From: an uncultured Gammaproteobacteria bacterium
GTDB taxonomy: Bacteria; Pseudomonadota; Gammaproteobacteria; HK1
Length of the DNA stretch: 64,000 nt
Direction of reading: 5' to 3'
Assembly (NCBI GenBank): GCA_958295835.1
Contig: OY282378.1
Span: 186,001-250,000 of the forward strand
Positions 1 through 64,000 of this stretch are shown here, piece after piece. A program made the position numbers and the translations under genes. Positions within the stretch are counted from its first letter, which is position 1; each line of letters starts with the position of its first letter. The notes below the pieces were generated by a model. It saw only the letters and a program-made list of their open reading frames with translations, searched no databases and was not told the DNA's origin.

Positions 1-890
1 AACCGCGAGTGCAGGTAGAACACGTCGCCGGGGTACGCCTCGCGGCCCGGCGGGCGGCGCAGCAGCAGCGAGACCTGGCGGTAGGCCCACGCCTGCTTGG
101 TGAGGTCGTCGTAGATGATGAGGGCGTCTTCGCCCCGGTCGCGGAAGTACTCGCCCATCGTGCATCCGGAGTAGGGCGCGATGTACTGCAACGCGGCGGA
201 TTCCGAGGCGGCGGCGGCGACCACGATGGTGTGCTCCATCGCCCCGTGCTCTTCGAGCTTGCGCACCACGCCGGCGATGGAGGAGTTCTTCTGCCCGATG
301 GCGACGTAGATGCAGAGGATGTCGCCGCCCTTCTGGTTGATGATGGTGTCGATGGCGACCGCCGTCTTCCCGGTCTGCCGGTCGCCGATGATCAGCTCCC
401 GCTGCCCGCGCCCGATCGGCACCATCGCGTCGATGGACTTGAGCCCGGTCTGCACCGGCTGGCTCACCGACTGGCGGGTGATCACGCCGGGGGCGACCTT
501 CTCGATCGGCGAGGTGCCCTCGGACTCGATCGGCCCCTTGCCGTCGATCGGCTGGCCCAGCGGGTTCACCACCCGCCCGAGCAGCCCCCGCCCGACCGGT
601 ACCTCCAGGATGCGCCCGGTGCACTTGACGGTATCGCCCTCGGCGATGTGGCCGTACTCCCCCATGATGACGGAGCCGACCGAATCCCGTTCGAGGTTGA
701 GCGCGAGCCCGAAGGTGTTGTTCGGGAACTCGATCATCTCGCCCTGCATGACGTCGGAGAGCCCGTGGATGCGGGCGATGCCGTCGGTCAGGGAGACGAT
801 CGTCCCCTCGGTGCGTGCCTCGACTCCGACCTCGAAGCTCTCGATCTTCTTCTTGATGAGGTCGCTGACTTCCGCCGCGGTGAGTTGCAT
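1..890 (-). CDS. atpA: ATP synthase F1 subunit alpha (5' part; gene continues past the left edge)
   Basis: Alpha subunit of the F1 catalytic head of ATP synthase, a nucleotide-binding partner of beta in the alpha3beta3 hexamer on the cytoplasmic side of the inner membrane. The reverse strand opens with [20 protein letters not shown], the usual AtpA start, and runs without interruption to the window edge, about 296 codons. The P-loop reads GDRQTGKTA near residue 170, preceded by the conserved [11 protein letters not shown] stretch. The N-terminus resembles the gamma/betaproteobacterial AtpA. The ATG at 888-890 lies 70 bp after atpH, in the standard operon order. The last 200 or so residues fall outside the window, so integrity of the C-terminus cannot be judged. 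Confidence 0.97.
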
Positions 891-960
891 GAGTTGAACC
901 CCTGTCTCTTCGCTGCCGGCCTCGAACGCCGGCGTTCTCGATAGCCGTTTCGCCGGTGCG

Positions 961-1494
961 CTACGCCAGCGCCTGGGCGAGCTGGCCGAGCCGGCCCCGG
1001 AGCGAGGCGTCGATGACCAGATCGCCGGCCCGGATCACCACGCCGCCGATCAGTGAGCCGTCCACCTCGCAGTCCAGCGTGACCTTGGTGCCGAGGCGTT
1101 GCTCCATCGCCTCGACGATGGCGGCGCGCTGCGGCTCGGACAGCTCGAACGCGCTGGTGACGTGGACCTCGTCGCGTCCTTCGCGGGCGGCGCGCTCCTC
1201 GGCGAAGCGGCGCGAGACCTCCGGCAGCAGCGCGAAGCGCCCGTAGTGGCCGACGACCTTGACGAAGTTGCGGCCGGTGTCCGAGAGCCGATCGCCGCAG
1301 ACGTCGATGAAGAGATCGACGAGGCGGGCGCGGTCCACCCTCGGGTTCGCGATGAGGCCGCCCATCGCCGGGTCGCGTGCGACCGCCGCGAGCAGCTCCA
1401 GCATGTCGGCCCATTCGCCGAGCCGGCCTTCCTCCTCCGCCTGCCTGAAGGCGGCGACCGCGTAGGGCCGTGCGAGCTCGCCTGGTTCCGCCAT
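961..1494 (-). CDS. atpH: ATP synthase F1 subunit delta
   Basis: Delta subunit (OSCP homologue) that joins the top of the F1 head to the b-subunit stalk of ATP synthase. The 177 residues match the usual size. The start [16 protein letters not shown] is the typical 'ARPYA.A.F' opening, and the C-terminal part has the family pattern 'D..LIGG..I..GD..ID.S..G.L..L'. It sits between atpF (56 bp upstream) and atpA (70 bp downstream) on the same strand, as expected for the operon. No anomalies were seen. Confidence 0.96.
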
Positions 1495-1550
1495 TTGCTT
1501 CCGCTTCGCCTCGGTGCCGGGTGCCGGGAGGGTGTGCCGCCGACGGCCGC

Positions 1551-2021
1551 CTAGAGCTGCGCCGCGAGCTTGCCGAGCGCTTCCTCGTGCGCGGCGGCGT
1601 CCACCTCGCGCATCAGGACCTGCTCGGCGCCCGAGACCGCCAGCGTCACGACCTCGCCGCGCAACGCCTCCCGCGCCTGGTGGATCTGCTGGTCGATCTC
1701 GGCCTTCGCCGCGTCGAGGAGCTTGCCGCCCTCGACCCGCGCGTCGGACTTGGCCTCATCGACGATCTCGCCGGCGCGACGCTGCGCGTTCGAGATGATC
1801 TCCCGGGCCTGCTCCTTCGCGGCCTGGAGCTCCTCCTCGATCTGCGACTGCGCCTCTTCCTTCGCCCGCAAGCCCTGATCCGCCGCGGCGAGACCGTCCG
1901 CGATCCTGGTGCGCCGCGCTTCCAGCGCATTCAGGATCGGCGGCCAGACGTACTTCAGGCAGAACCACACGAACACCGCGAACGCGATGGACTGACCGAT
2001 CAGCGTCAGGTTGATGTTCAT
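1551..2021 (-). CDS. atpF: ATP synthase F0 subunit b
   Basis: Subunit b forms the peripheral stalk that holds F1 against the rotating c-ring. The 156-residue protein starts [20 protein letters not shown], a single N-terminal membrane segment (about residues 5-27). A long charged, alanine-rich helix follows and would form the right-handed coiled-coil dimer. The length equals that of the Escherichia coli protein. It lies 48 bp after atpE in the canonical order. Confidence 0.96.
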
Positions 2022-2069
2022 GATCCAATCCCTTCTGCGTATGCGTCGTTCGTCGTCAATCCGCCGCCG

Positions 2070-2309
<240 letters not shown>

Positions 2310-2435
2310 TCAGTCTCCTGTCGGGATTTCAGGCCGTTTCCGTTTAACGATGCCGAGGTTCGGTGGTGTGGCGCCGGTGGTTCGATGATGCCGATGTCGG
2401 TGATGTCGGTGACGTCGATGTCCGTGGCGCCGACG

Positions 2436-3305
<870 letters not shown>

Positions 3306-3329
3306 TCAGGAGCGGTCCGGTTCCGGGCA

Positions 3330-3463
3330 GGGGCGATTCAATTCCGGCGGGAACGATTCAATTCCCACGGGAACGATTCACTTCCCCGGGAACGATTCAT
3401 TTCCCCGGGAACGATTCATTTCCCCGGGAACGATTCATTTCCCCGGGAACGATTCATTTCCCG
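3330..3463. repeat. 19-20 bp tandem repeat array, about seven copies, between atpI and atpB
   Basis: The core CGATTCA recurs at 3334, 3354, 3374, 3393, 3412, 3431 and 3450. The first two intervals are 20 bp and the last four 19 bp. The unit is CGGGAACGATTCATTTCCC; it contains the inverted arms GGGAA and TTCCC, so every copy can fold. The four copies nearest atpI are almost identical and the ones nearest atpB are degenerate. The first repeat in the direction of transcription overlaps the atpI stop codon and encodes its last residues. Confidence 0.9.
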
Positions 3464-3924
3464 CCGCCGCGGGGGTCCAGGGTCAGCGAGGCGAGCACGC
3501 CTCCGACGTGCACCACGATGAACCCCGTGAACAGCGCCGCCATGTCCAGGCCCTCCAACAGCACGAACGCCGCGATGAACAGGCCGCAGACGATCGCGAT
3601 CTTCGCCACCTCGGCACGCATCCACACGCCGAACGCTCCCTTGTCCGCCGCCCCGGCGGCCGTCCCCAGCACCTTGCGCGCGAAATACACGGTCGGCACC
3701 AGGCTGTTGACCCCGCCGACAAGCGCCGACAGTGCCGCGGCTCGACCGAACGGCACCGCGGCGGCGGCGACCGTCACCGCCAGCACGCACTGGACCCAGA
3801 AGACCCGGCTGATCAACGAACGGATCGTTCGACAATGCGTACGCCACGGACCGCAAGCAAGCAGGCCAGCCTCACCGCCGGGCCCGCGCGCCGCGCTTCG
3901 CGTGCGTACACGCCCTTGCCGCAC
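3454..3924 (-). CDS. atpI: ATP synthase subunit I (AtpI family)
   Basis: AtpI is a small membrane protein encoded first in many atp operons and thought to help assemble the c-ring. The reverse strand encodes four hydrophobic segments, with 'ALVGGVNSLVPTVYFARKV' and a final 'AALFTGFIVVHVGGVLASL', which is the family pattern. The longest frame begins at a GTG (3924) and gives 156 residues, but the first 30 or so are basic and low-complexity. The true start may be a TTG/GTG nearer the first membrane helix (around 'SLISRVFWVQ'); no clear ribosome-binding site settles it. The stop codon at 3454-3456 lies inside the first unit of the 19-bp repeat array. Confidence 0.8.
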   Translation of the reverse strand: MRQGRVRTRSAARGPGGEAGLLACGPWRTHCRTIRSLISRVFWVQCVLAVTVAAAAVPFGRAAALSALVGGVNSLVPTVYFARKVLGTAAGAADKGAFGVWMRAEVAKIAIVCGLFIAAFVLLEGLDMAALFTGFIVVHVGGVLASLTLDPRGGGK

Positions 3925-4070
3925 TCCCCGGTAGCGGACGCGCGATTGTACGGGTCATGGTCCCGGCCGATCAACGCCGTGCGGTCGGAGATCCATGGTC
4001 TGACCGCACCTCCGGCGGGTGCGGAATCCGATGCACGATGCGCGTTGCGGCGATGAGTCGTCAGCCGGAT

Positions 4071-5267
4071 TCAGAGGATGGTGAGGTCCTTCGGCGATTC
4101 GGTGGCGATCTCGGTGCCGGTCTCCGTGACGATGACCGTGTCGCCCACCCGGGCGCCGAAGACACCCGGTACCGTGATGCCGCCGTCGACCGCAAAGACC
4201 ATCCCGGGCTCGAGAATCGTATGATCTCCGGCCTTCAGCTCCGGTTGCTCCAGGGACGAATAGCCGAGGGCGCGGCCGGTGCGGTACGAGGGGCTGAAGC
4301 CGCTGGCGCGGTACACCTCCACTGCGGCGCCGTGCACCTCTTCGGCGATGGCGCCCGGGCGCATCTCATTGATCGCGGCCACCTGGGCGGCGACCGCCGT
4401 CTCGTAAATGCGGGCGATCTCGTCCTTCACCTCGCCGACGAAGTACTCCCGGTCGTAGCCCAGCTTGAACTGCTTGAAGTGGGCGATGGCGCAGAAGCAC
4501 ATGTAAACCGGATCGCCCCGCTGGATCCGACGCACCGTGGGATGCAGGTGGGTGTAGCTGGTGAAGTGGCCCGACTGCAGGACCTGGAGGTTGTGGATCA
4601 TCGGGCTCATCAGGGACTGGGCGTCCTCGCCACCGATGATCTCGGCCGCCTTGCGCGTGCCGGCGGCGATGCAGGCAAGCGACACCTCGTACTCCGGGAT
4701 GCCCTCGGCAATCACCTCCCGCCCCCCCTCGCCCATGGCGACGGCCACCTGGCCCGCCTGCCGGATCATGTCGACCTCCTCCACGCTCTTGATCATGCGC
4801 ATCCGTGCGATGATCGGGGTTGCGTCGACGGCGGCGGAAATGCCGGGGCGGGACCGCAGGTGATCGGAGATTACGGCCGGAATGTCGGCGCGCTCCACCG
4901 CCAAGGTGATGCGGCTGGCACGGCTGCCAAGCACCTTGTCGAGCGGGTCGCGCCACTCGTTCCCGACGCCGTCGGAATAGATCTCCAAGTCCTCGACCCA
5001 GGTCATCGCGCGGGCCATGAGCGATTCGGAGGCAGCCGTGATCAGCGTCACATCGCCGCCCGCCGGGACCGCGACTATTGTCGGGCGGCCGAACTCCAGC
5101 CCGAGATCACCCCAATAGGCGGTGTAGTAGTAGATGGAATCGACGTTCGTGAGCAGCAGCAGGTCGATGTCCTCGTCCGCCAGGCGTCGTTGAAGTTCCT
5201 TGGTCCGTCCTTGAAACAGGGGCAGGAGATCCCGTTCGCGCCCCAAGCCGATTGCGCCGTTCGACAT
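4071..5267 (-). CDS. M24/creatinase-family hydrolase, EutD/DoeA (ectoine hydrolase)-like
   Basis: A 398-residue 'pita-bread' protein: creatinase N-terminal domain (about 15-155) and M24 catalytic domain (about 165-390). The metal ligands of true M24 peptidases are mostly absent. The first Asp position is Cys257 (MCFCA), the ligand histidine of 'GHG.G' is replaced in GRALG (331-335), and the last Glu of 'EDT' is Gly375. Asp272 and Glu353 remain. This loss is expected in non-metallo members such as creatinase and the ectoine hydrolase EutD/DoeA, which is also about 399 residues. The divergent neighbour resembles EutA of ectoine-use clusters, which supports that reading. EutB, EutC and EutE partners are not in the window, so another amidohydrolase substrate is possible. 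Confidence 0.72.
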   Translation of the reverse strand: MSNGAIGLGRERDLLPLFQGRTKELQRRLADEDIDLLLLTNVDSIYYYTAYWGDLGLEFGRPTIVAVPAGGDVTLITAASESLMARAMTWVEDLEIYSDGVGNEWRDPLDKVLGSRASRITLAVERADIPAVISDHLRSRPGISAAVDATPIIARMRMIKSVEEVDMIRQAGQVAVAMGEGGREVIAEGIPEYEVSLACIAAGTRKAAEIIGGEDAQSLMSPMIHNLQVLQSGHFTSYTHLHPTVRRIQRGDPVYMCFCAIAHFKQFKLGYDREYFVGEVKDEIARIYETAVAAQVAAINEMRPGAIAEEVHGAAVEVYRASGFSPSYRTGRALGYSSLEQPELKAGDHTILEPGMVFAVDGGITVPGVFGARVGDTVIVTETGTEIATESPKDLTIL

Positions 5268-5473
5268 CCTTCATCACCCCTCTGGACGTGGAAGCTGTCA
5301 ATAAGCTATATGCATCTTCTTGCAGTTGGCGCTGGGAATCAACAAGAACCTCTATCGTACCGTTGTCAGGCTCGTTGTCTTCGCGACACGCCCGGAAGGT
5401 CGAGCCGAATTCCACCGGAAGCAAGGAATCACCCGAATTGCACCGTGTTCGACGAAGCAGAGGAGAGCCGGCC

Positions 5474-6283
5474 ATGAGACGAAGCGGACACGACGTTCAA
5501 TCCATCCCACGCGAGGTGCACTACGATCAGGGAACCCACTGGCGGGCCCAGCTCGGCTTTATCGTCATTTCCACCGATCTGGTCATGGAGGAGAATATCT
5601 TCCGACTCGCCCCCGAGGGCGTCGGCACGAGCATCACGCGGCTGAAGACGGCGACCGAGTGCACTGTCGAGAGCCTGTCGGCGCATATCGAGGGGATGGC
5701 CGAAGCCGCCTCGATTCTGCAACCTGGAGTGCAGCCCGACGTGGTCTGCTATGCCTGCACCTCCGGATCCATCGTGATCGGCGAGGACAAGGTGATGGCG
5801 GAGATCAAGCGCGGTGCGCCGTGGACGGAACCGGCGACTCTGGTGACCGGCGTCGTCAATGCCCTCAGGTGCCTGGAGGTCCGGAAGATGGTCGTGGCAA
5901 CACCGTACCTGGACGAGATCAATGCCATGGAGGCCGACTTCCTGGTGGGCAAGGGCTTCGATGTCCTCGACATTCAAGGTCTCAATGTCGAGGACGGCGA
6001 GGCCATGGGCCGCATTACGCGCAAGTGTCTCAGGGACTTCGCCCTCGGCATCGACCGCCCGGACGCCGACGCCATCTTTTTCAGTTGTGGCGGGATCCGG
6101 ACCATCGATGTGCTGCAGGAGATCGAGGACGCTGCCGGCAAGCCCGTGGTCTGCAGCAATCAGGCCATGATGTGGGACTGCCTGCGGCGCGCCGGGATTG
6201 CGGACCGGATCGAAGGCTACGGCCGGCTGTTCGATCTGGACGGCGTTCTGGCCGGCGCCGCACCGAGAGCAGCGACAGGATGA
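5474..6283 (+). CDS. Asp/Glu racemase superfamily protein, EutA / maleate isomerase type
   Basis: The 269-residue protein belongs to the superfamily of aspartate racemase, maleate cis-trans isomerase and arylmalonate decarboxylase. The two catalytic-type cysteines are Cys95 in CYACTSGS and Cys205 in FFSCGGIRT. The stretches VATPYLDEIN and VCSNQAMMWDCLR are typical of the group annotated as ectoine utilization protein EutA, whose exact role is unclear. The start at 5474 is chosen because AGAGGAGAG lies just upstream; a longer frame exists without such a site. It diverges from the EutD-like gene across a 206-bp region that presumably holds both promoters. Confidence 0.75.
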   Translation: MRRSGHDVQSIPREVHYDQGTHWRAQLGFIVISTDLVMEENIFRLAPEGVGTSITRLKTATECTVESLSAHIEGMAEAASILQPGVQPDVVCYACTSGSIVIGEDKVMAEIKRGAPWTEPATLVTGVVNALRCLEVRKMVVATPYLDEINAMEADFLVGKGFDVLDIQGLNVEDGEAMGRITRKCLRDFALGIDRPDADAIFFSCGGIRTIDVLQEIEDAAGKPVVCSNQAMMWDCLRRAGIADRIEGYGRLFDLDGVLAGAAPRAATG

Positions 6284-6520
6284 CGGGCGGCGGTATCGGG
6301 TCGCGCACCTTGCCGCTCAACCGATTGGTCGGTCCGACGCTGGCTTGGGCGCTTCTCCCTGTATCGATGCCGATTCTTTCCGGACGAATGCAGATCTCGT
6401 AAGCGTCCGGGCCGGCCGTCGGCCCATTCGGTTGAGGCACCAGTATCTTGTGCCCTTCGCTGGTCGTGAATTCTCGAACGTTTTCGGCCACCTTGGCCCC
6501 GAGGCGGCCTGTAAACCAGT

Positions 6521-6650
6521 ACAGGAGGTGCGGAAGATGTGATTCGAGGAGGCTCACGGAGGCTGGCAGGGCCGGCGACTGACGCAGGAGGAGGCGGCGC
6601 GGCTGCTTGGGGTGTGTGAGCGCACGGCCCGCCGCCGCGAGCGGAGTGGT
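6521..6650 (+). pseudogene. Relic of an ISNCY-type transposase 5' end
   Basis: A good ribosome-binding site (AGGAGG at 6523) precedes ATG at 6537, but the next codon is TGA (6540-6542). Beyond the stop the same frame reads FEEAHGGWQGRRLTQEEAAR and then LLGVCERTARR. This matches the helix-turn-helix opening of ISNCY-family transposases (usual pattern 'W..RRLTQEEAA.LLGVCERTFRR'). The frame then dissolves into unrelated arginine-rich sequence, so only about 35 codons survive. No terminal inverted repeats are evident. The remaining part of 6284-6725 shows nothing else I can name. Confidence 0.65.
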
Positions 6651-6725
6651 GTCGGCGGCAGGGGATCCGGCGCGATACATGGGCCGGACAGGAAGCCGGC
6701 CGCGGATGCGCCTGTCCGTCCCCGG

Positions 6726-7202
6726 CTACCGCCCGGTCCGTGGCAGGCGCTCGGGAACCGGTCGCCGAGGCGCCTGTCCGCCTGTACTGCGAGCCCCGTG
6801 GTCGCGGTCGACGTAGGCGTAGACTGCCTCGGCGCTGGCGATCAGGTTGCCGGTGTCGTCGTGTACCAGGGCGGAAGCAAAGTAGATGCGCCGGCCGGCC
6901 CGGAGCACCTCGGCGGTGCAGGTCAGGCTGGCGCCCTTGGGACGGCTCACGAAGTTCACGTTCAGGGAGACGGTAACGTTGCCCCGGCGCTTCTCCGGGT
7001 CGGGCTCGTAGATACCGCAATAGCCCGTTGCGGCGTCGACGAGAGCCGCGGTGACCCCGCCGTGGAGGCCGCCCTGGCGGTTCTTGTGGCGCTCGTCGAG
7101 GTCCACCGTGACCCGCGCGAAGCCTTCACGCCATTCGACGAGGCGGAATCCGAGCAGTCCGTTCAGGCCCCTGGTCAGGTCATGCGCATCGAAATCGGTC
7201 AT
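6726..7202 (-). CDS. PaaI-family hotdog thioesterase
   Basis: A 158-residue hotdog-fold protein, probably hydrolysing acyl-CoA thioesters in the cytoplasm. The helix motif HGGVTAALVDAATGYC (about 47-62) with the preceding 'NRQGGLHGG' is the signature of PaaI/YbgC-like thioesterases, and 'VSLNVNFVSRP' forms the following strand. The last 25 residues are arginine- and proline-rich and look dispensable. The start codon region is part of a sequence copied again just upstream (7173-7210 and 7247-7284), so the gene's 5' end has been locally duplicated. Substrate unknown. Confidence 0.82.
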   Translation of the reverse strand: MTDFDAHDLTRGLNGLLGFRLVEWREGFARVTVDLDERHKNRQGGLHGGVTAALVDAATGYCGIYEPDPEKRRGNVTVSLNVNFVSRPKGASLTCTAEVLRAGRRIYFASALVHDDTGNLIASAEAVYAYVDRDHGARSTGGQAPRRPVPERLPRTGR

Positions 7203-7427
7203 GTATGGAGAGCTATGGAAGCAGATGGAGGCCGCCGGATTCGCCCGGTCAGGTCATGCGCATCGAAATCGACCATGTATGGAGTATGCCGCAGTTCGTT
7301 CACGCGAACTCGACGACGTGCCGGTGCTACGAAGCCGCATGGCGTTCTGCGAGAGGATCGTATCCCGGTGACGGACAGTGAGCTCGACGACGTGCCGGCG
7401 CCACGAAGCCGCATGGTGTTCTGCGAG
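7173..7427. repeat. Two pairs of direct repeats, each with 74-bp spacing
   Basis: The first pair is a 38-bp segment at 7173-7210 and 7247-7284 that covers the thioesterase start codon. The second is a 48-bp segment at 7306-7352 and 7380-7427. Both are spaced exactly 74 bp, and within each period roughly the first half is conserved while the rest differs. No open frame spans them. Confidence 0.85.
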
Positions 7428-7475
7428 GCGATGCCGCGATCGGCAGCCGGCTCGGCTTCGGGGTTCACCACCGGT

Positions 7476-7595
7476 ATCGATTCCCGCCAAGCCCGAGAAC
7501 GTTCATTGAACCACCACGACCGGACGCTCGGACGGCAGGGAAGGCCGCGAAGCCCGCATTGCACGACCATGTCCGGGACGTTGGCGGGAATCGAT
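7476..7595. repeat. Perfect 15-bp inverted repeat enclosing about 90 bp
   Basis: ATCGATTCCCGCCAA at 7476-7490 is exactly complementary to 7581-7595. The enclosed segment has no coding frame. It could be a small inverted-repeat element or the ends of a deleted insertion; no target-site duplication is obvious. The rest of 7428-7827 holds nothing else I can identify. Confidence 0.7.
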
Positions 7596-7827
7596 GCAAG
7601 GTGACTTCATCCTGACCGACCCGCAGCCCGGATGCGAACAGGCTTGGTATGCGGATATGGAAGGGGACTGTTCCCAGGATATGCGCCCGCCTGATTCGAC
7701 CGAACCGGGCCGCGTGCGCGACCCGTTCCGCAACGTGCAATCGCCATGAATCGATGCGCCACCGGTTGATCCCTCGCCGTCGCCGGTGCACGCTTTCGCC
7801 GTCCCGGAAACCAGGAGCACCGCACCC

Positions 7828-9306
7828 ATGCAGGCATGTGCCGTTCCCGACGCCCGCCGAATGCTGCTTGACGGCGAACGCGTCGACAGCGCTTCGGGCG
7901 CAACCATCCCCATCCTGAACCCCGCGAGCCGGAGCGTCTTCGCCCACGTGCCGCGCGCCGGTGCCGAGGACGTCGATCGAGCGGTGAAGGCCGCGGCCGA
8001 GGCGTTCGCGAGCTGGCGCGACGTGCCTCCGCGCGAACGGGGCCGGATGCTGCTCCGGATCGCCGATTCCGTCGAGGCGAAGACCGAGGAGCTCGCGCGC
8101 ATCATCGCCACCGAGACGGGCAACGCATTGCGTACCCAGGCCCGGCCGGAAGCGGGACTGACGGCGGACATCTTCCGCTACTTCGGCGGTCTCGCGAGCG
8201 AGCTCAAGGGCGAGACCCTGCCGCTCGGCGAGCATCTGCTGAGCTATACGCGGCGCGAGCCCATCGGGGTGGTGGGCGCGATCATCCCGTGGAACGCGCC
8301 GGTGCTGCTCGCGGCGCTCAAGATCGCACCGGCGCTCTGCACCGGGAACACGGTGGTGCTGAAGGCGGCCGAAGACGCGCCGCTCGGGGTGCTCATGCTC
8401 GCCGGAACGTGCCAGGAGCATCTGCCGCCCGGGGTGCTCAACGTCCTGACCGGATACGGTCACGACTGCGGCGCGGCGCTCGGGGCCCATCCCGGCGTGC
8501 GCAAGCTCTCGTTCACCGGCTCCACCGAGGTCGGGAAGCTCATCATGGAGCAGGCGGCCCGGCGCGTCGTGCCGGTGTCGCTGGAGCTCGGCGGCAAGAG
8601 CCCCTCGATCGTGTTTCCGGACGCGAACGAGGACTGGGCGGTCGAGGGCATCATCGGCGCGATGCGCTTCACCCGGCAGAGCCAGTCGTGCACCGCCGGC
8701 TCGCGCCTCTTCCTGCATGCGAGCATCTTCGACGAGTTCCTGGAGAAGCTCGTCGCCCGCACCTCGAAGCTCAGGCTCGGCGATCCGCTCGACGAATCCA
8801 CCGACATGGGCGCCATCATCAACGAGAAGCAGTTCACGAAGGTATGCGGCTACATCGAGGAAGGGCTCGGACGTTCGGACGCGCGGCTCGCGATGGGCGG
8901 CCTTCCGCCCGAGACCGGTCCGCTGAGCGAGGGGTTCTTCGCCCGCCCCACCATCTTCGCCGATGCCTCGAACGACTGGCGCCTCGCCCGCGAGGAGATC
9001 TTCGGCCCCGTGCTCGTGGCCATCCGCTGGGAGGACGTCGATGACGCGATCCGCATGGCGAACGACAGCCACTACGGGCTCGCGGCGTTCGTGTGGTCGC
9101 GCGACATCGGGCAGGCGTTGCGCACCGCGCATCGGGTGGAGGCGGGCTGGGTGCAGGTCAACCAGGGCGCGGGGCAGGTGCTGGGCCAGTCCTACGGCGG
9201 CGTCAAGCAGAGCGGGATCGGGCGGGAGTTCTCGCTGGAGGGCATGCTCGACAGCTTCACCCAGAAGAAGTGCGTGACGGTGAACCTGGGGCTGGCCGCG
9301 CCGTAG
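7828..9306 (+). CDS. NAD(P)-dependent aldehyde dehydrogenase
   Basis: The 492-residue protein is a full-length aldehyde dehydrogenase oxidising an aldehyde to the acid. Visible catalytic elements are Asn156 in PWNAP, Lys179 in VVLKAAE, Glu253 in LELGGKSP, the nucleophile Cys288 in SQSCTAGSR and the cofactor-site Glu in EEIFGPVL. The context 'IGREFSLEGMLDSFTQKKCV' at the C-terminus is typical of the betaine-aldehyde/phenylacetaldehyde-like group; the substrate cannot be fixed. The ATG at 7828 follows AGGAGC by about 10 bp. No obvious operon partner; DUF3179 follows in the same direction after about 240 bp. Confidence 0.9.
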   Translation: MQACAVPDARRMLLDGERVDSASGATIPILNPASRSVFAHVPRAGAEDVDRAVKAAAEAFASWRDVPPRERGRMLLRIADSVEAKTEELARIIATETGNALRTQARPEAGLTADIFRYFGGLASELKGETLPLGEHLLSYTRREPIGVVGAIIPWNAPVLLAALKIAPALCTGNTVVLKAAEDAPLGVLMLAGTCQEHLPPGVLNVLTGYGHDCGAALGAHPGVRKLSFTGSTEVGKLIMEQAARRVVPVSLELGGKSPSIVFPDANEDWAVEGIIGAMRFTRQSQSCTAGSRLFLHASIFDEFLEKLVARTSKLRLGDPLDESTDMGAIINEKQFTKVCGYIEEGLGRSDARLAMGGLPPETGPLSEGFFARPTIFADASNDWRLAREEIFGPVLVAIRWEDVDDAIRMANDSHYGLAAFVWSRDIGQALRTAHRVEAGWVQVNQGAGQVLGQSYGGVKQSGIGREFSLEGMLDSFTQKKCVTVNLGLAAP

Positions 9307-9444
9307 TGCCTCGCCCGTGAAGTCCGGAGAAGAGGTGATATCGATGCCGGAGACGGCTCCGGGCCACCTTTCGGACGGTGGGCGGTCCGGGCTCGTCGAA
9401 CGCCCGGGCCGCGAGCGACTCGTCATGAGTTATGGTCTTCACCC

Positions 9445-9552
9445 GACACCGGACCCTTCGGAGCCGTTCATGTCCGCTCTACAATGCTACTCGGCATCTG
9501 AGGCGCGGCCCTCGCTCCTGACACCGGACCCTTCGGAGCCGTTCATGTCCGC
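9445..9552 (+). repeat. 33-bp direct repeat duplicating a ribosome-binding site and start codon
   Basis: GACACCGGACCCTTCGGAGC plus the following CGTTCATGTCCGC occurs at 9445-9477 and again at 9520-9552, 75 bp apart. Each copy carries GGAG and an ATG in the same frame of the DUF3179 gene, so translation could begin at 9470 or 9545. Confidence 0.9.
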
Positions 9553-10909
9553 CACCCGCTTCCTCGCCATCGCTTTCGGCTTGCTCCTGCTCGCCGCTGC
9601 CGCGCCCCCACGGGCCGAGGTCGCGGAGCGCACCGTCACCCGGGCGTTCCTCACCCTGGTTGCCGGGGAGGAAGGCGACATCGTCGACGCCATGGATCTG
9701 ATCGAGGCGACCTGGGAGCCGTCGTACCTGTCGATGGTGCTCGAGGTCATGCGCCTGATCCGCAATCCGGCGGTCTCCGCCACCCTGATGCAGCTCGTCG
9801 AGGACAAGGTCGGCGGGGAGCACGGCTACGACCTCGGCGCATGGCAGCGGGCGATGTGGAATGCGCCCGAGGCGCGGCATCCACGCTACGCCGCCTTCAA
9901 GGCCGCGCTTTACAGCTTTGTCGATCCGCGTTTCTCGGCATACTTCGAAGACGTGGGCGAGCCGCTGATCCGGCTCGACGAGATCGCGTGGGGCGGCGTC
10001 AGGCAGGACGGCATCCCGCCGCTGCGCAACCCTGCGATGCTCGCCGCGGACGAAATCGGGTACCTCGAAGACCACCACATCGTGTTCGGCATCTCGGTCA
10101 ACGGCGATGCCCGCGCCTACCCGAAGCGGATCCTTGCCTGGCACGAGATGTTCGTCGACGTGGTCGGCGGCGTGCCGGTGGCGGGCGTGTACTGCACGCT
10201 CTGCGGCACCGTGATCCTCTTCCACACCGAGCACGCGGGGGTGAACCACGCCCTCGGCACGAGCGGCTTTCTGTACCGCTCGAACAAGCTCATGTACGAC
10301 CGGGCCACCCAGTCGATGTGGAGCACCATGCGGGGCACGCCGGTGGTCGGGCCGTTGACCGGGAAGGGGATCGTGCTCGACCGCGGCAGCGTGGTGACCA
10401 CCACCTGGGGCGAGTGGCGGCGGCGCCATCCCGATACCAGGGTGCTTTCACTCGACACCGGCCACCAGCGCAATTACGACGAGGGCGCCGCCTACCGCGA
10501 CTACTTCGCGACCGACGAGGTGATGTTCGCGGTGCCGGCCCTCGACACCCGCCTGAAGAACAAGGATGAGGTATTCACCCTGCTGCTCGCCGATCATCCC
10601 GATCGGCCGCTCGCGATCTCGGCCGGATTCCTCGCCGCGAATCCCGTGCATCACGACGCGGTCGAGGACATCGCGCTCGTGGTGCTCACCGATCCGTCGG
10701 GAGCGAACCGCGCGTACGCGAGCGAAGACGTGACGTTCACGGGGTACGACGGCGACCGGAGCGCCGAGGACGGCTCCGGCATGACCTGGACCATGGACGA
10801 ACACACCCTCACGGCCGAAGACGGCCGGGTACTCCACCGCATCCCGGCGCAGCGCGCCTTCTGGTTCGGCTGGTACGCCGCGTTCCCGCACACGCGCCTG
10901 GTGCAGTAG
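9545..10909 (+). CDS. DUF3179 domain-containing exported protein
   Basis: A protein of 454 residues from the start at 9545, where a signal peptide begins directly (MSATRFLAIAFGLLLLAAAA, cleavage near 'PRAEV'). The upstream in-frame ATG at 9470 would put 25 extra residues before the signal and lies in a duplicated segment, so I prefer 9545. The DUF3179 region covers roughly residues 150-440, with 'VFGISVNGDARAYPKRILAWHEM' followed by 'GVPVAGVYCTLCGT', the family core with its cysteine pair. The function of DUF3179 is not known. The protein is probably periplasmic. pdxJ starts 27 bp downstream, so the two may be cotranscribed. Confidence 0.85.
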   Translation: MSATRFLAIAFGLLLLAAAAPPRAEVAERTVTRAFLTLVAGEEGDIVDAMDLIEATWEPSYLSMVLEVMRLIRNPAVSATLMQLVEDKVGGEHGYDLGAWQRAMWNAPEARHPRYAAFKAALYSFVDPRFSAYFEDVGEPLIRLDEIAWGGVRQDGIPPLRNPAMLAADEIGYLEDHHIVFGISVNGDARAYPKRILAWHEMFVDVVGGVPVAGVYCTLCGTVILFHTEHAGVNHALGTSGFLYRSNKLMYDRATQSMWSTMRGTPVVGPLTGKGIVLDRGSVVTTTWGEWRRRHPDTRVLSLDTGHQRNYDEGAAYRDYFATDEVMFAVPALDTRLKNKDEVFTLLLADHPDRPLAISAGFLAANPVHHDAVEDIALVVLTDPSGANRAYASEDVTFTGYDGDRSAEDGSGMTWTMDEHTLTAEDGRVLHRIPAQRAFWFGWYAAFPHTRLVQ

Positions 10910-10936
10910 CATCGGCGAATCTTTCGGGGACCGGCC

Positions 10937-11734
10937 ATGACCGCGCTCTCGGTCAACGTCAACAAGATCGCGTGGCTGCGCAACTCCCGCGAGGGGAGCC
11001 GGCCGAGCGTCCTCGACGCGGCGCGGGCCATCATCGCCGCGGGTGCACAGGGCATCACCGTGCACCCGCGTCCCGATCAGCGGCACATCCGGCTCGATGA
11101 CGTTCAGGCGCTGGCGCGGCTCCTGGCCTCCGAATATCCGCACGTCGAGTTCAACATCGAGGGCAACCCCGCCGCCGGGCCGCGCGACAACGGCTATCCG
11201 GGGTTCGACCACCTTATCGAGACCGCCCGCCCGCAGCAGGCGACGCTGGTCCCCGATAGCGACGCCCAGCTCACCTCCGACCACGGCTGGGATCTGACCG
11301 GCACCGCCGAAGCAGGGCGCGTGGCGGAGATCATCGCGCGCTACCGGGGCTGGGGGGTGCGCGTGAGCCTCTTCATGGACCCGGTCGAGGAACAGATCGC
11401 GCGCGCCAAGGAATGCGGCGCGGACCGCATCGAGCTCTATACCGGCCCCTACGCCGACCTCGTCGAGCGGCACGGGCCCGGACACCCGGACACCCGTGCG
11501 TGCCGGCAGTCCTATCTCGACGCCACGCGGTGCGCGTCGAAGCTCGGCCTCGGTGTCAATGCCGGCCACGACTTGAACCTGGACAATCTCGCCGCATTCA
11601 TCGCCATCGGCGACGTCGCCGAGGTCTCCATCGGCCATGCGTTGATCGCGGATGCGCTGGAATTCGGTCTCTCCGCGACTGTACGGAAGTATCTCGATGC
11701 GATCGCCGAAGGAAACGACCAAGCCGGGGGATGA
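10937..11734 (+). CDS. pdxJ: Pyridoxine 5'-phosphate synthase
   Basis: PdxJ condenses 1-deoxyxylulose 5-phosphate with 3-amino-1-hydroxyacetone phosphate to make pyridoxine 5'-phosphate in the DXP-dependent vitamin B6 route. The 265-residue TIM barrel shows the family's [15 protein letters not shown] start, [13 protein letters not shown], 'EFNIEGNP', 'ATLVPDS' with 'TSDHGWD', 'VSLFMDP', 'ELYTGPYA', [13 protein letters not shown] and [13 protein letters not shown], covering the phosphate- and substrate-binding loops. Length is slightly above the usual 240. It usually sits near recO or acpS; here it follows DUF3179 instead. Confidence 0.95.
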
Positions 11735-12280
11735 TGACACGGTATCGGCCGATGCCTTCCATCCGCAGCCGCGCCAGGATCTCCGACACGCTGCTTCGGA
11801 TCTTCCAGGCAAACCAGGGGCAGACCCTTCTCTCCCCAGTCTTTTCCAATACGGAGATGAGCCTGAGGGTGGGAGGTAGCAGGAGCGGTAGGCGGAGTTG
11901 GGAAGTGAGTGAATGGAAGGGGGATGTTGAAGGGCACGAAGGACCTGTGCAAGCCCTGAGCGGTCCCCTGCTCGGGTGCTGAGGCGGGGACGATGGGACA
12001 AGGGGAGGGGTTGGGGGGAGGGGAGTGGCAACAGAGGGGGCCACCGCCCGGATGAGGTCGGACGGTGGATTGTGCGGGTGGGGTGGAGGGTCAGGCCGCG
12101 TCGCGCCAAGCGCGCCCGATGGTGCGGAACAGGGCGTCGCGGGCGTCGTTGAGCGCGTTGGCGGCCTCGAGGTCACTGACGGCGTTCGAGAGGAATCGGC
12201 AGGGGGCTGAACAACAAACCCTGCCCCCCTGACTGCCCACTGAAACGGAGCAACTCCCAGGCGCATTCGACGCGACAGGG
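11735..12280. other. Non-coding stretch with a G-rich tract and a possible gene-end fragment
   Basis: No convincing full gene lies between pdxJ and the IclR gene. From about 11866 to 12040 the forward strand is strongly purine-rich. The run at 11995-12024 contains five blocks of three or more G and could form a G-quadruplex. On the reverse strand 12091-12189 reads as an ordinary-looking peptide end, SNAVSDLEAANALNDARDAL followed by FRTIGRAWRDAA and a stop. This may be the C-terminus of a lost gene, but I do not recognise it. Confidence 0.4.
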
Positions 12281-13060
12281 CTACGACTCGGGGAAGAACA
12301 AGGCTTCCAACTCCCTGGCCGCCGCCTGCATGTCGATGATCTGCTCTTCCAGTTCGACCAGAGGCTTCCGGGTGATCAGGGCGTGCGTGGAAAGACACGC
12401 ACACAGGACGCCCTGCCGGTTGCGTATCGGTACGGACGCCCCGACCATGTCATCGAACCACTCCTCATCGTCGAGCGCATAGTCCTGTTTTCTGATTCGG
12501 GACAACTCCATCGTGAACTTCCTGACGGAGCCGATCGTATTGCGAGCACGCTTGTTTGTGCGCATGTTACGAAATACCCCGATCGCATCCTCCAGGTCGA
12601 ACGTACTCAAATACAGCTTGCCCGACGCACAGCAATGCAGCGGCAACGAATCTCCGATTTTCAGATTGATCTGAAATGGCCAATGTGATTCCAATCGATC
12701 GAAATATATCAGTCTCGCCCCTTGCGGGATCGAAAGACTGACCGTTTCTCCCAGTCGCTCCGAGAGCCGCATCAGTATCGCCCGCCTCCGGGTGACGCCT
12801 GGTTCGTATTGGAGGGTGTTGAATACGACAGAACGCAATTTCTCACCGGGAATGAAAGTGCCCGAGGGACTCGTAGCGATAAATCCAACCTCACCTAACG
12901 TATCGAGAAACCTGTATATGGTCGGTAAGGGAATATGTAGAGATTTCGCCAGGTTCGAAGCCGTTGCGGTTTGTGGATTCATGCATATGGTCTCCACGAC
13001 TTCGAGGATCCGCCTGGGGGCCGTCCGTTTTACCTTTTCGGTCATGGTCATTTGTTCCAC
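12281..13060 (-). CDS. IclR-family transcriptional regulator
   Basis: A 259-residue regulator with an N-terminal winged helix (about 14-75: ILEVVETICMN..TATASNLAKSLHIPLPTIYRFLDTL) and a C-terminal IclR effector-binding domain (about 90-255). Effector-domain marks include ETVSLSIPQGARLIYFDRLE, 'LPLHCCASGKLYLS', 'YALDDEEWFDDMVGASVPI' and a final helix. IclR proteins usually control a nearby catabolic operon in response to a small acid. It is divergent from the alcohol dehydrogenase-TRAP cassette, and a palindrome sits just upstream of that cassette's likely promoter (13496-13518). The base composition here is less GC-rich than the flanks. Confidence 0.9.
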   Translation of the reverse strand: MEQMTMTEKVKRTAPRRILEVVETICMNPQTATASNLAKSLHIPLPTIYRFLDTLGEVGFIATSPSGTFIPGEKLRSVVFNTLQYEPGVTRRRAILMRLSERLGETVSLSIPQGARLIYFDRLESHWPFQINLKIGDSLPLHCCASGKLYLSTFDLEDAIGVFRNMRTNKRARNTIGSVRKFTMELSRIRKQDYALDDEEWFDDMVGASVPIRNRQGVLCACLSTHALITRKPLVELEEQIIDMQAAARELEALFFPES

Positions 13061-13495
13061 TCTGCCACGGTTTCAGTTTTGCCCCGGCGTGAACGTCGGC
13101 GGACGTGTCGAGCCGTCGCCTGTGCGCAACGCCCGCGTCCAGCCGGTGGAACGGCCGGTATGGGCAGGTCTCCGACCTGCACGACGGGTAGCCGATTGGC
13201 CCACGCCTGTCCCCGCAGGTGCGCCACACTCCCTCCGCGGCGCCTGGGGCCGCGCCGGATGCGGTGGCACGGCACAACCGGCCGGTCGCAACCGAAAGCT
13301 GATACCGGCCGTCGGCAGGCACACGACCTGCGCTTTCGCCACGCACGGCGTCAGGCCACGGCTTCGGGGCGAGGCTGTTCCGGCCGGGTCGTCTTCGCTT
13401 CTGGCCGGATGAGCGTTCCTGGGCACATCTCGTCCCCTTTTCCGCCTCGGTGTATCCGTGACGGATCGATCTTACGGCATGAGACGCGATGCGCA

Positions 13496-13551
13496 AAATG
13501 AGAAAATTCTTCTCGTTTGGATTGACACGCATCATGGCAGTTCGCTACGGT
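13496..13551 (+). promoter_or_regulatory. Candidate IclR operator and sigma-70-like promoter of the ADH-TRAP cassette
   Basis: AAATGAGAA (13496-13504), a 5-bp centre and TTCTCGTTT (13510-13518) form an inverted repeat with eight of nine positions matching. Four bases downstream, TTGACA (13522-13527), an 18-bp spacer and TACGGT (13546-13551) look like -35 and -10 elements, with the ATG at 13603. A palindrome immediately upstream of -35 suits an IclR-type regulator. The rest of 13061-13495 holds nothing I can identify. Confidence 0.5.
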
Positions 13552-13602
13552 GACGCTGAAGTGACCCCATGCGGACCGTCACTCTGGAAAGAAGGAAGGG
13601 TT

Positions 13603-14784
13603 ATGCGGGAAACGGTGCGAATCTGCATGCCGCGCTTCCTGCAGATCGGCAGGGGCAGCCTGGACAAGGTTCCGGACGTCCTTGCGCGGATCGGAAGCGC
13701 GAACCGTCCTCTCATCGTCACCGACAAGGTCATGGTGGATCAGGGGATTGCCGCGCGGGTACGTGAACGTCTGGCCAGGCACAACGTCCGATGCGGGGTG
13801 TTCGACGGCGTAGTCCCCGACCCCACCGACGAAGTTGTCCGGGCCGGGCTCGCTACGCTGGAAGCCGGTGGCCATGACTGCGTCATCGGCTTGGGCGGCG
13901 GCAGCCCGCTGGATGCGGCGAAAGCCATGGCGGTCATGGCACGGCATCCGCGGGACCTGCTTTTTTACCGGCCTCCGCGTGAATTCGACACCCCCGGCCT
14001 GCCCATGATTGCCATCCCGACCACCGCGGGAACGGGCTCCGAGGTGACCCACCATGCGGTCATCGTGCACGTGGAGACCCGGGAGAAAATCTCATGTCGG
14101 GGCGAGGCTTTCGTGCCGGTGGCGGCGATCGTCGATTACGAGCTGACGCTGTCCAAGCCAAGGCGGCTGATCGCGGATAACGCGCTGGACACACTGACCC
14201 ATGCCATCGAAAGCTATGTGAGCCGGAAACGCACGGTGTTTTCCGACCGCATGGCGCTCGACTGCATGCGGCTCGTCGGCGCTCATGTCCAGCGGGCCTA
14301 CGACGACACCGAAGACGCAGAGGCGCGCGAACACCTGATGCTGGCCGCCACCCTGGGAGGACTTGCCTTCTCCAACGCATCGATCTGCCTGGTTCACGCC
14401 ATGAGCAGGCCGCTTGGCAGCCTGTTCCATGTGCCCCACGGAATGAGCAACGCCATGCTTCTGCCCACGGTGACGGAATTTTCGTCCACTGCGGCGACGG
14501 ATCGGTACGCGGATTGCGGACGCGCTATCGGCTTGTGCGACACCGGCGACGACGATGCCTTGGCGGTCAGGAAGCTGATCGACGGTCTCCATGCCTGCAA
14601 CTCCCGGCTGGAGGTGCCGTCGATGCGCGCCTTCGGCATCGACCGGGACGCCTTCTCCGATGCGCTGGACCAGATGGCGGAAGACGCCCTGCGTTCGGGT
14701 GCGCCGAACAACAACCCACGGATTGCGAACAAGGAGGAGATCATCGCCTTGTTTCTGCAAGTCTGGTCCGCGGGTGACGGATGA
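13603..14784 (+). CDS. Iron-containing alcohol dehydrogenase
   Basis: A 393-residue group III (Fe-type) alcohol dehydrogenase that would interconvert an alcohol or 2-hydroxy acid and its carbonyl with NAD(P). The nucleotide-binding GGGSPLDAAKAMAV lies near residue 98 and 'TTAGTGSEVTHHAVI' near 140. The metal ligands Asp196, His200, His265 and His279 have the same spacing as in FucO. The start at 13603 follows GAAGGAAGGG; an upstream in-frame start has no comparable site. It is the first gene of the cassette, 85 bp before the TRAP binding protein, so the alcohol or hydroxy acid is probably derived from the imported substrate. Confidence 0.9.
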   Translation: MRETVRICMPRFLQIGRGSLDKVPDVLARIGSANRPLIVTDKVMVDQGIAARVRERLARHNVRCGVFDGVVPDPTDEVVRAGLATLEAGGHDCVIGLGGGSPLDAAKAMAVMARHPRDLLFYRPPREFDTPGLPMIAIPTTAGTGSEVTHHAVIVHVETREKISCRGEAFVPVAAIVDYELTLSKPRRLIADNALDTLTHAIESYVSRKRTVFSDRMALDCMRLVGAHVQRAYDDTEDAEAREHLMLAATLGGLAFSNASICLVHAMSRPLGSLFHVPHGMSNAMLLPTVTEFSSTAATDRYADCGRAIGLCDTGDDDALAVRKLIDGLHACNSRLEVPSMRAFGIDRDAFSDALDQMAEDALRSGAPNNNPRIANKEEIIALFLQVWSAGDG

Positions 14785-14869
14785 GATGAACGCGGTCTCG
14801 CCAACCTCCGTCTCCCCGGATCGCATCACGCCCGGCCTCATTGGGCGCAACCACCTGGAGGAAACACCG

Positions 14870-15976
14870 ATGGAAACACGGACGACGAGAAATGCGCGTC
14901 GAGAGGGCGGCTCGATGAAGCTCCGGGGACTGGCCCTGCTCGTGGCGGGGGCGGCGCTTTTCACCTGGGCGCCGATGGACGAAGCCGGCGCCCAGGAGAA
15001 GATCCGCTGGAAGGTCCAATCGACGTTCAACACCGGCTGGCCCGCTTTGGGCGATCCCATCGCCTATGTCTCGAAGATGCTCAGGAATGCAACGGATGGC
15101 CGGATTCAACTGAAGGTCTATGAGCCGGGCAAGATCGTTCCACCACTGGAGATCTCGCCTTCCATCAGTCGAGGCGATCTTCCCGCGGCCTACAACTATC
15201 TGGCCTACGACCAGGGGCGAATCCCCGCGGCGGTCCTGTTCTCTGCCGTGCCCTTCGGCATGGAGCCTTGGGAATACGCCGCCTGGTGGTTCGAAGACGA
15301 GGGCGCCTCTCTCGCCGCGGACATCTACCACCGGCACAACATCCATCCGCTTCTGTGCAGCACCATCGGGCCGGAAACCGCAGGCTGGTACCGGAAACCG
15401 ATCGAGTCTCTCGACGACCTGAAGGGGTTGAAGATCCGTTTCTCGGGACTCGGCGGCATGGTGCTGAACGAGATAGGCGCTTCCGCGACACTGATGGCGG
15501 GTGGAGAGATCTTCGCGGCATTGGAGAAGGGGACGCTGGACGCCACCGAATATTCGATGCCGGCCATCGACGAGGTGCTCGGTTTCCACAAGATCGCCAA
15601 GTTCAACCTCTTCCCCGGTTGGCATCAGGTGTCCACATCGACCCATCTCTTGATCAATCTGGACGAGTGGAACAAACTCTCCTCCGCCGACCAAACGCTC
15701 TTCGAGATGGTCTGCACCGCGGCGGCCATGCGCGCCATCACCACCGGAGAGGCGTTGCAAGGGGCGCAGATCATGAGCTTCGAACAAAAGGGGGTCACTC
15801 CCGCCAAGCTGCCCGACTCCGTCATTCAGGAGCTGAAACGAGTCGCCGACAGGGTCATGGAGGAGGAAGCGGCCAAGGATGCCGACTTCAAGCGCGTATG
15901 GGAGTCGCAACAGGCATTCCACGCCCAATATCAAGTGTGGAAAGAATGGGGATACCTGCCTCGAGACTTCGACTAG
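14870..15976 (+). CDS. TRAP transporter substrate-binding protein, DctP family
   Basis: Periplasmic binding protein of a TRAP transporter for organic acids. The chosen start (14870) has CTGGAGGAAAC upstream and gives 368 residues. An inner ATG at 14915 begins right at a signal peptide (MKLRGLALLVAGAALF, cleavage near 'AGAQEK') and is an alternative. The mature part has the DctP landmarks: 'W..PIESLDDLKGLKIRFSG', 'GGEIFAALEKGTLDATEY' and 'HKIAKFNLFPGWHQ'. Arg in 'KIRF' is the carboxylate-binding residue of the family. The permease genes follow on the same strand after a strong hairpin. Confidence 0.9.
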   Translation: METRTTRNARREGGSMKLRGLALLVAGAALFTWAPMDEAGAQEKIRWKVQSTFNTGWPALGDPIAYVSKMLRNATDGRIQLKVYEPGKIVPPLEISPSISRGDLPAAYNYLAYDQGRIPAAVLFSAVPFGMEPWEYAAWWFEDEGASLAADIYHRHNIHPLLCSTIGPETAGWYRKPIESLDDLKGLKIRFSGLGGMVLNEIGASATLMAGGEIFAALEKGTLDATEYSMPAIDEVLGFHKIAKFNLFPGWHQVSTSTHLLINLDEWNKLSSADQTLFEMVCTAAAMRAITTGEALQGAQIMSFEQKGVTPAKLPDSVIQELKRVADRVMEEEAAKDADFKRVWESQQAFHAQYQVWKEWGYLPRDFD

Positions 15977-16026
15977 TGACGACCTGAGGTATATCCGAAT
16001 GTGGAGTCGAACAGGTTCCACACCCC

Positions 16027-16061
16027 ACGCTCCGCAGCAGGTGGCTCCTGCTGCGGAGCGT
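16027..16061 (+). terminator. Strong hairpin between the TRAP binding-protein and small-permease genes
   Basis: ACGCTCCGCAGCAGG (16027-16041) pairs fully with 16047-16061 across a 5-nt loop, followed by TTGTTGTTC. A 15-bp stem with a weak T-rich tail would act as a leaky terminator or as a 3' stabiliser of the binding-protein message. Confidence 0.75.
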
Positions 16062-16143
16062 TGTTGTTCAAGGATTGTACATTTCCCTTGTGCCATATCC
16101 GGACCTCGACCGCGTGCGGCGAAGACGGTCGGGGCGAATCGAC

Positions 16144-16776
16144 ATGCACGGCGGAGACGGCGCGGTGAGCACCGGTCACGGTGACTCCCTGACCGGGAGT
16201 GGTGTCGCAAGCGAAGCCACCTCCCGTCATGGCCTTGCGTTGCGCGACACTTCCGTGGCTCGATGGCTCGATCGGATCGTGTATGCAGCCGGCGAAGTAT
16301 TCCACTGGATCTGGATCGTTCTGTTGGCGGTGATCATCATCAACGTCGTCCTGCGTTACGTCTTCAGCCGCGGCATGATCGAATTGGAAGAGCTCCAGTG
16401 GTATCTCTACGCCGTCGGCTGGCTGGTCGGCCTGTCCTATACCTTCGCGTTCGATGCCCATGTCAGAGTGGACGTGCTGCACGAGAAGCTGTCTTACAAA
16501 GGAAAACTATGGTTCGAGATGGCGGGGCTGTTGTTTCTTTTCCTGCCTTTCGTCCTGTTCGTCATAATCTACGCCGTCCCGTTCGTCGAATTGTCATGGG
16601 AGACGAACGAGCGTTCGACCTCGGCGAACGGGCTGCCCGCCCGATGGTTGGTGAAGGGCTTCCTCCTGTTCAGTTTCGTGCTTCTTCTGCTCGCGGGGAT
16701 TTCCAGGCTGCTCAAGGTGCTGACGTCGATTCTCTTCGGCGCACCCGCGGTTGCATCCGGAATCACCGAACGATAG
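16144..16776 (+). CDS. TRAP transporter small permease, DctQ family
   Basis: Small membrane subunit of the TRAP transporter, with four membrane segments: about residues 50-72 ('WIWIVLLAVIIINVVLRYVF'), 85-105, 125-150 and 180-200. The loop 'ELEELQWYLYAVGWLVGLSYTF' and 'DAHVRVDVLHEKLS' are DctQ hallmarks. The ATG at 16144 gives 210 residues; a TTG at 16075 would lengthen the N-terminus but has no ribosome-binding site. The dctM-type gene starts 10 bp downstream, so the two permeases are translated together. Confidence 0.9.
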   Translation: MHGGDGAVSTGHGDSLTGSGVASEATSRHGLALRDTSVARWLDRIVYAAGEVFHWIWIVLLAVIIINVVLRYVFSRGMIELEELQWYLYAVGWLVGLSYTFAFDAHVRVDVLHEKLSYKGKLWFEMAGLLFLFLPFVLFVIIYAVPFVELSWETNERSTSANGLPARWLVKGFLLFSFVLLLLAGISRLLKVLTSILFGAPAVASGITER

Positions 16777-16786
16777 GGGAGTCCCA

Positions 16787-18148
16787 ATGGAGTTCGAGGC
16801 CGGCCATTACATGGCGATGGCGATGTTCCTGTCTTTCATCGTCCTGATTTTCACAGGATATCCGGTCGCATGGCTGATGGGTGGCCTGGCGATGATCTTT
16901 ACCGCGGTCGCCGTCTTCTCGGATGCCTATCTCGACACGTTCTTCGGGGTCGATTGGGGGTACACCTCGATCCTCGTGACCCGCATCTACGCGGTCATGA
17001 GCAACTGGGTTCTCGTAGCACTGCCGATGTTCGTTTTCATGGGCATCATGCTCGACCGTTCCGGCATCGCCGAGGATCTGATGAGCGATCTGACCAAGCT
17101 CTTCGGTCGCGTGCGGGGTGGACTCGCGATCACCGTCGTCTTCATCGGAATACTGTTGGCAGCCTCGACGGGAATCATCGGCGCTGCCGTCGTACTGCTT
17201 GCGATACTGGGCGTGCCCTTGATGCTCAAACACCGGTACGATCCGCGGCTTGCCTGCGGCGTGGTCTGTGCTACGGGCTCGCTCGGCATCCTGATTCCCC
17301 CCAGCATCATGCTCGTGATGATGGGCGATCAGATCCGCATTTCGGTAGGCGATCTCTTCATGGGCGCCGTTTTCCCCGGATTGCTGTTGGGGGCGCTCTA
17401 CACACTGTACATCCTCGGGTTGTCATGGGTCAGCCCCGGAGCCGCGCCCGCTCCCGAGGATGCGGAGCCGGTCTCCTGGAACATCGTCAAGAACGTCCTG
17501 CGATCGGCGATTCCGCCCGCTACGCTGATCATCGCCGTCCTCGGAAGCATCTTCTTCGGTATCGCGACGCCGACCGAGGCTTCCGGCGTCGGGGCGCTCG
17601 GTGCGACGTTGCTCGCACTCGCCCGGGGACGCTTGTCGCTGAGGGGCCTGCATGGGGTCGTGCAGCAGGCGACGAAGACGACCGCTTATATCTTTGCGCT
17701 GTTTGTCGGAGCAACGGCCTTTTCACTGGTCTTGCGCGGATTCGGCGGCGACGAACTGATCGAGGGCGTGCTGATCGGGTTGCCGCTCGGTAAGGATGGC
17801 GTGGTTATCGTCGTCCTCGTGGCCGCGTTCTTCCTGGGCTTCTTCCTCGACTGGATCGAGATCACACTGATCATCCTGCCGCTGATCGCGCCGGTGGTAA
17901 GCGATCTGGGCGTGGATCTGGTCTGGTTCACGGTAATGTTCGCCGTCTGCCTCCAGACTTCCTTCATCACCCCGCCGGTGGGCTTCGCCTTGTTCTACAT
18001 GAAGGGCGTCGCGCCTGAAGGCGTCGACATCACGACGGTCTACAAGGGAGTCATTCCGTTCGTCCTTCTGCAGATGATCGGCGTCGCGGCGATCTTTTTC
18101 CTGCCGCAACTGGTTACCTGGCTGCCCCAGGTCGCGTACGGCAATTGA
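16787..18148 (+). CDS. TRAP transporter large permease, DctM family
   Basis: Sodium-coupled large permease of the TRAP system, 453 residues with 11-12 membrane segments. The ATG at 16787 follows AGGGGAG. Landmarks are '[10 protein letters not shown]' near the N-terminus, '[13 protein letters not shown]', '[12 protein letters not shown]', '[14 protein letters not shown]' and '[16 protein letters not shown]'. The late stretch '[18 protein letters not shown]' and '[17 protein letters not shown]' complete the pattern. This is a normal-length DctM, in contrast to the extended paralogue at 26156-28819. Confidence 0.93.
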
Positions 18149-18251
18149 TCGGACCGACGGCCATCCCCGTCTCGGACCGCCACGCGATGGTATCCTTTCC
18201 CCACTTGGGAATCGCCAGAGATTCCGCCGAACGACACCCGTGGAGAAGATC

Positions 18252-19775
18252 ATGACCACCGACGACACCAACGTTTCCACCCTCCGGCATTTCATCGACG
18301 GCGAGTGCGTCGCCGGAGAGAGCAATCGCTTCGGTGACGTCTACAATCCGGCTACCGGAAAGGTCCGGGCGCAGGTGCCGTTCGCCACCGCGGGCGAGGT
18401 CGACAAGGCGGTCCGGGCGGCGAAGGTGGCGTTTCCGGGATGGGCCGCGACCCCGCCCTCGCAGCGCGCCCGCATCCTGTTCCGCTACCGCGACCTCGTC
18501 GAAGCGCATCGCGACGAGCTTGCCCGCATCTGCTCGTCCGAGCACGGCAAGACCCTCGACGACGCCCGCGGCTCGGTGACCCGCGGCATCGAGATCGTGG
18601 AGTTCGCATGCGGGATCCCCCAGCTCCTCAAGGGCGAGCTCAACGAGAACGTCGCGAGCCGCGTGGACAGCTTCAACGTGCGCCAGCCCCTGGGGGTATG
18701 CGTCGGGATCACCCCGTTCAATTTCCCCGCGATGGTCCCGATGTGGATGTATCCGATAGCGCTCGCGTGCGGCAACACCTTCGTGCTGAAGCCATCGGAG
18801 AAGGATCCGTCCTGTGGCCTGCGCCTCGCCGAGCTGGCGGTCGAGGCCGGGGTGCCGCCAGGCGTGCTGAACGTCGTCAACGGCGACAAGGAGGCGGTCG
18901 ATGCGTTGCTCACCCACGAGGACGTCGCGGCGGTGAGCTTCGTCGGATCGACGCCGATCGCGGAATACGTACACCGCACCGCAACCGCCGCCGGCAAGCG
19001 GGTGCAGGCGCTCGGCGGAGCGAAGAACCATCTCGTGGTGATGCCCGACGCCGACATGGACCAGGTGACCGACGCCCTCGTCGGCTCCGCCTACGGATCG
19101 GCCGGTGAGCGGTGCATGGCGGTCGCGGTGGCGGTCGCGGTCGGCGACGAAGTCGCCGACGATCTGGTCGATCGGCTCAAGCCCCGGGTCGAGTCGTTGA
19201 AGATCGGTCCCTATGACGCGAGCGGGATCGAGATGGGGCCGCTCGTCACCCGGGAGCACCGCGACAAGGTCAGGGGCTACGTGGACACCGGGGTCGAAGA
19301 GGGCGCGACCCTCGTGGTCGACGGCCGCGATGCCACCGTCGAAGGCCACGAGGACGGCTTCTTCATCGGCGGCTGCATCTTCGACCACGTGAAGCCGGAC
19401 ATGCGGATCTACAAGGAGGAGATCTTCGGGCCGGTCCTGAGCGTGGTGCGCGCGAACGACTACGAGGAGGCGGTCGAGCTCGTCAACGACCACGAGCTCG
19501 GCAACGGCGCGGCGATCTTCACCCGCGACGGGGACGCCGCGCGCGACTTCACCCATCGGGTACGGATCGGCATGGTCGGCGTCAACGTACCGATTCCGGT
19601 GCCCACCGCCTACCACAGTTTCGGTGGATGGAAGCGATCGCTGTTCGGCGACCACCATATGCACGGCCCGGAGGGCGTGCGCTTCTTCACCAGGATGAAG
19701 ACCGTGACTTCGCGCTGGCCGTCGGGCATTCGCGAAGGCGCGGCGTTCAATTTCAGGCGCAGTACCGAAGCCTGA
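18252..19775 (+). CDS. mmsA: CoA-acylating methylmalonate-semialdehyde dehydrogenase
   Basis: MmsA converts methylmalonate (or malonate) semialdehyde with CoA and NAD to propionyl-CoA (or acetyl-CoA), in valine, inositol and beta-alanine breakdown. The 507-residue protein has the MMSDH pattern '[20 protein letters not shown]', '[19 protein letters not shown]', '[17 protein letters not shown]' and the nucleophile cysteine in '[17 protein letters not shown]'. GGAKNH in place of the ELGGK glutamate motif marks this CoA-dependent subfamily. The ATG at 18252 follows GGAGAAG. It is 103 bp after dctM, perhaps the same transcript, which would tie it to the imported acid. Confidence 0.94.
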
Positions 19776-20021
19776 GTTCGCACCGGCGGCATGGGTCGCT
19801 ATGGTGTTCGAGCCTGCCCGCGGCCTTCGCCGCGGGTATTGCGCGATGATCGGGCGCGAATGCCTGCGACTCGACACGACGCCCCCGGCTCCTTCCGGTT
19901 GAAATCCCTTGCGGCACGTCGAAGAAATTCACGGACCGGCGCCCGGTTCCGGCATCGCGGGGCTGCGGGAGAAGTGGATTCAGGGGAGAATCATGAGGGG
20001 TGCGGGACGAACGTCTCCACG

Positions 20022-22118
20022 ATGCCGCGCCCACTCCATGCCACCCCGCTCGCGTTTCTCCTTGGCGCCGGGCTGCTGGCGGCCGGCGGCCCGCCCGGTT
20101 TGCACGCACAGATGGAAACGGTGGGGAAGTCCTCGGACTCGCCCCTCGAGCTGATTGCACCGGGACGAACCCTCACCGTCATCGTTCCAAGCCATGACGC
20201 GGAGGTCCACCACGCCGGCGGCGTCCTCGCCGACTCGTCGCAGTTCCATCGCGACCTGATCCGCCGCTTCGCCGAGCAGCACTATCTCGATGTCGACTGG
20301 GTGCGGGTGGAGCGCTGGGACGCACTCATTCGCTCTCTGGTCGCCGGCAAGGGCGACCTCGTCGCGGCCGACGTCACCGTCACCGAGCCGCGCAAAAGGA
20401 TGGTCGCCTTTACCGTCCCCGCCCATCGGACCCGCGAGCACATCGTGGTGCGCAAGGGCGACCGGGTCGAATCCTTCGATGATCTGGCAGGGCGCGAGAT
20501 AGCGCTCCAGGAGCGGTCCTCGTTCTGGCATCTCGTGCAGAGCGCGCGTCGCAACCATCCGGACATCAGTGTCCGCCTCGTGCCCGAGAACACGCCTGCG
20601 GAGAAACTGCTGGCGGACGTCACCGCAGGCCGGCTCGACGTGGCGGTGGCCAATGTCGGCGACGGCGAGACGCTCGAGGACGATTGGCCCGACCTGCGAA
20701 CCGTCTCCCAGCCGTTCAGCAGCGACGCGGTGGCGTGGGCGGTCAACGCGCGGGCGCCGAATCTGCTCGAAGCGCTCAACCGGTTTCTCTCGATCGAACG
20801 TCTCACGACCCTGGTGAACGGCGAGCGATACGGCGATCTGCCCGAAATCAAGCGCCACGGCGTGCTGCGCGTCATCACCCGAAACAGTGCCGCAACCTTC
20901 TTCTTGTGGCGCGGCGAACAGATGGGGTTCGAGTACGAGCTGCTGCGCGAGTTCGCGAAGCGCCACGGCCTGCACGTCGAGGTGGTGATCGCGCCGCAAC
21001 ACGCATCGCTGTTCGAGATGCTGGAACGAGGCGCCGGCGACGTTGCTTCGGCATCGTTGCCTGTCGACATGGCGCTGGGCGTGCCGGGGGTGGCGATGAC
21101 GCGCCCGTTCAACTACGTCCATGACTACCTGGTGGCCCGGCGCGACGACCACTCGATGCTCGGAATCGAGGCCCTCTCGGGGCGTGCGGTGACGGTGCGC
21201 CGGAGCAGCGCCCACTGGGACACTCTCGAACGGCTCCGTGACGCCGGCCTGAAGCTCGATATCCGTGCCGCGCCGGAGGATGCGGAGACCGAGACGTTGA
21301 TCGCGGCGGTGGCACAGGGGCGTGTGGACCTCACCATGGCCGCGAGCCACGTGCTCGACATCGAGCTCGGCTACCGCACCGATGTACGCAAGGCGTTCAC
21401 GTTGCGCGGGCCGGTCGCGCTCGGATGGGCGGTGCGCGCCGGCAACACGGAGCTGCTCGCGGCCCTGGACGCCTTTCTCGCCAGGGAATACCGCGGACTC
21501 TTCTTCAACGTCGTCTACCAGAAGTACTTCGAGAATCCGGTTTGGATGCGGCGCCATCGCGAGGGCCGCGTCGACCACGAATACGCCGACGGACTTTCAC
21601 CCTACGATGCCATCGTCCAGCGTGAAGCAGCGGAGTACGGCTTCGACTGGCCGCTCATCGTCGCCCAGATGTACCAGGAGAGCCGCTTCGATCGAAAAGC
21701 CAAGTCTCGCGCGGGCGCGATCGGATTGATGCAGATGATGCCCCGCACCGCCCGGGAGTTCGACGTCGAGGATCCGCACGATCCGGAGGAGGCGATTCGA
21801 GGCGGCGTTGCCTACCTCGCGTGGCTGCACTCCCGGTTCGAGCCGGAGCTCGCCGTCAAGGATCGGATCTGGTTCGCACTGGCCGCGTACAACGCCGGGT
21901 TCGGGCACGTCAGCGATGCGCGCCGGCTCGCGAGCGAGCTGGGCCTCGACCCCGGCCGCTGGTTCGACAACGTCGAGGAGGCGATGCTGCTGCTGTCGAA
22001 GCGTGCCTACTACCGGCAGGCCACCTTCGGCTACGTGCGTGGACATGAAGTCGTCAAGTACGTGCGCGAGATCCGCGAGCGATACCGGTCGTACCTGCAA
22101 ACGACCAGCGTCCGATGA
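20022..22118 (+). CDS. MltF-like lytic transglycosylase with two periplasmic-binding-protein domains
   Basis: A 698-residue exported protein: signal peptide (MPRPLHATPLAFLLGAGLLA), a first extracellular-solute-binding (family 3) domain at about 45-280, a second at about 290-525, and a C-terminal goose-lysozyme/SLT domain at about 535-680. The SLT core is QMYQESRFDRKAKS with catalytic Glu553, then 'GAIGLMQMMPRTA' and 'ALAAYNAGFGHV'. E. coli MltF has just one binding domain before its SLT domain, so this protein carries an extra copy. No lipobox cysteine is visible, so it is probably soluble or signal-anchored. It would cleave peptidoglycan, perhaps controlled by a ligand. A possible 52-residue gene overlaps its stop codon. 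Confidence 0.85.
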   Translation: MPRPLHATPLAFLLGAGLLAAGGPPGLHAQMETVGKSSDSPLELIAPGRTLTVIVPSHDAEVHHAGGVLADSSQFHRDLIRRFAEQHYLDVDWVRVERWDALIRSLVAGKGDLVAADVTVTEPRKRMVAFTVPAHRTREHIVVRKGDRVESFDDLAGREIALQERSSFWHLVQSARRNHPDISVRLVPENTPAEKLLADVTAGRLDVAVANVGDGETLEDDWPDLRTVSQPFSSDAVAWAVNARAPNLLEALNRFLSIERLTTLVNGERYGDLPEIKRHGVLRVITRNSAATFFLWRGEQMGFEYELLREFAKRHGLHVEVVIAPQHASLFEMLERGAGDVASASLPVDMALGVPGVAMTRPFNYVHDYLVARRDDHSMLGIEALSGRAVTVRRSSAHWDTLERLRDAGLKLDIRAAPEDAETETLIAAVAQGRVDLTMAASHVLDIELGYRTDVRKAFTLRGPVALGWAVRAGNTELLAALDAFLAREYRGLFFNVVYQKYFENPVWMRRHREGRVDHEYADGLSPYDAIVQREAAEYGFDWPLIVAQMYQESRFDRKAKSRAGAIGLMQMMPRTAREFDVEDPHDPEEAIRGGVAYLAWLHSRFEPELAVKDRIWFALAAYNAGFGHVSDARRLASELGLDPGRWFDNVEEAMLLLSKRAYYRQATFGYVRGHEVVKYVREIRERYRSYLQTTSVR

Positions 22119-22273
22119 GCGGGCAGAACTACCCGGAAGTCCGCGAGCCTCGGATGGGCGACGCCCTGCCATCGCAAGGCGAAGAGTCCCGGGAAAGTCC
22201 TGCGTGGCCCCCGGACGGCCCGATCACCCCTTACCACGCCGGCCACGGGCCGGGATCGAGGGAAGACCGATGA
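22115..22273 (+). CDS. Possible small translationally coupled ORF, 52 residues
   Basis: An ATG at 22115 overlaps the MltF-like stop (ATGA). The frame ends in TGA at 22271-22273, overlapping the ATG of the rhodanese gene, again as ATGA. The predicted peptide starts MSGQNYPEVREPRMGDALPS and is hydrophilic and proline-rich with no cysteine or membrane segment; I recognise no family. The double ATGA overlap fills the gap between its neighbours exactly and is the only argument for it. It may equally be chance in GC-rich DNA. Confidence 0.35.
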   Translation: MSGQNYPEVREPRMGDALPSQGEESRESPAWPPDGPITPYHAGHGPGSREDR

Positions 22274-24054
22274 AGACGGTGACCGCAGGCGAGCTGAGGC
22301 GGATGATCCTCGACGATCGGGAGCTTGCGCTGCTCGATACGCGCGAGGAGCGGCGCTTCGCCGAATCGCACATCTTCTACGCGAGCTGCTGCGCTCTTTC
22401 GAGGCTCGAACGGCTGGCCCCACTCCTCGTTCCACGCCGCGGCGCACGGGTCGTCACCTGCGACGCGGGGGCGGGCGAGGCGGCGCGGGCCGCGGCGAGG
22501 CTCGATCGACTCGGCTATACCGATGTCTCGGTGCTGGAAGGCGGCATCGCCGCCTGGGCCGCGGCCGGCTACGTCCTCTTCAGCGGCGTCAACGTCCCGA
22601 GCAAGGCATTCGGCGAGGTGGTCGAGCACGCCTTCGGCACCCCGTCGGTTTCCGCCGAAGAGCTTCGGGCGATGCTCGACGCGGGCGAGGATCCGGTCAT
22701 CCTCGACAGCCGCCCCTCCCCCGAGTTCACCAACTTCAGCATCCCCGGCGGGCGCTGCTGTCCCGGCGCCGAGCTTGCGTACCGCGTGCACGATGCCGCG
22801 CCGTCGCCGGAGACGACGGTGGTCGTGAATTGCGCGGGCCGCACCCGGAGCATCATCGGCGCGCAGTCGATCATCAACGCCGGCGTGCCCAACCGGGTGG
22901 TGGCGTTGCGCAACGGCACCATGGCGTGGCATCTCGCGGGGTTCGATCTCGCCAAGGGCGCGACGGAGCACGCCGCGAGGCCGTCGGCAGCCGGGGCCGC
23001 GAAGGCCAAGGCCGCGGCGGCGCGGGTCGCGGAACGCTTCGGGGTGCGCGGTATCGATCGCGCCACGCTGGACCGCTGGCGCGCAGAGTCCGAAGTGCGC
23101 TCGCTCTTCGTGTTCGACGTCCGCACCCGCGAAGAGTACGAGGCCGGGCATCTGCCCGACGCGCGCTGGGTCGCAGGCGGGCAGCTCGTGCAGGCGACGG
23201 ACCGGCACGCCGGGACCCTGCGCTCGCGCATCGTTCTGGTGGATGACGACGGAGTGCGGGCAACGATGACCGCCTCCTGGCTGGTGCAGATGGGCTGGCG
23301 CGACGCGGTGGTGCTCGAAGGGGGGATCGAGGGTCATGCGCTCGACACGGGGATGCCCGCGCCGCCGGTGCTCGGGATGGACGAGGCGTGCATGGAGAGT
23401 GTCGCCTCCGCCGCGCTCGCGGCGGCGACCCGCATCGCGGGCGGCGCGACAATCACCGGCATCGCCCCCGATGCGCTCGCGGCGGCGCTCGATCGCAACG
23501 AAGCGGACGTCGTGGACGTCTCGCTGAGCCGCGCCTACCGGGCCGGGCACATTCCCGGGGCCTGCCACGCGGTACGGGCGAGACTCGGCCGGGCGCTCGA
23601 CGGCCGGTCTGATCCGGGTATCCATGGACAGGTGGGTAATGGGATTGGCCGGGCATTCGACGACCGGTCTGATCCGGGTGTCCGCGGACAGGCGGGTAAT
23701 GGGCTCGCCCGGGCACTCGGCGGCCGGCACTCCGGGCGGATGCTGGTGTTCACCTCCGGCGGCGGCACGCTGGCCCGCCTCGCCGCCGCGGAAGCCGCGG
23801 CATATGTCGATACCCCGGTGCGGGCGCTCGAAGGCGGCAACGCGGCGTGGGCCGCGGCGGGGTATCCGCTGACCGCCGCCGAACCGCGTTACCTCGACGA
23901 CCCCGACGACGTCCTCGTCCCCATCCACGAGGCCGAGGGAGGCATGGAGAAGGCGATGAACGACTACCTCGACTGGGAGATCGCGCTGCCCGGCGAAGTG
24001 GCCCGCGACGGCACCGCGGCCTGGCTGCGCACGGCGCGGGGAGGCCCACGGTGA
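22270..24054 (+). CDS. Four-domain rhodanese-like protein
   Basis: A 594-residue cytoplasmic protein made of four rhodanese repeats (about 1-102, 125-228, 262-362 and 395-535). Domain 1 has cysteine 64 in VVTCDAGAGEA and domain 2 has Cys188 in VVNCAGRTRS, a normal persulfide-forming loop. Domain 3 has aspartates (325-327) and domain 4 has Ser496 at that place, so the last two are probably not catalytic. Domain 4 carries a 40-residue insertion from a 60-bp tandem repeat (23587-23706). The last 60 residues ('EAEGGMEKAMNDYLDWEIAL') form a tail seen in other rhodaneses. It likely moves sulfur from thiosulfate or persulfides. Its stop codon overlaps the next start as GTGA. Confidence 0.85.
   Translation: MKTVTAGELRRMILDDRELALLDTREERRFAESHIFYASCCALSRLERLAPLLVPRRGARVVTCDAGAGEAARAAARLDRLGYTDVSVLEGGIAAWAAAGYVLFSGVNVPSKAFGEVVEHAFGTPSVSAEELRAMLDAGEDPVILDSRPSPEFTNFSIPGGRCCPGAELAYRVHDAAPSPETTVVVNCAGRTRSIIGAQSIINAGVPNRVVALRNGTMAWHLAGFDLAKGATEHAARPSAAGAAKAKAAAARVAERFGVRGIDRATLDRWRAESEVRSLFVFDVRTREEYEAGHLPDARWVAGGQLVQATDRHAGTLRSRIVLVDDDGVRATMTASWLVQMGWRDAVVLEGGIEGHALDTGMPAPPVLGMDEACMESVASAALAAATRIAGGATITGIAPDALAAALDRNEADVVDVSLSRAYRAGHIPGACHAVRARLGRALDGRSDPGIHGQVGNGIGRAFDDRSDPGVRGQAGNGLARALGGRHSGRMLVFTSGGGTLARLAAAEAAAYVDTPVRALEGGNAAWAAAGYPLTAAEPRYLDDPDDVLVPIHEAEGGMEKAMNDYLDWEIALPGEVARDGTAAWLRTARGGPR
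23587..23726 (+). repeat. In-frame 60-bp tandem repeat inside the rhodanese gene, 2.3 copies
   Basis: Units lie at 23587-23646 and 23647-23706, with a partial third from 23707. Each full unit encodes about 20 residues such as GRALDGRSDPGIHGQVGNGI. They interrupt the fourth rhodanese domain just before its active-site strand and keep the frame open. Confidence 0.92.
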
Positions 24055-24196
24055 GCCACCGGCCCGAAATCCGCGACGCGGTCGGGAAGCTCTGCGAAGT
24101 CGCCCGCGACGGCACCGCGGCCTGGCTGCGCATGGCGCGGGGAGGCCCACGGTGAGGCACTGGCCCGAAATCCGCGACGCGGTCGAGAGGCTCTGC
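23995..24196 (+). repeat. 101-bp tandem duplication across a gene junction
   Basis: Copy 1 is 23995-24095 and copy 2 is 24096-24196, differing at a handful of bases. Each copy holds the end of the rhodanese gene, the GTGA stop-start overlap and the first 15 or so codons of the acyl-CoA dehydrogenase gene. Confidence 0.93.
24051..24155 (+). CDS. 34-residue mini-ORF created by the junction duplication
   Basis: The GTG at 24051 overlaps the rhodanese stop (GTGA). It opens a frame that first reads as the dehydrogenase N-terminus (MSHRPEIRDAVGKLCE), then passes into the copied rhodanese tail (VARDGTAAWLRMARGGPR). It stops at 24153-24155, overlapping the dehydrogenase GTG in a second GTGA. It is preceded by GGGGAGG. 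It may be translated merely as a link that keeps ribosomes coupled. A function for the peptide is not implied. Confidence 0.45.
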   Translation: MSHRPEIRDAVGKLCEVARDGTAAWLRMARGGPR

Positions 24197-25303
24197 GAAC
24201 GCTTCCCCGGCCAGTACTGGCGCGCGCTCGACCGCGAGCGGGCCTACCCGACGGAGTTCGTGCAGGCGCTCACCGATGCGGGGTATCTCTCCATCCTCAT
24301 CCCCGAGGAATACGGCGGCAGCGGGCTGCCCCTCTCCGCCGCCGCGGCGGTGCTCGAAGAAATCCACCGGGCGGGCTGCAACGGCGCCGCCTGCCACGCC
24401 CAGATGTACACGATGGGCACGGTGCTCCGTCACGGCAGCCCGGAGCAGAAACGGCGCTACCTGCCCGGGATCGCATCCGGCGCGCTGCGGTTGCAGGCGT
24501 TCGGGGTGACCGAGCCGACGAGCGGCAGCAATACGCTGGCCCTGCGCACCACCGCGGTGAAGAAGGGGAACTCGCACTACGTGGTCAACGGCCAGAAGGT
24601 GTGGACCTCGCGCGCCGAGCACTCCGACCTCATGCTCCTGCTCGCGCGGACCACCCCGGCCGGCGAGGTGAAGAAGCGGACCGAGGGCCTCTCGGTCTTT
24701 CTCCTCGACATGCGCGAGGCGAAGGGCAGGGGCCTGGAGATCCGCCCGATCCGCACCATGATCAACCACTCGACCACCGAGGTCTTCTTCGACGATGTGG
24801 AGATCCCCGCCGACAGCCTCATAGGAGAGGAGGGCCGAGGTTTCCGCTACATCCTCGACGGGATGAACGCCGAGCGCGTGCTGATCGCCGCCGAGTGCAT
24901 CGGGGACGCCCGGTGGTTCATACGCAAGGCGAGCGACTACGCGAGGGAGCGCAACGTCTTCGGCCGCCCCATCGGCCGCAACCAGGGGATCCAGTTCCCG
25001 ATCGCCGAGGCGTACGCCGCCACCGAGGCGGCCGCCCTGATGTGCGGGCGCGCCGCGGAGCTGTTCGAGGCGGGCGAGCCCTGCGGCGCGGAGGCGAACA
25101 TGGCGAAGCTGCTCGCATCGGAGGCATCGTGGCGGGCGGCGGACACGTGCATGCAGACCCACGGCGGCTTCGCCTTCGCCGAGGAGTACGACGTCGAGCG
25201 CAAGTTCCGCGAGACGAGGCTCTATCGAATCGCTCCGATCTCCAACAACCTCGTGCTGAGCTACCTCGCCGAGCACGTGCTCGGGCTCCCGCGCTCGTAC
25301 TGA
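24152..25303 (+). CDS. Acyl-CoA dehydrogenase family protein
   Basis: A 383-residue flavoprotein of the acyl-CoA dehydrogenase fold: alpha N-domain (about 1-115), beta domain with 'LQAFGVTEPTSGSNT' and 'VNGQKVWTSRAEHSD' (115-215), and C-terminal four-helix domain with 'QTHGGFAFAEEYDVERKFRETR' (225-383). Where most members have the catalytic base in 'IYEGTSE', this one reads LYRIAPISNN, with no glutamate. It may use a base elsewhere or do different chemistry. The start is GTG (24152) after GGGGAGG. The overlap with the upstream reading frame suggests translational coupling to the rhodanese gene. Substrate unknown. Confidence 0.87.
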   Translation: MRHWPEIRDAVERLCERFPGQYWRALDRERAYPTEFVQALTDAGYLSILIPEEYGGSGLPLSAAAAVLEEIHRAGCNGAACHAQMYTMGTVLRHGSPEQKRRYLPGIASGALRLQAFGVTEPTSGSNTLALRTTAVKKGNSHYVVNGQKVWTSRAEHSDLMLLLARTTPAGEVKKRTEGLSVFLLDMREAKGRGLEIRPIRTMINHSTTEVFFDDVEIPADSLIGEEGRGFRYILDGMNAERVLIAAECIGDARWFIRKASDYARERNVFGRPIGRNQGIQFPIAEAYAATEAAALMCGRAAELFEAGEPCGAEANMAKLLASEASWRAADTCMQTHGGFAFAEEYDVERKFRETRLYRIAPISNNLVLSYLAEHVLGLPRSY

Positions 25304-25524
25304 GCGCCGGCCGGCGGGCGCATCGCGGCAAATTCCTGCAACCATTCGGGCGATCCGCCTGTTCCATAAGTCCCGGCACTCCCTCACCGTGGACTCCCGA
25401 TAGCGAATCGGCGCGCCGCCGCGACGATTCGTCCGAATACGGCCATCGGCTGAGTGTGGGTGTCGGACAAAGGTACGGAAAGAGTACTCGCAACATGTCG
25501 CGTTGCGCGGCAGAGTGTGGTTAC

Positions 25525-25797
25525 ATGAAGTTCAGGCACATCGGGCTACGGAGACTCTACGAACGAGACGGCGCCCGGCGGCTGAACCCCGACCATGTCG
25601 AGCGCATTCGGCGTGTGCTGCACGCACTTGAGCCGGCGCGCGAACCGGGGGACATGGACCGGCCCGGCTATCGGCTGCATCCGTTGCGAGGCGACCGGCG
25701 CGATCAATGGAGCGTGCGCATCTCCGGAAACTGGCGGATCGTCTTTCGCTTCGTCGATGGCGAGGCGGTGGACGTGGACCTGATCGATTACCACTAG
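25525..25797 (+). CDS. higB: HigB-family mRNA interferase toxin
   Basis: A 90-residue RelE/HigB-type ribonuclease toxin that would cut mRNA on the ribosome. The pattern fits the 'proteic killer' family: MKFRHIGLRRLYERDGARRL at the start, 'MDRPGYRLHPLRGDRRDQWSV' in the middle, then 'ISGNWRIVFRFVDGEAVDVDLIDYH' to the end. It lies 12 bp before a HigA antitoxin, in the toxin-first order of higBA. Antitoxin autoregulation is usual, so the 220-bp region upstream (25304-25524) probably contains the promoter and operator; I could not single out a convincing site. Confidence 0.92.
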   Translation: MKFRHIGLRRLYERDGARRLNPDHVERIRRVLHALEPAREPGDMDRPGYRLHPLRGDRRDQWSVRISGNWRIVFRFVDGEAVDVDLIDYH

Positions 25798-25809
25798 AGG
25801 ACACGCACC

Positions 25810-26067
25810 ATGCCCATGTTCAATCCTCCGCATCCCGGCGAGACGCTCATCGACAGTCTGGATGCGGTCGGCTGGACGATAACGGAAGCTGCCGCCCGTC
25901 TCGGCGTCACGCGCAATACGCTCTCGCGGCTGCTGCACGGACATATCGGCATTTCGCCCAGAATGGCGTTGGCGCTGGAGCGTATCGGTTGGAGCAACGC
26001 CGAGTATTGGATGCGCCTGCAAGCGTCTTACGATCTGGCGCAGGAGCGGCGAAGGCAGGCAGCGTGA
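25810..26067 (+). CDS. higA: HigA-family antitoxin
   Basis: An 85-residue HTH (XRE) antitoxin. 'NPPHPGETLIDSLDAVGWTITEAAARLGVTRNTLSRLLHG' is the standard HigA N-terminus with the helix-turn-helix at about 24-45. 'ISPRMALALERIGWSNAEYWMRLQASYDL' is the family's second half. It neutralises HigB by complex formation and should repress the higBA promoter. It is full length, so the module looks intact. Confidence 0.94.
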   Translation: MPMFNPPHPGETLIDSLDAVGWTITEAAARLGVTRNTLSRLLHGHIGISPRMALALERIGWSNAEYWMRLQASYDLAQERRRQAA

Positions 26068-26155
26068 TGCGTCCCCGGTTCGGTGCATGAATGCACGCCG
26101 GCGGCCACCGGTCGCCCCCCGTCGCCCGAACATGCAACACCCGCGGGGAAAACTC

Positions 26156-28819
26156 TCAGAAGTACAGCGAGATGTCGCGGTGCACCGACTGGCACTGCGC
26201 GACCAGGCGTGCCTGCTCCTTGGTGAGCCGCTCCTGGACGCGCAGGCCGATGCTGTGCCGGATCGCGTCGTCGTAGGCCGAAAGCCCCGGCATCAGCTCC
26301 TGCGCGGCGCGGGTCCGCCAGGCGACCTCCTCCGCATAGCGCTCGCGCGCCTCGGCCAGGAACCCCGCGGCCTTCTCCGGATCCGGTGAGTTGCCGCGCA
26401 ACGCCCGGCGGGCCTTGGACAACCTCCCCTTGACCCGGCCGCTCCCCGCCACCTTGCCAAGCTCGCGCTCCGCCGCCTTGATGATGTCCATCGCCTGCTC
26501 GGGCGGTTCGTTTGCGACGACACCGTCGAGGCTCGAAAGCGTCGGCTCGAACGCCCGCAGTGCGTCCACGTCCGCGATCAGCACCCGCAGATCCGCGATG
26601 GTCTGGTACGCCTCGTCCACGCTCTGCCGATACTCGCGGCGGGCCTTCTTCTGGGTGTCCAGGAGCTCGACGTAACGCGATCTCGCGCCCTCCCAGGCCG
26701 CCGGGATGCTCGCCTCGATCGCGGCCATCTCCGCCTCCACTTCCGCGATCTCCCGCGCCACCTGCCTGCGTTCAGCATCACTCGCGGTCTCATCGCGGAC
26801 GAGCCGCGAGCGATCCCGCTCCAGCCGGTCCAGACGAATCCGCAGCTTGCGCAGATCCGACTGCTTCCGTCGCACCTCCACGTGCAGCGGCTGATATTCA
26901 GGCAGATACGCCTGCGTCGCCGCATCCGCGTCGCGCACCGCCTGCGCCCGCCCGATGGCCGCCCGCGCGAGCTCGAAGCTGCCCTCGTACTTCTGGCGCA
27001 TGGCGTCCGGCAGGAAGCCGGCGTCCATGGCCGCGGCCCGATCGATGTGGACACGAAGCGCGTCGCCGTTCTCGTCGTATTGGGCGAAGATGTACTCTTC
27101 GAGGCAGTGCTGAAGCTTCGGGTTCATCGGCGGGGGCGCGGTCTCCGAGCCGAGGTACACGCGGTTCGGCAGGTAGTTGACCAGGCTCGGGAACGTGCCG
27201 GCGATGGCGAGGCCGATGAGCTGCAGGACGATGAAGACCGCCGCGCCGCGGTAGATCTCCAGGGTCTTGACGATCGCCGGGGCGACCCCGCGCAGGTAGA
27301 ACAAGGCGAATCCGAACGGTGGGGTAAGGAACGAGGTCTGGATGTTGAGCCCCACCATCACCCCGAACCACACCGCGGTGATGTTCGCGCCCGGGTCCAC
27401 CAGCAGGATCGGGGCGACGATGGGGATGACGACGACCGCGATCTCGATGAAGTCGAGGAAGAACCCGAGCAGGAAGATCACCGCCATGACCACGATGAAC
27501 TGCGTCCAGAACCCCCCGGGCAGGCTGGTGAGGTACTCGCGCACCAGATCCTCGCCGCCGAAGGCGCGGAACGCGGAGGTCAGCATGGCGGCGCCGATGA
27601 GGATGATGAAGACCATCGAGGTGGTCTTCGCGGTCTCGAGCATCACCCCCTTGAGGGTGTCCCCGATGGCATGGGCCCGCCACAGGCTCCAGAAGACGGC
27701 GACGAGCAGTCCGATGGTGCCCACCAGGGCCAGCGCGACGCCACGCACGTCTTCCGCACTGCCGATGCTCTTGACGTTGATGTCGTAGAACGCGAGCACG
27801 ACCAGGATTTCGACGATGGAGACGATCGCGATGATCGCGGGCAGGAACGCGCTGCGCCGGCCGGCGGTGAGGCGGTACCCGCCCATGATCATGGCCCCGA
27901 TCGCGCCGATCGCGCCGGCCTGGTTCACGGTGGCGATGCCGGTGAGGATGGAGCCGAGCACCGCCAGGATGAGGACGAGCGGCGGCACCAGCGCCAGCAC
28001 CACACCGAGGAAGAATCGCGTGTCCATTCGCCCGTCGTATCGCACCGGAGGCGCGCTCTTCGGGTCGAGGAGGGCGTGGACGAGGATGTAGGCCATGTAG
28101 ATGGCCACCAGAATGAGCCCGGGAATGAACGCGCCCATGAACATGTCGCCGGCGCTGGCGGAGACCACGTCGAACTCCGACGGCATGGTGATCTCGCCGG
28201 TCGCCGCCCTGTACTCGGCCTTTCGCGTGGTGCTGGCGATGTCCGCCGCGCTTGCGAGCTGGTCGGCGAGGATGATGAGCACCACCGACGGCGGAATGAT
28301 CTGGCCCAGCGTCCCCGAGGCGCAGATCGTCCCCGTCGCGAGCGGCCTGGAGTAGTTGTTGCGCAGCATCGCGGGCAGCGAGATGAGGCCCATCGCGATC
28401 ACCGTCGCGCCCACGATGCCGGTGGTGGCGGCGAGCAGCGCACCCACGAAGACCACCGAGATCCCCAGCCCCCCCGGTATCGACCCGAACATCCGCGCCA
28501 TCGCCACCAGCAGGTCCTCGGCGATCCGGGAGCGCTGCAACATGATCCCCATGAACACGAAGAGCGGGACCGCGATGAGGGTGTCGCGTTCGACCACCCA
28601 GTACAGGCTGCGGAAGTTCGTGACCCCGGCGCTCAACCACTCGCGGGGACCGCCGTGCGCGAAGTAGGCGCTGGCGTCGTCCGCGAACAGCCAGCCGCAG
28701 AGCGCGGCGGCGCCGATGGACAGGATGGCGGACCCCGGAAGCGCGAATCCGACCGGAAAGCCGGACATGAGCGCGAACACCATGAGCAGGATGAGGACGA
28801 CGAGAAAGACGAGCTCCAT
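26156..28819 (-). CDS. TRAP large permease (DctM family) with a long C-terminal soluble extension
   Basis: An 887-residue protein. Residues 1-550 are a DctM permease: '[14 protein letters not shown]' (81-94), 'ATTGIVGATV', 'GTLGQIIPPSVV' (169-180) and 'TSFLTPPFGFALFYLRG' (495-511). It has an additional hydrophobic pair and linker at about 318-390 compared with the paralogue at 16787. Residues 556-887 are hydrophilic, rich in Arg, Glu and Ala, with heptad-like stretches around 655-740 that suggest a coiled coil. No other domain is recognisable. DctM proteins normally stop soon after the last helix (about 430-460 residues). It lies 10 bp after the DctQ gene. Confidence 0.87.
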   Translation of the reverse strand: MELVFLVVLILLMVFALMSGFPVGFALPGSAILSIGAAALCGWLFADDASAYFAHGGPREWLSAGVTNFRSLYWVVERDTLIAVPLFVFMGIMLQRSRIAEDLLVAMARMFGSIPGGLGISVVFVGALLAATTGIVGATVIAMGLISLPAMLRNNYSRPLATGTICASGTLGQIIPPSVVLIILADQLASAADIASTTRKAEYRAATGEITMPSEFDVVSASAGDMFMGAFIPGLILVAIYMAYILVHALLDPKSAPPVRYDGRMDTRFFLGVVLALVPPLVLILAVLGSILTGIATVNQAGAIGAIGAMIMGGYRLTAGRRSAFLPAIIAIVSIVEILVVLAFYDINVKSIGSAEDVRGVALALVGTIGLLVAVFWSLWRAHAIGDTLKGVMLETAKTTSMVFIILIGAAMLTSAFRAFGGEDLVREYLTSLPGGFWTQFIVVMAVIFLLGFFLDFIEIAVVVIPIVAPILLVDPGANITAVWFGVMVGLNIQTSFLTPPFGFALFYLRGVAPAIVKTLEIYRGAAVFIVLQLIGLAIAGTFPSLVNYLPNRVYLGSETAPPPMNPKLQHCLEEYIFAQYDENGDALRVHIDRAAAMDAGFLPDAMRQKYEGSFELARAAIGRAQAVRDADAATQAYLPEYQPLHVEVRRKQSDLRKLRIRLDRLERDRSRLVRDETASDAERRQVAREIAEVEAEMAAIEASIPAAWEGARSRYVELLDTQKKARREYRQSVDEAYQTIADLRVLIADVDALRAFEPTLSSLDGVVANEPPEQAMDIIKAAERELGKVAGSGRVKGRLSKARRALRGNSPDPEKAAGFLAEARERYAEEVAWRTRAAQELMPGLSAYDDAIRHSIGLRVQERLTKEQARLVAQCQSVHRDISLYF

Positions 28820-28829
28820 GGGGATCGTC

Positions 28830-29978
28830 CTACGGATGCGACGGGGCGGCGGTCGCGGGTGCGGGTGCGGTGGCCGTCGCGGCCGTCGCGGCCGTCGCGG
28901 GCGGCGCGGGCGGCGCGGGCGGCGCGGCGCGGCCGGCCTCGGTTCGTCTCAGCACGGCGACGCTTTCGAGGAAATACGCGGTGAACTGTGCGGCCATCGA
29001 CAGGGCGAAGAGGACGAGGAGCCCCGCCATCAGGTACTTCACGTACATCCCGAACCCGCTCTGGGAGATCTCGAAGTTGAGCAGCGGGCTGGCAAGGCTG
29101 CTCCCCTTCGTCCACAGCCCCATGGTGAGGATGATCCAGCACAACGGCACCCCGAGGAGCATGGAGCCGAGCGCGTTGGTCCACGCCTTGCGCTTCTCGC
29201 TGAACCGCGCATAGAAGACGTCCACCCGGACGTGCCCTTCGTCCACCAGGCTGTAGGCGCTCGCCAGCAGGAACAGCGAGGCGTACCAGAAGCGCACGAG
29301 GTCGCCCATGAACGCCTGCTCGTAGGAGAAGATGAAGCGCGTGATCACGATCTGGAACTCGGCCAGCACGATGAGGAGCGCGAACCAGATCATCGACAGC
29401 GAGCGGGTGAAGAGGGCGATGATGCACGACAGCGCCATCAGCGGAAGGTGGACGTACTGGCCGCGGAACTTCGACAACCCGAGCTTGATCGTCATGTCGT
29501 CGCCGACGAACAGGGGCAGGAAACCCTCCACCCGCAAGAAGGAAAGCACCGCATCGGCGATACCGATCAGGAACATCGACCAGAAGGCGGCGCGCACGAT
29601 GAAGGCGGCGAGCGCGGAATAGGCGTCCGCCCCGGCCTGGAGCGGGCGACTCCTCGTCGACGCGACCCACACGACGAGGGATACGACCGGTACCGCGTAG
29701 ATCGCCACCTGGGTCCAGCCCTCGAGGACCTGGGCGTCATCGAGCGGGTTGCGAAGCGGCGCGAAGCCGAACCAGCCGGCGTGGGAGAACAGCGCGGGGA
29801 GGCCGGGCCAGCCCCACGTGAAGCTCAGGAAGAAGTTGACGGTGAAGGCCAGGGTGATGCACACCACGGCCCCGGCGAGGATGCGGGACAGGACCTCGAC
29901 GAGGTCCACCGCCGTGGGCGCCGCCGGCGCGGTGGGGGCGGTCCTGGCGTTCGCCGCCGTCACTGCGGTAGACGTCAT
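28830..29978 (-). CDS. TRAP small permease (DctQ family), long form
   Basis: A 382-residue membrane protein. The DctQ module occupies roughly 190-345, with 'FWYASLFLLASAYSLVDEGHVRVDVFYARFSEKRKAW' as the hallmark. Before it come three or four further membrane segments (about 32-52, 88-106, 120-145), making it twice the usual DctQ length. Both ends are alanine/proline-rich; the last 35 residues come from 9-bp repeats (28860-28935) encoding APP and ATA runs. Long DctQ forms pair with long DctM forms in TakPQM-like transporters. It is followed at once by the extended DctM gene. Confidence 0.85.
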   Translation of the reverse strand: MTSTAVTAANARTAPTAPAAPTAVDLVEVLSRILAGAVVCITLAFTVNFFLSFTWGWPGLPALFSHAGWFGFAPLRNPLDDAQVLEGWTQVAIYAVPVVSLVVWVASTRSRPLQAGADAYSALAAFIVRAAFWSMFLIGIADAVLSFLRVEGFLPLFVGDDMTIKLGLSKFRGQYVHLPLMALSCIIALFTRSLSMIWFALLIVLAEFQIVITRFIFSYEQAFMGDLVRFWYASLFLLASAYSLVDEGHVRVDVFYARFSEKRKAWTNALGSMLLGVPLCWIILTMGLWTKGSSLASPLLNFEISQSGFGMYVKYLMAGLLVLFALSMAAQFTAYFLESVAVLRRTEAGRAAPPAPPAPPATAATAATATAPAPATAAPSHP

Positions 29979-30098
29979 CGTGGCAAGTCCGATTCTCCGC
30001 CGGCATTCCCGAGCAAGCCGTCATTCCCGCGAAACCTGTGCCCGCGAAAGCGGGTAGCGGGAATCCATCCTGGTCATGAATACGGCACTTGAAAGGAC

Positions 30099-30158
30099 GG
30101 GGAGCCACCGGGCGATCCGGAGGCTCCCCGTTGATCACGCTCCCGCCGGCGCGGGAGC
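30099..30158 (-). terminator. Two hairpins between the second TRAP binding-protein gene and its permease genes
   Basis: GCTCCCGC (30139-30146) pairs with GCGGGAGC (30151-30158) across a 4-nt loop. GGGGAGCC (30099-30106) pairs with GGCTCCCC (30122-30129). In the direction of transcription the second is followed by GTCCTTTC, a poor T tract. They would slow but not fully stop read-through from the binding-protein gene. Confidence 0.65.
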
Positions 30159-30187
30159 TTCAATCCAGTGCCGTGCCGCCGCGCGGC

Positions 30188-31321
30188 TCAGATGCCGATG
30201 CCGAGCACGCGGTTGCGCTGCTTGAAGTACTCGACCTCCGCGATCGAGAGCCAGCCTGCCACGGCCCTCATCGACTCGCGGAAGTTGTCGTCGATCCTCC
30301 TCGTGAGATCGCTGTGCTGGCGGGTCTCTTCGAAGACCTCTTCCGCCGCCTCCCCGAAGGCGTCGACGATGTCTTCGTTGAACTTCTTGAGCACGACGCC
30401 CTGCTCGGTGATGAACTTCTGGAGCCACCCCGGGTTCTTGGCGTTCACCTCGGAGAAGAGCTCGAAGTGGGTCTGGACGGCGCAGGCCTCGATGACGAGC
30501 TGGTCGGATTTCGGCAGGCCGTCGTACCACGCCTTGTTGACGCCGAAGCCGAGGATGGTGCCGGGCTCGTGCAGGCCGGGATAGTAGTAGTACTTGGCCA
30601 CCTCCCAGAACTTCATGATGCTGTCCATCAGGGGCCCCGCCCACTCCGTGCCGTCGATGGCGCCGGAGACCAGGTTCTCGTAGATCTGGCCGCCCGGAAG
30701 CGAGACCGGAGAGGCGCCCATCTTCGCGAGAACGTCGCCGCCCAGACCGGGGATACGGAACTTGAGCCCCTTGAAGTCGTCGGCGGAGTTCATTTCCTTC
30801 CTGAACCAGCCGCCCATCTGCACCCCGGAGGTGCCGCCGACGAAGCCCTTGACGCCGAACTCGGCCCCGAGCTCGTCCCAGAGCTCCTGGCCGCCCATCC
30901 ACCGGATCCAGGCGTCGCATTCGGGGGCGATCATGCCGAACGGCACCGAGGCGAAGTAGGCGAAGCCGGGATGCTTGCCTTTCCAGTAGTACTCGGCCGC
31001 GTGATAGATGTGGGCGTTCCCGGACGCGACCTCGTCGAACGAGTCGAACGCCTTGACCCGCTCGCCGGAGGCGAAGTACTGCACGTTCAGCCGGCCGTCG
31101 GTCATGTCGGTGAGCCGCTGGGCGAAGCGTTGCGCGTTGGTGCCGAGGGCAGGAAAGTCCCGCGGCCACGTGCTCACCATGACGATCTCCTGGCGGCCCT
31201 GCGAGATCGCGGGCGCCGCGACGGTCGCGGCGGCGACACCGGTGGCGCCGACCGCGGCTTTCTTCAGGAAGCCGCGACGTTTCATGCCGTGCTTGTCCTG
31301 CTGTTTGATTTTCTGCTTCAT
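30188..31321 (-). CDS. TRAP substrate-binding protein, TakP-like, Tat-exported
   Basis: A 377-residue periplasmic binding protein. The start at 31321 has GGAGGAG six bases upstream. A twin-arginine signal (MKRRGFLKKAAVGATGVAA, preceded by a short basic leader) ends near 'PAISQGRQE'. The mature part has 'VMVSTWPRDFPALGTNAQRF', 'HAAEYYWKGKHPGFAYFASVPFG', 'GWFRKEMNSADDFKGLKFRIPG' and 'DGTEWAGP', with 'YYYPGLHEPGTILGF' after it. These resemble TakP, which binds 2-oxo acids such as pyruvate as dimers. The substrate is inferred from that likeness alone. The Q and M subunits follow downstream. Confidence 0.88.
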   Translation of the reverse strand: MKQKIKQQDKHGMKRRGFLKKAAVGATGVAAATVAAPAISQGRQEIVMVSTWPRDFPALGTNAQRFAQRLTDMTDGRLNVQYFASGERVKAFDSFDEVASGNAHIYHAAEYYWKGKHPGFAYFASVPFGMIAPECDAWIRWMGGQELWDELGAEFGVKGFVGGTSGVQMGGWFRKEMNSADDFKGLKFRIPGLGGDVLAKMGASPVSLPGGQIYENLVSGAIDGTEWAGPLMDSIMKFWEVAKYYYYPGLHEPGTILGFGVNKAWYDGLPKSDQLVIEACAVQTHFELFSEVNAKNPGWLQKFITEQGVVLKKFNEDIVDAFGEAAEEVFEETRQHSDLTRRIDDNFRESMRAVAGWLSIAEVEYFKQRNRVLGIGI

Positions 31322-31743
31322 CGGTCTCCTCCTTCGGATGACGAGTGAACGGGTCGTGCATCCACCTGCCGCGGCAAGCGCCAGCGCCACGTGGACCCGC
31401 ATTCGGGAATCCGGGTCGCGGCTCGGTTGAAATGCGCCCCTCGAACCAGGATTCCCAATCCGGACCTTCCAGACATACGGCACTGCCCGTCATTGTTCGT
31501 CGAATCTCGCTGCCAGATCAACAGCAACGGCGAAACAGGGCATCCGGGGCCCGGCGGGGCGGGAGCCCGTGCGCCGGGCGCCGGAGCCGGCCATGCGCCA
31601 TGAGGACGCCCCCGGGCCACCGGCCCGGTCGAACCGCTGGGTCTCGACCACATCCCGCCATGCGGGGCTTCGAGTTGGACGCAGCGCTGGTGGCGGCAGC
31701 AGGCATCCGAGGGGACGCGGGATGTCTTCCGGATGCCATCGTA

Positions 31744-31772
31744 CAAATTCTTCGATGAGATCGTAGAATTTG
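31744..31772 (+). promoter_or_regulatory. Inverted repeat just before the DUF4143 ATPase gene
   Basis: CAAATTCT (31744-31751) and AGAATTTG (31765-31772) form a perfect 8-bp inverted repeat around a 13-bp centre, ending 4 bp before the ATG. It is AT-rich against its surroundings, as expected of an operator or promoter. The remainder of 31322-31743 is GC-rich with no gene I can support. Confidence 0.45.
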
Positions 31773-31776
31773 CAGC

Positions 31777-32958
31777 ATGTGGATCGATCGACAGATAGAA
31801 CCCCTGTTCCTTCGGAGGGCCGCGACCCGCCCGGTCGTCGTCCTGACCGGTGCGCGCCAGACCGGGAAGACGAGTCTGGTGCGCCGGTTGTTCCCGGATC
31901 ATGCCTACGTCACGCTGGACCTGCCGAGCGAGGCGGAGCAGGCGGAACGCGATCCCGGGTCATTTCTCGCCCGCCATCCGCCGCCCCTCATCGTGGACGA
32001 AGTGCAGTATGCCCCCGGCCTCTTTCGCCATCTGAAGGTCGCGGTGGATCGAGAGCGCGAGCGCCCGGGCGCCTTCCTGCTGACCGGCTCGCAGCCGCTC
32101 GGCCTCATGCGATCGGTCTCCGATTCACTGGCGGGGCGTGCCGAGGTCATCGAGCTGGAGCAACTCTCCTTCGCCGAAGCCAGGGCGGCGCATCCGCATC
32201 TCGGCGTCGAGGAGTTCCTGGTTCGCGGCGGATTCCCGGAGCTCCACCGGAATCCGGAGATCGATGCGGAAGGCTTTCTCCGCTCCTATGTGGCGACGTA
32301 CCTGGAGCGTGACCTCCGGCAACTCCTGCAAGTATCGAGTCTGCGGGACTACGAGCGTTTCCTGCGCGCCGCGGCGTTGCGCTCCGCCCATCTGCTGAAC
32401 AGGGCCGACCTTGCCCGTGACGTGGGCATCAGCGGTTCGACCGCCGCCGCCTGGCTCTCGGCGCTGGAGGCGACGCATCAGCTCATGGTGCTCGAACCGT
32501 GGTTCGCCAACCGGACGAAGACGCTCGTGAAACGGCCGAAGCTGTACCTGCGTGACGCCGGGCTCGCGGCCTTCCTGTGCGGCGTGCACTCCGTGGAGGC
32601 TCTGCACTCCTCGCCGCTGGCGGGCGCGCTGTGGGAAACGCTCGCCTGCGCCGAGATCCGTCGTGCACAGTCGAACCGGCGCGGTGGGTGGGACCTCCAC
32701 TTCTGGCGTGACCGGAGCCGCGAGGCCGACTTCCTCCTGCACCGGGCGGGCGCATTCCACCTGGCGGACGCGAAGTGGACCGAGCACCCGGGTGCGCGCG
32801 ACGCGGGGGCGTTGCTCAAGATCGCCCAGGATCTACCGGCCGGCAGCGTCCGAACGATGTCGATCTTCTGCCGGGCGCCCAATCCTTATCCGCTGGGTTC
32901 CGGTGGCGTGAATGCCGTTCCGTTCGATGCGCCAGAGTCGCTCGCGGAGTGGGCCTGA
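31777..32958 (+). CDS. ATP-binding protein of the AAA_14 / DUF4143 family
   Basis: A 393-residue P-loop protein: Walker A GARQTGKTSL (25-34, Lys31), Walker B 'PPLIVDEVQYAP' (about 69-80), sensor 'FLLTGSQPL' and 'EQLSFAEA', then a winged helix ('RAAALRSAHLLNRADLARDVGIS') and the C-terminal DUF4143 domain with the nuclease-like 'LHFWRDRSREADFLLHRAG'. Many such proteins occur next to toxin-antitoxin or mobile genes, but a function is not established. The last 73 bp overlap the 3' end of cobN on the other strand. Confidence 0.88.
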   Translation: MWIDRQIEPLFLRRAATRPVVVLTGARQTGKTSLVRRLFPDHAYVTLDLPSEAEQAERDPGSFLARHPPPLIVDEVQYAPGLFRHLKVAVDRERERPGAFLLTGSQPLGLMRSVSDSLAGRAEVIELEQLSFAEARAAHPHLGVEEFLVRGGFPELHRNPEIDAEGFLRSYVATYLERDLRQLLQVSSLRDYERFLRAAALRSAHLLNRADLARDVGISGSTAAAWLSALEATHQLMVLEPWFANRTKTLVKRPKLYLRDAGLAAFLCGVHSVEALHSSPLAGALWETLACAEIRRAQSNRRGGWDLHFWRDRSREADFLLHRAGAFHLADAKWTEHPGARDAGALLKIAQDLPAGSVRTMSIFCRAPNPYPLGSGGVNAVPFDAPESLAEWA

Positions 32959-35900
32959 CGGGCAGGCCCGACCTCGCAACGGCCGCCCGCCACCGCGCGC
33001 AGCGTGCCCGACGCGGAGTTCGACCGCGGCTTCCACAGGCCGCGTTCCACCGCTTCCAGAAAGCGCTCGGCCATCTCCCGAAGGGCATCGGGATTCTTCT
33101 GCTCCAGGAACTCCAGGACGGACTCGTCCTCCATGAACGCCGCATGGACCGCATCGAAATGGTGGTTCTCCACCAGGCCGGTGGTGGCCGCGAAGGCGAA
33201 CAGGTAGTCCAGCGTCGCGGCCATCTCGAAGCCGCCCTTGTAGCCGTGGCGCTGCATGGCCGCGATCCACTTCGGGTTGACCACCCGCGCCCGCACCACC
33301 CGTGCGATCTCCTCCTTCAACGTTCGGATACGAGGGGTCTCGGGCCGCGAGTGGTCGTTGTGGTAGACCACCGGGCGCTCGCCGCCCAGATGCTTGACGG
33401 CCGCGGCCAACCCCCCTTCGAACTGGTAGTAGTCGTCGGAGTCGAGCAGGTCGTGCTCCCGGTTGTCCTGGTTGTGAAGCACCGCCTCCACCCCGGCCAG
33501 CCGGGCTTCGAACAATCCATGCTCGGCCGCTCCCTCGGCCCCGGCGCCGTAGGCATAGCCTCCCCAGGCCACGTAGGCGCGCGCGAGGTCGGCTTCGGAT
33601 TCCCAGCCCCGCTCGTCGATCAACGCCTGCAAGCCGGCTCCATAGGCGCCGGGCTTGGAGCCGAACACCCGGAAGCCGGCCCGGCGCGCGGCCGTCGCTT
33701 CATCGACCCCCGCCGCCGCCAGCCGGGCCGTCTCGTCCCGGATGCTCGCCGCCAGCGGATTGAACCGCTCCGGCTCGTCGAGGGCCGCCACCGCGCGGGC
33801 GGCCGAATCGAACAGGTCGATCTGGGAGGGAAAGGCGTCACGGAAGAAGCCGGAGATGCGCAGCGTCACGTCGACGCGGGGGCGGTCCAGCAGGTCGAGC
33901 GGCAGGACCTCGAATCCGGTCACCCGCCGGGAGGCCGCTTCCCAGGTCGGCTTCACCCCCATCAGGGCCAGGGCCTGGGCAATATCGTCACCGCCGGTCC
34001 GCATGTTCGCCGTCCCCCACGCGGACAGCGCGATGCGCTTCGGCCACGCCCCCTGCTCCTGGCGATGACGCTCCAGCAGCAGCGTCGCCGACTGCCAGCC
34101 GAGCTTCCAGGCCGCCGGGGTCGGCACGGTGCGGGTGTCGACGGAGTAGAAGTTCCGTCCGGTGGGCAGCACGTCGAGGCGCCCTCGTGTCGGCGCCCCG
34201 GAGGGACCCGGCGCGAGGAACTTCCCGTCGAGGGCCTGCCGGCACGCATCGAGCTCGTGCGGCCCCGAGGCGACCACCCGCGAACGCAGGTCGCTCTCGA
34301 CGAATTCGAGCACCGCGCGGGTGCGGGTCCAGCCGGGCTCGGGTTGCTCCGAGCCCTCGATGAGCTTTCGAGCCAAGTGCTCCAGCCGCTCGACGGTGTC
34401 GCCGCAGGTGCGCCACGGTGACGGCGAGTCCAGCGCGGCGGGGCGAGGCCCGCGCCAGCGCTCTCCGAGGTCGGCGGACAGGGGGTCGAAATCCGCCAGG
34501 CCCAGATCCCCGGCGAGCGCGCGCATCAGCGAGGCATCGGCCGGCTCCCGGTCGCCGCGCGGCAACCTGACCATGGACACCAGGAGGTCGTTCAGCGCCT
34601 GCCCCTCCGGCGAACGGCCGAGCACGTGCAGGCCGCCGCGGATCTGCATCTCCTTCAGCTCGCAGAGGTAGTTGTCCAGCTTCGACAGCGCCGTGTCGTG
34701 GTCGTCGGCGGTGTCGATACCGCAGTCGCGGTCGAGCCCGACGTGGGCGGCCAGGGCCAGGATCTCCTCGCGCAGGATCTTCAGCCGGCGCGGGTCCACC
34801 CCGGCCGCCTCGAAGTATTCGTCGACGAGCAGCTCCAGCTCCGCCAGCGGGCCGTAGGTCCCGGCCCGGGTCAACGGCGGCGTGAGATGGTCGACGATGA
34901 CCGCCTGCGCCCGCCGCTTGGCCTGGGTTCCCTCGCCGGGGTCGTTGACGATGAACGGATAGAGGTGCGGCAACGGCCCGAAGACCGCCTCCGGAAAGCA
35001 GGTCTCGCCCAGCGCCAGCGCCTTGCCCGGCAACCATTCGAGATTGCCGTGCTTTCCCATGTGGACGACGGCGTGGACGTCCTCCACGGCGCGCAGCCAG
35101 GCGTAGAACGCGAAGTAGCCGTGCGGCGGCGCCAGGTCCGGATCGTGGTAGGTCGACTGGGGGTCGATGTTGTAGCCACGCGCCGGCTGCAATCCGACCA
35201 CCGCGTTGCCGCAGCGAAACGCCGGCAGGGCGAACTCGCCGGAGGCGGGGAGGTAGAACGGGTCCTGCCGGGGGTCGCCCCAGCGTTCGTCGACGCGCCG
35301 GCGTACCGCCGCCGGCAGCGCATCGAAATACCGCCGGTAGGCCCGCAGCGTCAACGTCACCGTGACCTCGCGGCCGTCCACCGCGGCGTTGGTCGGCCCG
35401 CGGCGGAGCCTTTCGATCAGCCGGTCACCGTCGCGTGGGATGTCCGTGACCCCGTAACCCGCCCGTTCGAGGGTGCGCAGCAGCTCGACGACGCTGGCGG
35501 GGGTGTCCAGTCCGACCCCGTTGCCGAGCCTGCCGTCACGGTTCGGGTAGTTGGCGAGGATGACCGCGACGCGCCGTTGGTGCACCGGGGTGCGGCGCAG
35601 CCGCAGCCAGCTCGCGGCCAGGCGGGCGACGAACTCGACGCGATCGGGCACCGGCTCGTAGACCACCAGGGAGCACTGTGTGGATTCGTCGAACCGGGCC
35701 TCGCCCTTGAAGGAGACGGCGCGCGAGAGGATTCGCCCGTCCACCTCGGGCAGGGCCACGTTCATGGCGATGTCCCGGGCGGAGAGCCCGCGGGTGGTGG
35801 CGCGCCAGTCCTCCTCGTTGCCGCCCGAGAAGACCAGTTGCAGCACCGGCGCATCCGTGGCGTTCAACGGCGAGTCGGCCGCGGGCCGGCCGGGGGTGGA

Positions 35901-36710
35901 GACGGCGAACCCGGTGCCGTTGAGCACGATTCCGGCCCCGCTCTCGGCCAGCAGGGACTCGACGACCCCGGCCGACACGGGATCCTTCAGGCTCGTGCAA
36001 TACACCGGCAGGCAGTTGATCCCGTTGCGGCCCAGCGACTCGATCAGGGCCAGGATGGGGCCGAGATTGCCGGCCTGCACCAGGGCTCGATAGAAGACCA
36101 GCGCCGCCACCGGCCCGTCGTGCGTCCAGGCCCGCCGCAGGTCGCCGAGGCCGGGGCGGTCCAGGCCGGGCCAGCAGATCCCCGCCCGCGGCAGCTCGGC
36201 CGGCTCCCGCCAGTCGAACCGGCGGCCGATCAGCGACGCGGCACAGGCGAGAAAGCTCCTGGCGTTCGCGGCGCCGCCGTGCAGCAGGAAGCTCCACAGT
36301 CGCCGGCAGGTTTCGGCATCGACGGTGGAGTACGCGGCAAGCTCGGGGTCGGGCTGATCGTCGCCGGGCAGCAGCACCAGCGTGGCGCCGGTGCCCGCGC
36401 AGGTCTCCGCGATCTGTTCGACCCCGTAGGGCCAGTAGGACTTCCCGCCGAGCAGGCGCACGATGACGAGTCGCGCCCCGGCGATGACCGTCTCGCAGTA
36501 GAGGTCCACGGAGGCGTGGTGCGAGAGCTGCATGAGGTTGGCGAGACGGACGGCGGGAAACGTCTCGCCCAGGGTCCCGCGCGCCGCCGCCAGCGAGGCG
36601 AGCTCGGTGTCGGCGGCCGACAATACGACGATGTCGCCCGGGGTCTGGCCGAGATCGACGGCTTCGCTGCCGTCGGCGACGGCCCCCGGCTGCGCCTTGA
36701 GAAGGTGCAT
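32886..36710 (-). CDS. cobN: Cobaltochelatase subunit CobN
   Basis: The large subunit of the ATP-dependent aerobic cobaltochelatase, which inserts cobalt into hydrogenobyrinic acid a,c-diamide with CobS and CobT (neither is in the window). It is 1274 residues, close to the family size. Landmarks are the start [14 protein letters not shown], '[20 protein letters not shown]', '[34 protein letters not shown]' with the conserved histidines, '[14 protein letters not shown]', '[23 protein letters not shown]' and '[13 protein letters not shown]'. The last 45 or so residues after 'LWKPRSNSA' are unlike other CobN proteins and overlap the convergent ATPase gene, so the original stop may have been lost. 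No cobalamin riboswitch was seen upstream. Confidence 0.94.
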   Translation of the reverse strand: [1274 protein letters not shown]

Positions 36711-36715
36711 GAGGT

Positions 36716-36826
36716 TCAGGCGCCCTGCGTATGCGTCCCCGAGCCCCGGTCGCCGGTACCGGCGTCGGCGCCAGCGTGCCGTCGGCCATCGGCGACGGCG
36801 CCCGGTCGCACTTCGAGAGGCTCCAT
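36716..36826 (-). CDS. Possible 36-residue ORF resembling the CobN N-terminus
   Basis: Just upstream of cobN a short frame begins MEPLEVRPGAVADGRR and stops 5 bp before the cobN ATG. Nine of its first 14 residues equal the CobN start ([14 protein letters not shown]), and the DNA around both starts is alike. It may be a remnant of a local duplication of the cobN 5' end rather than a gene. There is no clear ribosome-binding site. The rest of 36827-36997 is empty as far as I can see. Confidence 0.3.
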   Translation of the reverse strand: MEPLEVRPGAVADGRRHAGADAGTGDRGSGTHTQGA

Positions 36827-36997
36827 GCAGCTAGAATCCTTGAGACGCCGCCATCTTGCAATCGAGTCGAATGTTGCGCGAGGCGCCTCCGGGAACGCGG
36901 GCGTCCACCGGTCCATGCCCGGGCAGGACGCGCACCCTGCATACCACGGTCCCCACCGCGGGCACACGTCGATCGCGAACGTCGCCCGCGAGCCGGC

Positions 36998-38020
36998 TCA
37001 GCCGTCGATGTATCCCCGCAACGTGTCGTGCAGCGATCCCGGGATGGTGACGCCCTCGGTCGGGGTGCGTTCGCGGGCCCGGTATCGGCGGTCGGACGGG
37101 AGCCGCGTGCCGTCCTGCTCCAGGACCTTGGCGAAGAGCGTCTCCGCGTGGGCGAGCTGCGCGCCGCGGTCGCCGTCGCCGGTGCAGCGGGCGGGGTCGA
37201 TCGCGATCATGAACTCGCCGCCGCATGGTGCGCCGACCCTGCCAGCGTCCTTCGCATGGGCCTCGAAGCTGAATACGTCGCCGATCAGCGCGCCCGCGAG
37301 CAATTCGACCATCAGCGCGATGGCCGCGCCCTTGTGGCCGCCGAAGGGGAGCTGCGCGCCGGTCAGCGCGGTGGCGGGGTCGGTGGTCGGCTCGCCGTCG
37401 GGACCGATCGCCCAGCCCTCGGGGAGCGGCTTGCCGTCGCGCAGGTGGATCTGGATCTCGCCGCGCGCGCTGGCGCTCGACGCCTGGTCGAAGACCAGCG
37501 GCGGCCGTCCCGCCCGCGGCCAGGCGAACGCCATGGGGTTCGTGCCGTAGACCGGCCTGGTGCCGCCGGCCGGCGCGACGTACTGGAGCGCGGCGGTGAA
37601 GGCGAAGGCGACGAGTCCGCGCTCGGCGAGACGTTCGACCTCGGGCCAGAGCGCCGCGACGTTGTAGGCGTTCACGATGGCGAGCGCCGCGATGCCGAAC
37701 TCGCGGGCGCGTCGCTCCAGCGGGTCGGCGCCGAGCTGAAGCGTGAGCGGCGCGAAGCCGAAGTGCGCATCGGCCCGGATCACCGCGGGGGCGAGATCGC
37801 GGAACGTCGGCTCCGCATCCGGCGAGACCCCCGCCTCTCGTAGCGCCTTCACGTAGAACGGGATCCGGAACAGGCCGTGCGACGCGCATTCGTCGCGCTC
37901 CGCCGCGGTGACGGTATCGGCGATGGCGCGCGCGTGTCGCGTGGAGTATCCCTTGGCGCGGAGCGCATCGGCTGCAATCTCGTGTACCTCTTCCAGGGTC
38001 AGGTGTACGCGGTCGTTCAC
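36998..38020 (-). CDS. Malate/L-lactate dehydrogenase-type NAD(P) oxidoreductase (Ldh_2 family)
   Basis: A 340-residue enzyme of the malate/L-lactate, ureidoglycolate and delta-1-piperideine-2-carboxylate reductase family, which reduces a 2-oxo acid or imine with NAD(P)H. Typical stretches are 'TAAERDECASHGLFRIPFYVKAL' with the catalytic His, 'VNAYNVAALWPEVERLAERGLVA', 'RPVYGTNPMAFAWPR' and 'PFGGHKGAAIALMVELLAGAL'. The start is GTG at 38018-38020 with AGGAGAACC before it; longer frames lack such a site. It follows the UGSC gene on the same strand by 187 bp and may share its transcript. The substrate cannot be told from the sequence. Confidence 0.88.
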   Translation of the reverse strand: MNDRVHLTLEEVHEIAADALRAKGYSTRHARAIADTVTAAERDECASHGLFRIPFYVKALREAGVSPDAEPTFRDLAPAVIRADAHFGFAPLTLQLGADPLERRAREFGIAALAIVNAYNVAALWPEVERLAERGLVAFAFTAALQYVAPAGGTRPVYGTNPMAFAWPRAGRPPLVFDQASSASARGEIQIHLRDGKPLPEGWAIGPDGEPTTDPATALTGAQLPFGGHKGAAIALMVELLAGALIGDVFSFEAHAKDAGRVGAPCGGEFMIAIDPARCTGDGDRGAQLAHAETLFAKVLEQDGTRLPSDRRYRARERTPTEGVTIPGSLHDTLRGYIDG

Positions 38021-38207
38021 GGCAGGTTCTCCTGCGTTTTCCGGACTTTCGGTACGAATGGACGATGGGGGCACGCGGAACCGCACCGGCGCCGGCCGGG
38101 GCGGTCGGCCGGCCTCCGCCGAGCCTCGCCCCTCCCCTGGTCAACCGGCGGCTTCATCGAGCCCGGCGAGCCAGATGCCCTTCGCCGAGCCCCCGCTCCT
38201 CCCTCGA

Positions 38208-38732
38208 TCAACCGCCGGTCAGCTTCTCCACGATCTCCTCCATCGCCTCGTCGGCGATGGCCCGGATCTCCTCGTCGGTGCGGTTCTGGATCGGGTGCGG
38301 GACCCAGACGATCGCCGGCTCATAGCCGAGTGAAGCGGACTGCGCGGCCGCCGCCTCCCGGAATGCGGTGGTGGCGATCATCACGCCGGGAATGCCTCGT
38401 TCATCGAGGTCGAGCATGTCATGCACACTGCACGACGTGCACGAGCCTCAGTCGGAGAGGGCGACGACGACGACGTCGACCTCCTCGGCGACGGTCTGCG
38501 CGAGCTCGATCGGCGCGGTGCGGGTGTTGGTGGGCTTGGCGTAGCGCTTCACGTCGAGCCCGCGCCCGGTGAAATGCGATTCGAGCCGATCGAGGAACGT
38601 GCTTCCCCGGGCCTTGCCGATGTCGAGCAGCCCGAGGGTCAGGCCTTCGAGCGCGGGCGGCGGAGCGCGACGCCCGCGCCGGACCGGCGAGGTCTCCGCC
38701 GTCGGGTCGAGTAACCGAATGCCGTCGTTCAT
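38208..38732 (-). CDS. UGSC-family selenoprotein (in-frame UGA read as Sec)
   Basis: Two open segments in the same frame (38732-38451 and 38447-38208) are joined by one UGA at 38448-38450. Read through, they give a 174-residue protein with Sec95 in ALSD-U-GSCTSCS. This is the signature of the family known as UGSC motif (seleno)proteins, whose biochemical role is unresolved. The continuation after UGA ('VHDMLDLDERGIPGVMIATTAF') has normal protein character and no initiation site of its own. Cys98 and Cys101 give a possible selenenylsulfide partner. The ATG has a strong GAGGAGGAGG site upstream. The gene follows the thioredoxin-fold gene by 61 bp. Other members carry Cys at this place; selABCD genes are not in the window. 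Confidence 0.85.
38409..38444 (-). promoter_or_regulatory. Candidate bacterial SECIS hairpin downstream of the UGA
   Basis: Two alternative hairpins lie within 42 nt after the UGA. (a) 38444-38437 (TCGTGCAC) pairs with 38426-38419 with one G-U; its 10-nt loop starts with G. (b) 38436-38429 (GTCGTGCA) pairs with 38416-38409 with one mismatch; its 12-nt loop starts with GU, 19 nt after the UGA. Form (b) fits the usual distance and the G-first apical loop of bacterial SECIS elements better. Confidence 0.5.
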
Positions 38733-38793
38733 GGTGCCTCCTCCTCATTCAACCGTGGCCTTGCACGGACTTTCGTTTCCGATGCGGTCCCGC

Positions 38794-40221
38794 TCACACC
38801 CCCACCTCCTTCGTCACCGGACTGCTGCCGCGGGGACCGCTTGCCACCCAGCCTCCGATGACGGCGCTCATGAGCCCGGCCCCGCCGCCGGCGCGCACGA
38901 CGTTCAATCCGCCTTCCCGGAACTTCGGCATCGAGTCCCGGACGAGCTCCGGCTTCACGCCCGCGTCCACGCCGCCCGCCCCGCGTACCAGCTCCGATCC
39001 CGGACGGACCGTCGCGGCCATGAGGGCACGCTTGATCCGCGCCTTGTCCCACCCGCCTTCCTTGAAGATCCGCCAGTGCTCGGGCGAGAGCACGACGAAG
39101 GCGTCGATGCACTCCACGAGCTTCGGGTGCCCGATCGAGTTCAAGGTCATCGCCAGCGAGCGGGCGAGCGATTCCGGGCTGCGCGAGCCTTCGTCCATGT
39201 TCGGGCTCAAGCCCCCGCCCCCGAAGAGGGTGACCGCGGACGCGCCGGGAGCGATGCCGCGCTCCACGCCGAGCGGCTGCCAGTCCGGATCGGACTCGTC
39301 CTCGGCGAAGCACAGGGTGTACTTGCCCGGCCAACCCAGGGTCGCGCGGTCGATCCCGCCCGGCACGCCGCCACCGACGTTGCGGATCACGAGCTGCAAC
39401 GCGCGGCCGATGCTCGCATTGGCGCGATTGCCCTGGCCGAGCGCGTTCACCCCGGAATTCATGCCGATGCGGCGGGCGACGGGACCGTTGACCACGACCA
39501 TCGGACTCGAGAAGTACGTGGTGCAGAGCAGCCCGTGCATCGCGAACCCGGGTTCGAGCGCCGCTTCCACCGCGGCGAGGACCACCGGCATGTACTCCGG
39601 CTTGCAGCCCGCCATCACCGCGTTGATCGCGATCTTCTCGACCGTGCACAGCGCGTTGTTCGGCGGGATCGCGCCGACGATCTCCTGCGGGTCGCGCGCC
39701 GTGCCCTTGAGCATGCGCAGCACCCGCACCGGGGTCGGCGGGACCACCGGCAGGCCGTCGCTCCAGCCGCGGGAAAAGCACAGCTCGTGCTCGTCTTCGG
39801 GCGCGTGCACGTCGATGGCGCGCGCCGCCAGCGGCGGCTCCCCGAACGCCACTTCGAGGATCTCCGGCATGCCGGGATCGACGCTCTTCGAGCCGCAGCC
39901 CGGCTGGAAGTCGGGCAGATCGGCGCCGAGGGGGCCGAGGCCCGTCACCCGGCTCCACTCGGCGCGGTCCCAGCCGGCGGTGCGCCCGGCTTCGGCATCG
40001 TCCTCGAAGCGGATGAGGGTCGGTACCGTCTCGATCCCCAGGCGCCAGGACTGCTCCAGCGAGCGGTCGTCGATGGCGCCCAGCCCGGTCGGGAACGTCG
40101 GGTCGTCCTGGGTGTAGACGGTCAGTCCGGCGCCGCTCGCCACGATCTCGTGCAGCACCGGCTGGACGAGATCGCAGGTCGGGCAGTCGCGCTTGGCGAC
40201 GACGACGAAGTGAGCGCTCAT
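38794..40221 (-). CDS. Thioredoxin-fold protein, partner of the UGSC protein
   Basis: A 475-residue protein. Residues 1-90 resemble thioredoxin, with 'HFVVVAKRDCPTCDLVQPVL' giving a CxxC at Cys13 and Cys16 and a 'VPTL' cis-proline. Residues 150-475 form a conserved domain of unknown function that starts 'WSDGLPVVPPTPVRVLRML' and continues 'PPNNALCTVEKIAINAVMAGCKPEYMPVVLAAVEAAL' and 'NALGQGNRANASIGRALQLVIRNVGGG'. That domain occurs next to UGSC genes in other genomes, as I recall. A redox link, in which the CxxC domain reduces the Sec centre of the next gene product, is inference. The gene lies between an LLM oxidoreductase and the UGSC gene on the same strand. Confidence 0.8.
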   Translation of the reverse strand: MSAHFVVVAKRDCPTCDLVQPVLHEIVASGAGLTVYTQDDPTFPTGLGAIDDRSLEQSWRLGIETVPTLIRFEDDAEAGRTAGWDRAEWSRVTGLGPLGADLPDFQPGCGSKSVDPGMPEILEVAFGEPPLAARAIDVHAPEDEHELCFSRGWSDGLPVVPPTPVRVLRMLKGTARDPQEIVGAIPPNNALCTVEKIAINAVMAGCKPEYMPVVLAAVEAALEPGFAMHGLLCTTYFSSPMVVVNGPVARRIGMNSGVNALGQGNRANASIGRALQLVIRNVGGGVPGGIDRATLGWPGKYTLCFAEDESDPDWQPLGVERGIAPGASAVTLFGGGGLSPNMDEGSRSPESLARSLAMTLNSIGHPKLVECIDAFVVLSPEHWRIFKEGGWDKARIKRALMAATVRPGSELVRGAGGVDAGVKPELVRDSMPKFREGGLNVVRAGGGAGLMSAVIGGWVASGPRGSSPVTKEVGV

Positions 40222-40290
40222 TCGCGCGCTCCCACGAGGCGGTTCGGGGACGGCGGCCCGCCATGCTCGACGGCGCCCCGGAGGCGGGTG

Positions 40291-40395
40291 TTCATACGTC
40301 TGTACCCAACCTCACGCGGCGCAGCTCCCGGGAGCGCGGGCGCCCCGCCCGCATCATGTGCATGTTCATACGCCTGCACCAAGCCTCACGCGGCG
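40291..40395. repeat. 31-bp direct repeat, spacing 74 bp
   Basis: A segment starting TTCATACG and ending CCTCACGCGGCG occurs at 40291-40321 and 40365-40395 with three or four differences. The spacing equals that of the repeats at 7173-7427. Confidence 0.8.
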
Positions 40396-40450
40396 CCACG
40401 CCGGGCAGCATCTCGCCGCGCTCCGCGAGGGCCATGAAGTGAGCACTCAC
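40292..40450 (-). CDS. Possible 52-residue ORF copying the start of the thioredoxin-fold gene
   Basis: GTG at 40448-40450 overlaps the LLM stop codon (GTGA). The frame begins MSAHFMALAERGEMLPGVAP, close to MSAHFVVVAKRD of the next gene, then becomes arginine-rich and stops at 40292. It is most likely a partial copy of the downstream gene's 5' end, made together with the 31-bp repeat, that keeps translational coupling. Independent function is doubtful. Confidence 0.3.
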   Translation of the reverse strand: MSAHFMALAERGEMLPGVAPREAWCRRMNMHMMRAGRPRSRELRRVRLGTDV

Positions 40451-41280
40451 AGCAGCTTCGCGTGCTTGTCGAGGAGCGGCAGCACCTCGTCGCGCCCCTT
40501 CGGCGGGATCGTGATGAGGGCGCGGAAGACCCCGGCCTCGCGGTAGGCGTCGAGGGCCTCCGGATCGCCGGTGGCGCCGAACACGCTGGTCTGAATGGTG
40601 CCGGCGTCGCGTCCGGCCTTGTCCGCGAATTCCTCGAGCCGGGCCATCTCCGCCTTCGCGTCCCTGAACGCGCGGGTGCGGGGCATCCATCCCTCGCAGA
40701 AGTCCACCACCCGTTCGAGCGAGTACCGGGTCTCGCCCCCGAGCAGCACCGGGGGGTTGGGCTTCTGCACCGGCTTCGGGCTCGACCAGATCGGATCGAA
40801 GTCGACGAACGGGCCGTGGTACTCGGGCTCCTCCTCGCGCCATATCGTCTTGATCGCCTTCGCACGGTCGCACATGACCTTGAAGCGGTCCTTGAACGTG
40901 GTGCCGTGGTTCTCCATCTCCTCCGCGTTCCACCCCGCCCCGATGCCCAGCTCGAAGCGCCCGCCGGAGAGCAGGTCGAGGGTCGCGCACTCCTTGGCGA
41001 GCACGATGGGGTCGCGCTCGGTGAGCAGGGCGATGGCGGTGCCGATGCGCAGGCTCTTCGTCGACGCCGCGGCACAGGCCAGCCCGACGAAGGGGTCGAT
41101 GGTGTGCTTGTACTCCTCCGGCAGCTCGCTGCCGCCCGGCCAGGGGCTGCGGCGGCTGGTGGGGATGTGGGTGTGCTCGGGGACGAAGAGCGATTCGAAG
41201 CCGCGGTCTTCCGCCTCGCGGGCGAGATCGTCGATACGGATCGTGTAGCCGGTGGAGAACTGGGTGATGCCGATGTGCAT
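40447..41280 (-). CDS. LLM-class flavin-dependent oxidoreductase (F420- or FMN-type)
   Basis: A 277-residue luciferase-like TIM barrel. MHIGITQFSTGYTIRIDDLA, 'ESLFVPEHTHIPTSRRSPWPGG', 'RIGTAIALLTERDPIVLAKECATLDLLSGGRFELGIGAGWNAEEMENHG' and 'VLLGGETRYSLERVVDFCEGWMP' are typical of TIGR03619-like family members. The group includes F420-dependent and FMN-dependent enzymes, and the cofactor cannot be told here. It is the first gene of the leftward run that goes on to the thioredoxin-fold and UGSC genes. Confidence 0.87.
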   Translation of the reverse strand: MHIGITQFSTGYTIRIDDLAREAEDRGFESLFVPEHTHIPTSRRSPWPGGSELPEEYKHTIDPFVGLACAAASTKSLRIGTAIALLTERDPIVLAKECATLDLLSGGRFELGIGAGWNAEEMENHGTTFKDRFKVMCDRAKAIKTIWREEEPEYHGPFVDFDPIWSSPKPVQKPNPPVLLGGETRYSLERVVDFCEGWMPRTRAFRDAKAEMARLEEFADKAGRDAGTIQTSVFGATGDPEALDAYREAGVFRALITIPPKGRDEVLPLLDKHAKLL

Positions 41281-41459
41281 GTGGCTGGCTCCGGGGGTCG
41301 GGTGGTGGAACGAGAGACCCTTTCTACCAGAAAACCGCGCCGCTCGTCCGAGAGACGGTTTCCGGGCTGCAACTCCCTGGCCCGCCGGATGAAACGCGGC
41401 CAGGGTTCGAATTGCACGAGTCCGCTGATCGACCTGCTGTTTCAGGCACGGCAGGCCCG

Positions 41460-42248
41460 TCAGCGGCTCCGGGCAACCTCGGCCGCGAACGCTTCAATCG
41501 CGTCGAGGGTCTCCTCGGGACGTTCCCGATGGGGAGCGTGCCCGCAGTCTTCGAGCCATCGTCGCGTCACCCGTCCGGCCACGCCGCGTTCGATCGCGTC
41601 GAGCTGCGCGACGGATCCGTAAGCGTCGCGCTCACCCTGGATCAACAGCACCGGCGCGGTGATCCGCGGCAGGAAGCCCTCGATCGACCACTGCCGGAAC
41701 CCCGGCTGAAGCCAGGCGTCGTGCCATCCGAAGAACGCCTCGTCGACTCGATCGCCATGGTAGCGGGCGAGCCGCTCGCGCAGCCTGCCCGTGCGGTAGG
41801 CGCCCCCCGCGGCGCGGATGCTCCGGATACCCGCGTCCTCGCAGAAGACATGCGGCGCGAGCAGCACCAGCGCCCGGACACGCGGCACCGGTACGCCGGC
41901 ATGTTCCCCCGCGTGCACGATCGCGATCGAAGCTCCGTCGCTGTGTCCGACAAGCACCGCGTCGTCGATTCCGGCCGCATCCAGCACCGCGCCCGCGACC
42001 TCGCGTCCTTCAACGTGCATGTAGTCGATCCGCCGCGGGAGATCGGCCGGGTCCGAGCCGCCGTAACCGGCGCGGGACCAGGCGAATACGCGAAGCCCGG
42101 TGCGCTGATGAAGAAGAGCGGGGAAGTCCCGCCACATCGCAACGCAGCCGAGCCCCTCATGGAGGAGGACGAGGGTCGGGCCCGCGCAGTCGTGCTTCCC
42201 CCACCACCGGCATTCGAGCCGGACGCCGCCGGCCGTGATCGTCCGCAT
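41460..42248 (-). CDS. Alpha/beta hydrolase
   Basis: A 262-residue alpha/beta-hydrolase-fold enzyme. The oxyanion region is 'LVLLHEGLGCVAMWRDFP', the nucleophile is Ser103 in VGHSDGAS, the acid is the Asp of 'QGERDAYG' and the base is His in 'EDCGHAPHRERPEETLDAIEAF'. The start at 42248 follows AGGAG by 7 bp; an ATG at 42278 in frame lacks a site. The substrate is probably an ester or C-C bond product. No operon partner on this strand. Confidence 0.87.
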   Translation of the reverse strand: MRTITAGGVRLECRWWGKHDCAGPTLVLLHEGLGCVAMWRDFPALLHQRTGLRVFAWSRAGYGGSDPADLPRRIDYMHVEGREVAGAVLDAAGIDDAVLVGHSDGASIAIVHAGEHAGVPVPRVRALVLLAPHVFCEDAGIRSIRAAGGAYRTGRLRERLARYHGDRVDEAFFGWHDAWLQPGFRQWSIEGFLPRITAPVLLIQGERDAYGSVAQLDAIERGVAGRVTRRWLEDCGHAPHRERPEETLDAIEAFAAEVARSR

Positions 42249-42388
42249 CGCTCGCTCCTGGCCGTACCCCTTCGTCATTGTCGCTGCATTAGTTTTTCTA
42301 TGGACAGCTCCGAGAAATCCTCGGTTGTGTCGAACGCGGCCCATCCCCATCTGTCCGGACAACAAGCAACCAGACTCGGACCGAGACC

Positions 42389-42784
42389 ATGAGCAACATT
42401 ACCTGCCATGAACGCGAGGCGCGGCTTGCCCACGATCCGCGCGCGTACCTGATGTATACCGCCCGAGCCCGCAAGCTTCAGTCCGAAGCGATCGGCCGTG
42501 GGCTCGCGGCCGCGGTGCACTTTCCGGCCCGGATCGGGTCCAATGCGTATCGCTGGATTACCGGCGCGATCCGGAAGCGGCAGACGATAGCGAAGCTCTC
42601 GCAGCTCGACGACCACGTGCTCGCCGATATCGGCATCGACCGCGTACAGATTCCGATGGTCGCGCAGGGGCTGATCGCCCCGAGCGGCGACGCGCCACGG
42701 AGGACCATCCCCACCGCGCCGTGTCCGCCGGAGTACCGGAGCGACGCCGCGAACGATGCGAGGTCGCCTTCGATCGCCGCCTGA
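42389..42784 (+). CDS. DUF1127 domain-containing protein
   Basis: A 131-residue protein with one DUF1127 core at about 66-90: 'KRQTIAKLSQLDDHVLADIGIDRVQI', the common 'L..L.D..L.DIG..R' form. Small DUF1127 proteins are linked to phosphate, RNA and stress responses in alphaproteobacteria. This one is longer than most and has a proline/serine-rich tail of 40 residues. It diverges from the hydrolase gene. Confidence 0.82.
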   Translation: MSNITCHEREARLAHDPRAYLMYTARARKLQSEAIGRGLAAAVHFPARIGSNAYRWITGAIRKRQTIAKLSQLDDHVLADIGIDRVQIPMVAQGLIAPSGDAPRRTIPTAPCPPEYRSDAANDARSPSIAA

Positions 42785-42992
42785 CGCGCCGGCGCAGGCA
42801 ACAGTTCGGCAAGGGCCGGAGGCTCTGCGGTCACTCCTCCCTCCCCCGACCGGAATCCTCCGGCCCGACTGCCGACACCAGCGAGTCCCCTCTGCCCGCG
42901 CTCGCTTCGAATGGTGATACGGAAGGGTCGCCACCATCGCCGCTCGACAGTCATTCGCGCTCCGGACCAACGACCGGTTCTTCTACGGCTGG

Positions 42993-44204
42993 GTGATGCT
43001 CGCCATCGCCTCGCTCGTCATGTTCGCGAGCGGGCCGGGACAATCGCATACCTTCAGCGTCTTCCTGCTGCCGATCTCGGAGGACCTCGGCATCTCGCGG
43101 ACGTCGGTGTCGAGCGCCTACGCGTTCGCGACGCTCGTCGCCGCGTTCGGATTGCCCCACGTCGGCCGAATGATCGACCGCCACGGGGTGCGCAAGGTGC
43201 TCACCGCGGTGGGGGCCGCGTTCGGGACGGCGGCGGTTGCGTTCGGCGTGGTGAGCGGATTCGTGGTGCTGACGCTGGGGTTCGCCGCGCTGCGGTTCTT
43301 CGGACAGGGCTCGCTGATGCTCTGCGCGGGCAACCTTGCATCACAGTGGTTCGACCGCAAGCGCGGCCTCGCTCTGAGCCTGACGATGCTGGGGTTCTCG
43401 GTGAGCGTCGCGGTGCACCCGCCGCTCGCGCAGTGGCTGGCCGAATCTCTCGGCTGGCGGATGGCCTGGGTGGTCATGGGGGTGGTGACCTGGCTGATGC
43501 TGCTGCCGCCGGTGCTGCTGCTCGTCTTCGACCGGCCGGAGGCGCTGGGACTTCGCCCCGACGGAACGACCGGGGCGGCGAGCGCCATATCGCCGGACCC
43601 GGAGGCCGAGCGCGACGGCTCCGTGGCCGGGCTGAGCCTCCGCGAAGCCCGGCGCACCGGCGCATTCTGGATCATCCTCCTGTCGAACTCCTCGTTCGCG
43701 GCGCTCGTGACCGCGATGTTCTTCCACCAGGTGTCCGTGTTCGAAGCGCGGGGTCTCGGCGCGACCCTGGCCGCTTCGGTGTTCTCCATCTCCGCCGTCG
43801 CCATGGTGATCACCACGCCGCTCGTGGGGATGCTGCTGGACCGGCTTCCCACCAAGCCTCTCTACGCCGCCGCACTGCTCTCGGTGAGCGTCGCGCTCGT
43901 CGCGATGAGCCTCGTGAGCGACCTCACCGACGCTATCGTCTTCAGCGTGCTGTTCGGGGTGGCGAACGCGGCGATGCACGCGCACTTCACGTTCATGTGG
44001 CCGCGTTTCTTCGGCCGCAGGCACCTCGGATCGATCCAGGGCGTCGCGCAGATGGGCGGCGTGATCGGCGCATCCGTCGGTCCGATCCCCCTCGGATTCG
44101 GGTACGACCATCTTGGCGGCTACGGCGGCACCCTCGTCGCTCTGGCCGCGATCCCGGTGGCATGCGCGGGCGCCGTGGCGTTCATGCGCGCGCCGCGCCT
44201 CTGA
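42993..44204 (+). CDS. MFS transporter, monocarboxylate/OFA type, with an unclear start
   Basis: An inner-membrane carrier with 12 membrane segments, resembling the OFA/monocarboxylate group ('SRTSVSSAYAFATLVAAFGLPHVGRMIDRHGVRKVL' with the loop 2-3 motif, and 'ASQWFDRKRGLALSLTMLGFSV'). The first standard start in frame is GTG at 42993, but the frame is clearly coding before it: NDRFFYGWVM matches the usual first-helix opening 'RFFYGW'. The frame is open back to 42918 and contains no ATG, GTG or TTG there. ATC at 42933 has GGAAGG six bases upstream, so initiation at ATC, or a mutated start, is likely. Confidence 0.85.
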   Translation: MMLAIASLVMFASGPGQSHTFSVFLLPISEDLGISRTSVSSAYAFATLVAAFGLPHVGRMIDRHGVRKVLTAVGAAFGTAAVAFGVVSGFVVLTLGFAALRFFGQGSLMLCAGNLASQWFDRKRGLALSLTMLGFSVSVAVHPPLAQWLAESLGWRMAWVVMGVVTWLMLLPPVLLLVFDRPEALGLRPDGTTGAASAISPDPEAERDGSVAGLSLREARRTGAFWIILLSNSSFAALVTAMFFHQVSVFEARGLGATLAASVFSISAVAMVITTPLVGMLLDRLPTKPLYAAALLSVSVALVAMSLVSDLTDAIVFSVLFGVANAAMHAHFTFMWPRFFGRRHLGSIQGVAQMGGVIGASVGPIPLGFGYDHLGGYGGTLVALAAIPVACAGAVAFMRAPRL

Positions 44205-44240
44205 CAGGAACGTACATGTCCGAGCGGACCTCCGGCACGG

Positions 44241-45017
44241 TCACTTCGCCGACAGATCCTTCCGCACCACTTCGCCGGCCGGGGCGTCGGTCGGAGCGAC
44301 ACCCTTGCGCCGTTGCCGGAAATTGAAGCTGACGCTGATGCGTTCGAGGGCGGGGCCGTTCTCCTCTTCTCCTGTCGCGCTTTTGGCGCCTGCTTCCCCG
44401 GCCCCACCCGTCCCGCGACCGGCGCTCGCGAGGTTCGGGTGCGTGGAGTGGACGAGCCATCCGGGAAAGGCGATGAGCCGCCCGGCCACCGGTTGGTAGT
44501 AGACCTCTGCCCAGGTATGCGCGGAGCGGCGTCCGGGATCGAAGTACGGGGTGATCACATGCGCCTGCGGGCGCGGATCGGTAAGGCAGAGCAGGCCGCA
44601 TTCGTCCGGGGTGCGGACGTAGTAGACCCCGCTCCACAGGGCGTGCGGATGGGTGTGGTGGCGATTGAACGCGCCACGCGGATTGACGTTCGCCCACATC
44701 GAGTCGCACACCGGCTCATAGGCGTCGTCGTAGCCCTGATCCCTGAACACGCCGTGGATCAGCTCGAAGATCTCGCGGGTCAGGTCGGTGAACTCCACCC
44801 GCAGGTGCATGTCGGTCGCGCTGTGCCAGCCCCCGAGCTGCGGCACGTTCGACCGGAACGTCCCTCCCGGGTCCCGTTCCCGCCATGCGCGGATGTCCGC
44901 GACGAGGCGGGCGTTGAGATCCTGCGCCTGCGCGAGATCGGTGTAGTAGACCGGCGTCGGGAAGAAGTAGTCCCGCGCCATGCGCTTTTCGCGTGCGGGT
45001 GCGGCGGCGTCCGTCAT
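44241..45017 (-). CDS. 2-oxoglutarate/Fe(II)-dependent oxygenase family protein (TIGR02466-like)
   Basis: A 258-residue protein of the putative 2OG-Fe(II) oxygenase group found in phage-host and marine genomes. The opening 'DYFFPTPVYYTDLAQAQDLN' is typical, and the metal site is probably in 'AFNRHHTHPHALWSGVYYV' and 'AFPGWLVHSTHPN...RISVSFNF'. Between the last His and the terminal 'RISVSFNF' there is a glycine/alanine-rich insertion of about 30 residues (GRGTGGAGEAGAKSATGEEE), an in-frame low-complexity expansion. The ATG at 45017 is one choice; the ATG 36 bp inside it is another. Substrate unknown. Confidence 0.78.
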   Translation of the reverse strand: MTDAAAPAREKRMARDYFFPTPVYYTDLAQAQDLNARLVADIRAWRERDPGGTFRSNVPQLGGWHSATDMHLRVEFTDLTREIFELIHGVFRDQGYDDAYEPVCDSMWANVNPRGAFNRHHTHPHALWSGVYYVRTPDECGLLCLTDPRPQAHVITPYFDPGRRSAHTWAEVYYQPVAGRLIAFPGWLVHSTHPNLASAGRGTGGAGEAGAKSATGEEENGPALERISVSFNFRQRRKGVAPTDAPAGEVVRKDLSAK

Positions 45018-45355
45018 CGTCTCGATGGAATCCTCGTCGAGCGTCGCGCCGCGGCCGGCCGGGAATGCGGCGGGCGGCCGCGGCGCGTGCAGCGCAGCAT
45101 AGCCGATACCGGGCGGGCAGCCTGCCCTCGCCCGACGGCATCCCGTCCTGATGGCCGGACAGACGGATCGAAACGGACATTGGTCCCCCGTCCGCGAACG
45201 CGACAGCGAGGCCGCGCGGCGCCGGCGGTCCCGGCCGTCGTCCCGGAGGTCTCGCTTGTGCGATCCGGGCTTGTTTGCCATCGTCGCGGGTAACGCAACC
45301 TGTCCACGGGCCGCCGGCTTCGCACTCGACGGCGCTCCGGGAGGAAAACCGCCCC

Positions 45356-47596
45356 ATGTCACCGAAACCGCCGATCGCGCCCCGCAAACCGGTTGCCTGC
45401 CCTCCGTTGCACGGCCGCCGTCGTACCGACGACTACGCCTGGCTCAAGGACGAGAACTGGCAGCAGGTGATGCGCGATCCGTCCCTGCTCCGTTCGGACA
45501 TCCGAGCCTGCCTCGAAGCGGAAAACGCCTACAAGGAAGCGGTGCTCGCTCCCGCCCGGGCGCTTCGCGCGGCGCTCTTCGACGAGTTCCGCGGACGCAT
45601 CAGGGAGGACGATTCGAGCGTCCCCGCAAGGGACGGCGAGTGGGAGTACTACCACCGCTACCGCGAAGGAGGGCAGTACCCGGTGGTGTGCCGGCGTCCG
45701 GCGGGTGGCCCGGCCCGCGGCGCCACGGTCGGCAAGGGCGGCAATGTCGCCGGTCACGCCGCGGGCGACCCCGACACCACGGACGAGCAGATCCTGCTCG
45801 ACGGTGACGCGGAGGCCGCGGCCCTGGCCGAGGCCGAGGGCAAGCGCTACTACCGCATCGGCGACCACGGCCATGCTTGGAACCATCGGCGGTTCGCCTG
45901 GACCGTCGACGAGAACGGTTCGGAGCTCTACACCCTGCGGGTCAAGAATCCGGAAACGGGGAAGTGTCTCGATGACGTCATCGAGCGGTGCGCAGGAGGA
46001 TTCACGTGGGCCGCGGACCATCAGACCCTCTTCTACACCGTACTCGACGACAACCATCGCCCGTGCAAGATCTTCCGCCACCGGCTCGGCGACGATCCTG
46101 CGGACGACGTGCTCGTCTACGAAGAGCCGGACGCAGGATTCTTCCTCAACGTCTCGGTCACCGAGTCGCGCCGTTTCATCGTGATCGACGCACACGACCA
46201 CGTCACCAGCGAGGTGCGGCTCGTCGATGCGGCGCGGCCCGACAGTGCACCGATCCTCGTCGCCGCGCGCGAGCCGGGCATCGAGTACGACGTCTCCCAT
46301 CACGGCGACCGGCTCATCATCCTCACCAACGCCGGCGGGGCCGAAGACTTCAAGATCGTCGAGACGCCGCTCGAATGGAGCAAACCCGTTCCCCCACCGT
46401 CCGCGGCGTTGGCCGGGACGCGACCGCACCAGCGGTCGCCGGTCGAATCGCCGGACCGCGCGCACTGGACCGACCTCGTCCCCCACCGGCCCGGGGTGCT
46501 GATCGTCGCTTTCTCGGTGTTCGCGCGCTGGCTCGTGCGGCTCGAACGCGAGAACGCGCTGCCGCGGATCGTGGTGCGCGACCTCGATAACGGCGAGGAG
46601 CACGCGGTGGTCTTCGAGGAGGAGGCGTACAGCCTCGGGCTCGCCGGCGGCTACGAGTTCGACACCGACACCCTGCGCTTCACGTACTCGTCGATGACCA
46701 CTCCCGAGCACGTCTACGACTACGACATGCGTACCCGGGAACGTACCGTGCGCAAGGTGCAGGAAGTGCCGAGCGGCCACGACCCCGCCGATTACGTCAC
46801 GCGCCGCATCATGGCGCCGTCACACGATGGCGAGGCGGTGCCGGTCTCGCTGCTGCACCGGCGGGACACCCCGATCGACGGCTCCGCCCCCCTGCTCCTC
46901 TACGGCTACGGCTCGTACGGGATGTCGATGCCGGCGTCGTTCGGCACCACGCGCCTGAGTCTCGTGGACCGGGGCTTCGTCTATGCGATCGCCCACGTGC
47001 GCGGCGGCACCGAGCGCGGCTATGCCTGGTACACGAGCGGCAAGCTCGCGAAGAAGACCAACACCTTCCACGACTTCATCGCGGCGGCGCGGGCGCTCGT
47101 CGAGCACGGGTTCACCCGTCGCGGCCGCATCGCGATCCACGGCGGCAGCGCCGGCGGCCTGCTGGCCGGCGCGTGCGCCAACATGGCGCCGGAGCTGTTC
47201 CACGCGGTCGTCGCCGAGGTGCCCTTCGTGGACGTGCTCAACACCATTTGCGACGACACCCTGCCGCTCACGCCCCCGGAGTGGCCGGAATGGGGCAATC
47301 CGATCGAGAGCGAAGCGGCGTACGAGTGCATTGCCGCGTACAGCCCCTACGACAACGTCGAGGCGAAGGAGTACCCGCACATCATCGCCACCGCGGGCCT
47401 CACCGACCCCCGCGTCACCTGGTGGGAGCCCGCGAAGTGGGTGGCGAAGCTGCGCGCGACGAAGACCGATGACCGCCTGCTCCTGCTGCATACCAACATG
47501 GAGGCGGGCCACGGAGGCGCGGCGGGGAGGTTCGACCGGTTGAAGGAGACCGCGCTGGTCCAGGCGTTCGTGCTGCACGTCTTCGGGCTGGAGTAG
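45356..47596 (+). CDS. ptrB: Oligopeptidase B (S9A prolyl oligopeptidase family)
   Basis: A 746-residue cytoplasmic serine peptidase cutting short peptides after basic residues. A seven-bladed propeller fills about 10-440 and an alpha/beta-hydrolase domain the rest, with Ser598 in GGSAGG, Asp684 in 'GLTDPRV' and His719 in 'EAGHGG'. The N-terminal 'RRTDDYAWLKDENWQQVM' is standard. The ATG at 45356 follows GGGAGGAAAAC. Two in-frame inserts are not typical (about 117-150 and 365-400), both rich in Gly, Ala and Pro. A second, truncated copy of its first 60 codons is present at 58747, fused to a piece of the next gene. Confidence 0.92.
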   Translation: MSPKPPIAPRKPVACPPLHGRRRTDDYAWLKDENWQQVMRDPSLLRSDIRACLEAENAYKEAVLAPARALRAALFDEFRGRIREDDSSVPARDGEWEYYHRYREGGQYPVVCRRPAGGPARGATVGKGGNVAGHAAGDPDTTDEQILLDGDAEAAALAEAEGKRYYRIGDHGHAWNHRRFAWTVDENGSELYTLRVKNPETGKCLDDVIERCAGGFTWAADHQTLFYTVLDDNHRPCKIFRHRLGDDPADDVLVYEEPDAGFFLNVSVTESRRFIVIDAHDHVTSEVRLVDAARPDSAPILVAAREPGIEYDVSHHGDRLIILTNAGGAEDFKIVETPLEWSKPVPPPSAALAGTRPHQRSPVESPDRAHWTDLVPHRPGVLIVAFSVFARWLVRLERENALPRIVVRDLDNGEEHAVVFEEEAYSLGLAGGYEFDTDTLRFTYSSMTTPEHVYDYDMRTRERTVRKVQEVPSGHDPADYVTRRIMAPSHDGEAVPVSLLHRRDTPIDGSAPLLLYGYGSYGMSMPASFGTTRLSLVDRGFVYAIAHVRGGTERGYAWYTSGKLAKKTNTFHDFIAAARALVEHGFTRRGRIAIHGGSAGGLLAGACANMAPELFHAVVAEVPFVDVLNTICDDTLPLTPPEWPEWGNPIESEAAYECIAAYSPYDNVEAKEYPHIIATAGLTDPRVTWWEPAKWVAKLRATKTDDRLLLLHTNMEAGHGGAAGRFDRLKETALVQAFVLHVFGLE

Positions 47597-47700
47597 TGGA
47601 CGGCCGAGCCGTCCTCCATGAACGCATGGACCTGCCGGCGCGGCTGGAGAGACGGTCGGTTCCCTGAGTGACGGCCTTCCGGAGATTCGCCTGACCGCCC

Positions 47701-48774
47701 ATGCGCCGCCTCCTCGTCGTCGTCACCGTCTACTTCCTCGTCTTCGGCTACGCGCAAGTCGTGGCTGGGGTGCTCGTCTTTCCCGGCTGGCGTCCGGGGA
47801 CCCCGGAACTGCTCGTGCTGCTCGTGGGACCGAACGCCGGATGGCTCATCCATCAGGCTCGGCGCAACGCGCTGACGCGGTGGGTGCTGAGGGCCACCTG
47901 GCTGTGGATGGGGCTCGCCTTCCTGCTGTTCTCCGTCGTCGTTCCGGTCCACCTGCTGCTCCTGCTCGGGCTGCCCGGCGACGTCGCGGCGGTGCTGCTC
48001 GTCGCCGCTTACGCGCCGCTCGCGGTCTGGAGCATCGTGAACGCCCACCGGCTGGAGGTGCGGCGGGTCGCGCTGTCGTCGCCGAAGCTCGACCGCCCGG
48101 CGAGGCTCGTGCAGATCAGCGACGTGCACGTCGGATCGCGCGGCGCCGGTTTTCTTCCCCGGATCGTGCGCCGGGTCAACGCGCTGGACCCCGACGCGGT
48201 GTTCGTGACCGGCGATCTGGTCGACCTGATGAACCTGCCCGAAGACGCGCTCGACTCCATCGGCGCGCTGGCCGCTCCCGCGTTCTTCGCGATCGGCAAC
48301 CACGAGCGCTACGTCGGGAGCGATGCGATCTGCGCGCGCCTCGAAACGCTCGGGGTGGCGGTGCTGCGCAACGCGCGCGCCGAGTGGGGGACGATGCGCA
48401 TCGTCGGCATCGACGACGCCGAGACGCGGGACCAGGTCGCGCGCGTGCTCGAACGGATCGGAGCCGGAGAGCGTGACCGCGCCCCGTTCACGATCCTCCT
48501 GTACCACCGCCCGGACGGGCTGGAGGACGCGGCGCGGGCCGGCATCGATCTGATGCTCTGCGGGCATACCCACAACGGACAGATCGTGCCGTTCGACCGG
48601 ATCGTGAAGCGCTACTTCCCCCGCATCGCCGGCCGTTACGATGTCGGCGCCACGGTGCTCTACGTCTCCCCCGGCACCGGCACCTGGGGTCCGACGATGC
48701 GGCTCGGCTCGTCGAACGAGATCACCGTGTTCGAGCTTTCTCCGGCGCCGGGAGGCGCGGGACGCGAATCATGA
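47701..48774 (+). CDS. Membrane-anchored metallophosphoesterase
   Basis: A 357-residue protein with four N-terminal membrane segments (about 5-27, 36-52, 66-84, 95-113) and a calcineurin-like phosphoesterase domain facing the periplasm or cytoplasm. Metal ligands are visible: Asp141 and His143 in QISDVHVGS, Asp172 in VTGDLVD, Asn200 and His201 in IGNHER, and the late 'LCGHTHNGQ'. It resembles YaeI-type enzymes acting on UDP-linked or phosphodiester substrates. It follows ptrB by 104 bp on the same strand. Residues 162-221 have a close relative in the relic at 58747-59124. Confidence 0.9.
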   Translation: MRRLLVVVTVYFLVFGYAQVVAGVLVFPGWRPGTPELLVLLVGPNAGWLIHQARRNALTRWVLRATWLWMGLAFLLFSVVVPVHLLLLLGLPGDVAAVLLVAAYAPLAVWSIVNAHRLEVRRVALSSPKLDRPARLVQISDVHVGSRGAGFLPRIVRRVNALDPDAVFVTGDLVDLMNLPEDALDSIGALAAPAFFAIGNHERYVGSDAICARLETLGVAVLRNARAEWGTMRIVGIDDAETRDQVARVLERIGAGERDRAPFTILLYHRPDGLEDAARAGIDLMLCGHTHNGQIVPFDRIVKRYFPRIAGRYDVGATVLYVSPGTGTWGPTMRLGSSNEITVFELSPAPGGAGRES

Positions 48775-48958
48775 TTCCCCGGGTGAGCGGCACGCCGTTG
48801 GAGGACACTTTCAGGCTCAGGGATTGAGGATCGTTCACCGATCCGCCGCGCCGGATTCAGCTTAGTTCGGCCGGTTCGCCGTGGGTATCATCCTGCGGCG
48901 AGAAAGGAACGGCGGCCAAATCATATATCGTCGCTCCGTCTGATGGTTTGGACGAGTA

Positions 48959-49522
48959 ATGATGGCCTATATCGAGTTGAACAGGTTGTGCTTGCTCCAT
49001 CAGTCGATGAACGTACGCCGCATCGGCCGATGCGGATTCCCGTTCCACCGTAATCACAAGAAGTTCGACGTCTTCTTCTTTGCCGATATGAAGCCGTATG
49101 AGCTGATGTTCGGACTTGTTCGAGGCCAATGGTCCTTCTCGGTCAAGGTGCTCGAAGGCTACCGGGTCAAAACCTGGCTTGGCGATGATTACGACGGGCT
49201 CTGTAAAGCTCTCGATCTGAAGCACGATCCGAGCAACCCGTTCCGGCCGGCGGACTTCTTCAAGGATCTGAATCGCGTGGTCCCAAGTGAAATATCTCGG
49301 GACAGCGAGGTGGAACCCCAAGACGTGGCACGGTACTGCCGTGGCGTCGAGGAGGCCGACAAGATTTATCTTGTCGGCTGGCGACCGCATCCGGATCCGG
49401 AAGTGCGGGAAGCGCGATCCGTTTTCGGTGAGGATCGTGCGTGTCTGGCGCGGCGAACGTCGGCTCCGTCTGGCCGAAAACGAATAGGCCACGCCGCAAT
49501 CGTAGAGACGATCTGTTTTTGA
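48959..49522 (+). CDS. DUF6037 family protein
   Basis: A 187-residue soluble protein resembling DUF6037: 'KFDVFFFADMKPYELMFGLVRGQWSFSVKVLEGYRVKTWLGDDYDGLCKALDL' and 'PSNPFRPADFFKDLNRVVP' and 'EEADKIYLVGWRPHPD' match that family's conserved blocks. I know of no assigned function; such genes often occur in accessory regions. The base composition is less GC-rich than the genes to its left, and it marks the left edge of the island. It converges on the helicase gene. A reverse-strand frame of similar size overlaps it but lacks protein-like character. Confidence 0.7.
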   Translation: MMAYIELNRLCLLHQSMNVRRIGRCGFPFHRNHKKFDVFFFADMKPYELMFGLVRGQWSFSVKVLEGYRVKTWLGDDYDGLCKALDLKHDPSNPFRPADFFKDLNRVVPSEISRDSEVEPQDVARYCRGVEEADKIYLVGWRPHPDPEVREARSVFGEDRACLARRTSAPSGRKRIGHAAIVETICF

Positions 49523-49602
49523 GACTCCAGCCCGGTTCGCCGTCGTCTCTGTCGATCCTTGAGCGAATTTCGGCCGTATCGAACCCGGCGCTCATGGTTC
49601 AT

Positions 49603-51930
49603 TCATGTGTCGTGGTTTTCCAGGACATCCCTCGCCATCTCCGGCACTGCATCGGGCAGGATCCTGCTGGATAACGCATCCTCGACAAGCAGGTCGCGTG
49701 AAAGATACGGGTGAAATTTTTCGCGTTCGAGAGGCACGATGATCGATGCAAGCTCTTTGCCGGAGGGCGCGGGTTCTGCGGCAAATTTCTTCAGAATACC
49801 AGGCAATCCGATCTTGTTCTTATGTCCAGGTTCCACATTCAGAAATCCATCATGAACACCAACCGTGAAACCATGAGATCGAAGCACCAGCCCGAGGGTC
49901 GTGGTCCGCACCGTACCGGCCCAGGTCGCCACCAGGTGGTGACCGTCCTCCAGGTCGACAATACGGCGATTCGCCAAACCCAGACGGCGACAGGTACGCC
50001 GTCCCTCACGAAGAAGATCAGCGGCTTCCTGATCGAGATAACGGGGAATGTCCTCCCCCTCCAGTATCATCCGCATTCGACGAACGATCGTGTCGTCGAT
50101 GATGCCGATGTCTCCCCCGAAAGGTGGTGGCCGCCCGGTTGCATCTTTCTCGACCTCGATGACCTTGTCCTTGTCGTGGACGGATTTGATACGCCACCGC
50201 CGTCCTGAAAAGATGATGGTCATACCGGGTGCAAGAGGATGCATGATTGGGATGGTCCCGAGTGGTCGGCCACTGAACAGAATGCGATATTCTTCGTGGG
50301 TTTGAAAGACGGCATAGAAGCTGTAATGTTCGACGATGCGTTCACCCTCACGTCCTAAAAGTAACGTCCCATCACGAGACTGTTCTATCAGCGCAGCTTC
50401 CGGCGTTCCGATTTGCCGAAGCAATCGAGCGAACAGATTTTGATCCACCTGTTTGAAAGGGCCGTACTCACACAATATCGAGAAGAGACGCTTCGCTGTC
50501 ATCCCGTTCCTTTCTGCAATAACGGAGAGCACTTGGTGGACAAGGGTCGAAAGATGAAGGGCCGCAGGCCGGGGAGGCTCACACCAGCCTTCCAACAGGA
50601 GATCCACCATTGCAATGGATCGTACGAGGCGGAGACGGAGTGCATCGACGGGATGAGTATTCGCATCGATGTCCCATTCCGTCGTGTACATACGCAGCAC
50701 AGCAGGTTGGCCGGACCGACGCCCCGAGCGTCCCAGACGCTGGCGCAGGGAGGCGACGGAGAACGGAGCCCCGATCTGGGCCACGCACTCGACGTCGCCG
50801 ATGTCGATCCCGAGCTCCAACGTGGACGTGCAGACAGCCGTTGTCGGGAGCGTTGCTTCCTTCAACCTTCTTTCAAGGAAAGCTCGATGTTCTCGAGACA
50901 AGCTGGCGTGGTGGGGATAAAATTCGTTGGGAAGATGCTGTTGTTCTGAAATCCGACGAAGGAGGTCCGAAAACACTTCTACATCTTGGCGCGAACCGGC
51001 GAAGATCAGATTTGTCGTGCCTCGAAGCTTGTCGAACAGGTGGGTTGCGATCACTCTCTGCGTGCTGGCCAAAGGTGTCTGATCTTCCGTGGATTCCTTG
51101 CGCTTCCGAACACCGGATGCCGGCTTCGGGATACGGGATCCTCGAAGTTGCAGGCGCAACACCGGACCTTCCGCGCGGCTTTGCAGAACCGTCACTGCCT
51201 GCGGCGCCTCCGGCCGCAGGTACTGCGTGGCGAGGTCCATTTCTCCCAGCGTGGCAGACAGCCCGATTCGCCGGATGCGTCGTCTCGCCGTGAATTCCAG
51301 CCGGCTGAGCAGGGAACGCAACTGGATACCGCGTTCCGTATCGAGCAAGGCATGCAGCTCGTCAATGACGATACAATCGAGTTTACCGAAAAGACGGGGA
51401 ATCTCAAGGCCGCGAAGAACGAACATCGCTTCCAGGGACTCGGGCGTGATCAGCAGGATCCCGCGCGGATTCCTGCGGGCCTTGGACTTGATAGCCGCTG
51501 ATATGTCCCCGTGCCAGGGATGCACGGGGAGATCGACGGTCTCGCAGAGGTCCTCAAGCCGCCGGAACTGGTCGTTGATCAGTGCCCGGAGAGGACTGAT
51601 GTACAGAAGATCAAAGCCATGCCCCTTCGAGTCCGATTCGATCACCCGGGAAATCAGAGGCAGGAATGCAGCTTCCGTCTTTCCTCCGGCTGTCGCGGCG
51701 GCGATGATAATGTCGTTCTCCTCTTTAATGAGGAGAGGAATCGAACGCTCTTGAATATCTCTGAGCGATGACCAGTTTTTTCTCCAGATCCAGCGGCGAA
51801 CCGGCTCCGCAAGAAGAACGAAACTGCTCGACCGCTCCCGACGCTCAGAGCCTGAAGTCGGCGAGATCGTCATCGTCGTTCTCAGGTCGGGTGAAGGAAC
51901 CGGCGACCGCTCCGGCGTCTTCAGCGACAT
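49603..51930 (-). CDS. DEAD/DEAH-box helicase, Lhr/BrxHI-like
   Basis: A 775-residue superfamily 2 helicase: Q-type 'RDIQERSIPLL', Walker A AATAGGKTEA (Lys84), 'LYISPLRALINDQ', motif II DELH at 190-193, 'GLSATLG', 'TSTLELGIDIGD' and motif VI 'RQRLGRSGRRSGQP'. After about residue 480 come a winged helix and a beta-rich part ('FSGRRWRIKSVHDKDKVIEVE') as in Lhr-type helicases. It would move on DNA or RNA duplexes as the motor of a three-gene system. The start at 51930 has GGGGAGG nine bases upstream and overlaps the ATPase gene by 86 bp. That overlap points to joint translation. Confidence 0.88.
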   Translation of the reverse strand: MSLKTPERSPVPSPDLRTTMTISPTSGSERRERSSSFVLLAEPVRRWIWRKNWSSLRDIQERSIPLLIKEENDIIIAAATAGGKTEAAFLPLISRVIESDSKGHGFDLLYISPLRALINDQFRRLEDLCETVDLPVHPWHGDISAAIKSKARRNPRGILLITPESLEAMFVLRGLEIPRLFGKLDCIVIDELHALLDTERGIQLRSLLSRLEFTARRRIRRIGLSATLGEMDLATQYLRPEAPQAVTVLQSRAEGPVLRLQLRGSRIPKPASGVRKRKESTEDQTPLASTQRVIATHLFDKLRGTTNLIFAGSRQDVEVFSDLLRRISEQQHLPNEFYPHHASLSREHRAFLERRLKEATLPTTAVCTSTLELGIDIGDVECVAQIGAPFSVASLRQRLGRSGRRSGQPAVLRMYTTEWDIDANTHPVDALRLRLVRSIAMVDLLLEGWCEPPRPAALHLSTLVHQVLSVIAERNGMTAKRLFSILCEYGPFKQVDQNLFARLLRQIGTPEAALIEQSRDGTLLLGREGERIVEHYSFYAVFQTHEEYRILFSGRPLGTIPIMHPLAPGMTIIFSGRRWRIKSVHDKDKVIEVEKDATGRPPPFGGDIGIIDDTIVRRMRMILEGEDIPRYLDQEAADLLREGRRTCRRLGLANRRIVDLEDGHHLVATWAGTVRTTTLGLVLRSHGFTVGVHDGFLNVEPGHKNKIGLPGILKKFAAEPAPSGKELASIIVPLEREKFHPYLSRDLLVEDALSSRILPDAVPEMARDVLENHDT

Positions 51931-53182
51931 CGCCCATATCCTCCCCTCTGTCTTCTACGATCTCGACGGTGCCGACAAGGTCACGCCAGCCGATTCCCGG
52001 ATTCTGCTCGATCACGGCGAGAAGGTTGACGAAAGCGGTGATCGTGTTGCGAGGCGTTCGGAAGTAGGCGTCCCCGATCCGGTCCGAGCAGTGCAACATG
52101 AACGCTTGCAGTGCTTCATCGGGCAGCGGTTCAGACCCGCCCCCCTGAAATACACGGCGGACATTGGTGAGCAGGACGAAAAGATCCTCGGGCGTCAGAT
52201 TCGAGAGACGGATGACCGGACCGGACAAATCGATCAGGCCGTCGCGCACGAAAGGATTTTCAGCCAGCCGGGATTGCAGCGCTTCGTAGCTGTACAGTCC
52301 GCGCCGGGTATCCATGAGAAATTCCGGCGTTCCGCCCATCAAGATGCCGAAATGGGCGGCGCTACCTTGCAGCACATCGTTCAGGATGCGAAGAACCTGT
52401 TCGTAGTTCGCATTCCGAGCCTGACTGTTTGCAAGCTTGTAGAGGTTCACCATCTCGTCCAGGATGACAAGCAGGCCCTTGTAACCTGCCTCCCGAACGA
52501 AGGCCGACAGCAGCTTCAGATGATCGTAGACACTGGCGTCATCGATGATGGTTCGAACCTTGAGGGCAGCACGTGCGTCTGTCCGCGTGGCGAACTCGGC
52601 GCGCAGCCACCGCAGCACGTTCGACTTCAGAGTTTCATCTCCATGTTCATGGCCTTGCCAATAGCGGCCGATGACGGTTGCGAACTCGTAACCGCCGGTC
52701 AACTCCTCAAGGTGTGCGAGTTTGGTTCGGATCACGTCGTCAGGTTCCTTGTCCTGCTCCTCGGCCTCTCGAATCGCTTGAGTCACGAACCGCTCCACCA
52801 CGTTCGACAAGGCGCCGCCGTCGGGCTTCGTGCGGGTGGACGTGTTCCTGGTGAATTCGGAAAAAAGTGAGCGGGCTTGTCCACCTGTCGCATGCAGGCG
52901 GCGGTCCGGAGCCAGATCCGAAGACATGACGACCATGCCCTTCTCCAGCGCGACGAGGCGTACAAGGTTGAGAAAGAACGTCTTGCCGGAGCCGTACTCG
53001 CCGATGACGAACCGGATCGTCGATCCACCTTCCCCGACGCGGTCGATGTCCTTGATCAGCTCTCCGATTTCGCGTGCGCGCCCGACCTGGATATGCTGAA
53101 GACCCAATTTGGGAACGACGCCTGCACGTAGCGCCTGAAGAATCGTGTCGCGCTCGCGTCGCTTTATCTTCGGCCGCTGCAT
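51845..53182 (-). CDS. P-loop ATPase of the BrxD / DUF2791 family
   Basis: A 445-residue ATPase with Walker A GEYGSGKTFF (Lys67), Walker B 'YKGLLVILDEMVNLY' (Asp242, Glu243) and an arginine-rich C-terminal region. The N-terminal 'ALRAGVVPKLGLQHIQVGRAREI' is typical of the ATP-binding protein BrxD of BREX-type systems and of ATPases in TerB-linked gene sets. The ATG at 53182 has GGAGGTG five bases upstream; an in-frame GTG at 53200 overlaps the preceding stop but lacks this. It starts 14 bp after the TerB-domain gene. The tail 'RPENDDDDLADFRL' is acidic. Confidence 0.88.
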   Translation of the reverse strand: MQRPKIKRRERDTILQALRAGVVPKLGLQHIQVGRAREIGELIKDIDRVGEGGSTIRFVIGEYGSGKTFFLNLVRLVALEKGMVVMSSDLAPDRRLHATGGQARSLFSEFTRNTSTRTKPDGGALSNVVERFVTQAIREAEEQDKEPDDVIRTKLAHLEELTGGYEFATVIGRYWQGHEHGDETLKSNVLRWLRAEFATRTDARAALKVRTIIDDASVYDHLKLLSAFVREAGYKGLLVILDEMVNLYKLANSQARNANYEQVLRILNDVLQGSAAHFGILMGGTPEFLMDTRRGLYSYEALQSRLAENPFVRDGLIDLSGPVIRLSNLTPEDLFVLLTNVRRVFQGGGSEPLPDEALQAFMLHCSDRIGDAYFRTPRNTITAFVNLLAVIEQNPGIGWRDLVGTVEIVEDRGEDMGDVAEDAGAVAGSFTRPENDDDDLADFRL

Positions 53183-53196
53183 CTCACACCTCCACG

Positions 53197-56100
53197 TCAC
53201 GTAATCGATACATCAAGGATCTCCGGATTGACCTCGAAGACCTCATCTTCCTCAATCAGAGCCTCGTCGAAACGATCGAAGGCCCATTCGTTGATCGTCT
53301 CCAGTGCGCCGGAAGGCATCAGCTCGAATTGTTGAACCAACTTCTCGAATGCTTCCGGAGTCCATGCAGGCTGCCTTGTCAATTCCTCGACCAGCCCGCG
53401 ATGCCTGGCATCCAGACCGGCGAACCGCTCGTCTTGACCTGACACCGTATGCTCCGTTTCTTCGGATCCAACGTCTGCGACATCGTTTTCGTCGTCAGAG
53501 AAAATCCCATGCAGGACGTTTGAGACGTGAGCCGTGTCCGCCATGATCGCCGAAACACGCTCTCGGTCGAGGATGATCGGTGCCAGCCTGTCCTGCGCCG
53601 CAATCTCTTCGGGTTGTATCGGTATGACATATTCGGTGCTGGGGCTCTTTGGCCGAAATACCGTCACGGGTTCCGGCGCCGCCGCCAACTCGTGCAGTCG
53701 GCTGTAAATGTCTTCCGTTTCAAGGCCCAGGATTCGAAACAGTTTCTGAATCGCCTTGATCTCCGTCGGATCGATCACACCATCTGCCCCGACAATGGCA
53801 AGCGCAAGACGTCCCAGTTCATGGCGGACTTCCTCTCCGATATCCTTCAAGCGCCGTCGGATCGGGCCGAGATCCGGCGGAACCACCATCATCCATTTGA
53901 GATTGGCGTGCAACCGCGCCTTTTCAGAAGCACTGAGGATCTCGGAAGCCTCGCATCGCGCCGTGAGATGACGCCTCTCCAACTCGGACACGGTTCCATC
54001 CGCATGGGCAATGAATGTTCCAAGCACAAGAGAAAGCAGTGCGGCCGGATAAGCTTCACTCACGTCTTCCAAACGAGTGATACCGTCAGGTAGCGGAAAC
54101 AGGACGACCGGCTCTCCCAACTTTGGACTTCTTAGCGCGAACCGGGGGTCCGGGGCCATACCTGTCGAAAGGCAGGCGAGGGCATCGGCGGCGCCGATGA
54201 GTTGGCGCCTGCCGATCTTGTCGGGTCTGATGCCTTCAAGGCGCTCGACGAGGGCCGCCACGGGAACAAGGCCACCCTGATCGATGTGATCCTGAACCCA
54301 CGCCTTCAATTCATCCAGCTCAGGGCAAGGAAACAGCGCATGTAACGGGTCCGGCAGCAGGGCGTGCGCCTCGATCGAGCCGCGACCGCCGGGATTGCGT
54401 CCGAGATAGCGACTGAACTTGTCGAGTTCGGTGGTGACCCCTTCGACTATTGGCGAAATCTGGTTGAGTGGCTTCGAAAGGCGGCCGATATCGGGGATCC
54501 CACCGATTCGTTCCGTCAGATCGATTTCGAAATTCCCGGATGCGGCGCGATAATCGAAGGACAAGGTACGCCGCGGTTTGGCCAACTTGAGGCCGTTCGG
54601 AAACCGTTCATTGCATCGAATTTCGAACAGGGCCTTGAACTCCGGGAAGGCTCGCTTGGCGGGTGTTCGCAACCGGCTTTCCGGATGGGTCGCCAGCCAC
54701 GAGAGCGCCCATTTCGCGGGAACGGGTTTGCCATCCTGAAGCATGCGCCCGATCGCCAGCCGAACCGAAATCGGGATTTCGTATCCGGATTTGTCGAACT
54801 CCGGAACGGGTTCTCCATCGTCGGACATCACGAGTCGGGCCGCTTGGAGAAACGAGCCCATATAATTGCGAACCGATCCGTTCGATCCGTATACGTCCAG
54901 CAGGCGACCGACTTCCGCAATGATGGCCTTCCGCTCGTCCCGGTCCGGGTTGTCAATGAAAAAACGCCGCTCAAGGCCATAGAAATAGAGAAACACATAG
55001 CCGACGTTGTAACCGGGATCGGATCGGCCGCCCGACAACCAGGCGAGATAGGTCGCGCGCGATCGGGGATGAATGGTCGAATAATTCGGCCAATAAGGCA
55101 TACCGATGGCTTGGAGGTCGTCCGCTTTGCCGGCGACGGGCTTCGACGGATCGATGAACCCGTTGTCTATGCGACCGGCGACCATTCCGGGTCCGACGTA
55201 CACCATGCCACCGATGGTCCAACCTGCGATGGTCACGGATTCGCCAGCGGGGATCCAACGCGACTTCTTGCTCGTACCCGGGGAGCGTGGCCGAACAGTT
55301 CTTGCGGACCAGGCTGAGGACGAAGCCTCCGATGCAATGGTCTTTTCCGGGGCCGGCGGAGGAGGGGCCGTGGCAGTCCGATGCGGTGGGGCCGAACGAA
55401 CGCTCGGCGGGCTGCTACGGGTCGAGGATGCTTCCGAATGAGCTTGGCCCCTCGTTTTCCGACTTTCCCGGAGATTCGGCGTTTCCCGTTGTGATCGGGC
55501 GATGGGCGCCTTCGTCCTGCGGCGCAGTACCTTCCAAAGCAGGAAAACACCACCGATGCAGGCCATCCACCACAGCCAATCCGGCACTCTCTGCAAATAC
55601 ATCACCAACCCGTGATTGCGGAAGGAACCGGATGTCGCGGGTCCGGCCACCATCCGGGTACCGACTGACGAAGCACCATCTTCAAACCCCGAATTCCCCT
55701 TCAGAGGGGCTCCCTTCGTGCCGCCATCGGATGACGGCATGGGGCGTTGCGGCGCCTCCTTCGTCGGGGCCGCCGTTGCCTGGATCTCGTCCCTCGATTC
55801 GGGGTTCGTCGAATCTTGTAGCTGATCGGCGCGCCTGGCGTCACTGATCGGTGCCCGGGGGCTTGGCCGGGATGACGGCTCCTGCGACGATTCGGTCTCG
55901 TCAGGCGCCTGATCGACACGTTTGGTGTCACTGGCCGGAACCCGGGAGCCTGGCCGGGATGGCGGCTCTTGCGGCGACTCGGTCTCTTCGATGGAAGGGG
56001 GAGCGAGCGCGTCCAATGTCCGGGGATCGAGTTCGCCGGTGGCCGGCAGAACAGCTTGTTCTTGAAAATTCCGGATCGCCCCACGAGTTCTCGGCCCCAT

Positions 56101-56244
56101 GAGACCATCGATCGGTCCAGGGTCGAAGCCAAGCTCTTCGAGTCGTTTCTGGACGTGCAACACCTGATCCGACTGGGCACCGGCCATGCCGGCGATGCCG
56201 GTCAGCCCGAGGGCAAGAAGGATGATGAAGGCCAAACGAGCCAT
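53197..56244 (-). CDS. TerB-domain membrane protein with peptidoglycan-binding domain
   Basis: A 1015-residue protein. Signal peptide 1-23, peptidoglycan-binding domain type 1 at about 25-82 ('VQKRLEELGFDPGPIDGLMGPRTRGAI'), a disordered proline-rich linker with two 30-residue repeats, then a membrane helix at 222-240 ('WLWWMACIGGVFLLWKVL'). The rest would be cytoplasmic: a TerB-N-like domain (about 330-540), a TerB domain (about 700-810) with two acidic sites HADGTVSELE and GADGVIDPTE, and a TerB-C-like domain (830-1015). The architecture ties the cell wall to the helicase and ATPase encoded just downstream. Related sets of TerB, ATPase and helicase genes have been proposed as DNA-processing stress or defence systems. 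Confidence 0.85.
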   Translation of the reverse strand: MARLAFIILLALGLTGIAGMAGAQSDQVLHVQKRLEELGFDPGPIDGLMGPRTRGAIRNFQEQAVLPATGELDPRTLDALAPPSIEETESPQEPPSRPGSRVPASDTKRVDQAPDETESSQEPSSRPSPRAPISDARRADQLQDSTNPESRDEIQATAAPTKEAPQRPMPSSDGGTKGAPLKGNSGFEDGASSVGTRMVAGPATSGSFRNHGLVMYLQRVPDWLWWMACIGGVFLLWKVLRRRTKAPIARSQRETPNLRESRKTRGQAHSEASSTRSSPPSVRSAPPHRTATAPPPPAPEKTIASEASSSAWSARTVRPRSPGTSKKSRWIPAGESVTIAGWTIGGMVYVGPGMVAGRIDNGFIDPSKPVAGKADDLQAIGMPYWPNYSTIHPRSRATYLAWLSGGRSDPGYNVGYVFLYFYGLERRFFIDNPDRDERKAIIAEVGRLLDVYGSNGSVRNYMGSFLQAARLVMSDDGEPVPEFDKSGYEIPISVRLAIGRMLQDGKPVPAKWALSWLATHPESRLRTPAKRAFPEFKALFEIRCNERFPNGLKLAKPRRTLSFDYRAASGNFEIDLTERIGGIPDIGRLSKPLNQISPIVEGVTTELDKFSRYLGRNPGGRGSIEAHALLPDPLHALFPCPELDELKAWVQDHIDQGGLVPVAALVERLEGIRPDKIGRRQLIGAADALACLSTGMAPDPRFALRSPKLGEPVVLFPLPDGITRLEDVSEAYPAALLSLVLGTFIAHADGTVSELERRHLTARCEASEILSASEKARLHANLKWMMVVPPDLGPIRRRLKDIGEEVRHELGRLALAIVGADGVIDPTEIKAIQKLFRILGLETEDIYSRLHELAAAPEPVTVFRPKSPSTEYVIPIQPEEIAAQDRLAPIILDRERVSAIMADTAHVSNVLHGIFSDDENDVADVGSEETEHTVSGQDERFAGLDARHRGLVEELTRQPAWTPEAFEKLVQQFELMPSGALETINEWAFDRFDEALIEEDEVFEVNPEILDVSIT
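55807..55986 (-). repeat. 90-bp in-frame tandem repeat in the TerB protein linker
   Basis: Residues 87-116 and 117-146 are two copies of a 30-residue unit beginning ETES.QEP.SRP. The unit is proline- and serine-rich and lies between the peptidoglycan-binding domain and the membrane helix, so it lengthens the periplasmic linker. Confidence 0.85.
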
Positions 56245-56449
56245 GTCCTGACCGCATTCTCCGCAGAGGTTGCCTGTTCAAGGGAAAACCGGGACTGGGG
56301 CAATATCCGGGTAGGTACTCGAACGTCGTCACGTCATGCGCCGGTCCTCCTCGATACACTCCCCCGCCCGCCTCTTCCAGCACCGCGAAGAATGGTGCGT
56401 ACATCGGCTGCTCGGGAAGCTCGATGACTGCCTCGTCCGTCCATGCGAT

Positions 56450-58153
56450 TCAGGTGCGCAGCATGTCTACGAGGTCCGCTCGCCGGAAGGTCGCCGACAA
56501 GCGCTGAAGCGTGCGGGGGCGGCGCCTGTTGTCGAAAAGCGGATCCAGCGCGACGCCGATCTCCTCTTCCGCACGGCGGAGATAGTGTTCCGCCTGCCGT
56601 TCCAGCCATTCCTTCGCCTCGATGAAGTTGCGGTGGTCGAGCCGGCAGAGGGCCACTCCCATGTCCTCCAGGACGTACCGGCCTACCAACATGGCGGCGA
56701 ACCGGGAGCCGTAAGGCAGAAAGTCGGGTGCATCCGGTGGTGGTCGCCTGCGGCGGTTCTCCGCCTGCCGCAGGACCAGCGCGGCGATGACCGCCTGGGC
56801 GCCGTTCAGGTCGTGCGTGAAGATGGTGTCGTAAAGGACGCCGAAATGTTCCCGCATCCTGAACCTGGCCTGGTGGGGCCGCTGCCGCCAGACCGCCAGC
56901 ACGGCTTCCGCGACCGTGGCGCTCGTGAACTCGCCGGACGACACTGCCTGTTCGCTTCTTTTCAGCCGGTAGGCGTACCCCAATTCACGGATCGACACGG
57001 CCAGCGTTCGCTGCCGCGGATCGTTGGCTTTCAAATCCCTGAGATCGACGGGGTTCTGGCTGTTGGTGGCGAACGTGATGGCGTCGACGAGCGCACCGTC
57101 ATCGTCCGGCGGCAGCTCATAGATGCGCACCAGCACCTCCGCGCTGTCGATCTCCGAGCCGATCTCCTCAGTCATCCTCTGCACCGTCCGAGCGGTTTGC
57201 CCGCCGTTGACGATTTGCAGATCGTCCATCTGCACCTGCCAGCTTCCGTGTTGGAGCGCGTTGTGGCGGAATTGCGAACAGGTGAGCGTGACGCCGTTGT
57301 TGTAGAAATAGAAATTCGGGCGTTGCTCCGGCTCCCGCAGGGTGGCGGCCAGCGCCTCGTTCACGCGATTACCGGCAAGGCCGAGATAGCGGCGGATGTT
57401 TCTTTCGAACAGCCGGTTGCCGTATTGGTCCGCCAGCCGCGCAAGCTCGCCGACCGAACAGCGTCCGATCAGCACGCGCCGAAACTGGAATTCCTCCACG
57501 GTCGCCAGCCCCACGAGTTGCAACCTGTCGTTGACCGGCGCTTGCTTCTGCAACAGGTCGAGAAGCTCGCCGGGTCCGACGTGCCGCCACTCGACCTGGT
57601 TGCCGAAGTCCCTGGCCGCGTTGTCGATCCGTTGCTGCGCCTGCGACGTCCACCTTGTGCCGTTGTTGGCGGCGATCGCGGTGACGGCGGGGATCGCGCC
57701 ATCGGCCACGAACGAACGGATCTCTTCGACGCGGTGGCGCCACCGTTCGTTCACGGTCACCTGCCGTCCCGGGTCGAACAACGCACCGATCGCGTCGATC
57801 ATCCCGGCGATGCCGTTCTCCGGAAAGGCGGCGGCGCCGTCGAGATTCCGGCGGTACTTGCCCTGGATGAGGACGATGGGGATGGCGCCGTTGTCGGGCT
57901 CGTCAGAAAAGAAGAGCGCATCGACGCCGAAGTCGCTGCTGCCATCGACAATGCCGTCGAGCACTTCATCGTCGGTCAGGTCGCCGTTGGCCAGTTCGAG
58001 AAGCACGGTCCTGGCGACCAGGAACGTGAATGCCGCGGATCGCCGCCGCAGCTCGTCGGCACCCAGCCCCAGCTCCGCGGCGAAGGAATCGGCCTGTCTT
58101 TCGACGATGCCGTTGATCCGCTGGTCGATGATCTGCGCCGCGAGGGAAGCCAT
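56450..58153 (-). CDS. AIPR (abortive infection phage resistance) family protein
   Basis: A 567-residue protein of the AIPR family. The diagnostic segment 'FYFYNNGVTLTCSQFRHNAL...DDLQIVNGGQTARTV' is in the centre (about 270-320). The N-terminal part 'DFGVDALFFSDEPDNGAIPIVLIQGKYR' looks like a restriction-endonuclease-like fold (D...QGK), so it may be a nuclease. Members are linked to abortive infection. Two starts are possible: ATG 58153 and an in-frame GTG at 58168; neither has a strong ribosome-binding site. It precedes the TerB gene by 205 bp on the same strand and is the right-hand gene of the island. Confidence 0.85.
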   Translation of the reverse strand: MASLAAQIIDQRINGIVERQADSFAAELGLGADELRRRSAAFTFLVARTVLLELANGDLTDDEVLDGIVDGSSDFGVDALFFSDEPDNGAIPIVLIQGKYRRNLDGAAAFPENGIAGMIDAIGALFDPGRQVTVNERWRHRVEEIRSFVADGAIPAVTAIAANNGTRWTSQAQQRIDNAARDFGNQVEWRHVGPGELLDLLQKQAPVNDRLQLVGLATVEEFQFRRVLIGRCSVGELARLADQYGNRLFERNIRRYLGLAGNRVNEALAATLREPEQRPNFYFYNNGVTLTCSQFRHNALQHGSWQVQMDDLQIVNGGQTARTVQRMTEEIGSEIDSAEVLVRIYELPPDDDGALVDAITFATNSQNPVDLRDLKANDPRQRTLAVSIRELGYAYRLKRSEQAVSSGEFTSATVAEAVLAVWRQRPHQARFRMREHFGVLYDTIFTHDLNGAQAVIAALVLRQAENRRRRPPPDAPDFLPYGSRFAAMLVGRYVLEDMGVALCRLDHRNFIEAKEWLERQAEHYLRRAEEEIGVALDPLFDNRRRPRTLQRLSATFRRADLVDMLRT

Positions 58154-58259
58154 CCGGATTCTCGTCACGCAGGTACAGCGTCTGTGGAGAATCCCGATCC
58201 GTACATGCGGCTACGCCTCGCTTCTTCCCGCTCCGACCTGTCGGACGGACCCGTCCATG

Positions 58260-58506
58260 CTACCGCGACACCATGCGGTCCAGGACGGGTTCTTCGCGCT
58301 CGCGCAGCGCCCGCTCCTCGCCGGGGGCGATAGCGCGGCCGGCCGTCGGCGGCCGGCTCACCGAAGGGCGCATCATGGGACCGGCTTTCCTCGACCCATC
58401 CGGTGAAGACTGCACGCAGGCCGGCAAGCTGCTTCGCATCGACGGCATCCCCGGCGACGAGAAAGCCGTCTCGCCGGAAGGTGGCGACCTGTTCTTTCGA
58501 AAGCAT
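58260..58506 (-). pseudogene. 5' fragment of a phytanoyl-CoA dioxygenase (PhyH) family gene
   Basis: From ATG 58506 (GAGGGGAGCC upstream) the reverse strand reads MLSKEQVATFRRDGFLVAGD, then 'AVDAKQLAGLRAVFTGWVEESRSHDAPFGE', the normal opening of PhyH-family 2OG oxygenases of about 280 residues. After roughly 57 codons likeness ends, with the frame shifting into arginine-rich sequence. The Fe ligands and most of the fold are missing, so this is a broken gene. Confidence 0.7.
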
Positions 58507-58568
58507 GGCTCGGCTCCCCTCGCGCACCCCGACCGGCAAGGGATTCTCCGAAAAAGCCAAGGCGGGCA

Positions 58569-58658
58569 TCAAGCCGGATCGGACAGCCCGAGGAAGTGGT
58601 GCGCAGCCTCCGCGGCAAACTGCAGCAGGGCGTACGGCGGATCTGCCGGCACGTCCGT
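58569..58658 (-). pseudogene. Possible C-terminal fragment of an unidentified gene
   Basis: The reverse strand reads VPADPPYALLQFAAEAAHHF followed by LGLSDPA and a stop, which looks like a genuine protein end. Upstream the frame loses protein character. I do not recognise the family. It lies between two other gene relics. Confidence 0.35.
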
Positions 58659-58746
58659 CCTCCTTGCCGGAGCGCTTATCATCCACGTTACGGGATCGGA
58701 TGGTCCGTTCCTTGCGCACCCAACACCCAACGGAGGCAAATCGCCC

Positions 58747-59124
58747 ATGCCAGCGCAACCTCCAGCCGTACCCCGGCCTCCGATCGCGCCCCGCAAGCCG
58801 GCCACCCGCACCCTGCACGGGCGCCGGCGCACCGACGACTACGCTTGGCTGAAGGACGAGAACTGGCAGCAGGTGATGCGCAATCCCGTCCTGCTGCGAA
58901 CGGACATCCGCGCCCGTCTCGAAGCCGAGCTTGCCCCGGACGCGGTGCTCGTGACCGGCGATCTGATCGACCTCATGAAGCTCCCCGGCGACGCACTCGA
59001 CCCCATCGCCGCGCTGGCCGCCCCCGCATTCTTCGCAGTCGGCAACCATGAGCGCTACATCGGAAGCGATGCGGTCTGTGCGCGACTCGAAGCGTTGGGA
59101 GTGACGGTTCGGCGCCCTCGGTGA
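58747..59124 (+). pseudogene. Chimeric relic: start of oligopeptidase B fused to the middle of the metallophosphoesterase
   Basis: From ATG 58747 the first 60 or so codons ('PPIAPRKPATRTLHGRRRTDD' onward to 'RTDIRARLEAE') match the N-terminus of the oligopeptidase B at 45356. The frame then goes directly into 'LAPDAVLVTGDLIDLMKL' up to 'CARLEALGVTVRRPR', which matches residues 162-221 of the metallophosphoesterase at 47701, and stops. A deletion of the equivalent of about 2.6 kb, covering most of ptrB and the start of the next gene, explains it. Neither catalytic triad nor full metal site survives, although one GD and one GNH motif do. Differences at scattered residues show it is not a very recent copy. 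Confidence 0.88.
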
Positions 59125-59352
59125 AATCAGGAGGTCGAGCGGGATGTGAAAACAAGTTCTCGTAAATTTTCGGCGCAGATTCAGAGGCATCATGGCATAT
59201 CTTCACGCGATGGATGATATCCTATGCCGACTCCTCGCTTTCGCCAAGCGCCCAGTGTGCCGGGATTGCTCAAAGCCGCCTTGGCGGGAGGTCCCGCTTC
59301 GTCAGACGGAATACCCTATGATTCATGCCGGAGCTGCCTCCTCCTTTCCGAA

Positions 59353-60492
59353 ATGAACCATCTTCGTTACATCCTCGCCGCCGTACTGCTCGCGTGGACC
59401 GGGACTGCGGGCGCGGTCACGGACATGGTCGAGCATACCGAGAAGCACGCGGTGCGCGTGAACGTGCTGGCGCGCGGGCTCCATCACCCCTGGTCCCTCG
59501 CCTTCCTTCCCGGCGGGCGGATGCTGGTCACCGAACGGCGCGGCCGGCTGTACTACGTCGGGGCGGACGGCACGCCGAACCCGGCCCCCATCGCCGGACT
59601 CCCCGAACACGTGGCGGAGGCGGGACAGGGCGGACTGCACGATGTCGCGCCGCATCCGGAGTTCTCCCGTAACCGCCTCGTCTATTTCGCCTACGCCGGC
59701 AAGGGCGACGGCGGCTACGGCACGGAGCTCGCGCGCGGCCGGCTCGACGGCCACCGGCTCACCGGTGTGGAGGTCCTGTTCCGGGCGCTGCCGAAATCGC
59801 GCGGCGGACGCCACTTCGGCGGGCGCATCGTGTTCGACGGCGCCGGACACGTCTTCCTCACCCTCGGGGATCGCGGCGAACGGCCGCGCGCCCAGGATCT
59901 CGCCGATCACGCCGGCTCCATCATCCGCCTCACCGAGGACGGCGGCGTACCCGCCGACAATCCCTACGTCTCCGCCGAGGGCGCGCGGCCCGAGATCTTC
60001 ACCCTCGGCAACCGCAACGTGCAGGGCGCCGCGATGAACCCCTGGACCGGCGAGCTCTGGGCCCACGAGCACGGCCCGCAGGGCGGCGACGAGGTCAACG
60101 TCATCCGGGCCGGCGCGAACTACGGCTGGCCGATCGTCACCTACGGCCGAAACTACGGCCTCGGCACCAGGATCGGCGAAGGCGTCCACAAGGAGGGCAT
60201 GACTCCGCCGCTCCACCAGTGGACCCCCTCCATCGCACCCTCGGGGATGGCGTTCTACGACGGCGACAAGTTCCCCGGCTGGCGCGGCAGCCTGCTGGCC
60301 GGCGCCCTCAAGTTCCGGCTCCTCGCCCGGCTCGAGTTCGAGGGGGAACGTTTCGTGCGCGAAGAAAGGATGCTGGAGGACGTCATCGGCCGGATCCGGG
60401 ACGTGCGGGTCGGGCCGGACGGGTACGTCTACCTCCTGAACGACGCATCGGACGGCGTCATCGCGCGCCTCGAACCCGCCGATCCGTCATGA
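59353..60492 (+). CDS. PQQ-dependent sugar dehydrogenase family protein (YliI/Asd-like)
   Basis: A 379-residue exported six-bladed propeller, homologous to soluble aldose sugar dehydrogenase, which oxidises aldoses with PQQ in the periplasm. Signal peptide MNHLRYILAAVLLAWTGTAG, then 'GLHHPWSLAFLPGGRMLVTER', 'GQGGLHDVAPHPEF', 'GGRHFGGRIVFDGAGHVFLTLGDRGER' with the catalytic His region, 'TLGNRNVQGAAMNPWTGELWAHEHGPQGGDEVNVI' and 'NYGWPIVTYG'. The start at 59353 begins at the signal peptide; the frame is open further upstream. It is convergent with tctA. No PQQ biosynthesis gene in the window. Confidence 0.9.
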   Translation: MNHLRYILAAVLLAWTGTAGAVTDMVEHTEKHAVRVNVLARGLHHPWSLAFLPGGRMLVTERRGRLYYVGADGTPNPAPIAGLPEHVAEAGQGGLHDVAPHPEFSRNRLVYFAYAGKGDGGYGTELARGRLDGHRLTGVEVLFRALPKSRGGRHFGGRIVFDGAGHVFLTLGDRGERPRAQDLADHAGSIIRLTEDGGVPADNPYVSAEGARPEIFTLGNRNVQGAAMNPWTGELWAHEHGPQGGDEVNVIRAGANYGWPIVTYGRNYGLGTRIGEGVHKEGMTPPLHQWTPSIAPSGMAFYDGDKFPGWRGSLLAGALKFRLLARLEFEGERFVREERMLEDVIGRIRDVRVGPDGYVYLLNDASDGVIARLEPADPS

Positions 60493-60531
60493 GTGAATCC
60501 CGCAACGCGCGCCACAACCCTCCGCGCGGGC

Positions 60532-62040
60532 TCAGGCTCGCGTCACTGTCCATGCCTTGCGGATCCGCTTCAGCAGCGGCAGCAGCAGCAGAATGATGGC
60601 TGCAACCATGATCGAGCCCGCGATCGGGCGCGTGAAGAAGATCGCCGGCGAGCCGTGCGCGATCAGCAGGGACTGGCGCATCGACGCTTCGGCAAGCGGC
60701 CCCAGAACGATGGCGAGTACCGCCGGCGCCATCGGGTAGTCCAGCTTGCGCAGGAGGTAGCCGACCACCCCGAACAGCAGCATCAGCCATACGTCGTGCA
60801 TGTCCTGGGTCGGCGCGTAGCCGCCCACCACGCAGAGGATGAAGATCATCGGCGCGAGGATGGCGAAGGGCATTCTCAGCACCCAGATGAAGGCGGGGAT
60901 GAAGGCCACGTTCACGAGCAGCGCGAACAGGTTGGCGACGTAGAGGCTGGCGATCAGCCCCCAGACGAATTCCTTCTGCTCGACGAAGAGCAGCGGCCCC
61001 GGCTCCAGTCCCCAGATCACCATGCCGCCGAGCAGGATCGCGGTGGTGGGCGAGCCGGGGATGCCGAGGGTGAGCATCGGCAGCATCGAGCCGGTGCTGG
61101 CCGCGTTGTTCGCCGATTCCGGCGCCGCCACCCCGCTGAGGTTGCCCTTGCCGAACGACTCGGGATTCCTCGACATGGTCTTCGCGACGCCGTAGGCCAT
61201 CAGCGAGCCGGGCGTGGCGCCCGCGGCGGGCAGGATCCCCACGAAGTACCCGAGGAAGGAACCGAGGACGATCTCCTTGATCGAGTCCTTGAGCTTGCGG
61301 AACGAGGCGATCAGCCGCTGCACGTTCACCGTCGCCTGGGAGATCTGCACGTCCCCCTTGCTGGTCTCCAGCGTCCACAGGATCTCGCCGATGCCGTAGA
61401 TCCCGATGGCGAGCACCAGGAAGTTGATGCCGTGGAAGAACCCCGGAATGTCGAAGAAGATCAGCCGGGGCTCGCCGCTCACGATGTCGAGCCCCACCGC
61501 GCTCAGGGCGAGGCCGATGAAGATGGAGAACAGGGTCTTCGGGATGTCGTCGCCGCTCAAGCCCACGAAGGTCGCGAACGCGAGCATCATCAGCGCGAAC
61601 TCCTCCGGCGAGCCGAAGGCCAGCGCCACCGCCGCCAGCGGGGGGGCGAAGCCGGTGAAGAGCACGACGGAGATGGTGCCGCCGATGAAGGACGCGACGG
61701 CCGCGGCCACCAGCGCCTGATCCGCCTTTCCCTGCATCGCCAGCGGCCGGCCGTCGAACGTCGTCGCCACCGCGGTCGAGGCGCCCGGAATGCCGAGCAT
61801 GATCGAGCTGATGGCGCCGCCGTACATCGCGCCGTAGTAGATCGCGGCGAGGAAGATCATCGCGCCGGTGGGCGGCACCAGGAACGTCATCGGCAGCAGG
61901 ATGGCGACGCCGTTCACCGACCCGAGGCCGGGCATCGCGCCGATGAACAGGCCGAGCACGACCCCCAGGACCACGAGTCCGATGTTCAGCGGCTGGAGCG
62001 CGATCGCGAACCCGTCCGCCAGAAGCTGTGCGATCTCCAT
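60532..62040 (-). CDS. tctA: Tripartite tricarboxylate transporter large permease
   Basis: A 502-residue inner-membrane permease with about 12 segments, the TctA subunit that imports organic acids with TctB and the binding protein TctC. The family marks are 'GAMPGLGSVNGVAILLPMTF' near the N-terminus, 'SSIMLGIPGASTAVATTFDGRPLAMQGKA' and the repeated 'LPMLTLGIPGSPTTAILLGGM'. It is the last gene of the leftward tctCBA operon, starting 3 bp after tctB. Confidence 0.95.
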   Translation of the reverse strand: MEIAQLLADGFAIALQPLNIGLVVLGVVLGLFIGAMPGLGSVNGVAILLPMTFLVPPTGAMIFLAAIYYGAMYGGAISSIMLGIPGASTAVATTFDGRPLAMQGKADQALVAAAVASFIGGTISVVLFTGFAPPLAAVALAFGSPEEFALMMLAFATFVGLSGDDIPKTLFSIFIGLALSAVGLDIVSGEPRLIFFDIPGFFHGINFLVLAIGIYGIGEILWTLETSKGDVQISQATVNVQRLIASFRKLKDSIKEIVLGSFLGYFVGILPAAGATPGSLMAYGVAKTMSRNPESFGKGNLSGVAAPESANNAASTGSMLPMLTLGIPGSPTTAILLGGMVIWGLEPGPLLFVEQKEFVWGLIASLYVANLFALLVNVAFIPAFIWVLRMPFAILAPMIFILCVVGGYAPTQDMHDVWLMLLFGVVGYLLRKLDYPMAPAVLAIVLGPLAEASMRQSLLIAHGSPAIFFTRPIAGSIMVAAIILLLLPLLKRIRKAWTVTRA

Positions 62041-62043
62041 CGT

Positions 62044-62541
62044 TCAGAGGAACATGTCGTAGAGCGGATAGAACATCGGCTCGGTGTAGCCCTTGGGGAG
62101 GGTGATCCGCAGCGCGATCTCGAAGAAGAAGAACGTCACCACCGGCGTCGCCGCGGCCAGCGCCGCGGTGAGCCACCAGGAGTGGCGCCCGACGAAGCGC
62201 ACGTAGAACACGAGGAGCGCCGGTACCGCGAAGTACACACCGATGAAGTGGATCAGCCCGATCATCACCGTGAGCGAGCCCGCGGCGGTGACGAACAGCA
62301 TCACCGTCTGCCGATCCATGTAGGGCTTGTCGGAGCCGGAGTACACGCTCGCTCCGCGAAGCCACTTCACGAACGTCCAGACGCAGCAGACGAGCATCCC
62401 CGCGCCGAGCCAGAACGGGAAGGCCCCGCCGCCGGGTCCTTCGCCCGCGATCCAGCCGACGGGCAGCTCGGCGCTCTTGACCATCAGCCCGATGGAGAGG
62501 AACGCCAGGATGATCGCCGCGATCGGTTCCGCGCGGTTCAA
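62044..62541 (-). CDS. tctB: Tripartite tricarboxylate transporter small permease
   Basis: A 165-residue membrane protein with four segments, the TctB subunit. The start is chosen as TTG at 62539-62541, giving MNRAEPIAAIILAFLSIGLM after the initiator. It has GGAGGAGG five bases upstream and directly opens the first membrane helix. An ATG further upstream would add 43 arginine- and proline-rich residues and no ribosome-binding site. 'GPGGGAFPFWLG' and the last 'PMFYPLYDMFL' are typical of the family. Confidence 0.88.
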   Translation of the reverse strand: MNRAEPIAAIILAFLSIGLMVKSAELPVGWIAGEGPGGGAFPFWLGAGMLVCCVWTFVKWLRGASVYSGSDKPYMDRQTVMLFVTAAGSLTVMIGLIHFIGVYFAVPALLVFYVRFVGRHSWWLTAALAAATPVVTFFFFEIALRITLPKGYTEPMFYPLYDMFL

Positions 62542-62572
62542 CGAGCCTCCTCCCTTGCCCCGCCACGCCCTC

Positions 62573-62630
62573 GGCGATGGCGGGCGAAGGCCAGGCAACC
62601 ATCGCCACGAAGGCCAGGCAGCCATCGCCG
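62573..62630 (-). repeat. 23-bp tandem repeat with hairpin between tctC and tctB
   Basis: Two copies of CGAAGGCCAGGCAACCATCG plus three bases lie at 62585-62607 and 62608-62630. CCATCGCC within each (62599-62606 and 62622-62629) can pair with GGCGATGG at 62573-62580, so the duplication gives two competing hairpins. There is no T tract, which fits an RNA processing or stabilising element better than a terminator. Confidence 0.75.
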
Positions 62631-62694
62631 GTCGAGACGGTGTCTCCGGAAAAGCGGACCGCCCGGGCACGGCGCCGGACGGTCCGGGGGGACC

Positions 62695-63681
62695 TCAGAT
62701 CTCGCCGATCTCCTTCAGCATCTCCATGTGGATGCTCTTCTCGTTCGCCCAGTAGTCCTTGAGCGCCTGGCCGGTGAGGAAATCGCCGTAGAGGCTCTTC
62801 TTCTTGCGGTAGGTCTGCCATTCCTCGGAGTCGAAGACCTGCTGGAAGACGCCCCGGTAGTACTCCTCGGCCTCCATGCTCATGCCGGGGGCGCCGACGA
62901 CGCTGCGCTGCATGAAGTAGACGAAGTCCTTGCCGAGCTCGTTGAAGGTCGGCGAATCCGAGAACAGCTCGAGACGCTCCGGCGTGAACGCGGCGATCGG
63001 CCTGGTGGTGCCGGCTTCGTAGAAACCGAGCTGCTCGGAGGGATTGTTGACGGTCGAGTCGGCATGCTTGCCGGCCAGCTCCTTGGCCACCCGGCCGCCG
63101 CCCTTGAACGGCACGTACTTCATGTTCAGGCCGTAGGCACGGTTCAGGAAGTCGGTGAGAAGCTGATCCTCCTGGCCTTTCCCGGTGCCCGCCATGATCC
63201 AGTCGTTCCCCTTGGCCTTGGCCGCCTCGACGAACTGGTCGATGTTCTCGATGCCGCTGTCCTTGTGCACCCAGAGCAGGAAGGTGTCTTCCGCCATCCG
63301 GGCGACCGGCGCGAAGGTGGAGATGTCCACGTCCAGCCCGGGCTGGCGCATCGGGGTGGTGTAGAAGCTGTTCAGGGTCACCATGACCGTGTGGTCCTTG
63401 TTGACGCCCTTGGTGTTCTTCATGTGGAGCAGCGCCTCCGCGCCGGAGCCGCCGGGCTTGTTGATCGGTACGAACGGCTTCGATGCAAAGCCCTTCTTCT
63501 CGATCACACTCTGCATCAGCCGGGCCATCTTGTCGGCCCCGCCGCCCTTGCCGGCCATGATGATGAAGTCGACGGGCTTCTTCGGCTCCCATGCCACGGC
63601 GGCGTTCGACGCAGCCAGCGTGCCTGCGACGGCGAGGGCGCCGGCGAGGCTGGCCGCGATCATCTTCCTGGAATGGATCAT
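62695..63681 (-). CDS. tctC: Tripartite tricarboxylate transporter substrate-binding protein (Bug family)
   Basis: A 328-residue periplasmic binding protein of the Bug/TctC family. The signal peptide is MIHSRKMIAASLAGALAVAG with cleavage near 'AVAWEP'. 'PVDFIIMAGKGGGADKMARL' and 'PFVPINKPGGSGAEALLHMKN' are the two ligand-contacting loops. GAGGAG lies upstream of the ATG at 63681. The substrate (citrate, other di/tricarboxylates or aromatic acids) cannot be told. It heads the operon with tctB and tctA. Confidence 0.93.
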   Translation of the reverse strand: MIHSRKMIAASLAGALAVAGTLAASNAAVAWEPKKPVDFIIMAGKGGGADKMARLMQSVIEKKGFASKPFVPINKPGGSGAEALLHMKNTKGVNKDHTVMVTLNSFYTTPMRQPGLDVDISTFAPVARMAEDTFLLWVHKDSGIENIDQFVEAAKAKGNDWIMAGTGKGQEDQLLTDFLNRAYGLNMKYVPFKGGGRVAKELAGKHADSTVNNPSEQLGFYEAGTTRPIAAFTPERLELFSDSPTFNELGKDFVYFMQRSVVGAPGMSMEAEEYYRGVFQQVFDSEEWQTYRKKKSLYGDFLTGQALKDYWANEKSIHMEMLKEIGEI

Positions 63682-63893
63682 CGGTACTTTCTCCTCTTCA
63701 TGCGTGCGTGACGAGCCGCTGTCCCGGCTCCGAGGGAATACGTTCCAGCGGACACCGTCCGGCCGGAACGTGCGGAATGCAAAATACCATAAGCAAGAGG
63801 TTCCCGTGCCCCCGTACCGGTGCCAGGCCAGGCTCCGGCCGCGGCGCTGCCGGCCACCCGATCAGGGCTCCCCGATTCGCTCATGGCCCCGTG

Positions 63894-63923
63894 TTGTGGG
63901 ACCTCGCCGGGCTTGGCTATAGT
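63894..63923 (+). promoter_or_regulatory. Sigma-70-like promoter for the gene at the right edge
   Basis: TTGTGG (63894-63899), an 18-bp spacer and TATAGT (63918-63923) lie 50 bp before the GTG at 63974. The -10 is a good match, the -35 a fair one. The stretch 63682-63893 shows nothing else that I can name. Confidence 0.4.
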
Positions 63924-63973
63924 GCCCGCGGCTTCCGGCGGGACGCTGGCTCGCGCAACCGGGAACGCAAGGC

Positions 63974-64000
63974 GTGAAACCCCGAAACCTGCTCGTGATC
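63974..64000 (+). CDS. Start of a possible sulfatase-family gene (cut by the right edge)
   Basis: GTG at 63974-63976 opens MKPRNLLVI in the last nine codons, the typical first strand of sulfatases (usually followed by 'M.D.H'). AAGG lies a few bases upstream, and a plausible promoter precedes it. Only nine residues are visible, so this is a hint and not an identification. Confidence 0.4.

Follow-up and report, generated by a model that had tools for sequence, protein, structure and literature searches.

Proteins of the UGSC family (NF041046/PF24696) are among the prominent selenoprotein families of marine metagenomes, where they make up 8.2% of selenoprotein genes (PMC9402790), and a 2026 review ranks them with families of largely uncharacterized function (PMC13188914). 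The section of that review on selenoprotein operons covers the SAO and Tso operons, and UGSC is not mentioned there. A 2008 paper regarded UGSC as likely to be thioredoxin (Trx)-like, and a fusion of UGSC with a domain called Unknown_1 has been described in Global Ocean Sampling data (PMC2398784). In glycine reductase, protein B holds selenocysteine (Sec), binds glycine and releases its ammonia; the reductant is a thioredoxin dithiol, and cleavage of the carbon-selenium bond is coupled to formation of a selenenyl-sulfide (PMC10298544). D-proline reductase is said to work without thioredoxin (PMC10298544).

Here we compare with these systems a UGSC gene found in the window, by which we mean the whole 64,000-nucleotide stretch of DNA that was analysed. 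Our main reading, to which we give a probability of about 0.55, is that UGSC and its thioredoxin-like neighbour form a two-part reductase that works like selenoprotein B of glycine reductase, with the in-frame UGA encoding Sec. The features of the gene are as follows.

38208..38732, minus strand: UGSC-family selenoprotein gene, 174 aa, Sec at residue 95; stop codon TGA at 38210-38208.
38448..38450, minus strand: in-frame TGA, codon 95, very likely Sec95, from the reading of the frame and from homologues.
38737..38746, minus strand: Shine-Dalgarno-like stretch ahead of the UGSC start codon, from reading of the sequence.
38419..38435, minus strand: core SECIS-type hairpin, 7 bp stem and loop GUG, nt 16-32 counted from the U of the UGA.

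The sequence-only reading had placed at 38208-38732, with no strand given, two segments of one frame split by a UGA with the joint D-U-G-S-C-T-S-C. Both segments are real and lie on the minus strand; the plus strand does not yield them. From the ATG at 38732 to 38208 the frame reads MNDGIRLLDPTAET...VVVALSD-U-GSCTSC...EKLTGG-stop in 174 codons with a single internal TGA, and GAGGAGGAGG is positioned 4 nt ahead of the ATG. Without read-through the product would be 94 aa long. The read-through product scores 141.2 bits against NF041046 ('UGSC family (seleno)protein', cut-off 125) and 138.6 bits against PF24696 (cut-off 25), and both alignments span the UGA, which bears out the earlier assignment to the UGSC family and the protein character claimed for the sequence after the UGA. 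With both cut-offs passed, the UGSC motif and the Sec/Cys exchange, the gene itself does not differ from the family; what is added here is the partner domain (PART, below), the thioredoxin link and a predicted fold.

A protein search returned 535 relatives at E<=1e-3. Sec or Cys had been expected at residue 95, and the codon is UGA here; among the 120 homologues listed, Cys occupies this position in 119 and Trp in one (P0088), the Trp being what is expected when a gene caller reads UGA as Trp. Two peptide patterns found 103 relatives in genomes, and in the 80 best of these loci the codon is TGA in 68 and Cys in 12, a ratio that is not unbiased because one of the two patterns includes the Cys motif. 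Named hosts of these loci include Reyranella isolates; R. soli and R. aquatilis have UGA-type genes together with selA. A lone sequencing error does not explain the UGA, which recurs in these 68 loci and in a 99%-identical UGSC gene (OY282353.1, 'uncultured Gammaproteobacteria bacterium'). Across 25 aligned rows of diverse members, the motif keeps Sec95 and Cys98 without exception; its third position, 101, holds Trp in one member (L112) and Ala in those of the fusion subfamily. A redox centre of Sec95 with 'Cys98 or Cys101' had been proposed; the alignment favours Cys98. As these two are the only invariant ones of the three motif positions, the redox pair is likely UxxC.

The presumed hairpin close to the UGA was also found. 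It has a minimum free energy (MFE) of -26.4 kcal/mol (shuffle mean -18.2, z -2.7), or -24.5 for 45 nt; its apical loop, GUG, starts 19 nt past the UGA, the stem is 8 bp (7 in the common core), and a longer stem extends to nt 45 (38406). Compared by hand, it satisfies the bSECIS model as given in PMC13188914 (loop of 3-9 nt with G in the first two positions, upper stem of 4-16 bp, spacing of 16-37 nt, MFE <= -7.5). Rfam gave no SECIS match; there was one hit, below the gathering score.

The hairpin separates the two types of gene. We compared 71 UGA-type genes (68 named loci, that of the window and two of genome G139, with 47 distinct 45-nt stretches among them) with 13 Cys-type genes. The 7-bp core stem is complete in 68/71 UGA-type versus 0/13 Cys-type genes, and the loop opens with GU in 71/71 versus 0/13. 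The codon of Ser100 is TCG in all 71 UGA-type genes versus 5 of the 13 Cys-type genes. At residue 103, 66 of the 71 UGA-type genes encode Leu or Val (three have Thr, one Phe and one Met), whereas all 13 Cys-type loci and 118 of the 119 listed Cys proteins have Thr. In L012, where Cys101 is replaced by Trp, the paired base of the stem is exchanged as well. The hairpin thus constrains the codons of UGSC and its residues 102-103. Against synonymous-codon shuffles, UGA-type genes have a mean z of -1.20, with 22/71 at p<=0.05 taken singly, and Cys-type genes a mean of -0.22, with 1/13; folding energy alone is therefore modest evidence for a SECIS element. A second set of 43 distinct stretches (40 from UGSC and three from GrdB-like genes) gave a mean z of -1.62, with the same core complete in 15/43 and a GU loop start in 32/43. 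The fusion subfamily has another stem (CCCGC/GCGGG) at about the same position.

The genes selA, selB, selC and selD, which the sequence-only reading had named as the ones to look for, are all present in the 5.73-Mb genome of the window. Three stand in one row: selA (577 bits, C1:1625512-1626852), selB (407 bits across its pieces, C1:1626888-1628933) and, directly behind selB, tRNA-Sec (73.6 bits, anticodon TCA, C1:1628979-1629070); selD (303 bits) lies at C1:735566-736495. A second tRNA-Sec match, in L002 and at the gathering score, is a tRNA-Ser according to ARAGORN and was set aside.

Across 32 genomes drawn from the UGSC loci (all 13 Cys-type loci and 19 of the 71 UGA-type loci), selA scored above its cut-off in 19/19 UGA-type versus 0/13 Cys-type genomes, which are not 32 independent events because a single change on the UGSC tree accounts for the Sec/Cys label; matches below the cut-off occurred in 4 of the 13 Cys-type genomes. 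That one change suffices with motif columns removed or kept, and its branch support is weak (69 and 79% SH-aLRT). Among 289 genomes of the class of G139, selA exceeded its cut-off in 27 of the 28 that bear UGSC, the miss being a genome with UGA-type genes that is 77% complete (G240), and also in 14 genomes without UGSC. Against the trend, G459 has a Cys-type UGSC gene (L137) inside a selA-positive genome.

These data bear on whether the UGA is an ordinary stop in a truncated or decaying gene. The sole point in favour is that the standard code stops at codon 95. The homologues do not end there: 68 of the 80 loci keep the UGA within a match that continues past it. Hairpin and codon constraint are found in UGA-type and not in Cys-type genes, the genome encodes the full Sec machinery, and Cys-containing homologues exist besides. 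We consider an ordinary stop very improbable, and decoding of codon 95 as selenocysteine near certain.

The gene upstream of UGSC encodes a protein of two domains, of which the second is referred to here by the working name PART, for the unnamed partner domain of UGSC.

38794..40221, minus strand: partner gene, 475 aa, thioredoxin-like and PART domains; ends 61 nt before the UGSC start.
39937..40221, minus strand: thioredoxin-like domain of the partner, residues 1-95, with C13-P-T-C16.
38797..39789, minus strand: PART domain, residues about 145-475, GWSDGLPVVPPT ... MAGC; without Pfam or NCBIfam match.

The CPTC motif sits in a domain likened to thioredoxin by profiles and by a predicted model. 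NCBIfam thioredoxin models gave nothing at E<=1 with the partner of the window alone, and matched 14 of 23 of its relatives. In selenoprotein B and PrdB the partner is GrdE or PrdA, with a Cys-derived pyruvoyl group; PART gave no match to those models, nor to any other curated family of Pfam or NCBIfam. A Cys of PART (residue 206 in P0003) is invariant in 11/11 and 15/15 aligned rows. Foldseek likened the partner weakly to class I fumarase (TM about 0.2, rmsd about 16), a match that was not used.

The association of the two genes is widespread. Of the 80 named loci, 78 have a partner match upstream of UGSC and on its strand, and the two without one (L045, L060) lie at contig ends; the partner is partly lost to contig ends in L028, L030, L031 and L049 and is in two pieces in L103. 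The scans of the 289 genomes (UGSC at E 1e-3; PART at E 1e-10 with at most seven candidates per genome) found UGSC and PART in the identical 28 genomes, of which 11 contributed rows to the PART profile and the other 17 did not. UGSC occurs there at 73 places, 72 of them with TGA, and in 28 of the 29 places inspected as L113-L141 PART adjoins it on the same strand. Among 22 wide loci, which were chosen by hand, tblastn found UGSC in 21 (not L146) and PART in 21 (not L155), Trx-PART in six and a thioredoxin-reductase-like gene with a C-A-x-C-D motif in seven. PART was absent near UGSC in L155 and in L125, the one exception among L113-L141. In other genomes the two form one chain, in the order UGSC-PART. 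The 569-aa record P0213 (PF24696 plus partner) had seemed to be a fusion in the reverse order, PART-UGSC; the central part lies out of frame and the chain stops right ahead of the UGA, and we took it as a frameshifted record. Large lineage expansion of this selenoprotein was seen in G402, with eight UGSC genes, and in G409 and G492, with six each, nearly all with UGA.

Because kin of the thioredoxin-like partner accompany the relatives of UGSC nearly everywhere, the pair would probably be a selenium-dependent reductase. Further genes around it offer hints at a substrate.

36998..38086, minus strand: Ldh_2 (malate/L-lactate dehydrogenase family) gene, directly downstream of UGSC.

This gene is possibly an operon member with UGSC. 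Two genes downstream of UGSC, at 32886-36710 of the window on the minus strand, lies a gene for the cobaltochelatase subunit CobN (TIGR02257, 1611 bits). In five of seven Bacteroidota loci (L083, L088, L090, L097 and L101) a BKACE gene stands directly upstream of the partner, scoring 306 bits against PF05853 in L088 and overlapping the partner by 4 nt in L088 and L101; in these five the Cys-type UGSC gene and BKACE apparently form one operon, with divergent genes for 3-hydroxyacyl-CoA dehydrogenase, an amino-acid permease and an AraC regulator. ABC transporter genes are present at the UGSC/PART loci of G139 (phylum Bacteroidota). The flanking genes vary between lineages, and the Ldh_2, MetX-like and alpha/beta-hydrolase neighbours are given little weight because most of their recurrences fall within a single group of related loci. 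Together, the neighbours suggest a role in the catabolism of a small hydroxy or keto acid or of a related compound.

Profile comparisons point to a distant kinship of UGSC with the Sec-bearing end of selenoprotein B (GrdB/GrdF/PrdB). All 37 members of one alignment set (A1) match NF040794 and TIGR01917 at E<=1 (best 3.7e-5 and 1.4e-4), and in a more diverse set (A6) only 14 of 25 match TIGR01917 at that level. Aligned with hhalign to 18 GrdB/PrdB-like proteins (A4), A6 gave P = 1.1e-5 and a probability of 82% with the Sec columns matched; the narrower sets, A1 aligned with A3, gave only 39%. The similarity spans only about 75 residues, and the protein of the window scores far below the selenoprotein B cut-offs (TIGR01917, 20.5 of 602.2 bits; TIGR04483, 15.2 of 300 bits), with nothing at E<=1 for PF07355 (GRDB). 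UGSC and selenoprotein B/PrdB share Sec use, UxxC in the same alignment column and a similar following stretch (HP versus FPLG), and the UxxCxxC motif of GrdB (PMC13188914) is also present in the UGSC gene of the window. Unlike the proteins of TIGR01917, NF040794, NF040795, TIGR04483 and PF07355, UGSC is a short stand-alone domain with PART as its partner. The genome of the window also contains three GrdB/PrdB-like frames that run past a UGA: L106 (G000:C1:3149172-3149555), L108 (1720305-1720664) and L109 (977962-978315), with the motifs UPVC, UPNC and UPAC, respectively. These are likely further selenoproteins of the selenoprotein B superfamily.

The predicted model of UGSC (pLDDT 89) has five alternating strand-helix units, and its fold is predicted to be doubly wound alpha/beta. 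Its best structural rows are flavodoxin/receiver/PurE-like; thioredoxin, GrdB and PrdB are all absent among the matches listed, the best 50 in each of two fold searches. Among solved structures, the searches turned up no convincing relative for any of UGSC, PART and the GrdB-like set. The predicted fold of UGSC speaks against a grouping in the literature by which UGSC would be a Trx-like selenium thiol peroxidase or a general thiol-disulfide oxidoreductase, with PART as client or helper, as do the sequence kinship with GrdB/GrdF/PrdB and the identified neighbours, which are mostly metabolic, transport or regulatory genes. The UxxC motif and the coupling to thioredoxin would suit such an enzyme, which we nevertheless judge improbable.

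We infer instead a reductase role for UGSC and its partner, which could proceed as follows. Sec95 would lie at the end of the third strand of the predicted doubly wound domain, and PART would hold a small organic substrate on which Sec95 would act as nucleophile or reductant. Cys98 would next form a selenenyl-sulfide with Sec95; the fused thioredoxin domain would reopen it, restoring the selenol, and would itself be recharged by thioredoxin reductase. The analogy is limited to glycine reductase, because of what is said of D-proline reductase and thioredoxin, and a GrdE/PrdA-like role of PART is an analogy too, since PART is similar to no curated family. The roles may also be divided the other way, with the catalytic site in PART, for example through the invariant Cys of MAGC, and UGSC a mere electron relay from thioredoxin to PART. 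PART is indeed the larger partner, its Cys does not vary in the aligned rows and UGSC-PART fusions exist; yet in the window PART already carries a fused Trx-like domain, which would seem to make a separate relay superfluous, and the GrdB kinship would make Sec the substrate-facing residue. We think catalysis by PART unlikely.

The two-part reductase can be framed more specifically, and more tentatively. UGSC and PART may be a third, compact branch of the GrdB/PrdB reductive enzymes, present in bacteria such as Reyranella and Bacteroidota, in which PART replaces GrdE/PrdA, thioredoxin is built in or thioredoxin reductase is encoded adjacently, and a small organic acid is cleaved or reduced. The SECIS hairpin would then have overwritten part of the active-site helix (Ser102-Leu/Val103 in UGA-type versus Ser-Thr in Cys-type proteins). 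We hold this version possible, at less than even odds.

The Global Ocean Sampling fusion (PMC2398784) likewise joins a UGSC domain to a conserved uncharacterized domain, and Unknown_1 may be PART in the same pairing. The PART partnership, the thioredoxin link and the GrdB-type kinship were not found in the available portions of PMC2398784, PMC13188914, PMC9312934, PMC5029168, PMC7539508 and PMC9402790. If true, the PART partner, the thioredoxin feed and the GrdB-type ancestry would make UGSC a two-protein enzyme that could be rebuilt in vitro, and the Cys-type pairs of Bacteroidota would open it to selenium-free testing. The hairpin data show, at the level of single residues, a recoding signal constraining its host protein. 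With the proposed reductase role, a widespread family would gain a testable job.
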